DNA from: Oscillatoriales cyanobacterium RM2_1_1
GTDB lineage: Bacteria; Cyanobacteriota; Cyanobacteriia; Cyanobacteriales; Microcoleaceae
Reading direction: 5' to 3'
Length of the DNA: 32,508 nucleotides
Assembly (NCBI GenBank): GCA_012033335.1
Contig: JAAURB010000062.1
Span: 1 to 32,508, forward strand
Made by a program: the position numbers and the translations under genes. Positions within the stretch are counted from its first letter, which is position 1. Each line of letters opens with the position of its first letter. Positions 1 through 32,508 of this stretch are shown piece after piece. The notes beneath the pieces were generated by a model. The model made no database searches. It worked only from the letters and a program-made list of their open reading frames with translations, and was not told the DNA's origin.

Positions 1-659
1 CGTCGGGAATTTGTAATAATCGTGGCAGCCTACTCCACACAGAATTAAAAATTCTTTAGCAAAACTGTAATAAAAGGGAAATCCACTGGCATCAACCCAA
101 TCCAAATTCAGCCAATCCCGATTTTTTCCCAGTAGGCTGTGGCGAAGTCTCGCTCTCGCTGGAAGATAAACTCTCCAGATGGGCTCAAGTTGCCCGAAGC
201 GTCATGGTTGCCCAGGGTAAAGGCGAAGGGAAGTTGGAATTTTTGTAGGGGGGCAGCAATGGTTTGGTCAAACCCTTCCCACATGGCTTGAATCGTTGAA
301 TCTGATAGAGAGACCTTCTGCCCAGCAACCATGTCCCCAGAACAAAGCACCAAATCGGGTTGCCAGTCGGGAATGAAGCTCATGGCCTTGCCGACTTGAG
401 ATTCATAGGTATTGGAACCGTAGCTATTGTTTAGATCGCTGATCACCACCCAGCGGACATCCCCTTTGACTGGAGCAAAAAATCCTGCTGGGGCTGCTTG
501 GATCGGTGTTGGGGAAGGTTGGGCTGTGGGTTCGGGTTGGGGTTGTGACTGGGAGCCTTGAGAATCAGTTGGGATCAACCGTTCTCGACAGGCTGGGATC
601 AGCCCCACTGCCCCTAAGCTTCCAAGAAATAGCAAGACCTGGCGACGGTTGAGATTCAT
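1..659 (-). pseudogene. Metallophosphoesterase (calcineurin-like) lipoprotein, frameshifted and cut by the window edge
   Basis: The first 183 codons encode an exported calcineurin-like phosphoesterase. The N-terminus has NRRQ followed by a hydrophobic stretch and LIPAC, which fits a Tat-like or lipoprotein signal with Cys about residue 24, then a Pro/Gln/Ser-rich linker. Metal-binding motifs follow in family order: ISDLNNSYG, LCSGDMV and LGNHDASG. The frame hits TGA at 108-110 just after YWEKIGIG. If one base is restored there, translation continues as LNLDWVDASGFPFYYSF, the expected continuation, so a 1-nt deletion near 108-113 is clear. Downstream of about position 55 neither frame reads convincingly, so a second shift is possible. 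The rest of the gene lies outside the window. Substrate unknown. It is divergent from the deacetylase gene at 902, with repeat A1 between them. Confidence 0.8.
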
Positions 660-745
660 TTTAACCTTTTCTTAACTCAATCTGAGTCTGAAAATGCTTA
701 AGTTAGTTGGAGTTTTTGATTTCACCGCTCAATATAGCGCGAATC

Positions 746-856
746 TTAAGTAGGTGGTTGTCATTATTGTTAGATGGAAGGGGGTCTGGGGCTTCGCCCC
801 AGGCAGGGGGCAGTGCCCCCTTATCAATCTGCTAATTAATTGCGTCAAGCTACTTA
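746..856 (+). repeat. Dispersed hairpin repeat, family A, copy 1
   Basis: About 111 bp with inverted ends (TTAAGTAG at the left, CTACTTAA at the right). It holds two GC-rich hairpins in AT-rich DNA: CTGGGGCTTCGCCCCAG, then a GGGGGCAGTGCCCCC-type stem. The segment near the right end, ATTAATTGCGTCAAGCTACTT, recurs almost identically at 14062-14080 and 24207-24228. It lies in the divergent region between 659 and 902. No protein-coding content is evident. Confidence 0.85.
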
Positions 857-901
857 AGCTAGAAAGTTAAGTTAGAAAAATTTTATTAAACCAGCCTACG
901 C

Positions 902-2659
902 ATGATGTTTAGACGCTTCGCTTTGGGTTTAGGACTGAGTTTTGGTTTAACATTTAGTGTCATCGGACTCCCTCTCATTCGCTCCGCAGTTGCCGAATCC
1001 AAATCTCCTCAAACTTTGTGTCAAGCATCCCCCGAACAGAGGATTGAGGGTATCAAGCCCACCCTAGACAGTTGGCTGCCTGCGGCTTCCAGGCTATTAG
1101 TCAATCCAGAAATTGGACTCTCTTACTTAATTCAACAAATCGGCAATCAAGCTATCATTCAGTCCAACATTAGTCCCTGGCCGACGATTCACGATCAGGC
1201 TAGATTGGCCAGGGTTCCGGTAATCATGTACCATGATGTTTTGCCAAAAAAACAGGTGTCCTTTGATGTCACCATTGAGGCATTTACAGCCCATCTTCAG
1301 GCCATCAAAGAAAATGGTTTGACTCCGATTAGTCTAGATCAACTGGTTCAGCACCTCAGAACTGGTTCAGCCTTGCCAGAAAAACCGATTGTGCTGACAT
1401 TTGATGATGGCTATTTGGGTCACTATGAAGTGGTTTATTCCCTGCTCAAAAAGTATAATTATCCCGGTGCATTTTCCATTTACACCGACAAAATTGATGG
1501 CAAAATTGCTGGACGTTCTACCCTCACCTGGGAACAATTGCGAGAAATGGCGGCTGATCCATTGGTTACCATTGTTTCCCACAGTTTGAGTCATCCCAAG
1601 GACTTAACTGAACTTTCTGATTTCCAGTTGCAACAGGAACTCATTCAATCTAAAAAAATTCTCGAGGATCAGCTGAGGGTTCCAATGCGCTACTTTACTT
1701 ATCCCGAGGGAAAATATGATGAACGGGTGAGTGCCTGGGTTAAGGTAGCAGGCTATGAAGCCGCTTTCACCATGGAAAATAATGTGAATCGCTTTAGCAA
1801 TGAGTCCAAGAGCTTGCTGGCGATTGATCGGTTTGGGCAGGGGGGCATCAAACGGGCCGTTGCCGAAGCCTCTGGGGGATTACAATTGCCGCCATGGGGC
1901 CCCGGATTTGATTTCAGGGCTCCGGTGAGTCAGCATGAAATCATTTTGGGGGGAATTCCTTTAACCCTGGTTTCCGGAGGGCAACCCATCACGGTTTTGG
2001 CAGACAAACGTTACTTTTTAGAAGAGATCCTGACGAAAACAGAAGCGGTAGCGGCGGTGGACGGCGGTTTCTTTTCCCTGAAACATACCACCTCAAATAT
2101 GATTGGCCCGATTCTCAGTCAGAACTCAGGCTACTTCTCTCCCAGTAACCCGTTTTCCCCTGGCAACAAAAGCGAAAATCCCAAAATTAAAGATCGGCCC
2201 TTAATCTTAATCAATCCTGAAGGGGTGAAGTTCGTCCCCTTTGACCCTGATCGCCACAATAGCTTGGATGGGATCGGACAGGAACTGCCCGGCGTTACCG
2301 ATGCCTTTGTTGGGGCAGCTTTTTTGGTGAAGCATTTTCAACCTCAGTCTAGGGAAACTTTCGGTAATTTATACGGATTCGATGCCGCCCGTCACCGGGC
2401 ATTTTGGGGAATTCACCGCAGTGGTCGCCCGGTGATTGGGGTCTCAGCAGAACGGATAGATTCTGTTACTCTAGGGCAACTCTTGGCTCAGGCAGGCTTT
2501 CGAGATGCGGTGATGGTAGATTCGGGGGCAAGTACTTCCCTGGCTTACCGGGGGAAGTCCTTAGTCAAGAAGTATAAACCTCGTAAAGTGCCTCACATGG
2601 TGGCTTTGATAGAACCCAAAGTGGCTTTTCATACTGACTGCAAAGTTGCCAAATATTGA
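902..2659 (+). CDS. Secreted polysaccharide deacetylase fused to a phosphodiester glycosidase (NAGPA-like) domain
   Basis: 585 aa with a signal peptide over roughly residues 1-31. Residues about 105-320 form a carbohydrate-esterase-4 (NodB-type) domain: VPVIMYHD (106-112), LTFDDGY (165-171, the metal and base aspartates), SHSLSHP (226-232, metal histidines) and FTYPEGKYD (265-273). Residues about 340-575 match the phosphodiester glycosidase/NAGPA family: AAVDGGFF (384-391), the WGIHRSG segment (502-508), a long segment ending VMVDSGAS (537-544) and a final VPHMVAL (563-569). CE4 enzymes de-N-acetylate peptidoglycan or exopolysaccharide. NAGPA-type domains hydrolyse phosphodiester-linked sugars, or are exopolysaccharide/cell-wall proteins of unknown reaction. 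The fusion suggests an envelope-glycan role outside the cytoplasm; that is inference. The start could be ATG 902 or the next ATG at 905. No clear Shine-Dalgarno sequence is visible. Confidence 0.9.
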   Translation: MMFRRFALGLGLSFGLTFSVIGLPLIRSAVAESKSPQTLCQASPEQRIEGIKPTLDSWLPAASRLLVNPEIGLSYLIQQIGNQAIIQSNISPWPTIHDQARLARVPVIMYHDVLPKKQVSFDVTIEAFTAHLQAIKENGLTPISLDQLVQHLRTGSALPEKPIVLTFDDGYLGHYEVVYSLLKKYNYPGAFSIYTDKIDGKIAGRSTLTWEQLREMAADPLVTIVSHSLSHPKDLTELSDFQLQQELIQSKKILEDQLRVPMRYFTYPEGKYDERVSAWVKVAGYEAAFTMENNVNRFSNESKSLLAIDRFGQGGIKRAVAEASGGLQLPPWGPGFDFRAPVSQHEIILGGIPLTLVSGGQPITVLADKRYFLEEILTKTEAVAAVDGGFFSLKHTTSNMIGPILSQNSGYFSPSNPFSPGNKSENPKIKDRPLILINPEGVKFVPFDPDRHNSLDGIGQELPGVTDAFVGAAFLVKHFQPQSRETFGNLYGFDAARHRAFWGIHRSGRPVIGVSAERIDSVTLGQLLAQAGFRDAVMVDSGASTSLAYRGKSLVKKYKPRKVPHMVALIEPKVAFHTDCKVAKY

Positions 2660-3060
2660 ATCTAGCGGCACTCCCTTTTTGCTGATTCTTGAGCCTACGT
2701 TGCAGCAATTTCAGCTTGCAGTGCAGTTCATTAAAAAAGCGGGGCCGCTTAACCTGTTCCCCGTCTGAAGTCGAGAGGAAATATTCAAGTCCGACATCAA
2801 TCCCTATTGGATGACCCTGAGGCATCATAGCAGGGATATCAACATTGGCCTGAAGGCTAAGCATGACAAAGTAACCTGATGCCTTGTGAACAATTCGAGC
2901 TTGTTTTACCTCAAATCGCCCCTACTGTATCTGTTAGATTGGTACTTAGATAGGGGAATTCTATTAATAGGTAATCATAGATTTTCTAAATCGGGCAGCA
3001 GGATTTCCTGAGGCTCGACCTGAAGAGGGATATCCAAGGCTGGAAAACTACAGAAAATTT
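2660..3060 (-). pseudogene. tnpB: Relic of a TnpB (IS200/IS605-group OrfB) gene
   Basis: On the minus strand, the open stretch from about 2921 to 2660 reads FEVKQARIVHKASGYFVML, then GHPIGIDVGLEYFLSTSDG, KRPRFF and KLKLLQRRLKNQQKGS. This is the central TnpB region, including the GIDVGL motif that carries the first RuvC aspartate. Further upstream (about 3060-2930) another frame reads SFPALDIPLQVEPQEILLPD, then an in-frame TGA, then LPINRIPLSKYQSNRY, which resembles the preceding part of TnpB, so at least one stop and one frameshift are present. The N-terminus, the later RuvC motifs and the zinc finger are missing. Similarity ends within a few bases of the stop codon of the upstream deacetylase gene (2659), so the right part of the element has been lost. 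No TnpA gene or recognisable ends remain. It is not a functional nuclease. Confidence 0.8.
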
Positions 3061-3084
3061 CAGGTCGGGACAGAAAAAAAATGA

Positions 3085-3108
3085 TCCGGATAATCATCCG
3101 GATAATCA
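3085..3108. repeat. Perfect 12-bp tandem duplication
   Basis: TCCGGATAATCA occurs twice back to back in the leader of the gene at 3149. Each unit contains the palindrome TCCGGA. Confidence 0.9.
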
Positions 3109-3148
3109 CTATATTGACTCAGACTATTGACTTAGAGGTATTGCTTAA

Positions 3149-4447
3149 ATGGGACGTTCATCCAATCATTCGGGGGGTTCAAATCCTGATCCAATTCAGG
3201 CCAAACTTGCAGCTCTAGAACAGGAACTGGAGCAAAAGTATGGATTTTCATCAACCCAAGCTCAAAACCAGAACCAAAATAATTCTCCTGATCCATCTGC
3301 GACTCCATCTCAGGGCCGCTCCCAAGGAGCCTCTAAAAATAAATCCCAGAACTTTAACGTCTCAATTGCCCGGTGGGTCGCCGCTATTCTCCTGCTCGGA
3401 GTTCCCCTGGGTGCTGGATTGATTTGGGTAGCCAACTTGCCCTATCCAATGGTCAGAAAGCCCGTCTCAAAAGTTGCACCACTATTGTTATTGCCCAGTT
3501 ATTTAAAGATGGATCGGGGCTATCGGGAAGCGATTAGATATACCGAACAATCGGATCAGCTGATTAATCAAGCCACTTCTCCGGCTGATATTGGTCTAGG
3601 GGCAGAAAAAGTTGAGTTGGCCCAGAACGCCCTCGATGATTTGCCAGTCTGGTTTCTGGGTTATCAACCCGAGTATTACTGTCGTTGGTTTGATTGTCAG
3701 TGGCGTTTTACCGTAGATGAATTTGAACAGGCCCGCAAAACAATTGGTCGATTAGAAGCCCAGGTTTTTCAAGAAAGCAACGCTCAAACCCAGCTCAACC
3801 AGATAGAACAGGAATTAACCCGGGCCAAACAGCAGTTTCAAATCGCTCCAGACTTGGCTGCCAAACAGCAAGCGATCGCCAGTTGGCAAACAGCCATTGA
3901 TCAATTAGCGGCAGTTCCGCGAGAAACCCTGGCTGGAACCCTGGCGGAACAACAACTCAAAACGAACGAGCGGGATTTTACCAACCTGACCGGAGGAATC
4001 TCACAACGGGCAGGGGGCAACAATCTGATTGCAGCAGCGATGCAATTTGCCATGCAAGCCGCTCAAACCTCGCAAAATCCGCCCCATTCCGCCCTGCAGT
4101 GGCAACAGATTAAGACCTTGTGGCAGGAGGCGATTGATCGATTGAAGCAGGTTCAGGCAGATAATCCTGCCTATCTGGAGGCCCAAAAGAAGCTAGCTGA
4201 ATATCAAGCCAACCTGGGAACCGTCCAGACCCGACTACAGATGGAGCAAGAGGCTGCGGATGCCCTACAATCCGCCAAAGGTGACATTGCCGATCTACAG
4301 CGATTTACGGAGACTGAGTCTAGTAACCTGGGGGAGTACAATCGTAAGCTGCGACAGATTATGAATCAGCTCGAAACTATTCAACCGGGAACAACCGCCT
4401 ATGGAGAGGCTCAGCAATTGCTTCAGTTTGCTCGTAAGCGCCTATAG
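3149..4447 (+). CDS. Membrane-anchored coiled-coil protein of unknown function
   Basis: 432 aa, not assigned to a named family. Residues 1-70 are polar and Gln/Asn/Ser-rich, with a short coiled coil at about 15-30. One transmembrane segment lies at about 75-96 (WVAAILLLGVPLGAGLIW). A conserved-looking domain follows, with the aromatic and Cys-rich patch GYQPEYYCRWFDCQWRFTVD at about 170-190. The rest (about 190-430) is Gln/Glu/Ala-rich helix, probably long coiled coil or TPR-like, ending FARKRL. The topology suggests a cytoplasmic N-terminus with the helical domain outside the cytoplasm, or the reverse; the sequence does not decide. I believe similar proteins occur in other cyanobacteria, but I know of no function. 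It stands alone between the TnpB relic and hli, and its leader carries the 12-bp tandem duplication. Confidence 0.8.
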   Translation: MGRSSNHSGGSNPDPIQAKLAALEQELEQKYGFSSTQAQNQNQNNSPDPSATPSQGRSQGASKNKSQNFNVSIARWVAAILLLGVPLGAGLIWVANLPYPMVRKPVSKVAPLLLLPSYLKMDRGYREAIRYTEQSDQLINQATSPADIGLGAEKVELAQNALDDLPVWFLGYQPEYYCRWFDCQWRFTVDEFEQARKTIGRLEAQVFQESNAQTQLNQIEQELTRAKQQFQIAPDLAAKQQAIASWQTAIDQLAAVPRETLAGTLAEQQLKTNERDFTNLTGGISQRAGGNNLIAAAMQFAMQAAQTSQNPPHSALQWQQIKTLWQEAIDRLKQVQADNPAYLEAQKKLAEYQANLGTVQTRLQMEQEAADALQSAKGDIADLQRFTETESSNLGEYNRKLRQIMNQLETIQPGTTAYGEAQQLLQFARKRL

Positions 4448-4628
4448 GGTGAAGCGTCTTTGGCCCATAGGCTCTAGCCAATAGTTTGCAGCAGGATTGT
4501 TAGTTAACTGATAGTTAGCTATGAGTTAATTTTCAGTTCATGAAGTTCTAGCAGGCCAATTTACCGGAGTTTCCAAGTTGAACGTCGTAGAATAGAATTA
4601 AGCAGAACCTTCTAAACATTTTATATTT

Positions 4629-4805
4629 ATGACACAACCTCAACCTCAACCCCAAGTTACTCCTAACCTTCAGGAACCTAAGTTTGGTTTTAACGCTTAT
4701 GCTGAGCGCCTGAATGGTCGGGCTGCAATGATTGGCTTTGTGGTGGCGATCGCCATTGAGTACTTCACTGGTCAGGGTTTGCTCGCCTGGCTGGGGCTCA
4801 ATTAA
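4629..4805 (+). CDS. hli: High-light-inducible one-helix protein (Hlip/SCP)
   Basis: 58 aa. The N-terminus is Gln/Pro-rich (TQPQPQPQ), then FGFNAYAERLNGRAAMIGF followed by VVAIAIEYFTGQG. This carries the Lhc/Hlip signature ExxNGRxAMxGFxxxxxxE in a single transmembrane helix at about residues 27-48. Hlips bind chlorophyll and carotenoid in thylakoid membranes, protect photosystem II assembly intermediates and are induced by strong light. It was too short for simple length filters and was identified by its motif. Upstream at 4560-4577 (TTTACCGG, AG, TTTCCAAG) is a poor match to the HLR1/RpaB motif, too weak to call. A second hli lies 1.2 kb downstream. Confidence 0.93.
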   Translation: MTQPQPQPQVTPNLQEPKFGFNAYAERLNGRAAMIGFVVAIAIEYFTGQGLLAWLGLN

Positions 4806-5021
4806 GTCAATCAAGTCAGCTAGCGATGTTGTTTTCTAGAGTAAGGGTTTTCAACTAAATCTGGATCAGCCTCCCCGATGATATACCTGTCTTTAGGATT
4901 TCTCGGGGACTGATCTCTAAAATCCATACCAGGGAGATAGTGTATTGGGAAAGACTTTTTCTCATGCCTGGCTATTTTAAACTACTGAGTTAGTGGGCAA
5001 TCTTTTAAGGCTCCGATCTGA

Positions 5022-5051
5022 AAAGAGATCAGCTTGAAAGAGATCAGCTTG
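5022..5051. repeat. Perfect 15-bp tandem duplication
   Basis: AAAGAGATCAGCTTG occurs twice without a gap, in the hli to 5189 intergenic region. Confidence 0.9.
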
Positions 5052-5143
5052 ACTGAATTGCCTCTATCAGAAATGATTGGTTGAAAGCTAGATTAGTTTA
5101 AAGTTAGTTTGAATTTAGTTTAAGGTAACAATAATTCTCCCTA

Positions 5144-5171
5144 AATTTCTACACTTGAATTTCTACACTTG
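5144..5171. repeat. Perfect 14-bp tandem duplication
   Basis: AATTTCTACACTTG occurs twice without a gap, 18 bp before the start codon at 5189. Confidence 0.9.
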
Positions 5172-5188
5172 ACTTTGAGTAAATTGCA

Positions 5189-5479
5189 ATGAACGCTTTG
5201 TGGCTACGCCTCTTAAGATCGTCATATCGTCGAGAACCAATTGCTAGCTTTATCGTGACAGTTGGAGCGATTGATGCTGTGATTGGGGGCATTGGTTCAA
5301 GTTGGTCTCTATTTGGATTTGGGCTGAGTACGGTCGCCGTTGCCGTTGCGATTCGGCTATGGCAAACTCAGCGAATCCCGGTCAAAGATGCTGAAACTGC
5401 TCCAGAGTATTACTTACCTCCCGCAAGCTCCCGTCCTCGGATGTCTCAGTTGTCCTCTAGACGTTATCCCCCTGATTGA
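5189..5479 (+). CDS. Small cyanobacterial membrane protein of unknown function
   Basis: 96 aa. The basic N-terminus (LRLLRSSYRREPIASF) is followed by one or two glycine-rich hydrophobic segments at about residues 18-57: FIVTVGAIDAVIGGIG and LFGFGLSTVAVAVAIRLW. The tail is polar and Pro/Ser/Arg-rich, ending RRYPPD. The positive-inside pattern suggests the N-terminus is cytoplasmic. From memory, proteins with this RREPxxSFxxTVGAxDAxIGG pattern are widespread in cyanobacteria with no assigned function. Transcription probably ends at the bidirectional terminator at 5643-5685. Confidence 0.7.
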   Translation: MNALWLRLLRSSYRREPIASFIVTVGAIDAVIGGIGSSWSLFGFGLSTVAVAVAIRLWQTQRIPVKDAETAPEYYLPPASSRPRMSQLSSRRYPPD

Positions 5480-5565
5480 AGCAACCCTAGGAACCACTGA
5501 GTCGGGATGTCCTACGCCCCAACGATTTCACCTGATACAGTTTACCTACCGTGAATTAATCGAAA

Positions 5566-5595
5566 AGTAGTAAAAGACTAAGTAGTAAAAGACTA
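5566..5595. repeat. Perfect 15-bp tandem duplication
   Basis: AGTAGTAAAAGACTA occurs twice without a gap, followed by a shorter repeat of AAAAACTA. It lies between the 5189 gene and its terminator. Confidence 0.9.
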
Positions 5596-5637
5596 ATAAG
5601 AAAAACTAGAAAAACTAATAGGAAAGGCAAAAAAAGC

Positions 5638-5823
5638 TTAAAAAAAAGTCGGGAAAGGTAATTCTAGTTCCTTTCCCGACTTTTTAGCTGGCGCTTTATT
5701 CAATTGCTGACGCAGGGCTTGCTGTCGCTTGCGAATCTGCCTTGCCCGAGCAGACCCCCCTTTTCCTTTCTGGTTTCTTCCCGGGTGGCGTGGGGATTCC
5801 CATCTCTTCAATTGCCTAGCCAT
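5638..5823 (-). CDS. Small basic protein of unknown function, with its terminator inside the coding 3' end
   Basis: 61 aa, very basic, with many Lys, Arg and Gln (QKGKGGSARARQIRKRQQAL). It has no membrane segment and a hydrophobic C-terminal tail, LELPFPTFF. I do not recognise the family. The start is the ATG at 5821-5823, which has GGAG four bases upstream. An in-frame TTG nine bases further up is less likely. A consensus promoter (TTGACA, 18 bp, TACTAT) sits about 35 bp upstream. The last 14 codons are encoded by the stem, loop and U-run of a strong intrinsic terminator, so the stop codon uses the last T of the run. It is divergent from the hli gene at 6015. The promoter and ribosome site argue that it is real; the terminator overlap argues for caution. 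Confidence 0.6.
   Translation of the reverse strand: MARQLKRWESPRHPGRNQKGKGGSARARQIRKRQQALRQQLNKAPAKKSGKELELPFPTFF
5643..5685. terminator. Strong bidirectional intrinsic terminator
   Basis: A perfect 16-bp inverted repeat, AAAAAGTCGGGAAAGG at 5643-5658 and its complement at 5670-5685, with an 11-nt loop. T-runs follow on both strands: five Ts at the right end on plus, eight Ts at the left end on minus. It serves the convergent genes at 5189 (+) and 5638 (-), and its left side is part of the 5638 coding sequence. Confidence 0.93.
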
Positions 5824-5858
5824 TGACTCCAATGATTGACTACATTTTGACTACTTCT

Positions 5859-5888
5859 ATAGTACAGCTAAATCCATGGAGTTGTCAA
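5859..5888 (-). promoter_or_regulatory. Consensus sigma-70-type promoter for the small basic protein
   Basis: On the minus strand the -35 is TTGACA (5883-5888), the spacer is 18 bp and the -10 is TACTAT (5859-5864). Transcription would begin near 5852, giving a leader of about 30 nt before the ATG at 5823. Confidence 0.6.
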
Positions 5889-5936
5889 ACTATGGGCCGT
5901 TCTATCTATCCACAGAAAGACATCTGTCAAGAATTT

Positions 5937-5983
5937 GTTACAAAACGTTGCAAGACTCGAACTACTGTGTTAACTTTTATATA
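5937..5983 (+). promoter_or_regulatory. HLR1-like RpaB site and promoter of the second hli gene
   Basis: GTTACAAA (5937-5944), a 2-bp gap, then GTTGCAAG (5947-5954) matches the direct-repeat HLR1 motif bound by the response regulator RpaB: the first half is perfect and the second has two mismatches. A -10-like TATATA lies at 5978-5983, which puts the HLR1 just upstream of the expected -35 position. That is the arrangement in which RpaB activates hli genes under stress light. Confidence 0.6.
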
Positions 5984-6014
5984 GTTAGTTCAAACTACAC
6001 AGGAGCAACTCATT

Positions 6015-6158
6015 ATGGAAAGCACTGAAAATAAGTTCGGTTTTACTCAGTTCGCTGAAACATGGAATGGTCGTTTGGCAATGCTTGGATTTGTGATCGG
6101 TGTTGCTACCGAGCTACTAACGGGCCAGGGAATTTTGCATCAAGTGGGTTTGATGTAA
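6015..6158 (+). CDS. hli: High-light-inducible one-helix protein (Hlip/SCP)
   Basis: 47 aa, a minimal Hlip. [19 protein letters not shown] and [13 protein letters not shown] carry the ExxNGRxAMxGFxxxxxxE chlorophyll-binding signature in one thylakoid helix at about residues 14-38. The start has AGGAG nine bases upstream. Its likely role is photoprotection of photosystem II assembly and chlorophyll recycling. The gene is a single-gene unit, with an HLR1-like site and a -10 upstream and a clean intrinsic terminator 73 bp downstream. It shares the TGQG end of the helix with the hli at 4629 but lacks that protein's Gln/Pro-rich N-terminus. Confidence 0.95.
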
Positions 6159-6231
6159 CTGTTTCCCGATTGATGTCTCTTCGAGTTTTTTATAGATTTG
6201 GAGAGTAGTGTACAAAAGCTATACAAAAATA

Positions 6232-6260
6232 GGGCTCCCAACATTGTTGGGAGCCCTTTT
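6232..6260 (+). terminator. Intrinsic terminator of hli
   Basis: An 11-bp perfect stem GGGCTCCCAAC with loop ATT, followed by TTTT. It lies downstream of the hli stop and upstream of the convergent gene at 6301. On the other strand an A-rich flank (CAAAAATA) gives a weak T-run, so it may act both ways. Confidence 0.92.
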
Positions 6261-6300
6261 ATGATCTAATCAATTCGGTTTTCTCAATCTGCTGGACACT

Positions 6301-6606
6301 CTACAACTGTCGATTGGATAAGTCTAAGGTTCGATCCGAAGCCAGTCCTCTTGATTGATTTAATTGATTCAAGCGAGAAGTACTGTAGGAAAGCTCAACA
6401 TCCTTGGGCAAGCAAATCCGATACAGGCGCAACAACCCAAATACTACTAAGATCTGAACGCTCCAATGGGCGAAGGAGAACCCCCAAATCAGGCAGGCTA
6501 TTCCAGTCAGCCCAGCTAGAACTTTAGGAATATCTTCTGAGGTTTGTAGATACAGCCAAATGAAACCGAGTGTAAATATAATTAGCATGAGATAGACAAA
6601 AGGCAT
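6301..6606 (-). CDS. Small integral membrane protein of unknown function
   Basis: 101 aa from the ATG at 6604-6606, which has GGAGGT seven bases upstream; a GTG nine bases further up would overlap that ribosome site. There are two or three hydrophobic segments: FVYLMLIIFTLGFIWLYLQ, then VLAGLTGIACLIWGFSFAHW and VQILVVFGLLRLYRI. A polar C-terminal tail of about 30 residues follows. The TSEDIPKVLAGLTG loop looks like a conserved cyanobacterial pattern, but I know no function. It is convergent with hli across the terminator at 6232. Confidence 0.75.
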   Translation of the reverse strand: MPFVYLMLIIFTLGFIWLYLQTSEDIPKVLAGLTGIACLIWGFSFAHWSVQILVVFGLLRLYRICLPKDVELSYSTSRLNQLNQSRGLASDRTLDLSNRQL

Positions 6607-6647
6607 AGATGCCACCTCCAGAATTCACACGGACGTTTGCTTAATCG

Positions 6648-6691
6648 TTTTTGTTTGATCGTTTGCGCTTATATTTTTGTTTGATCGTTTG
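6648..6691. repeat. 18-bp direct repeat, 8 bp apart
   Basis: TTTTTGTTTGATCGTTTG occurs at 6648-6665 and again at 6674-6691, in the leader of the membrane protein at 6301. The surrounding GTTTGCTTAATCG words are diverged relatives. Confidence 0.9.
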
Positions 6692-6798
6692 TGTCTAATC
6701 TGTCGTCTACACCTTTACCTTACCGTTCAAAATAAATTTACAAGGCAAAAGCCCTACAAAGATTAATAATCTTAATCATAAAGATCAATATCTTCACA

Positions 6799-6917
6799 TA
6801 AGTAACTTAATGCCATGATTCAGCAGATCGATGTGGGGGCAAAGGGGGTAGTCCCCCTTCCTGAGGCAAATCCCCAGATCCCCTTCCATTTAATAATTAA
6901 TTACAACCTCCTACTTA
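6799..6917 (-). repeat. Dispersed hairpin repeat, family A, copy 2 (inverted)
   Basis: Read on the minus strand it begins TAAGTAGGAGGTTGTAATTA, continues with AAATGGAAGGGGATCTGGGG and a GGGGGACTACCCCC hairpin, and ends AAGTTACTTA. This is the family A pattern in the opposite orientation to the other four copies, with a more diverged right end. It occupies most of the gap between the TetR gene's 3' end and the membrane protein gene at 6301-6606. Apart from this and the 18-bp repeat, the 360-bp gap holds nothing. Confidence 0.8.
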
Positions 6918-6966
6918 TAGCGATTCCTAATCACATCAGGTATAGATTTGAGAGATGGGTATTGAA

Positions 6967-7602
6967 TCACTTGCCAATTCCGGAGGTGATAAAGGCGACC
7001 AGGCGTTGGATGACCTGAGTGGCTTGCTGGGTAGTATCCTCTGCTGCTGATAGTTCTAGGGGCTTTGTTTGATTCAACACCCGAATAATCATGGCAATGA
7101 TCAAATCTAGTTTCCATTCCAATTCTGCAGGGGATTGATTGGGGAGTACTTTTTGGAGCATTTCCAAAAATCGTTCGTGACTTTTACAGAATTCTTGTTC
7201 GGCAATCTGCTGAATTGGCTGGGGCTCCGTACGGCATCGCCCCATAAATTGAGCGTGAGTCAGGCACATTTCTGACTCTTCCTGGGTAATTTGGCGATAC
7301 AGAGATACAGATGGGGCAACAAAGGCTTCAATCAGTTGTTCAATTGAGGGGATATCTACCGAACGTTCTAGGGCTTCTAATCCCTGAAGTTGTTGCTGAA
7401 CAATGGGCTCAGCAATACGTTTCACAATGACTCTAAACAGTTCTTCCTTGGAACCAAAGTGATAATGTACCGCCGCAAGATTAACATCTGCCGCTCGCGT
7501 CACAGCCCGCAATGATGTTCCTGTAAAACCCGAAATGGCAAACAGACGTTCAGCAGCATTGAGGATTTGTTCTCTTGTCTCTGTGGGTGTACCCGTTTTC
7601 AT
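6967..7602 (-). CDS. TetR-family transcriptional regulator, likely regulator of the adjacent RND efflux operon
   Basis: 211 aa, the usual TetR length. The N-terminal helix-turn-helix domain spans about residues 8-55: EQILNAAERLFAISGFTGTS, then LRAVTRAADVNLAAVHYHFG with the typical YHFGSKEELF end. The C-terminal domain (about 60-211) is helical and would bind a ligand and dimerise. The ligand cannot be read from sequence. The gene is divergent from the efflux adaptor at 8186, and this arrangement usually means the TetR represses the pump and itself from the shared 583-bp region. Candidate dyads there are listed separately. The ATG at 7602 follows GGAG directly. Confidence 0.9.
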   Translation of the reverse strand: MKTGTPTETREQILNAAERLFAISGFTGTSLRAVTRAADVNLAAVHYHFGSKEELFRVIVKRIAEPIVQQQLQGLEALERSVDIPSIEQLIEAFVAPSVSLYRQITQEESEMCLTHAQFMGRCRTEPQPIQQIAEQEFCKSHERFLEMLQKVLPNQSPAELEWKLDLIIAMIIRVLNQTKPLELSAAEDTTQQATQVIQRLVAFITSGIGK

Positions 7603-8185
7603 CTCCAGTCAAACCTGTGATCCATTTGTTGTTTATGTTCAGGCAGTATTCAGAAAGATTTCAGAAAGATTTCCTACAGAACATGTTGGAGATTTGACAC
7701 TAGAGCCTTGAGTATCGCGGCTTTCTCCCCAGCCGGTTTATCACTAACTCAGCCAAAACACTCTCACAGTAGGAATTGCAGAGAAAATTCTAATGAGTCA
7801 GACTGCTGGTTGGCCAGAGTTCAGGGGATTTGACTCATCAACATCCTTGCCATTTTCTTCAAACTTGCGCTTTAATTAAATCAAACGACTGATTGAATCC
7901 ACTATTTAAGTCTACGCTGATGTGGTTATAGATGTGGTTATCTTCGCTATTTCCCATCGCTAGCCATTGACTTGATCTCATTCTACCGATATCCCCAACC
8001 GACAATAGCGACAATCGTTTTTTTATTGGTTCAATGTCTTCTAAATCAATTTATCTGTCTCGATCTACGGTCTATCAAATCAGGTAAAAATCCTGTGGGG
8101 AAACAGCCGTCTCGGCTGTTTCGATCAATTAAAGCCATCATCCTATTTGACTCAATCTACAGTAAATTCAATCTGGACTAAACCG
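7603..8185. promoter_or_regulatory. Divergent control region between tetR and the RND operon
   Basis: 583 bp without a supported gene. Candidate regulator sites: a dyad AATCA-N6-TGATT at 7879-7894; an inverted pair ATGAGTCA (7793-7800) and TGACTCAT (7831-7838), 30 bp apart; a direct repeat CAGAAAGATTT at 7651-7672; and a direct repeat GATGTGGTTAT at 7919-7929 and 7931-7941. The 16-bp dyad is the size expected for a TetR dimer but is unproven. Repeat B1 lies at 8073-8121. An open frame at 7972-8181 has only a TTG start, runs through the repeat and looks spurious. Confidence 0.45.
8073..8121 (-). repeat. Dispersed palindromic repeat, family B, copy 1
   Basis: The core palindrome AAACAGCCGTCTCGGCTGTT is flanked by TATCAAATCAGG and AAAAATCCTGTGG. 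The flanks are the reverse complement of those beside copy B4 at 32408-32433, so this is the same element in the other orientation with its middle part deleted. It sits about 65 bp upstream of the adaptor gene and could fold in its leader RNA. Confidence 0.65.
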
Positions 8186-9847
8186 ATGTCAGACCAACCC
8201 CTGCCCGATCCTAAATTCTCCAACCCGAATAACTACGGAGCAGTTTCAGTGGAGACATTGCCAGAAGTAGCCCCGAGCGACCCCAGGGATATTCTGTTAC
8301 CTTCAGCTTTAACTGTCCCTGAGCCTGAAGTTTTAGTAGCCTTACCTGATCTAGCTGATCAGGCTGATCAGTTAGATCAATCTGCTCAATCCCCCTCAAG
8401 AAGACGGTGGCGAGGTATTCTTCTGATTCTGATCCTGGGGGCTACGATAGCGGCCATAGCCTTGATCCGTCGTCAGGGGGAATCGGCTAATCCGGATTCC
8501 TCAACCGCTGAAACCACGCTACCCAATATCCTGCCCGCTACAACAATTACGGTTGCGCCTGTTAGCACCTATTCAGTGTCTCAAAGTTATACGGGGGTGA
8601 TAGAAGCCGAGCGCACCAGTGAATTGAGCTTTGAGCAACCCGGTTTATTGATGGCCCTTCAGGTTGAAGAGGGAGCAGCGATCGCTCCGGGAGAAATCAT
8701 TGCCCGCCTCGATACCCGCCAACTTGAAGCTCAACGCTCAGGATTATTGGCCCAACGGGATCAAGCTAGGGCTGTTCTGAGTGAACTAGAAAATGGGCCA
8801 CGGCAGGAGACCATCGCTGCAACCCAAGCACAGTTAGCCCAGGAAAAGGCTAGGCTGCGGGAACTGCAAACGGGGCCGAGGAGTGAAAATATTGATGCTG
8901 CCGGTTCCAGGGTACAAGACCTCCAGGAACAACTTGAACTGGCCCAATTGCAAACTCAACGGCGTCAGGCTCTTTATCAAGAAGGGGCGATTTCCCAGGA
9001 GCAATTTGATCAAGTGGCCACCCAAGAAGATAGTATTCAAGCCAGGCTGGGGGCAGCTCGAAGCGAGCTAGAAGAACTTCAAACCGGAACTCGCCCCGAG
9101 CAGATCCAGGCCCAACAGGCTCAAGTCCAGGCCGTTCGGAGTCAACTTGATGAGCTGGTGGCCGGGACTCGCCGTGAACAGATCGAGGCTCAACAGGCTC
9201 AAATCCAGCAGATCGAAGCCCAGATTGCCGAGATTGAGATCCTGATTGAGAAAAATATTCTACGGGCTCCCTTTCCGGGAACCGTTTCCCTGCGCTACTT
9301 GGATGAGGGAACCGTGGTGTCACCGGGTCAGGCAGTTGTCCGACTGGTGGAAGACTCTCGCCTGAAAGCTCGAATCGGTGTCCCTCCCTCTGTGATTTCG
9401 CGGCTGACTCCGGGTCGTCAATATCCGGTTGAGGTGAATGGCGACACTTACGACGCAACAGTGCTCTCGATTTTGCCGGAATTGGACTCTGCTACTCGGA
9501 CTCAAACTGCGATTCTAGCCCTACCCCCAACCGTTGTGCCTGGGGCGATTGCCCGTCTGGAAATTGACCGTAGCCAGTCCACAGAGGGCTATTGGTTACC
9601 GACTTCTGCTCTAGTCCGGGGAGAGCGAGGTCTATGGGCTTGTTATGCCTTGGTTGCGATTCCAGGGCCCGAGGAGGAACTTCCCAGGGGAACCGCTCAA
9701 ATCGAGCGACGTACTGTGGAAGTGTTGTATACCGAGGGCGATCGCAGCTTAGTCCGGGGAATGCTCCAACCCGGCGATCAAGTGGTCAAAACTGGAACCC
9801 AGCAGTTTGTTCCGGGTCAGTTCGTTCGAGGAGTAGAGGAGAGCTAG
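8186..9847 (+). CDS. RND efflux periplasmic adaptor (membrane fusion protein, HlyD/AcrA type)
   Basis: 553 aa from the ATG at 8186; an in-frame TTG at 8147 is less likely. Order of parts: an unusual acidic, Pro/Asp-rich cytoplasmic tail of about 75 residues; one membrane helix at about 76-94 (WRGILLILILGATIAAIALI); a barrel-sandwich/lipoyl half (VEEGAAIAPGEIIARLD); a long coiled-coil hairpin at about 175-355; the second lipoyl half (ILRAPFPGTVSLRYLDEGTV); then beta-barrel and membrane-proximal domains. Inside the hairpin a short motif, G(P/T)R.E.I.A, recurs four times (about residues 203, 229, 300 and 326), which suggests internal duplication. The protein links the inner-membrane pump to an outer-membrane channel. 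No lipobox. Three bases separate its stop from the pump's ATG, so the two are co-transcribed. No outer-membrane factor gene is in the window. Confidence 0.92.
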   Translation: MSDQPLPDPKFSNPNNYGAVSVETLPEVAPSDPRDILLPSALTVPEPEVLVALPDLADQADQLDQSAQSPSRRRWRGILLILILGATIAAIALIRRQGESANPDSSTAETTLPNILPATTITVAPVSTYSVSQSYTGVIEAERTSELSFEQPGLLMALQVEEGAAIAPGEIIARLDTRQLEAQRSGLLAQRDQARAVLSELENGPRQETIAATQAQLAQEKARLRELQTGPRSENIDAAGSRVQDLQEQLELAQLQTQRRQALYQEGAISQEQFDQVATQEDSIQARLGAARSELEELQTGTRPEQIQAQQAQVQAVRSQLDELVAGTRREQIEAQQAQIQQIEAQIAEIEILIEKNILRAPFPGTVSLRYLDEGTVVSPGQAVVRLVEDSRLKARIGVPPSVISRLTPGRQYPVEVNGDTYDATVLSILPELDSATRTQTAILALPPTVVPGAIARLEIDRSQSTEGYWLPTSALVRGERGLWACYALVAIPGPEEELPRGTAQIERRTVEVLYTEGDRSLVRGMLQPGDQVVKTGTQQFVPGQFVRGVEES

Positions 9848-9850
9848 CTG

Positions 9851-12800
9851 ATGACAACGTTGTTTTATCGCAACTTTCGCCTATTAATTCTGACGATTCT
9901 GCTGATTCTCGTTTGGGGAATGGTGGCATTTTTTACCCTGCCTCGGCTGGAAGATCCTGAATTGGTTCCCCGGGTTGCTGTGGTCAAAACCTTTTTTCCA
10001 GGGGCAGATGCCGGGCGAGTTGAAGCCCTAGTAACGGAGAGAATCGAGCCGGAACTAGATGAGATTGAGGAAATCAAAAGCTACGAATCTACATCTAAGG
10101 CAGGCAGTTCAATTATTAAGATTGAATTGGTTGATCAGGTACAACAATCAGAGGTCGATGTGATCTGGGCGCGGGTGCGAGACCGGATCCGACAGGCCGC
10201 CAGTCAATTGCCACCGGGGGCAATGGAGCCTGAATTAGAAGAACTCGAAGTTCGAGCCTATGCCTTGATTGCCGCTCTCACCTGGGAACAGGATAATCCG
10301 CCCAACTATGCCATTCTCAACCGTCTAGCAGAGACCCTCAAGGATGAATTGGCAGGATTGCCGGGGACGGAAAAAGTCGAAATTTTTGGTGCTCCCCCTG
10401 AGGAGATCACCGTGGAAATTGATCCGATTCAGTTGACAACCCTGGGACTTACTGCTGAGGGTCTCTCCAACCAGATTCAGCAAAGTGATGCGAAAGTTTC
10501 AGCCGGACAGTTTCGCAGTAGCCAGAATAATTTTTCCCTTGAAGTCGAGTCTGAGTTGGATTCCCTGGAGCGGATTCAGACCATCCCGATTCGGTTTGGG
10601 AGGGAGGGACAATTTACCCAACTGGGGGATATTGCAACGGTTCAAAAAACTATTCTTGATCCCCCCAATGAATTGGCTCTGGTTGAGGGGCATCCTGGGG
10701 TTAGCCTGGCGGTATTTGTGGAATCAGATTATCAATTGGATCAATGGGCCAGATCTGCTGAAAACCAGCTCACAGAATTTCGCCAACAGCTCGGCAAAGG
10801 GGTCAATCTAGAGGTTATTTTCAGCCAGAGTCCCTATGTTGAAGCCCGATTGCGAACTCTAATTGTTAATTTATTGCTGAGTGGATTGCTGGTTTTTGGG
10901 GTGACTCTGATCATGATGGGTTGGAAATCTGCCCTTGTGGTTGGTCTGGCCCTACCCCTCTCAAGCTGCATGGTACTGGGCTTAATGCAACAGCTAGGGA
11001 TTCCCCTGCATCAAATGTCGGTTACAGGTTTAATTGTTGCTTTAGGGTTACTGATTGATACCGCCATTATCGTGGTCGATGAGGTCAATCATCACTTAGA
11101 AGCCGGAGTCCAACCGGAAATTGCCATTACCCAAACCATTCAATATTTACTCCTGCCATTGCTGGCTTCGACTATCACCACAATTCTGGCCTTCGTTCCG
11201 ATTACGGCTCTACCGGGTTCGGCCGGGGAGTTTGTTGGCACCATTGGCACCAGTGTGATTCTGGCGGTGGGTTCTTCCCTATTGATCTCGATTACTGTGA
11301 TTGTGACTCTGGCCGCAAAGCTATATCAGAAATCCCCTGGCCCAGTCAATCCTTTAGTCAATCCTTCCGTCAATCGTTCCAGCATGACTCAACCCTCCTG
11401 GTGGAATAGGGGATTTTCTAATGCCCACCTGACTCAACTTTACCGAGCCAGCCTCAAAGGTCTATTCAAATATCCCATCCTGGGGGTTCTGTTGGGGGTG
11501 ATTTTGCCGATAGTTGGCTTTAGTCAAATTGCTGGCTTGCCGCAACAATTCTTTCCCCTAGTGGATCGGGATCAGCTTCAGATTGAGTTTGAATTGCCGA
11601 TCACAACCCCCATCGAACAAACAAAAACCCTGGCACTGCAAGCCCGTGAACTTCTGCTAGATCACCCAGAAATTCAAGAGGTTCACTGGTTTTTAGGACG
11701 GAGCGCCCCGCGCTATTTCTACAATCTCACGGGGGGTCGGGAGCGGGCAGCCAACTATGGCCAAGGATTTGTTCAGCTCAATTTAGTCGCCCAGTCTGAT
11801 TTTATTCAAACATTGCAAACAGAAGTGGATACGGCTTTTCCCCAGGCGCGAATGCTGGTGCGGCAACTGGAACAGGGGCCACCTTTTGAGGCCCCTGTGG
11901 AACTCCGAATCTATGGGCCTGACCTTGACCGTTTGAGGGCCTTAGGAGAACAATCGAGAAAGCTCCTGGCTCAAGTTCCTCAAGTCACCCATACCCGAGA
12001 TAGCCTGGGTGAAGTTCAGCCCCAGATCAAGCTCCAAATTGATGAGCCCGAAGCCCGTCTAGCGGGACTGGACTATGGCAGTATTTCCCGGCAATTGGAT
12101 ACTTTTCTAGAAGGGAATTCCGGGGGCTCAATTCTAGAAACCACAGAAGAACTGCCGGTTCGGGTGCGGATCTCTAATGCCCAGCGTCGGGACATGGCTC
12201 AAATTACCTCCCTGGATTTAGCAGCCACTGCCTCTAGCCTCGATCAAAACCGTTTGAGTTCGATTGATACGATTCCGCTCTCTGCCCTGGGAACCGTTGA
12301 GTTGCAACCCGAGTCCTCAAGCATCACCCGGCGGAATGGTCAACGGTTTAATCTGGTTCAGGGGTTTATCGACGCAGGAACCCTACCGTCCCAGGTGCTC
12401 TCTGCCTGGATGCAGAAACAGGAAGCTGAGGTTGATCTACCGCCGGGGTACTGGTTAGAGATTGCCGGAGAATCGGAAAATCAAGCTGATGCCCAGGCAG
12501 GGATCGTCTCAACGATCCCGATTGTCCTGGCGATCGCCGCTTCAGTCCTGATCCTTTCCCTCAATTCGCTCCGCGCCACTCTGATTATTGGTGGAGTGGC
12601 GATCTGTTCAGTGGGTCTGGGCTTTTTTAGTCTGTGGCTGTTTGGCTATCCGTTTGGGTTTATGGGTATTATTGGTACCTTTGGCCTGGTGGGAATTGCG
12701 ATCAATGATTCTGTATCTGTTCTGGCGGCCTTGCAGGACGATCCAGAGGTCGCCAAAGGAAATCGGCGGGCCACCCGGGAGGTCGTCATTCGCTCCACTC

Positions 12801-13006
12801 GCCACGTGATTGCCACGACCCTGACAACGGTGGTCGGATTTATCCCCTTGGTGATTGCCGGGGGTGGGTTCTGGCCGCCCCTGGCGGTGGCGATCGCCGG
12901 AGGAGTGAGCGGGGCGACCCTGCTGGCTCTCTATTTTGTGCCCTGTTGCTATTTGTTATTAGTTAATCTAAGTACAGGCTTAAAAAGCCTCAAACTATAT
13001 CGATAG
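9851..13006 (+). CDS. RND-family efflux pump inner-membrane transporter (AcrB/MexB-like)
   Basis: 1051 aa, full length for the family. The N-terminal helix (LILTILLILVWGMVAFFTLP) is followed by the first porter domain, helices TM2-TM6, a second N-terminal-like helix near residue 550, the second porter domain and TM8-TM12. TM4 reads VALGLLIDTAIIVVDEV: Asp403 matches the first of the two proton-relay aspartates of AcrB, but the second position is Thr404. TM10 reads VGIAINDSVSVL, with Asn952 where AcrB has the relay lysine, as in some other RND branches. It would export a hydrophobic compound or metal using the proton gradient; the substrate is unknown. Expected to be regulated by the divergent TetR. 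It is the second gene of the operon, followed by a hairpin at 13035. Confidence 0.95.
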   Translation: MTTLFYRNFRLLILTILLILVWGMVAFFTLPRLEDPELVPRVAVVKTFFPGADAGRVEALVTERIEPELDEIEEIKSYESTSKAGSSIIKIELVDQVQQSEVDVIWARVRDRIRQAASQLPPGAMEPELEELEVRAYALIAALTWEQDNPPNYAILNRLAETLKDELAGLPGTEKVEIFGAPPEEITVEIDPIQLTTLGLTAEGLSNQIQQSDAKVSAGQFRSSQNNFSLEVESELDSLERIQTIPIRFGREGQFTQLGDIATVQKTILDPPNELALVEGHPGVSLAVFVESDYQLDQWARSAENQLTEFRQQLGKGVNLEVIFSQSPYVEARLRTLIVNLLLSGLLVFGVTLIMMGWKSALVVGLALPLSSCMVLGLMQQLGIPLHQMSVTGLIVALGLLIDTAIIVVDEVNHHLEAGVQPEIAITQTIQYLLLPLLASTITTILAFVPITALPGSAGEFVGTIGTSVILAVGSSLLISITVIVTLAAKLYQKSPGPVNPLVNPSVNRSSMTQPSWWNRGFSNAHLTQLYRASLKGLFKYPILGVLLGVILPIVGFSQIAGLPQQFFPLVDRDQLQIEFELPITTPIEQTKTLALQARELLLDHPEIQEVHWFLGRSAPRYFYNLTGGRERAANYGQGFVQLNLVAQSDFIQTLQTEVDTAFPQARMLVRQLEQGPPFEAPVELRIYGPDLDRLRALGEQSRKLLAQVPQVTHTRDSLGEVQPQIKLQIDEPEARLAGLDYGSISRQLDTFLEGNSGGSILETTEELPVRVRISNAQRRDMAQITSLDLAATASSLDQNRLSSIDTIPLSALGTVELQPESSSITRRNGQRFNLVQGFIDAGTLPSQVLSAWMQKQEAEVDLPPGYWLEIAGESENQADAQAGIVSTIPIVLAIAASVLILSLNSLRATLIIGGVAICSVGLGFFSLWLFGYPFGFMGIIGTFGLVGIAINDSVSVLAALQDDPEVAKGNRRATREVVIRSTRHVIATTLTTVVGFIPLVIAGGGFWPPLAVAIAGGVSGATLLALYFVPCCYLLLVNLSTGLKSLKLYR

Positions 13007-13034
13007 CAATCACACATGATCAGATGAAAATTCT

Positions 13035-13055
13035 GGGGGCCGACCTCTAGCCCCC
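13035..13055. terminator. Hairpin between convergent RND and TSUP genes
   Basis: GGGGGC (13035-13040) pairs with GCCCCC (13050-13055) around a 9-nt loop. It lies in the 63-bp gap between two convergent genes. The T-run is poor on plus and modest on minus (AGAATTTT), so this is a probable rather than certain terminator. Confidence 0.55.
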
Positions 13056-13069
13056 CGGAAAACGAGGAT

Positions 13070-13936
13070 TCAAGTACCCATACCATAGTGAATGGCTTGC
13101 CAGAAGATATAGGTCGCTAAAGCAATTAATAAGATCCGAAAGCTAAAACTGATTACCCGGTCAGAAAGTTTAGGCAGAAATCGAGTACTCAATTGCGCTC
13201 CAACTAAGCCGCCAAGTCCCAATAGAACTCCGGGCAGCACCATCACATTTCCCAGGCGGGCATGACCCAAACAAGCGGAAATAGCAGTGATTACAATTAC
13301 CCCCAGGCTAGTTTGAATCGCCATTTTGATGGTTTCATTCAGCAATAAAATCTGTAGAGGAACCATAATGACCCCCCCTCCAACCCCAAAAAAACCCGCT
13401 AGAAAACCGGCAATTCCTCCAGTTAAACTTCTAGACAATACAGGATGAGCAGAAAATGGAGTCACGGGATCAAGGGTTTCTGAATGACTCTCTGAATCTT
13501 CTGAATCGGATTTTAACCTGGATTGATTCAGATCTTGACGTTTTCGTTCTCGGATAGATTGCTGGTGAGTGACTTGTTTTTTTAGTTCAATTAGATAAAC
13601 ATTCAGCAGCAACAATCCTCCAAAAGCAGTCAATAAATATTGAGGAGAAAATTTATTAGCCAGGTAAGCGCCGATTTGAGCAGTAATTAGCGCCGGAAAA
13701 CCAATTCCCAAAACTTGATTAAACTTCAAATAACCCATACGCCAGTTTTGAATACTACCAGATAGGGCGGTGATAAAAATCGAAAGACTACTCGTGGCAA
13801 CCGCCTGAATCGGTTCATAACCGAGAGAAACCAATATCGGAACTAGAATTACTCCCCCCCCAATCCCCAAAAATCCAGCCAGAATTCCAGCCAAAAGGCC
13901 ACTGCAAATCAAGGTCACTATTTCTGTAAGAGCCAT
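13070..13936 (-). CDS. TSUP/TauE-SafE family membrane permease
   Basis: 288 aa polytopic membrane protein with two homologous halves, each opening with the family's glycine motif: AGILAGFLGIGGGVILVPIL at about residues 15-34 and AGFLAGFFGVGGGVIMVPL at about 175-195. A polar, charged loop of about 45 residues (RERKRQDLNQSRLKSDSED) joins the halves. TSUP proteins move sulfite, sulfoacetate, taurine-derived anions or other organic anions across the inner membrane. The specific substrate is not readable here, and no sulfur genes are adjacent. The start is the ATG at 13936. It is monocistronic by context. Confidence 0.9.
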   Translation of the reverse strand: MALTEIVTLICSGLLAGILAGFLGIGGGVILVPILVSLGYEPIQAVATSSLSIFITALSGSIQNWRMGYLKFNQVLGIGFPALITAQIGAYLANKFSPQYLLTAFGGLLLLNVYLIELKKQVTHQQSIRERKRQDLNQSRLKSDSEDSESHSETLDPVTPFSAHPVLSRSLTGGIAGFLAGFFGVGGGVIMVPLQILLLNETIKMAIQTSLGVIVITAISACLGHARLGNVMVLPGVLLGLGGLVGAQLSTRFLPKLSDRVISFSFRILLIALATYIFWQAIHYGMGT

Positions 13937-13962
13937 GAATTCTAGATTACTGAAGGGTTAAA

Positions 13963-14080
13963 TTAGCAGGTGGTGGTAATTGATTGTCAAATGGAAGGGG
14001 GTCTGGGGCTTCGCTCCAAGAAGGGGACATTGCTCCCTTCGCTTCCAGATCAATATTTTAATAATTGCGTCAAGCTACTT
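13963..14080 (+). repeat. Dispersed hairpin repeat, family A, copy 3
   Basis: Begins TTAGCAGGTGGTGGTAATTG, includes AAATGGAAGGGGGTCTGGGG, a degenerate second hairpin GGGGACATTGCTCCC, and ends TAATTGCGTCAAGCTACTT. The first hairpin has one mismatch (GGGGCTTCGCTCC). It lies 26 bp upstream of the TSUP start codon, in the opposite direction. Confidence 0.85.
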
Positions 14081-14096
14081 TCAACGATTAAATTCC

Positions 14097-14124
14097 AAAT
14101 ATCAAATATCAAATATCAAATATC
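14097..14124. repeat. Heptamer tandem repeat (AAATATC)4
   Basis: Four perfect head-to-tail copies of AAATATC, 17 bp beyond repeat A3. Short heptamer arrays of this type are common in filamentous cyanobacteria. Confidence 0.9.
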
Positions 14125-14207
14125 AAATTCTGACGACCAGAACTTTAAGGTTTTTAGCAAAGAAGATTTCTAGCAACATCTAGCAATATTAAGGGTAATG
14201 GCAAAAA

Positions 14208-14233
14208 TTCACTCCATTAATTCACTCCATTAG
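14208..14233. repeat. 13-bp tandem duplication at a gene end
   Basis: TTCACTCCATTAA is followed directly by TTCACTCCATTAG. The second unit covers the stop codon of the formamidase-family gene. Confidence 0.9.
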
Positions 14234-15311
14234 AAAACTAAATCCCTGGGGAAAATTGACTTAGAAATCATACCATGAACCCCGGTTTGAGGGCTATTAA
14301 CCGTTTGGGTGATGTGAAAGTTGGCCGCGATAGAACAGAGAGCATAAGCCTCCGCTGAACTACAGGGAATCACCTGTTCTAAAAATTGCATCATCTTACT
14401 CAAGGCTGATGCAAAAGCCCCATCCAGGGTTTCACCAAAGCCCATAACAACAATATTTTGCGGGGTCTCGGCAATGGGAGGGTCATAGCAAAAGTTTTTG
14501 TGGAGCAGGAGTTGAATGGTTCCATTCATTGACGTTTCAATGGCGGTACCATTCACCTCTCCTTCCCCCTGAGCGGAATGCCCGTCACCAATTGAAAATA
14601 AAGCCCCCTGCACAAAAATTGGCAGAAACAGTCGGGAACCGGGTCGTAGTTCAGGATTGTCTAGATTGCCGCCATAGACTCCAGGGGGAATCGAAGAACG
14701 AGCGGGTTCGTCCGTGGCAACCCCCAGAATGCCAAAAAAGGATGGAGGGGAATTTGAACTCCTGAACCGGGGGGAAATTCTGCCTGGTTGTTGACTAAAT
14801 CGAGGGGAATAAACCGCAATTCGGGTTCTGAAAATTGTTTAGAGAAGCTACCCCAACCGGGACGAATGGCATTAAAGCCCATGGCCAGACGGGGAGAAGC
14901 CGCTTCTATCCGCACCTCCAGGGTATCTCCCGGTTGGGCATCTCGAAGATAAATTGGCCCCGTCAATAAATGAGGCCCGGAACTAATCCTGCGGTCAGAA
15001 GGAAGCTGCTGACAGATCTCAATCAATTCTGGAGTCATAAAGGCAGCGGGGGCCTGATCGTAAATTCTAAAGCCGGTATAGGTTTCAACCTCAATGCGAT
15101 CGCCCGAATCTACCACTAAAGCAGGCTCTAGTTCAGAAGAAAATCCACCCAAATGAACCGTTTTACAGGTTGCCTTGAGGCTGATCTCTGAGCTGACCTT
15201 TGAATTGATATTTGAATTTGCCTTTAGATTGATCTTTGAATTTATTTTGAAATTATGCTGATTCACTAGAATACTGTCGCAAGGGGCGTATAGAATGCAA
15301 AAAGGGTACAA
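14230..15311 (-). pseudogene. Acetamidase/formamidase-family gene interrupted by one frameshift
   Basis: The 5' part (15311-14734) encodes VHLGGFSSELEPALVVDSGD, YLRDAQPGDTLEVRIEA and GFNAIRPGWGSF. The 3' part, in another frame, encodes VYGGNLDNPELRPGSRLFLP, then GALFSIGDGHSAQGEGEVNG and the C-terminus. These join as a normal FmdA-like amidase (formamide or acetamide to ammonia plus acid) if one T is added to the T6 run, in the gene's sense, at 14734-14739, giving HPFFGILGVATDEPARSS. No other lesion is visible, so it is either a very recent mutation or a sequencing error. The start is uncertain: the upstream frame has no ATG, only TTG 15309-15311 and a GTG at 15264-15266. It runs through a Lys/Asn/Ser-rich segment made of imperfect repeats (KINSKINLKA, ISLKAT) before the conserved domain. 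Confidence 0.82.
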
Positions 15312-15371
15312 AAAGGGAATTAACTTAATCTCAGTCTACAGGATTTTGAAGATCTGAGCCATGTATTGAAC

Positions 15372-15408
15372 CCCTTTAATTGAGTCCCTTTAATTGAGCC
15401 CCTTTAAT
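15372..15408. repeat. 14-bp tandem repeat, 2.6 copies
   Basis: CCCTTTAATTGAGT, CCCTTTAATTGAGC and CCCTTTAAT run head to tail in the divergent region before the MscS gene. Confidence 0.9.
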
Positions 15409-15488
15409 CTAATTTAACCCCTGTTCAACCCTGACATTATCTTCATGCTCTCCCTGCCTGATAATCCAATTACCATAAGTCTAGTTCC

Positions 15489-16950
15489 ATGAGTTTAGTT
15501 CGATCTATCATTCAATTCTTCCATGACTTGCTGACAACTCCCCTCAGAATTGGTGGAATTTCAGTCTCAATCAATTCGATTTTAACCACCCTGATTGCTT
15601 TGAGTTTAGTGGTGTTGTTCTCACGATATCTAAGTAATTGGATTCGGGATCAGCTCCTGGTTAAACTCGGGGTGCAGGAGGGAACTCGTGAGGCTATCTC
15701 AACAATTCTACGCTACTTTGCGATCGCCTTGGCTGTTATTGTTGTACCGCAAATGGCGGGAGTCGATATGCGTTCGATTAGCTTTCTGGCCGGGGGGCTT
15801 GGGATTGGAATTGGATTTGGATTTCAGGGATTGGCGCAGAATTTTGTCAGTGGTTTGATTTTACTTCTAGAGCGACCGGTTCAGGTGGGAGACTATATTG
15901 AATTGGGAGACTTGGAAGGAACCATTCGCAAGATTTCGATTCGCTCTACGGTGCTGGTGACTAACGATGGCATTTCGATTATTATTCCCAATTCCGATCT
16001 GATTGACAATCGCATTATTAACTGGAGCTATGGAGATATTAAGAGCCGAATTCATATTCCCGTCCCGGTGGATCATAGTAGTGATCCAGTGTTGGTGACC
16101 GAAGCGCTCTTGGCCTCTGCTCGTCAGGAACCCAGGGTGTTAATGCGTCCTGCACCTCAGGTTTGGTTGAGTCATTTTGGTGAGGATGCAATCAATTATG
16201 AACTGTTAGTTTGGATTGATCAACCCGGGCTAGATTGCCAATTCGCAGCGCCTTGAATTACATTATTCAGATGCAATTGCGTCATCACAACATTAGAATT
16301 CCCCTGACCCAAATGGATTTATGGTTGCGAAATCCTGAAAGTTTAAGGAATCTTTTTATAACTCCAGATCAGATTTCAAGTCAGGCACAAACCCAGGAAT
16401 CTCCAACCCCTGAAATTCCCCCCTCATCCTATCCAGAAAATTTATCTCTGAAGGATTTGCTGCGGCAGGTGACTTACTTTGAAAACTTTGCTGATTTAGA
16501 GCTGCTTAGCTTAATTGAAAAAGGTTACCGTCAAACGATTCTGCCTCAAGAATTTATTTTTCATGAAGGAGATCCGGGGAATGCTTTTCATATTATTCTG
16601 TCGGGTTCTGTGGAAATTGTTTCCGAGAAAGCTAATAAACACATTCGGGATTTATACGCTGGAGATTTTTTGGGGAACTGGCTTTAGTGATGGGAATTCC
16701 CCGTTCAGCGGCGGTGAAAACCTTAGAAACAACTATTCTTTTTGTGGTCAATCGCGATGTTTTTCAGGGTTTCTTGACTAGCTATCCCCAACTGGCGGAT
16801 CAGATTGCAGAAAAATTGGTGGAACGAAAAGAAGAATTGATTCAGCGCCGCAAACTGTTTCAGGAGATGGGAATTTTAGAGAATGATGACTTAGAACAAA
16901 ATCCTCTGGTCTGGATTCGGCAGCGGATGAGATCGCTGTTTGGTATTTAA
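15489..16950 (+). pseudogene. MscS-family channel with C-terminal cyclic-nucleotide-binding-like domain, two frameshifts
   Basis: Frame one (15489 to about 16240) gives membrane helices and the MscS pore and beta domain: SFLAGGLGIGIGFGFQGLAQ, NFVSGLILLLERPVQVGDYI, GTIRKISIRSTVLVTNDG and IIIPNSDLIDNRIINWS. It shifts near 16236-16243 into IRSALNYIIQMQLRHHNIRI, which continues the MscS C-terminus and enters a CNMP-type domain (FIFHEGDPGNAFHIILSGSV). A second shift at the G4 run 16672-16675 leads to MGIPRSAAVKTLETTILFVV and the end. Adding one base at each site restores a single protein of about 486 aa; the second repair gives the expected GDFLGELALVMGIPRS. No other damage is seen. Function if intact: a ligand-modulated mechanosensitive channel of the inner membrane. 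Confidence 0.85.
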
Positions 16951-17014
16951 TCCTGGTTTTTGATGTTATGACACTTTTCAATCCCGTGAGATATGGATTT
17001 TGGATTGTTGATTC

Positions 17015-18877
17015 TCAGTTGATAAAGTTTGATAGAAGTTTTAGATAAGCACTTTGATAATAAATTCCAGGTTCATTAATTTCCCAAGCTTTAATTTGAG
17101 GATCATTTTTATCGATGTAAGCCTTCATCGGAGGCTGAACTTTAACCCATTTTTCTGAACCTGTGTAGTTCTTATTGGCTCCTCCAGTTAAATACCCTGG
17201 AGCAGGCCCAGAACTAGACTTTAGAGCATTATCATAAATCCCTTTCCCCAACCAGGAATGATACATTTCATTCGCAGAGTTCTCAGCTCCATAGGCAGAC
17301 ATATTCGTCAGATAAACTAGACTCAAGGGATTGACACCCTGGAGATAATGCAAATGATCGAGGGCCCTGATTTGATAGGTCTCCCAGTTGAGAGGGTCTA
17401 TGCCAGCGCGAACAACATCAACGTTAGTATTGCCATAGTTAGCTTGCACGGCATTACTGCCCCAATGATATTGAGCATTAGGCATGGGGGCTCGGTAAGG
17501 ATCAAGACGGGGATTGAAGCCATAGGAAATCCGATTGCTCTCAACTGTCTGCTTAAATCGGACTAGGATCTGATTTTTGATCTCCGGATCTACCCCGGGC
17601 AGTTGAGCATAAAATAACAGGGCATCCCCCTCTATAGAGCGGTAACGCGACCAAGTATCATCCAAAAAAGGCTGGGTAATCGTCAAATGCTGACGGATAT
17701 AGGTTGTGTACTGTTCTTGACGTGGATCGAGGGCAAACAGATAAATTGCCGCAACAACTGAGAGGGCTTCCTGGTCTTTTAGATTGATATCTGCATCACC
17801 AGCCTTAATCTCCTGAGAATCACAGTCGGTTCGCTTTGGATTTTCTTGATACCATTGCTGAGCGTTCAAGGCTTTGCGCTCCAAAATCCTGGCATAGGGT
17901 TTCAGAGCATCAAACTGCTGGAATACCAGAGCCCCATGGGCAAACATGCTCGCCGCCGCAATAGTTGCTGATGAACATTTAGGGGCATAATAACGGGGAC
18001 GTTGATCCTGACTGGGGGTCTCTGCGTCATTGTAATCAATGTTTCCCAGCTTAATAAAAACTCCACCATCTTGATCCTGCATTCGTTGCAGCCAATCGAG
18101 CTCAAATTTGATCTCGTCAATTAAATCAGGAATTCGATTTCCTGACTCTGGAATATTAAAATCATCTGTCCAAATTTTTGGATTTTGAGTATAGGCAGTC
18201 AAAAGCTGATGCACGGGTTGGTTGGCAAAGGTGACGTATTTATTCGTGTCCCCCGCATCAAACCAACCTCCCCTCATGTCTCTCGCCGATCGCGGATTAT
18301 TTCTATCATATAAATCCCGGGCTGAGCTATCCTGTCCTGGTTGCAAAAATGCAGCTTCATCTGCCCACTTTGCCTCAACATAGGGAGGCTCCTTGGCGAA
18401 CCCACTGCGTTGATAGAAAAACATTCGGGTTGCCGCCACTAGAACAGGACGGTAGACATCCCTGCGAACCTCAAAGGGGAAGGATCGCTGCCCTGTTTTC
18501 GGATCGAAAATGTAATAGGAGCCTGGGCCCTCAAGGGCCGAAAAGTCAAACCACCAGGCTTGATCCCCCGATTGGGAATGGGTTTTTCCATTTGCCCAGG
18601 GCTCAATTGTCCCTGAATAGACCAGATTATCTGTTCTGGATCCTCGAACCTGGTAAGTGCGCCCTGGCGAAAACGAACGATGGGCATTAAATCCAGACTG
18701 GGGATTGACGATTACAGCAACCTTATGATCCTGAGGTCGATAACCAAACTGATCAACCATGATCGAATGGCTGGGCGGAAATCCGGCTTGAACCTCTGAA
18801 TAGCTAGAAGTCAAACCCCATAAAAGCAGGCCCAGGCTCATCCAGAAGCCAAATTTTCTCAACCTCGCCTTGACCAT
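17015..18877 (-). CDS. Secreted glycoside hydrolase family 9 (cellulase-type) enzyme
   Basis: 620 aa. A signal peptide covers about residues 1-31 (basic MVKARLRK, hydrophobic core, ending EVQAG). An Ig-like CelD-N domain follows at about 35-137 (HSIMVDQFGYRPQDHKVAV). The (alpha/alpha)6 GH9 catalytic domain spans about 145-620. The catalytic base motif GGWFDAGDTNKYVTF lies at 203-217 and the proton donor is Glu602 in INEPGIYYQSAY. HWGSN is at 471-475. The usual PHHR substrate-binding motif is replaced by NEMYHSW (about 536-542) in the NPLSLVYLTNMSAYG region, so specificity may differ from classical endoglucanases. The enzyme probably cuts beta-1,4-glucan in the periplasm or outside the cell, perhaps during remodelling of the cell's own cellulose. 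Apparently monocistronic. Confidence 0.92.
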   Translation of the reverse strand: MVKARLRKFGFWMSLGLLLWGLTSSYSEVQAGFPPSHSIMVDQFGYRPQDHKVAVIVNPQSGFNAHRSFSPGRTYQVRGSRTDNLVYSGTIEPWANGKTHSQSGDQAWWFDFSALEGPGSYYIFDPKTGQRSFPFEVRRDVYRPVLVAATRMFFYQRSGFAKEPPYVEAKWADEAAFLQPGQDSSARDLYDRNNPRSARDMRGGWFDAGDTNKYVTFANQPVHQLLTAYTQNPKIWTDDFNIPESGNRIPDLIDEIKFELDWLQRMQDQDGGVFIKLGNIDYNDAETPSQDQRPRYYAPKCSSATIAAASMFAHGALVFQQFDALKPYARILERKALNAQQWYQENPKRTDCDSQEIKAGDADINLKDQEALSVVAAIYLFALDPRQEQYTTYIRQHLTITQPFLDDTWSRYRSIEGDALLFYAQLPGVDPEIKNQILVRFKQTVESNRISYGFNPRLDPYRAPMPNAQYHWGSNAVQANYGNTNVDVVRAGIDPLNWETYQIRALDHLHYLQGVNPLSLVYLTNMSAYGAENSANEMYHSWLGKGIYDNALKSSSGPAPGYLTGGANKNYTGSEKWVKVQPPMKAYIDKNDPQIKAWEINEPGIYYQSAYLKLLSNFIN

Positions 18878-18959
18878 GGCATTAAAACTGTAACTAAACC
18901 ATTGGTAGTTTTGAAAAGCCAGGGATCCTTGACAAGATGTGGGAAATAAAATCCTTCAC

Positions 18960-18978
18960 CAGGGGGTATTGCCCCCTG
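18960..18978. terminator. Hairpin between the oxidoreductase and GH9 genes
   Basis: CAGGGGG (18960-18966), loop TATTG, CCCCCTG (18972-18978). It could end the oxidoreductase transcript, but no good T-run follows. The words resemble the second hairpin of family A, so it may be a fragment of that repeat. Confidence 0.4.
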
Positions 18979-19063
18979 ATTCCTCGTTAATCCTGACTGC
19001 TGTATTCTCAACATTTTGGTAGATGCGCTTTGGCTGTTCCCTTTCGATGGGTCAACCCTTTAG

Positions 19064-20257
19064 TTATCCAACGCTGATAATTCCAGCAAATGCTGGCGCT
19101 TTTTCAGCCGCCTGAGGTTGAGCAGGGCTACTCATTCCGTAGAGCACTTCTGCTGGATCAAAAGAGGATTTAACATGATAGGTCTGTCCATTTTCCAGGG
19201 CATTCTGAATGGCCAAAACTAACTCATTGACATGGAGAGAAAACTGCGGGGACAGCCGACAGACTCTATGTTGTCGAATTGCATCAGCGAGTTCGGCAAC
19301 CCCTCGACAAAAATCCATCCCATGTTTGGTTTTATGCTTGACCCTACCCTGGGTGACTTTGACCAATGGATATCTCTCCTTCCACGGGCTGATGAAAGTC
19401 TTACGTCTGATCGTCATTCGACGTTGCAGATAGACTGGAGAGGTGAAATCCCAACAATCTTCGGTACAAAGAATCCCCTTATCACCAACAATTTTGAGGG
19501 AATGATCAACTGGAGCAATAATGCTGCAAGTCAATCGGGCAACTACTCCTGAGGTAAATTTGATGCAGGCTACAGAAAAATCAGGGGTATTGGGGGGATC
19601 TAGAGAGACATCTGTTTCCTTGTCTGGAATCAAACAGGATGAGAATGCTGTAACGCTCTCAGCCGGGCCAAAAAAAGCAGCTAACCAGGTTAAACAGTAC
19701 CCTGCATGTTCAAGGGTACAGCCAATTTCAAACTCATCTTTATAGGGCCAGGGAGTGCCAGAATCACTCTCCCATTTCTGATAGGGCATTTTGTGGATCA
19801 TGCCATCATCCATCTCAGCATAAACCACCCGAACCTTCCCGACGGCATCCTGCCGCAGAGCTTTCCACAGAGTTTGAGCTGTTTCACTCAAAAGGGTACA
19901 GGGAGCAGAGGCAATATATAGCCCTTTCCGTTCTGCTAGATTCACCAGTTCCTCGGCCTCGGCCATTGCCATGGCCAAAGGCTTTTCAGAGTAAACATGC
20001 TTTCCAGCTTCTAAACAGGCTTTGGAGACGGAGAAATGACTTCTGGGATTAGTCAAATTTAGGATCAATTCAATGGTTGCATTGGCTAGAAGCTCCTCCA
20101 GAGACCCATAAAATGGCACTGAATAGTGCTCAGAAAATTGAGCCGCTCGCTCGACATTCTTATCCATCACTGCAACCAGTTCCAGATTTGGATAATTAGC
20201 AAGGGTCTTCATGTAAAAATCCGCCACAAATCCACAACCGATAATTGCAATACGCAT
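19064..20257 (-). CDS. Gfo/Idh/MocA-family NAD(P)-dependent oxidoreductase
   Basis: 397 aa from the ATG at 20255-20257, which begins the first beta strand (MRIAIIGCGFVADFYMKTLA). A GTG two codons upstream (20261-20263) has AAGGA at good spacing and is a real alternative. The N-terminal Rossmann fold (about 1-120) has GCGFVADF for dinucleotide binding and HVYSEKPLA with the family EKP motif. The C-terminal alpha/beta domain carries CTLEHAGYCLTWL, with the His of the usual catalytic position. Members oxidise or reduce sugars, inositols and sugar nucleotides, or act in glycan biosynthesis; the substrate here is unknown. The C-terminal 30 residues are Ala/Pro-rich. It lies upstream of the GH9 gene on the same strand, 180 bp away. 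Confidence 0.9.
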   Translation of the reverse strand: MRIAIIGCGFVADFYMKTLANYPNLELVAVMDKNVERAAQFSEHYSVPFYGSLEELLANATIELILNLTNPRSHFSVSKACLEAGKHVYSEKPLAMAMAEAEELVNLAERKGLYIASAPCTLLSETAQTLWKALRQDAVGKVRVVYAEMDDGMIHKMPYQKWESDSGTPWPYKDEFEIGCTLEHAGYCLTWLAAFFGPAESVTAFSSCLIPDKETDVSLDPPNTPDFSVACIKFTSGVVARLTCSIIAPVDHSLKIVGDKGILCTEDCWDFTSPVYLQRRMTIRRKTFISPWKERYPLVKVTQGRVKHKTKHGMDFCRGVAELADAIRQHRVCRLSPQFSLHVNELVLAIQNALENGQTYHVKSSFDPAEVLYGMSSPAQPQAAEKAPAFAGIISVG

Positions 20258-20263
20258 CAGCAC

Positions 20264-21707
20264 GAAAATTCCTTAACGATACATCCACAAAAACAAGCGC
20301 ATTAGCTGATATTTATCCTGCATCAGCAAACCCCATACCCCCAAAAGCCAAGTCAAATCAGAACAGACTGACCTGATTCTAAGACATTCCACCTAGTCAG
20401 AATTTATAGCTCAGTTCTTCGAGCAATGGAATCGATTACATTTTATCCGAGGCGGAACTCACAATACCCCATCAGCTCCAACTCCAACTCCGCCATAACA
20501 CCCCTTGAACTTGATTTGCTGGGTTCATCTCTTTAGAACCACTACAAAACTTCCAGGCAAGCTACATTTTCCACAAGAGAGAACAAGACAAAGCTAAAAA
20601 AAGGCTTGAATTTGAACATTAGGGTTGAAGGACTCCTGAACCCGGAGCGGCACATCTATCACGTTCGGGATCGGGATTTATCATCCTCAACCTGCAGGGC
20701 CTGATATCAGCAATCAGGCTGCAAAAATCGCTCAAACTAATCTTCGCTTTCAGGCTACAAATACCTGCTTTGAAGTCAACTATCTTCATAAATTATGTAC
20801 TTGATGCACTACCTAATGATTCGGATCTGCTCTGTAATTTACACTAAACTCTTTAACTCGCAACTGGGAAGATACCGCAGAAGAAACACCTAAAAATGTA
20901 TAAAGTGTAACTAAAAATTAGAGGGGCACATCAGAAAGATAACCTATATCATCAGACCAGCTAAACTAGTTGAAGCGGTAATGTTGCAAGAGTTTATTTA
21001 AGCAATGTATTCATGAGTATATTCGACAATCCGTATTTTCCGCAAGAGATTTTTGTAAAATTATTCTGATCTGAGAATAAAGCTTTTGTAAGTAGAGCTT
21101 GACTGCCTTGAAGAATACCTGATTCAGTAAAACCTTCACTGGTTTTTCTAGAATCTTAAGGGTCTAACCAGTCAATTCTTAAGGAATTTTAGGTGCTTTT
21201 GGGCCTGAAACCCATCTTATCAAGCTTGTTACTATATGTGACACTTGGGTAATTGGCATATTAACATGGGGCAAATTCTGATTAAAGAAACGTAGAAAAT
21301 AGAATAAAATCTATCCCTAAAGTCTATCGCCAAAGTGATTAGACTTGGGAGATTGCCTGATCTGCTTAAAGAATAATTTTGATGTACGTTAGCTAGAACC
21401 AGGCAGCTGAACTGACTAGAATTTAGAAAAGTTGATCGATAGTTGAATTCTGTAAACCGTGATGCCAAAATATGACTTTCTTAATGTAATATCTGTTACA
21501 TAACCTTCCATTCAACTTTCAGCACAAGAATACTTGTAAGTCAGTAGGGCCAATTAAATAAAAGACTTAATCAAAGACTTATATGAGCTAGATTGAGGAT
21601 TTAGCCCATGGGAATGGCTAAACGTGTCATCCAAACCCGAACTAGCTTCCCGTATCAGCCTGCCGTGGGATTTTTAGCTCATTTGATAGATGTTTCTTAG
21701 ATGATGT
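20264..21707. other. 1.4-kb gene-poor region
   Basis: The longest stretch without a supported gene. All reading frames are short. Visible structure: a hairpin at 20694-20722 built on GCCTGAT/ATCAGGC with a bulge, and an inverted pair ACTGGTT (21138-21144) and AACCAGT (21166-21172). A 30-codon frame at 21608-21700 (starts MGMAKRV, ends LIDVS) stops 7 bp from the ferredoxin stop and is too short to judge. I saw no tRNA, rRNA or recognised ncRNA and no family A or B repeat. It could hold a decayed gene, promoters for the oxidoreductase, or an unrecognised RNA. Confidence 0.6.
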
Positions 21708-22013
21708 CTATCGTTTTGGTTTGGTATCGATACTGACTGCACCCCCGTTAACGATTGTTTGACAGGCCAAGCGATAGGTATCGGGCAGCTTGCGTAGAAT
21801 TTTTTTCTCAGCTTCAGTCCGGGGCGAGAGGTTATTCATCCCCTCCACGACCTCAACAATACAGGTTCCACACTGACCATAGCCGCCACAGTTCATCATC
21901 TTGCCCATGAAGGTATAGAGATCGATCTGGTTTTCTAGAGCCTTAATTCTCAGGTTGGCTCCGTCAGCGGCGATCACTTCCTTTCCTTCTTTGACAAACT
22001 TGATATTAGCCAT
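21708..22013 (-). CDS. 2Fe-2S ferredoxin
   Basis: 101 aa, plant/adrenodoxin-type fold. Cysteine ligands appear in [20 protein letters not shown] plus a fourth Cys in [11 protein letters not shown] near the C-terminus. The motif with a [10 protein letters not shown] core is typical of a conserved cyanobacterial ferredoxin distinct from photosynthetic PetF, which has CRAGACSTC. It is a soluble one-electron carrier; the partner is unknown. It lies 151 bp after the nfu gene and beyond nfu's terminator, so it probably has its own promoter. AGGAA lies about 10 bases before the start. Its proximity to an iron-sulfur scaffold gene is suggestive but not proof of a shared role. Confidence 0.92.
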
Positions 22014-22119
22014 GGGGTTACGTTCCTAAATCAGGTTTAACAAGTTCATAGCTTGTTAATGAATCATTACAAAATCTTAACGCGATATGGAACCCCTATC
22101 TAACGCTATCAGGGATTCT

Positions 22120-22145
22120 AAAAAAACCCCCTTATCAAAAGGGGG
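22120..22145 (-). terminator. Intrinsic terminator downstream of nfu
   Basis: On the minus strand CCCCCTT, loop TTGAT, AAGGGGG is followed by seven Ts (22120-22126). It lies 20 bp beyond the nfu stop codon and probably ends a kaiC-nfu transcript. Confidence 0.92.
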
Positions 22146-22164
22146 CAGCGCTATCAGGGGAACT

Positions 22165-22404
22165 CTAAGCCACTGCTGCAACTTCAGCAATTTCAGGAAT
22201 CCGCTCCCGCAGACGGCGTTCAATGCCCATTTTTAAGGTCATGGTAGAGCTGGGGCAAGATCCGCAGGCACCTTGAAGACGCAGTCGAACAACAGGGCCA
22301 TCTAGCTCAACCACTTCAACATTGCCACCATCTGCCATTAAATAGGGGCGCAACTCATCTAAAACGGTCTCAACATTCTCAGGCGTTAATGCCAATGTAC
22401 TCAT
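22165..22404 (-). CDS. nfu: NifU-like iron-sulfur scaffold protein (Nfu)
   Basis: 79 aa, a stand-alone NifU C-terminal domain. [20 protein letters not shown] and [12 protein letters not shown] lead to the Fe-S binding motif [20 protein letters not shown], with CxxC cysteines that hold a transient cluster between two subunits. In cyanobacteria this protein is the main scaffold for passing clusters to apoproteins such as photosystem I. The start is the ATG at 22402-22404, with GGAGG eight bases upstream; an in-frame TTG five codons earlier would put that site inside the gene. It lies 74 bp after kaiC on the same strand with no terminator between, so read-through from kaiC is likely. Confidence 0.95.
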
Positions 22405-22478
22405 GGGTTCACCCTCCAAACGGATTTAGTGCAATCACTTTAGATCCTAGCGTTTCACCAGGTATTTGTACCAACAAG

Positions 22479-24032
22479 TTAGTCGTCTTCGGTTTGTACC
22501 CCCTGAATAATTCGAGAGAGCTGATTTTTTTCATTAACTGAAATTCGGGTAGGGGAGCCGCTGATAATCCGTTCATAGTCCCGAAAGGAGTCAGTAATAT
22601 CTGGGCCATTTGACGTGATGGTATACTCCCGAATTCCTTTGTCATGCCAGGAACCCCGCATTTTGAAGACATTGAGGGCGCGGGACATTTCTCCGCGAAT
22701 TTCTACATATTGCAGCATCAAAATAGTATCGGTAATCGTAGAGATATGGGAGTCTGTGATGGAATGGGATCCCATAAATTGATCCGTGGTATTGGTAAAG
22801 AAACCGGTAATTTCTTCCTGCTTCGCATACCCCGTTACCCCAATCACAAACTGCCGAAACGCATTATTGCTCACCCCTCGAGCCAGGGCAGACAGGGAAT
22901 CAATCGCAATTCGCGCTGGCTTGAACTCAGAAATCTCTGACTTGATAATTTGCAGATGATCTTCTAATCCAGCGGACTCCGGATAGGTACAGAGGATCTT
23001 TAGCAACCCTTTTTGCTCCATTCCCTCAAAATCAATCCCCCAGGAATTGGCATTGCGTAACAGTTGGGCCCGGGACTCTTCATAGGCAAACAGAATGGCC
23101 CGCTCACCATTGCGGCAGGCATTATCTAGAAAAATACTGACCAGTAGAGTTTTCCCGGTTCCTGTAGCTCCTGTGGCCAAAATAATTGAATCTTTAAAAA
23201 ATCCACCGCCACACATCTGATCGAGGACTTGATTGCCCGATGACACCCGAACATTTGAAGAGCGCTGGGTCAGTCGCATGGCCCCCAGAGGAAAGATATT
23301 AATCCCATGATCCGTAATGGTGAATGGGTATTCCCCTTTCATGTGGGTTGTACCCCGTAGCTTGAGAATTTCTATGGTGCGCCGCCGACGTTCCCCTTCC
23401 AGAACGTTCCGCACGATCATCACATTATCTGAAACAAATTCCTCTACCCCAAACCGGGCTACCGGGCCATATTCCGCCTCTCGTTCTGTGGTCATAATAG
23501 TGGTTGCTCCCATTTGTTTGAGCCGGGCCACTAACCGAAAAATTTCCCGACGAACGACTCCGGCAGCATCGTACTGTTGAAAAACCGCTGTTACGGAGTC
23601 AATGGAGACTCGCTTGGCTTTGTATTTACGCAGGGCGTATTGAATCCGCTCAATCAGGGCGGAGAGATCAAAGTTGCCGACAACATCCTGTCCTTCTGGA
23701 TCAGGGGAAGCATCCAGAATAAAGAGCTTGCCCTGGTCGATCAGCTCCTGTAAATCCCAATTGAAACTCGAAGCGTTCTTGATAATATCGCTGGGTGATT
23801 CTTCAAACGTAACAAAGATTCCAGACTCATCAAAACATTTGATACCGTTGTAGAGAAATTGAGTTGCAAATAGGGTCTTCCCGGTTCCTGAAGTTCCACT
23901 GACTAAAGTTGCACGCCCTATTGGCATTCCACCATGGCTAATATCGTCAAATCCTTCAATCAGGGTGCGAATCTTTTGGACGCTGGTCAGCTTTCGCTTG
24001 CTCTTCGATGCTTCTGGGCTCGTTTCACTCAT
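22479..24032 (-). CDS. kaiC: Circadian clock ATPase/autokinase KaiC
   Basis: 517 aa with two RecA-like domains. CI has Walker A GTSGTGKT (46-53) and catalytic Glu77-Glu78 in TFEESP. CII has Walker A GATGTGKT (288-295), Glu318 in YEES, and the phosphorylation pair Ser431-Thr432 in SHISTITDT. These positions are numerically identical to the Synechococcus elongatus protein. The C-terminal A-loop and tail (ISGSPTRISVNEKNQLSRII) that KaiA binds is intact. The KaiC hexamer cycles through phosphorylation states with KaiA and KaiB to set a 24-hour rhythm of gene expression. kaiB lies 463 bp upstream instead of being closely coupled, and repeat A4 sits between them. nfu follows 74 bp downstream. Confidence 0.98.
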   Translation of the reverse strand: MSETSPEASKSKRKLTSVQKIRTLIEGFDDISHGGMPIGRATLVSGTSGTGKTLFATQFLYNGIKCFDESGIFVTFEESPSDIIKNASSFNWDLQELIDQGKLFILDASPDPEGQDVVGNFDLSALIERIQYALRKYKAKRVSIDSVTAVFQQYDAAGVVRREIFRLVARLKQMGATTIMTTEREAEYGPVARFGVEEFVSDNVMIVRNVLEGERRRRTIEILKLRGTTHMKGEYPFTITDHGINIFPLGAMRLTQRSSNVRVSSGNQVLDQMCGGGFFKDSIILATGATGTGKTLLVSIFLDNACRNGERAILFAYEESRAQLLRNANSWGIDFEGMEQKGLLKILCTYPESAGLEDHLQIIKSEISEFKPARIAIDSLSALARGVSNNAFRQFVIGVTGYAKQEEITGFFTNTTDQFMGSHSITDSHISTITDTILMLQYVEIRGEMSRALNVFKMRGSWHDKGIREYTITSNGPDITDSFRDYERIISGSPTRISVNEKNQLSRIIQGVQTEDD

Positions 24033-24112
24033 AACTCGAGATCTTCACTAATTCACCGGGATCAAACTTTGAATACAAATTGCAAACCCAAACTTTAAAC
24101 TCAAACTTTAGA

Positions 24113-24229
24113 TAAGCAGGTGGTTGTGATTAATCGTTAAATGGCAGGGGTATGGGGCTTCGTCCCAGGAAGAGACATTGACCCCTTCACCCCCCATCAA
24201 TCTTCTAATTAATTGCGTCAAGCTACTTA
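24113..24229 (+). repeat. Dispersed hairpin repeat, family A, copy 4, between kaiB and kaiC
   Basis: Begins TAAGCAGGTGGTTGTGATTA and ends AATTGCGTCAAGCTACTTA. The first hairpin GGGGCTTCGTCCC has a mismatch and the second (GAGACATTGACCCC) is degenerate. It lies about 80 bp upstream of the kaiC start codon, oriented opposite to kaiBC. Confidence 0.87.
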
Positions 24230-24438
24230 TGAACTTTAGAGATGAACCTGAGGGGGTATCTGAGCAGTCGGATTGGTTAGCCGAACGATTGGGCGACACA
24301 GCTCAAACCCTCTGGGGTTTCTTGTGGGTTCGGCTTGTCTGCGCCGCTGGATAATCACTTATAAAACCCTATTTTATCCTCGGAGTTTTGTTTGCTTGGC
24401 TGTTTGAGATTCGTTTTGAACACGCTCTAATTAACTAA
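24229..24438 (+). pseudogene. Possible degraded small membrane-protein gene antisense in the kaiB-kaiC gap
   Basis: An ATG overlapping the right end of repeat A4 opens a frame of 41 codons, MNFRDEPEGVSEQSDWLAER then LGDTAQTLWGFLWVRLVCAA. It ends at TAA (24352-24354). The same frame continues for 27 codons with a membrane-like segment, PYFILGVLFAWLFEIRFEHA, to TAA at 24436-24438. One in-frame stop in an otherwise protein-like 69-codon frame suggests a small gene broken by a stop. I recognise no family, and a chance frame is quite possible. Confidence 0.25.
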
Positions 24439-24495
24439 TTAAACATTCTCTCACCCTTACTCCTCCAAATTAATTATTATAGGTTAAAGGCTGCC

Positions 24496-24807
24496 CTATA
24501 GGCTAAATCGATCATCCTCTAACTCTTCATACAACAGGTCTAGGCCAATCAAAACCTTTTCCCGATCAGACAGATCCCCAATAATTTTGCGGACGGGGGG
24601 CGGTAGAATTTTTGAGAGAGTAGGAGTGGCAAGAATCTTATCTTCTTCTGCCAACTGTGGGTTTTTCAAAACGTCAATCACTTTCAGGGCATAGACCCCT
24701 TGAAATTCTTGCTCTAGAATATCCTTCAATGTTCGTAGGGCCCGCACCGAGTTTGGAGTGTTGCCCGCCACATAGAGCTTGAGAATATAGGTTTTTTGAG
24801 GAGTCAT
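24496..24807 (-). CDS. kaiB: Circadian clock protein KaiB
   Basis: 103 aa, the normal size. [40 protein letters not shown] and [20 protein letters not shown] are the conserved KaiB sequence, ending in the acidic tail YEELEDDRF. KaiB is a fold-switching, thioredoxin-like protein that binds the CI ring of phosphorylated KaiC, sequesters KaiA and drives dephosphorylation. The gene normally sits between kaiA and kaiC. Here the upstream neighbour is an EVE-domain gene 81 bp away and kaiA is absent from the locus, while a 463-bp gap with repeat A4 separates it from kaiC. Confidence 0.97.
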
Positions 24808-24888
24808 ATTAGTTGATCCATCAGCGGTGAGTTTGAGACCTTATGCATCAGAATTAAGTACATCAGAATTGAGAGATCACGATTGAGA

Positions 24889-25374
24889 TCAGGGGATAGG
24901 ATCATGAGTCTGAAGATCAGGTCTTTGGCTCATTGCCATAATCTTACTGGCAATATCCGGAGGTACGGCCATGACCGAGAGACGATTGCCTCGCCGTACC
25001 AGTAATAAGTCATCAGCCGTGAAAACTTGTTTCAGGCGGGCCAAAGTGACGATAGTCGAAAACTGCTCAACAAACTCGACTCGAACAGTCTGCCATCGAA
25101 CCTCAGCAGGGGTTGATCTAGGATCGTAATATTGACTTTCTCGATCAAACTGAGTTGGATCATCTAAATTGATCTCAACTACTCGCATCAACCCCACGAT
25201 TCCAGGGTCTTTGGTATTGGAATGGTAAAAAAAAGCCAGATTTCCGACGGTCATCTGTCGCAGGAAATTTCGGGCCTGATAGTTGCGAACCCCATCCCAG
25301 AGGGTCGTGCGATCGCGGGCCAGATTCTCGATGCTATAGACTGTCGGTTCTGACTTCATTAACCAATAATTCAT
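24889..25374 (-). CDS. EVE domain-containing protein
   Basis: 161 aa from the ATG at 25372-25374; a GTG one codon upstream is possible. It is a single EVE (PUA-like/YTH-related) domain over the whole length: YWLMKSEPTVYSIENL, then LWDGVRNYQARNFLRQMTVG, LAFFYHSNTKDPGIVGLMRV, and the C-terminal VRRGNRLSVMAV. It resembles bacterial homologues of human thymocyte nuclear protein 1. EVE domains bind modified bases in DNA or RNA. In bacteria they occur with restriction systems or alone with housekeeping roles, perhaps in tRNA or RNA modification. It follows the 111-aa gene with no gap (the upstream stop codon is at 25378-25380), so it is translationally coupled to it, and kaiB follows 81 bp downstream. 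Confidence 0.92.
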   Translation of the reverse strand: MNYWLMKSEPTVYSIENLARDRTTLWDGVRNYQARNFLRQMTVGNLAFFYHSNTKDPGIVGLMRVVEINLDDPTQFDRESQYYDPRSTPAEVRWQTVRVEFVEQFSTIVTLARLKQVFTADDLLLVRRGNRLSVMAVPPDIASKIMAMSQRPDLQTHDPIP

Positions 25375-25377
25375 CAC

Positions 25378-25713
25378 CTAGCAATCTAAACGGTTGATGT
25401 CATCCAACGGGTCTGCTACCCCCAAAGCCAGATCCGGTGGTAAGTCAAATTGCTCCCGAATTTTTTGTTCGGCTCCATGGGGATCTTGATAAATCAATTC
25501 CAAAAGTGCCTCAGGAGAAAGCCCCAGGGGTGAAGCATAGAAACTGATTTCATCAAAAATCCGTTGCTTGGACTGACGCAGATATAGACTCAAGCAGTGG
25601 TTGGCCTGAACGGAATGTTGCCGCTGGAACCGAAAAAAACTTAAGGCCGCCAGCAATCGATCCTCATAGGGCCTGAGGGGTTGGATCTCAATGGATTGGG
25701 GTCGCCTCAGCAT
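25378..25713 (-). CDS. Conserved-looking cyanobacterial protein of unknown function
   Basis: 111 aa, soluble and mostly helical, with no signal or membrane segment and no known motif. It begins RPQSIEIQPLRPYEDRLLAA, has a central QANHCLSLYLRQSKQRIFDE helix and an acidic end, ADPLDDINRLDC. Its ATG overlaps the end of the CSP41-like epimerase gene by 7 bp and its stop abuts the EVE gene, so all three are probably made from one transcript. That placement suggests a link to RNA or nucleotide-sugar metabolism, but no function can be assigned. Confidence 0.78.
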   Translation of the reverse strand: MLRRPQSIEIQPLRPYEDRLLAALSFFRFQRQHSVQANHCLSLYLRQSKQRIFDEISFYASPLGLSPEALLELIYQDPHGAEQKIREQFDLPPDLALGVADPLDDINRLDC

Positions 25714-26645
25714 AGGGCCGCCAGGATTTCATCATCCGTAGAAAAATCTACTTGCACCTTAACCCTTCCCGCAGCCTGATAGTCATTTTGAAAAGAATCT
25801 CTTAATCCAGCAATCAGGTCGTAATGAGGTTGCCAATCCAGATCAGTTTTGGCTTTATGAATCTCCGCAAAAAAGTGCTGCACCCTCATGGGAAACGCTT
25901 TGCGACTGCCAAAGTCAAATTTTTTGGGGTTGTAATGGACTAATTTCAGCTCCTCTGGAGACTGACCGGCGGCCACCGCACAGGCCCGAGCTAAGCCATC
26001 AAAGGTGACATAGCGATCGCCAGACACATTATAGATTTCTCGAATTGCCTTCGGATTGCCTAACACTGCCGCCATCGCTTGTGCTAAATCTTCAACATGG
26101 CCCAACTGGGTAATCGACATCCCATCCCCCGGAATCGGAATTGGGCGATGGGCCACAATCCGATCAAAAAACCAGGATTCTAAGGGGTTGTAGTTCAACG
26201 GGCCATAAATATAGGTGGGACGAATCGATGTCCAGGGTAAATTCTGGGCCTCCAGATAGGTTTCGGTTTCATGTTTGCCGATATGGCGGCTTTTGGGATC
26301 TATCGCGTCCCCTTCAACGTGGGGCATCTGATCTGATTTTGCATACACTCCGGCAGAGCTCATATAGATAAAGTGCTGTACCCGATCTTTGAACAAATCC
26401 GCCAGCATTTGCGTATCACTAAGCTGACGACCATTATTATCAAAAATTGCATCAAACTGCTCAGAGGCCAGTTGGGCTTGAATCTGTTCAGGATTAGTGC
26501 GATCGCCATGGATTTGTTGGATTCCAGCGAGGGGTGGGGGTTGATTGCCGCGATTGAATAGGACTACGGTGTGGCCCTGTTCGACCAAAAGCTTGGTGAG
26601 ATAAACCCCGATGAATCGGGTTCCGCCCATGATTAAAATTCGCAT
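25707..26645 (-). CDS. NAD-dependent epimerase/dehydratase family protein, CSP41-like
   Basis: 312 aa extended short-chain dehydrogenase. The nucleotide-binding motif is MRILIMGGTRFIG at the N-terminus. Further on come YMSSAGVY, then HIGKHETETYLEAQNLPWTS, IRPTYIYGPLNYNPLESWFF, and a C-terminal substrate domain with RKAFPMRVQHFFAEIHKAKT. The usual YxxxK catalytic pair is altered: the Tyr position falls in RHIGK. This pattern and the RPTYIYGP/ESWFFDR stretch are characteristic of chloroplast CSP41b and its cyanobacterial relatives, which bind and cleave stem-loop RNA and help stabilise ribosomal and plastid transcripts. True sugar-nucleotide epimerase activity is less likely. It is the first gene of the overlapping epimerase-unknown-EVE set. 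Confidence 0.88.
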   Translation of the reverse strand: MRILIMGGTRFIGVYLTKLLVEQGHTVVLFNRGNQPPPLAGIQQIHGDRTNPEQIQAQLASEQFDAIFDNNGRQLSDTQMLADLFKDRVQHFIYMSSAGVYAKSDQMPHVEGDAIDPKSRHIGKHETETYLEAQNLPWTSIRPTYIYGPLNYNPLESWFFDRIVAHRPIPIPGDGMSITQLGHVEDLAQAMAAVLGNPKAIREIYNVSGDRYVTFDGLARACAVAAGQSPEELKLVHYNPKKFDFGSRKAFPMRVQHFFAEIHKAKTDLDWQPHYDLIAGLRDSFQNDYQAAGRVKVQVDFSTDDEILAALC

Positions 26646-26996
26646 TGCTGATCTAGCTTGATAAAGTAGAATTTACCCAGTAATCCAGCAGACTTCTCAA
26701 AAGTTCTTCAGAAGTCATACCGTAGAACTGTCCATGTGCCATTGAGTCAGATCTTCCCCTGTATCTTTAGAATCATAGAATAAATCGTGGAACAGCCGTC
26801 TCGGCTGCGCTCTAGCAGATAACAGGTCAGTGCAACAGGAACCGGGCCAAGAATCTGGCCAAAAAATCAGGGTAAAGTAATTCTCTACCCTGATCAATAC
26901 ACATATCGAATTGTGGTACAACCGTCAATCACCTGATCGTCACTATCAATCCTGTCATCAATCCCTACCATTAATTTTTGCAATTAACTCTGGCCA
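26646..26996. other. Intergenic region, only repeat B2 recognised
   Basis: 351 bp between the epimerase start and the end of the secreted-protein gene. It contains family B repeat B2 (26787-26839). No coding frame or clear terminator was seen. Confidence 0.6.
26787..26839 (+). repeat. Dispersed palindromic repeat, family B, copy 2
   Basis: GTGGAACAGCCGTCTCGGCT followed by CTCTAGCAGATAACAGG and GTGCAACAGG. The left stem CAGCCGTCTCGGCTG is intact and the right half has diverged from the B4 form. Confidence 0.75.
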
Positions 26997-27464
26997 TTAG
27001 TAAACATAAATGGCACCGTCAGGCTGAATATTGATGGTATGAACACCGGTGGGGTCAGGACTGGGTTTGACCGTGACATTTACCATGTTCTGATCCGTGA
27101 CCTGAATCTCATACCGTAGGGTAATTTCCCGGGCACTGGGGATCGGATCAATCAATAAGAAAACTTCCTGGGGCAGATTGGTTAGTTCGGCAGTCCCCTG
27201 GTTGGCCAGGGGCCGAACCTCAATTTCTCCTGTGGTCAGGCTGTATTCCAGGGGAATTCCAGACTGATTTTTGATCAAAATTTTGTAAGGGGCACTGGGA
27301 TTAACTCGACCTACGGGTTGCCATGGCCCCGGCACAAAAGTACTCTGGGCGATCGCCTTCGATCCTAGACTCCCTAAAACCACTGGAATAACACCAAACC
27401 ACCCTAGGCCAATGGCGCTCAGCAACAAAACCGAACTGACAAAATTACGAGATCGCTGTAGCAT
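26997..27464 (-). CDS. Secreted or membrane-anchored small protein of unknown function
   Basis: 155 aa. The N-terminus has a long hydrophobic signal or anchor (SSVLLLSAIGLGWFGVIPVV at about 10-30, then LGSLGSKAIAQS), with likely cleavage after AIAQ near residue 40. The mature part is beta-rich: KILIKNQSGIPLEYSLTTGE, LPQEVFLLIDPIPSAREITL, VNVTVKPSPDPTG and a C-terminal INIQPDGAIYVY. No catalytic motif. The pattern resembles small cyanobacterial periplasmic proteins, but I know no function. It lies downstream of ppk1 on the same strand, 55 bp after its stop with no terminator between, so they may be co-transcribed. Confidence 0.78.
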   Translation of the reverse strand: MLQRSRNFVSSVLLLSAIGLGWFGVIPVVLGSLGSKAIAQSTFVPGPWQPVGRVNPSAPYKILIKNQSGIPLEYSLTTGEIEVRPLANQGTAELTNLPQEVFLLIDPIPSAREITLRYEIQVTDQNMVNVTVKPSPDPTGVHTINIQPDGAIYVY

Positions 27465-27519
27465 ACACTCTCCAGAGAATTGCAGTAAATCATTTAAAGA
27501 TAGAGACGTACAAGATTCC

Positions 27520-29685
27520 CTAATTGTTCTGAGCAGCCATCTTCATCAAGATCTGATGGGCACTGAGCTCCGGGGAGTTTTCAGGGGGCCGACGTTGAAT
27601 ATATTGGCCATCTGCCTGCAAGTCCCAAGCTTGACGATTGTCGGAGAGCAAAATCCCCAAAATCTCCTGCAAATCCTTAATCAGAGCCGGATCTTCAACG
27701 GGAGTGATCGCCTCTACTCGCCGATCCAGGTTGCGCGGCATCCAATCCGCTGATCCGATATAGACCTCCTCTTCACCGCTATTGTGGAAGTAGAAAATCC
27801 GGGAATGCTCCAGGAAGCGCCCAATAATACTGACGACTCGGATATTATCGCTGATTCCCGGCAGCCCCGGACGCAGACAACAGATCCCGCGAATAATCAG
27901 ATCAATGGTGACTCCAACCTGAGAGGCTTCATACAGGGTTGAGATAATTGTCGGATCAACCAGGGAGTTCATTTTGGCGACGATCCGCCCGTTTCTGCCA
28001 TTGCGAGCGTGATCCATTTCTCGATGAATCATACTTAAAAAGCGATCGCGCATATTGACTGGGGCTACCAACAGCTTGCGATAGGCCTGTTGACGGGAGT
28101 AACCAGTCAACAGATTGAACAAATCCGTCAAGTCCTCCCCGAGTTCCTGCCGACAACTAAACAGCCCCAAATCGGTATAAAGTTTTGCGGTCTTGGGATT
28201 ATAGTTGCCAGTGCCGATATGGACATATCGACGAATCTTGCCCTCCTCCTGCCGCACCACCATGACAATCTTGGTGTGAGTTTTGAGACCGACAACCCCA
28301 TAGACCACATGAACCCCACTATTCTCCAGCTTCCGGGCCCAGAGAATATTGTTTTCCTCATCAAACCGGGCCTTGAGCTCCACCAGAGCCGCTACCTGCT
28401 TACCCTGTTCTGCTGCTGTGATCAAGGCGTTTACAATTGGGGAATCACCAGATGTCCGGTAGAGGGTCATCTTAATCGCCAATACATCGGGATCAAAGGC
28501 AGCCTGTTCAATAAACCGCTGGACTGTGGCCGAAAAAGAATGATAGGGATGGTGGGTCATCACGTCCTTTTGCCGAATAATGGCAAACATATCCTTTTCA
28601 GGCTCACCATTGCCAGAATCAGGAATCACCTTGTCACTATCCTGAAACCACCGGGGCAGAGTAGATGTCCAAGGGGTATCCTTGAGTTCCGGCAGGGGCA
28701 ACCCCATGAAGGACATCAGATCTTTTAGGTTCAGCACCCCTTCAACGGTATAGATATCTTCGGGTTCTGCCTGGAGGGCGCGGACGAGCTCTTCTTGAAT
28801 ATTGGCCGGAATCCCAGGATTAATTTCCAGTCGCACTACCGATCCACCCATTCGGCGCTTTTGCAGCTCTTGCTCGATGACCATCAGCAGGTCATCCCCT
28901 TCATCCTCCTGGACAGACAAGTCCGCATCTCGGGTAATCCGAAATGTGTGATACTCCACCACATCCATGCCGGGAAATAAAGACTCCAGATTATGGGCGA
29001 TCACTTGCTCTAGGGGAACTCCCATCCAAACGGTCGGGCGATCGCTGTTGTGAACTCGCAGATCTTCGGATAGGGGAATAAACCGGGGCAGGGATTTCGG
29101 CACCTTAATCCGGGCAAACCGCTCTTCTTGACTGTCTGGATTTTTTAGCACCACCAATAAATTCAGACTCAGGTTAGAGAGATAGGGAAAGGGATGACTG
29201 CTATCAATAGCCAGGGGAGTTAAAACTGGGAAAATCTTCTCTTCGTAATACTTTTGTAGATAAGCCCGTTGTTCTGGGGTCAGATCAATATAGTTCAGCA
29301 GGTAAACCCCATGATGGGTCAGTTCGGGCTTGAGGGTCTTGTCGAAAAAGTGATGTTGCTCATGCACCATTGGCAACAACCGTTCATGGATCTCCTGAAG
29401 TTGCTGCTGAGGGGTGCGTCCATCGGGAGTTAGAGCCTCAACATTTGCTTCAATTTGACGCTTCAATACCGCAACCCGCACCATGAAAAATTCATCCAGG
29501 TTAGAGCTAAAAATTGCCAAAAACTTCAGCCGTTCTATTAAGGGTGTTCGGGAATCTAAAGCTTCAGCCAGAACCCGCCGATTGAATTCTAGCCAACTGA
29601 GTTCTCGGTTAAACAGATGTTGCGGATCGCAGACCCCAGGAGGATTTTGGGAGCTTGTTGACTTGATCTTCTCAGCTTTTGCCAT
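27520..29685 (-). CDS. ppk1: Polyphosphate kinase 1
   Basis: 721 aa, full length. The N-terminal domain has LFNRELSWLEFNRRVLAEAL and SSNLDEFFMVRVAVLKRQIE. The core has HHPYHSFSATVQRFIEQAA, AIKMTLYRTSGDSPIVNALI and VGLKTHTKIVMVVR, where His470 matches the autophosphorylated His435 of E. coli. HIGTGNYNPKTAKLYTDLGL and FLEHSRIFYFHN follow; His627 corresponds to the second essential histidine. Near the C-terminus is YIGSADWMPRNLDRRVEAIT. The enzyme reversibly transfers ATP gamma-phosphate to polyphosphate at the membrane or in granules, storing phosphate and energy. The start is the ATG at 29685. No Pho-box-like repeat was recognised upstream. Confidence 0.97.
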   Translation of the reverse strand: MAKAEKIKSTSSQNPPGVCDPQHLFNRELSWLEFNRRVLAEALDSRTPLIERLKFLAIFSSNLDEFFMVRVAVLKRQIEANVEALTPDGRTPQQQLQEIHERLLPMVHEQHHFFDKTLKPELTHHGVYLLNYIDLTPEQRAYLQKYYEEKIFPVLTPLAIDSSHPFPYLSNLSLNLLVVLKNPDSQEERFARIKVPKSLPRFIPLSEDLRVHNSDRPTVWMGVPLEQVIAHNLESLFPGMDVVEYHTFRITRDADLSVQEDEGDDLLMVIEQELQKRRMGGSVVRLEINPGIPANIQEELVRALQAEPEDIYTVEGVLNLKDLMSFMGLPLPELKDTPWTSTLPRWFQDSDKVIPDSGNGEPEKDMFAIIRQKDVMTHHPYHSFSATVQRFIEQAAFDPDVLAIKMTLYRTSGDSPIVNALITAAEQGKQVAALVELKARFDEENNILWARKLENSGVHVVYGVVGLKTHTKIVMVVRQEEGKIRRYVHIGTGNYNPKTAKLYTDLGLFSCRQELGEDLTDLFNLLTGYSRQQAYRKLLVAPVNMRDRFLSMIHREMDHARNGRNGRIVAKMNSLVDPTIISTLYEASQVGVTIDLIIRGICCLRPGLPGISDNIRVVSIIGRFLEHSRIFYFHNSGEEEVYIGSADWMPRNLDRRVEAITPVEDPALIKDLQEILGILLSDNRQAWDLQADGQYIQRRPPENSPELSAHQILMKMAAQNN

Positions 29686-30109
29686 AACCTTAAAAATAGA
29701 TAGGGAGGTTCCGTTGAAATTGGTTCACATAGCAATTGCAACTCTGAAGTCAGAAACCTGAACCCCACAAGTCGAATTGATGCTACCAGAACTTTACCAC
29801 CTCAAAAAGCCACAAGACCTAAGAAAATCTTGAAGATAGCTGGGAAATCGCTTTAGAAAAACCTGATCCCCAATCAGATTCCCTGATGTAGCAATTTAGA
29901 CCTGGATTCAATTCAGGATCTTCATATTTATCCGGGGACGATTGATTCAGGAGCGTTTATTGAATTAATTAATCGAATTAATTTATCATTGAGATGCCAA
30001 TCTTGAGATGCAGCCGTCTTATCTGCTAGGAAGCAGCCAGGATAGCTGTTCTACTGCCATTAACTTAGAATCTTAATCCAGAGTCTTAATCTACAATCCC
30101 AACTAAACT
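29686..30109. other. Intergenic region with a degraded family B repeat
   Basis: 424 bp between ppk1 and the DUF4230 gene. It is AT-rich with no coding frame. Repeat B3 occupies 30009-30057 and may act as the 3' hairpin of the DUF4230 transcript. Nothing else recognised. Confidence 0.6.
30009..30057 (+). repeat. Dispersed palindromic repeat, family B, copy 3 (degraded)
   Basis: TGCAGCCGTCTTATCTGCTA, then GGAAGCAGCCAGGATAGCTG and TTCTACTGC, aligns in order with the AGCCGTCTCGGC...CTAGCGGGCAAGATACCTGCTCCAC plan of copy B4, but both stems are imperfect. Confidence 0.55.
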
Positions 30110-30829
30110 TTAGCTGGTGGGCAAGGAACTGGAATTGTAGTTCACACCTGAACAGCTTGCCCCAGAGGGTTGTTGAGTTTTGACCACCACATCCTCAAAG
30201 CCCGATTGCTTCAAGAAGGTTTCCAGGGTAACTTCTGCCCGTTCATTGGCCACTTCTAGAATATTGGTGGCACAGGCATTCTGAACCATCTGACTCAAGG
30301 CTTGTTGCTGAGCTTCCTGTTGTAACTTCAGCCCCGTATCTGGCCCTAACCAGCGCTTCTCGTAAAATAAGCTCTTAGATCGGGCTACATCAATGAAAGC
30401 ATTACTGATCCGAGGAGGTGGCAGCAGTACTTCAACTTTTGTCTGACTGGACTCTTTGACAACCGCCTGATTCAAGTCAAACCCCGCTTGAATTTCCCCT
30501 GCCGCGTAGTAAACGACCCGGGTATCTCCGACGGGAACCTTGCCCAAAAATTTTCTATCCTGGGCTTTATTGACAATTTCGACGGTGGGTTGCTTCACGG
30601 TGGTCAGTTCCCCAACCTCCTTTAGGGCTGCATAGACCACACTGACCTCGGTGGTCTGATTTGAGGTAAATAGGGATAAGTTCTGAATCTTTTCCAGAAC
30701 CACTTGCAGTCCAACAAACAGCCCAGAACAGACTACACCGACCACCAGGATTGTTTTCAAAGGATGGTCAGATTTAAGATCAAACTTATTCTCAAACTTG
30801 TTATTGGACTTATGATCAGATGTATTCAT
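30110..30829 (-). CDS. DUF4230 domain-containing membrane-anchored protein
   Basis: 239 aa. The charged, Asn/Lys-rich N-terminus ([20 protein letters not shown]) precedes one membrane helix at about 26-44 ([20 protein letters not shown]). The DUF4230 domain follows: [59 protein letters not shown] and a helical [21 protein letters not shown] Ser-rich C-terminus ends the protein. The domain probably faces the periplasm or thylakoid lumen. The function of the family is unknown. Its ATG overlaps the rlmN stop by four bases (ATGA), so it is translationally coupled to rlmN. Confidence 0.9.
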
Positions 30830-31893
30830 GGTTTCAACCCGGGTTGATTTTGATCAAAGTTTACAGTTTGGGAAGCTCGTAACTGCCCGCAGGCTGCATC
30901 AGCCTCTAACCCCCGTGAATAACGCACACTAACAGCAATATTTTGCTGTTTGAGTCCTTGAACAAAGGCTTGAACCTGTCTCGGACTGGGACGCTGATAA
31001 TCAACCTCACTGATAGGGTTGTAAGGTATTAGATTAACATGACTCTGGAATCCCCGTAAATGGATTGCCAACTCGGCGATATGTTGGGATTGGTCGTTTA
31101 GCCCCGCTAGCAGAATATATTCAAAGCTTAATCGTCGTCCGGTCATCTGGACATAGTCCCGGCATTCTTCTAAAAGCTTTTCAATTGGATAGGAGTGGGC
31201 ACTGGGGATTAACTGTTCCCGCAGTGCTTGATTGGAAGCATGAAGACTCACCGCCAGGGTCACCTGCAACTGATATTCAGCCAACTGACGAATGCGACCC
31301 GCAATTCCCACGGTTGAGACGGTGATTGAGCGTTGGCCAATGCCGATGTCCCGATTCAGGCATTGAATGGCAGCCACGGTGTTCTCCAGATTGAGCAACG
31401 GTTCCCCCATCCCCATAAATACAATATTGCTAACCCGCCGATCAAACTCCTCCTGCACCGTTAATACCTGATCGACAATTTCATGGGTAGCCAGGTTGCG
31501 AACAAATCCCCCTTTTCCCGTAGCACAAAAATCACAGGCCATGGGGCAACCCACCTGGGACGAAACGCATACGGTCAGGCGAGTCTCGGTGGGGATCCCA
31601 ACAGCTTCAATGATCTGACCATCCTGTAACTTTAATAGATATTTGACAGTCTCATCGGGGGCCTGGGATTGATAATATAACTCTGAACGGCCTACGGGAA
31701 CTGCGGTTAACTGCGATCGCCACGGCTTGGGGAAAACCGTAATCTCATCCAGGGACTTCGCCCCCCGTTGATAGATCCACTGGTGGAGTTGTTGAGCCCG
31801 GTAGGCGGGTTGGCCCTGATCTTGAGCCCATTGTTTAAGTTGATCCAGGGAAAGCCCCAGCAGAGGAGTTTGGGTCGATTGCAAAACTGGCAT
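30826..31893 (-). CDS. rlmN: Dual-specificity 23S rRNA/tRNA adenine-C2 methyltransferase RlmN
   Basis: 355 aa radical-SAM enzyme. The [4Fe-4S] motif C116-x3-C120-x2-C123 lies in [17 protein letters not shown], preceded by the conserved Cys109 (VCVSSQVG). The methyl-carrying Cys is Cys335 in [11 protein letters not shown]. Other family blocks: [39 protein letters not shown] and [10 protein letters not shown]. RlmN methylates C2 of A2503 in 23S rRNA and A37 in a subset of tRNAs, supporting translational accuracy. It lies 3 bp after the SRPBCC gene and overlaps the DUF4230 gene by 4 bp, forming a tight three-gene operon. Confidence 0.97.
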
Positions 31894-31896
31894 GGG

Positions 31897-32292
31897 TTAC
31901 TTTTGGGGTGGGTGTTTGAGGGCGAGAAATTCCCGCAAACGGAATAGGTTGATAGTCTGGGCTAAATTCAGCGGCATCAGCGAAATCCCCTCCAGACGAG
32001 ATTGCACCCAGCCATTCCCCCAATACCACTCATGAAATCCATCAATCCCTTCGCTGAGTAACAGCCTCAAACAATTGGGCTCAACCACATCGACTTGATG
32101 CTGAATTTTGACGGGGCCAATAGAACTGGTAAAGTTGATTCCGGGATCAAATTGTTCTGGTAGTCCAGCGGGAAACTGTTGAGGCCAGAGCCATTGGCGA
32201 AGCTGATCAGGGCGAGTCAGACTGTCTCGAATCAAGCCTTCCGGCGCTTCGATTTCAATCCGTAAACTGCTCTGTTGAAAAGTTCCTAGCAT
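31897..32292 (-). CDS. SRPBCC (START-like) superfamily protein
   Basis: 131 aa. RIEIEAPEGLIRDSLTRPDQ and LRQWLWPQQFPAGLPEQFDP open a helix-grip fold; SSIGPVKIQHQVDVVEPNCL and GFHEWYWGNGWVQSRLEGIS follow. The fold binds hydrophobic ligands or acts as a cyclase or chaperone. No catalytic residues can be named. The extensive minus-strand operon SRPBCC-rlmN-DUF4230 starts here. Upstream lie repeats B4 and A5. Confidence 0.8.
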   Translation of the reverse strand: MLGTFQQSSLRIEIEAPEGLIRDSLTRPDQLRQWLWPQQFPAGLPEQFDPGINFTSSIGPVKIQHQVDVVEPNCLRLLLSEGIDGFHEWYWGNGWVQSRLEGISLMPLNLAQTINLFRLREFLALKHPPQK

Positions 32293-32360
32293 AAAATCGG
32301 GAGAAGTGAAGAATACTTGAGTTTGCCCCCCTTCTATTATATCTTTCCTGCATTTGCAGA

Positions 32361-32433
32361 GTGGAATAGCCGTCTCGGCATTTTTCTAGCGGGCAAGATA
32401 CCTGCTCCACAGGATTTTTATCCTGATTTGATA
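32361..32433 (+). repeat. Dispersed palindromic repeat, family B, copy 4 (most complete)
   Basis: GTGGAATAGCCGTCTCGGC at the left, CTAGCGGGCAAGATACCTGC in the middle and CTCCAC at the right, so the ends (GTGG and CCAC) pair with each other. It is followed by a small palindrome AGGATTTTTATCCT and TGATTTGATA, whose reverse complement flanks B1. It lies upstream of the SRPBCC gene and is followed after 14 bp by a family A copy. Confidence 0.75.
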
Positions 32434-32447
32434 AATATTTTGATAGA

Positions 32448-32508
32448 TAAGTAGATGGTTGTAATTAATTATCAAATAGAAGGGGGGTCTGGGGCTTTGC
32501 CCCAGGAA
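32448..32508 (+). repeat. Dispersed hairpin repeat, family A, copy 5, cut by the window end
   Basis: Begins TAAGTAGATGGTTGTAATTA and runs through CAAATAGAAGGGGGGTCTGG into the first hairpin GGGGCTTTGCCCC and CAGGAA, where the window stops. The left half matches the other copies closely. Confidence 0.85.

Follow-up and report, generated by a model that had tools for sequence, protein, structure and literature searches.

A worn copy of a dispersed palindromic repeat in the kaiB-kaiC spacer of Oscillatoriales cyanobacterium RM2_1_1

The kaiB and kaiC genes of Oscillatoriales cyanobacterium RM2_1_1 are separated by a spacer of 463 bp, one quarter of which is occupied by a copy of a dispersed repeat, and the locus raises the question of whether this DNA influences the expression of kaiC or is a passenger in a stretch that accepts insertions. 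The locus was analysed in a window of 32,508 nucleotides (assembly GCA_012033335.1, contig JAAURB010000062.1, positions 1 to 32,508), and coordinates not assigned to another locus or contig are those of the window. An initial annotation, made from the sequence alone, had suggested that the insertion could uncouple kaiC from kaiB transcription, or bring a new promoter or a folded leader to kaiC.

The kai locus and its spacer

Both genes are on the minus strand with kaiB directly upstream of kaiC, and the spacer between them spans 24033-24495 (Table 1). The gene coordinates agree with the 463-bp separation given in the initial annotation, and the 117-bp antisense repeat that it named A4 is found where it was placed, opposite in direction to the kai genes and 80 bp from kaiC. 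Without the repeat the spacer measures 346 bp. No second copy of kaiC was found in the genome at E≤1e-10. The order and common strand of kaiB and kaiC are the same as in the kaiBC operon of Synechococcus elongatus PCC 7942 as described in PMC5520375; relative to that description, the window differs in having a long repeat-bearing spacer and a kaiA that is not adjacent. Elsewhere in the window, two adjacent minus-strand ORFs at 14230-15311 (216 and 127 aa), taken from the ORF list only, are maybe one broken gene.

Table 1. Features of the kai locus and its spacer, in window coordinates
Feature	Coordinates	Strand	Remarks
kaiC	22479-24032	-	517 aa, intact ORF; Pfam KaiC ATPase, E 3.5e-121
kaiC-proximal part of spacer	24033-24112	-	80 bp; alignable counterpart in relatives is an 18-nt match at most, E 0.064
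Doubtful version of kaiC-proximal motif, TAAAGTTTGAGTTTAAAG	24093-24110	-	-78 to -61 from kaiC
AACTTTAGA, possible target duplication, left copy	24104-24112		Abuts left edge of repeat
Worn copy of dispersed palindromic repeat (A4)	24113-24229	+	117 bp
AACTTTAGA, possible target duplication, right copy	24232-24240		2 nt right of repeat
Rest of spacer, kaiB side	24230-24495		266 bp; unique, no coding sign
kaiB	24496-24807	-	ORF, 103 aa; Pfam KaiB, E 1e-30
EVE-domain gene	24889-25377	-	81 bp upstream of kaiB, usual place of kaiA in relatives; Pfam EVE, E 2.6e-50

Approximately 210 bp of the remaining spacer had been described as protein-like but interrupted, a description that could not be confirmed, as there is no homologue and neither the stop-free run nor the codon score is gene-like. 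The longest stop-free run in 24230-24495 is 47 codons, compared with a shuffle mean of 58.4, and 80.5% of 1000 shuffles contain a run at least as long. At 0.081 bits per codon, the plus-strand reading is at the 95th percentile of shuffles, but fragments of real genes have their 5th percentile higher, at 0.110. It matches no Pfam or PHROG family at E≤5, and its four weak matches in 58 genomes, the window's own excluded (E 0.004-0.08), appear chance-like on reading. A frame on the minus strand scores higher (0.22 bits per codon), although its 69 codons include 4 stops. A gene relic in 24230-24435 was rejected on the lack of homologues, the codon score and the stop-free run on the one strand and on these stops on the other. 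A second dispersed family in 24230-24495 was also considered and rejected, as the genome contains only two other matches, both weak (E values of 0.014 and 0.099). None of the relatives' gaps aligns to the spacer, and a comparison with plasmid records gave no match.

A high-copy palindromic repeat family

The draft genome containing the window (5.18 Mb in 178 contigs, 98.9% complete) was searched for the ends of the repeat by pattern, allowing up to three mismatches. There are 88 left and 156 right ends, compared with 0 left and 0 right for the reversed patterns used as a control in the same genome. These counts, far above chance, bear out the dispersed family proposed in the initial annotation, of which the kaiBC copy is a member. 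With this copy as the query at least 42 matches are found in its own genome, and the other near-full copies are 82-88% identical to it, both values being for 40 of 265 candidates scored. There is no match at E≤1e-6 in any of 39 relatives (at most 22 candidates scored in each), such that the repeat is found in one of 40 genomes, the window's own.

An alignment of 31 copies, including four from the window and two from locus L011, yields a family consensus of ~120 bp, whose inverted ends are TAAGTAG/CTACTTA and which has two G+C-rich hairpins as well as inner AATTAATT blocks. The inverted ends form a mean of 5.9 of 7 Watson-Crick pairs over the 31 copies. The kaiBC copy has a left end that reads GCAG rather than GTAG, and its hairpins are worn, one retaining 4 of its 6 Watson-Crick pairs (family mean 4.7) and the other 4 of 7 (family mean 5.3).

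Thirty repeat loci were examined, 28 of them for gene context and 25 for flanking sequences. No consistent target duplication is seen in the flanks, with duplications of 2-3 bp judged by eye only. A flank word of at least 7 nt is shared in one of the 25 copies, the one in kaiBC (AACTTTAGA; Table 1), compared with 1.2% in shuffles. Direct duplications of 8-19 nt are present in the 50 nt to the right of the repeat in five of the 25 copies (L002, L005, L013, L017 and L018; 1.5% in shuffles), and short direct duplications are found to the left of the repeat in two of the 25 (3.3% in shuffles). The contig end at 32444-32508 falls inside a repeat copy, and several other contigs have copies within ~100 bases of an end; because copies are located at contig ends, the family seems to break assembly.

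All five copies in the window are in non-coding DNA, at a density of ~0.7 per kb when the non-coding share is calculated from a gene list hand-picked from the ORF list, at which a 346-bp gap would be expected to hold ~0.2 copies. Of the 28 copies sampled, including that of kaiBC, 16 lie between co-directional genes (nine with and seven against the gene direction), eight between divergent genes and none between convergent genes, with two at an edge and two under an ORF call. The kaiBC copy is not marked out among the others by its place. No empty site was found among 105 gaps, drawn from genomes that include no relative of the same genus, and the best match is 18 nt in length (E 0.064, plus strand). 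We infer the insertion event itself from membership of the family.

MITEs are short, non-coding, many-copy elements with terminal inverted repeats, a target-site duplication and a related autonomous transposon. The repeat resembles these in its size of ~120 bp, its inverted ends, its many copies and its lack of coding sign, but it differs in that target duplication is not consistent. A partner transposase was sought in the Y1 family, which gave no match. The term 'MITE-like' is a description of how the repeat looks.

GTAG-tagged palindromic repeats (REPs) and their head-head dimers have been reported in cyanobacteria among other organisms (PMC3733652), and the traits given there are an end tag, a 5-13 bp stem beside the tag, and a RAYT-type transposase as the hypothesised mobiliser. 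Like the REPs of that description, the repeat is short, high-copy and mostly intergenic, has GTAG near both outer ends (the consensus reads TAAGTAG inward from each) and has a conserved inner stretch. Unlike them, its tag-bearing ends have no fold of their own, the folding energies of five 33-nt ends being 0 to -0.4 kcal/mol and not lower than those of shuffles. A further difference is that PF01797, the Y1 (RAYT-type) transposase, has 0 matches in the draft genome (98.9% complete); the same search recovered it from five of the 14 known genomes used as a control. Because no Y1 transposase was found and the ends do not fold alone, we have not filed the repeat as a GTAG REP.

Spacer length and inserts in relatives

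Of 110 kai loci, four gave no gap (L048, L055, L086 and L130), and the 106 gaps from the remainder include 100 that are distinct; subtracting six identical gaps and that of the window leaves 99 others for comparison. These vary from 33 to 1397 bp with a median of 162 bp (quartiles 116.5-260 bp), and 4 are at least 463 bp, 14 are at least 346 bp and 15 are no longer than 100 bp. In the same family (25 loci) the median is 249 bp, with one gap of at least 463 bp and six of at least 346 bp. The premise that kaiBC is usually a tight dicistron is not supported in this group by such a median, or by the small proportion of gaps of 100 bp or less. The window's gap is long but not alone in its length. 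Equal spacing in relatives lacking the repeat had been named as evidence against the earlier interpretation, and gaps of this length do occur, in 4 of the 99, although no fewer than two of the four themselves contain inserts.

In G004, which belongs to another genus of the same family, the kaiB-kaiC gap is 640 bp and holds a different dispersed palindrome (L034, 1365-1503), with similar TAAGTAGGT ends and 42 matches in its own genome. The gap of L097 (Microcoleaceae UBA9251) is 630 bp and contains a relic of a TnpB-type protein at 3355-4000 (PF07282, E 5.3e-8). There are at least three different inserts in the kaiB-kaiC gap, across three genera or lineages; its spacing is not conserved in the group and it took inserts more than once. 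The insertion in the window looks ordinary because spacer length varies widely and because there are other inserts in related species.

We conclude that the kaiBC copy is probably a neutral passenger, an old and worn member of a high-copy palindromic repeat family, found in no relative searched, within a permissive and fast-changing stretch between kaiB and kaiC. The observations under this conclusion are the family membership and copy number of the repeat, its absence from the 39 relatives, the variable spacers and the unrelated inserts that other genomes have in this gap. In outline, a single copy would have landed in the permissive spacer and then worn down, presumably with no role of its own, and the insertion would leave in place the 80 bp adjoining the kaiC start, so that kaiC may still be transcribed by read-through from upstream, from a site within those 80 bp, or both. 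Two observations stand against a neutral passenger: the gap is rather long (as long in only 4 of the 99 others and 1 of the 25 in the family), and the fold of the copy on the kai strand is mildly better than in shuffles (z -1.94).

Alternative explanations and the regulation of kaiC

It is possible, rather than probable, that kaiC has a regulatory site of its own (a promoter or a regulator-binding site) located 54-90 nt upstream of the ATG, old in part of the cyanobacteria, and that the repeat abuts a decayed version of it. The gap would then tolerate inserts because kaiB and kaiC are only loosely coupled, and a site of this kind can be accommodated with a repeat that is a neutral passenger. 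The gaps of g3 (the genus of Planktothrix PCC 11201) have TTTTGTGGTAAATGTAGCA in common, at -54 to -76 from kaiC. Used as a fixed 19-base query on the 106 gaps, with P values from 200 shuffles per gap, it matches at 18-19 of 19 positions in nine close loci, some of them from the same genomes. P≤0.005 is reached in seven of the other 97 gaps (L072, L084, L088, L099, L111, L116 and L120), at -61 to -90, where ~0.5 would be expected, and the motif is thereby seen again in some distantly related cyanobacteria, but 90 of the 97 miss this level, and L111 and L116 appear to be near-duplicates. An unseeded search of the 82 non-redundant gaps (of 106) recovers the same core with an LLR of 110, compared with 67-79 in six shuffled sets, although the search was run with 150 starts and the shuffled sets with 60. 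With a leave-one-out matrix 10 of the 82 gaps have P<0.01, but eight of these are chosen instances and the other two are close g3 relatives, and the nine gaps with P<0.05 among the 73 outside the chosen set have their matches scattered from -27 to -433. The motif also has no good -10 match on reading by eye.

Motifs similar to GTTTTRTGNTARATGTAGC are present 54-90 nt upstream of kaiC in loci L038-L041, L045, L046, L049, L050, L062, L072, L084, L088, L099, L111, L116 and L120. The same motif was sought upstream of kaiB and rejected there, as the matches (e.g. ATTTGTGTGAAATGTATCG) fall at the 3' end of kaiA in L040; these are taken to be coding because they can be read as HLCEMYR, as in the KaiA of the window genome.

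The presence of the motif in the window is doubtful, since the tests disagree. A broad matrix trained without this gap places the motif at -78 to -61 (P 0.006), separated from the repeat by 2 nt, but the fixed query (P 0.805) and the stricter leave-one-out matrix (P 0.32) both fail and place their best matches elsewhere in the gap than 24093-24110. Expression of kaiB1 and kaiC1 in Cyanothece 51142 is reported to be anti-phase (PMC5520375), which is in favour of separate control of kaiC, and the motif may bear on this behaviour as it is described there. In the open-licence literature we found no report of an internal or separate kaiC promoter. The sequence comparisons are thus consistent with the possibility that some lineages have an old regulatory site close to kaiC, which in the window would be decayed at best. 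The fuller proposal is doubtful: that in part of the filamentous cyanobacteria a conserved site (approximately GTTTTRTGNTARATGTAGC) 54-90 nt before kaiC drives kaiC apart from kaiB, that mobile DNA can land freely in the spacer, and that the repeat here lies 2 nt from a decayed version of the site.

The second alternative concerns the position of kaiA, which precedes kaiB in 75 of the 80 named loci. The five without it include two with no kaiB match and two with less than 1 kb of upstream DNA, the fifth being L062 (Planktothrix PCC 11201), in which 3.5 kb upstream of kaiB contains no kaiA. Among the 29 other relatives' loci, with up to 1.5 kb upstream, kaiA is seen in 17 and not seen in 10, and two have no kaiC match. 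The window genome has its kaiA on another contig, C49 (L150, G000:C49, 850-1806), among unrelated neighbours, none of which adjoins kaiA at 12 loci of relatives, and the region upstream of the window's kaiB (24808-25377) has an EVE-domain gene where kaiA is usual. The kai cluster of this genome is reshuffled. In a search of 15 picked relatives KaiA is present in 12, with no match in G011 and G022 (99-100% complete, five contigs each) or in G007 (83% complete). The g3 genomes G011 and G022 have both kaiB and kaiC despite having no KaiA match, and in two others of g3, G026 and G033, kaiA and kaiB are on different contigs.

It is unlikely that the long gap is a by-product of such a rearrangement, in which kaiA moved off, EVE DNA came to lie beside kaiB, and the spacer was remade at that time with the repeat as one trace. 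The location of kaiA on C49 and the EVE gene preceding kaiB, in contrast to the 75 named loci, are in favour of it, but kaiB and kaiC have kept their order and strand, longer gaps are found at loci with kaiA in place (L034, L083, L097 and L103), and the g3 genomes without kaiA beside kaiB have gaps of only 162-254 bp (L038, L041, L045 and L046).

Neither promoter-like nor terminator-like sites were detected on the kai strand in a scan of 24000-24950, which gives no support to the new promoter once suggested for kaiC. The opposite strand has one promoter-like and one terminator-like site, both inside kaiB (shuffle means of 1.5 and 1.0 respectively). Read as kai RNA, the repeat copy folds with a z score of -1.94, a value equalled or bettered by 7 of 200 shuffles; z is -0.51 for the opposite strand of the copy and -0.55 for the whole leader. 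Over the 31 copies there are 5 doubly changed pairs compared with 4.8 in shuffles, the covariation score is reached by 57 of 500 shuffles, and none of the nine pairs of a de novo consensus fold is compensated. The folded leader was dropped on the scores of the leader and the other strand and on pair changes that are as in shuffles. A search for RNA families in 22000-26000 gave a single match, below the gathering score, to NsiR1 (22 compared with 39 bits) at 22119-22172, outside the gap.

That the repeat acts on kaiC, either as a hairpin in the message altering its stability or kaiB-kaiC read-through, or by supplying a start site, is unlikely: its place 80 bp before kaiC and its fold on the kai strand are in favour, but promoter-like and terminator-like sites are lacking on that strand, the hairpins are worn, the whole leader folds much as shuffles do, and the pairs are not compensated. 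An effect of the repeat on kaiC expression is not supported.

As posed, the observation matters little, involving as it does a common repeat, a single copy and a variable spacer. If the motif before kaiC is real, the idea of a single kaiBC message would fail for part of the filamentous cyanobacteria, and the reported differences in timing between kaiB and kaiC would be directly testable.
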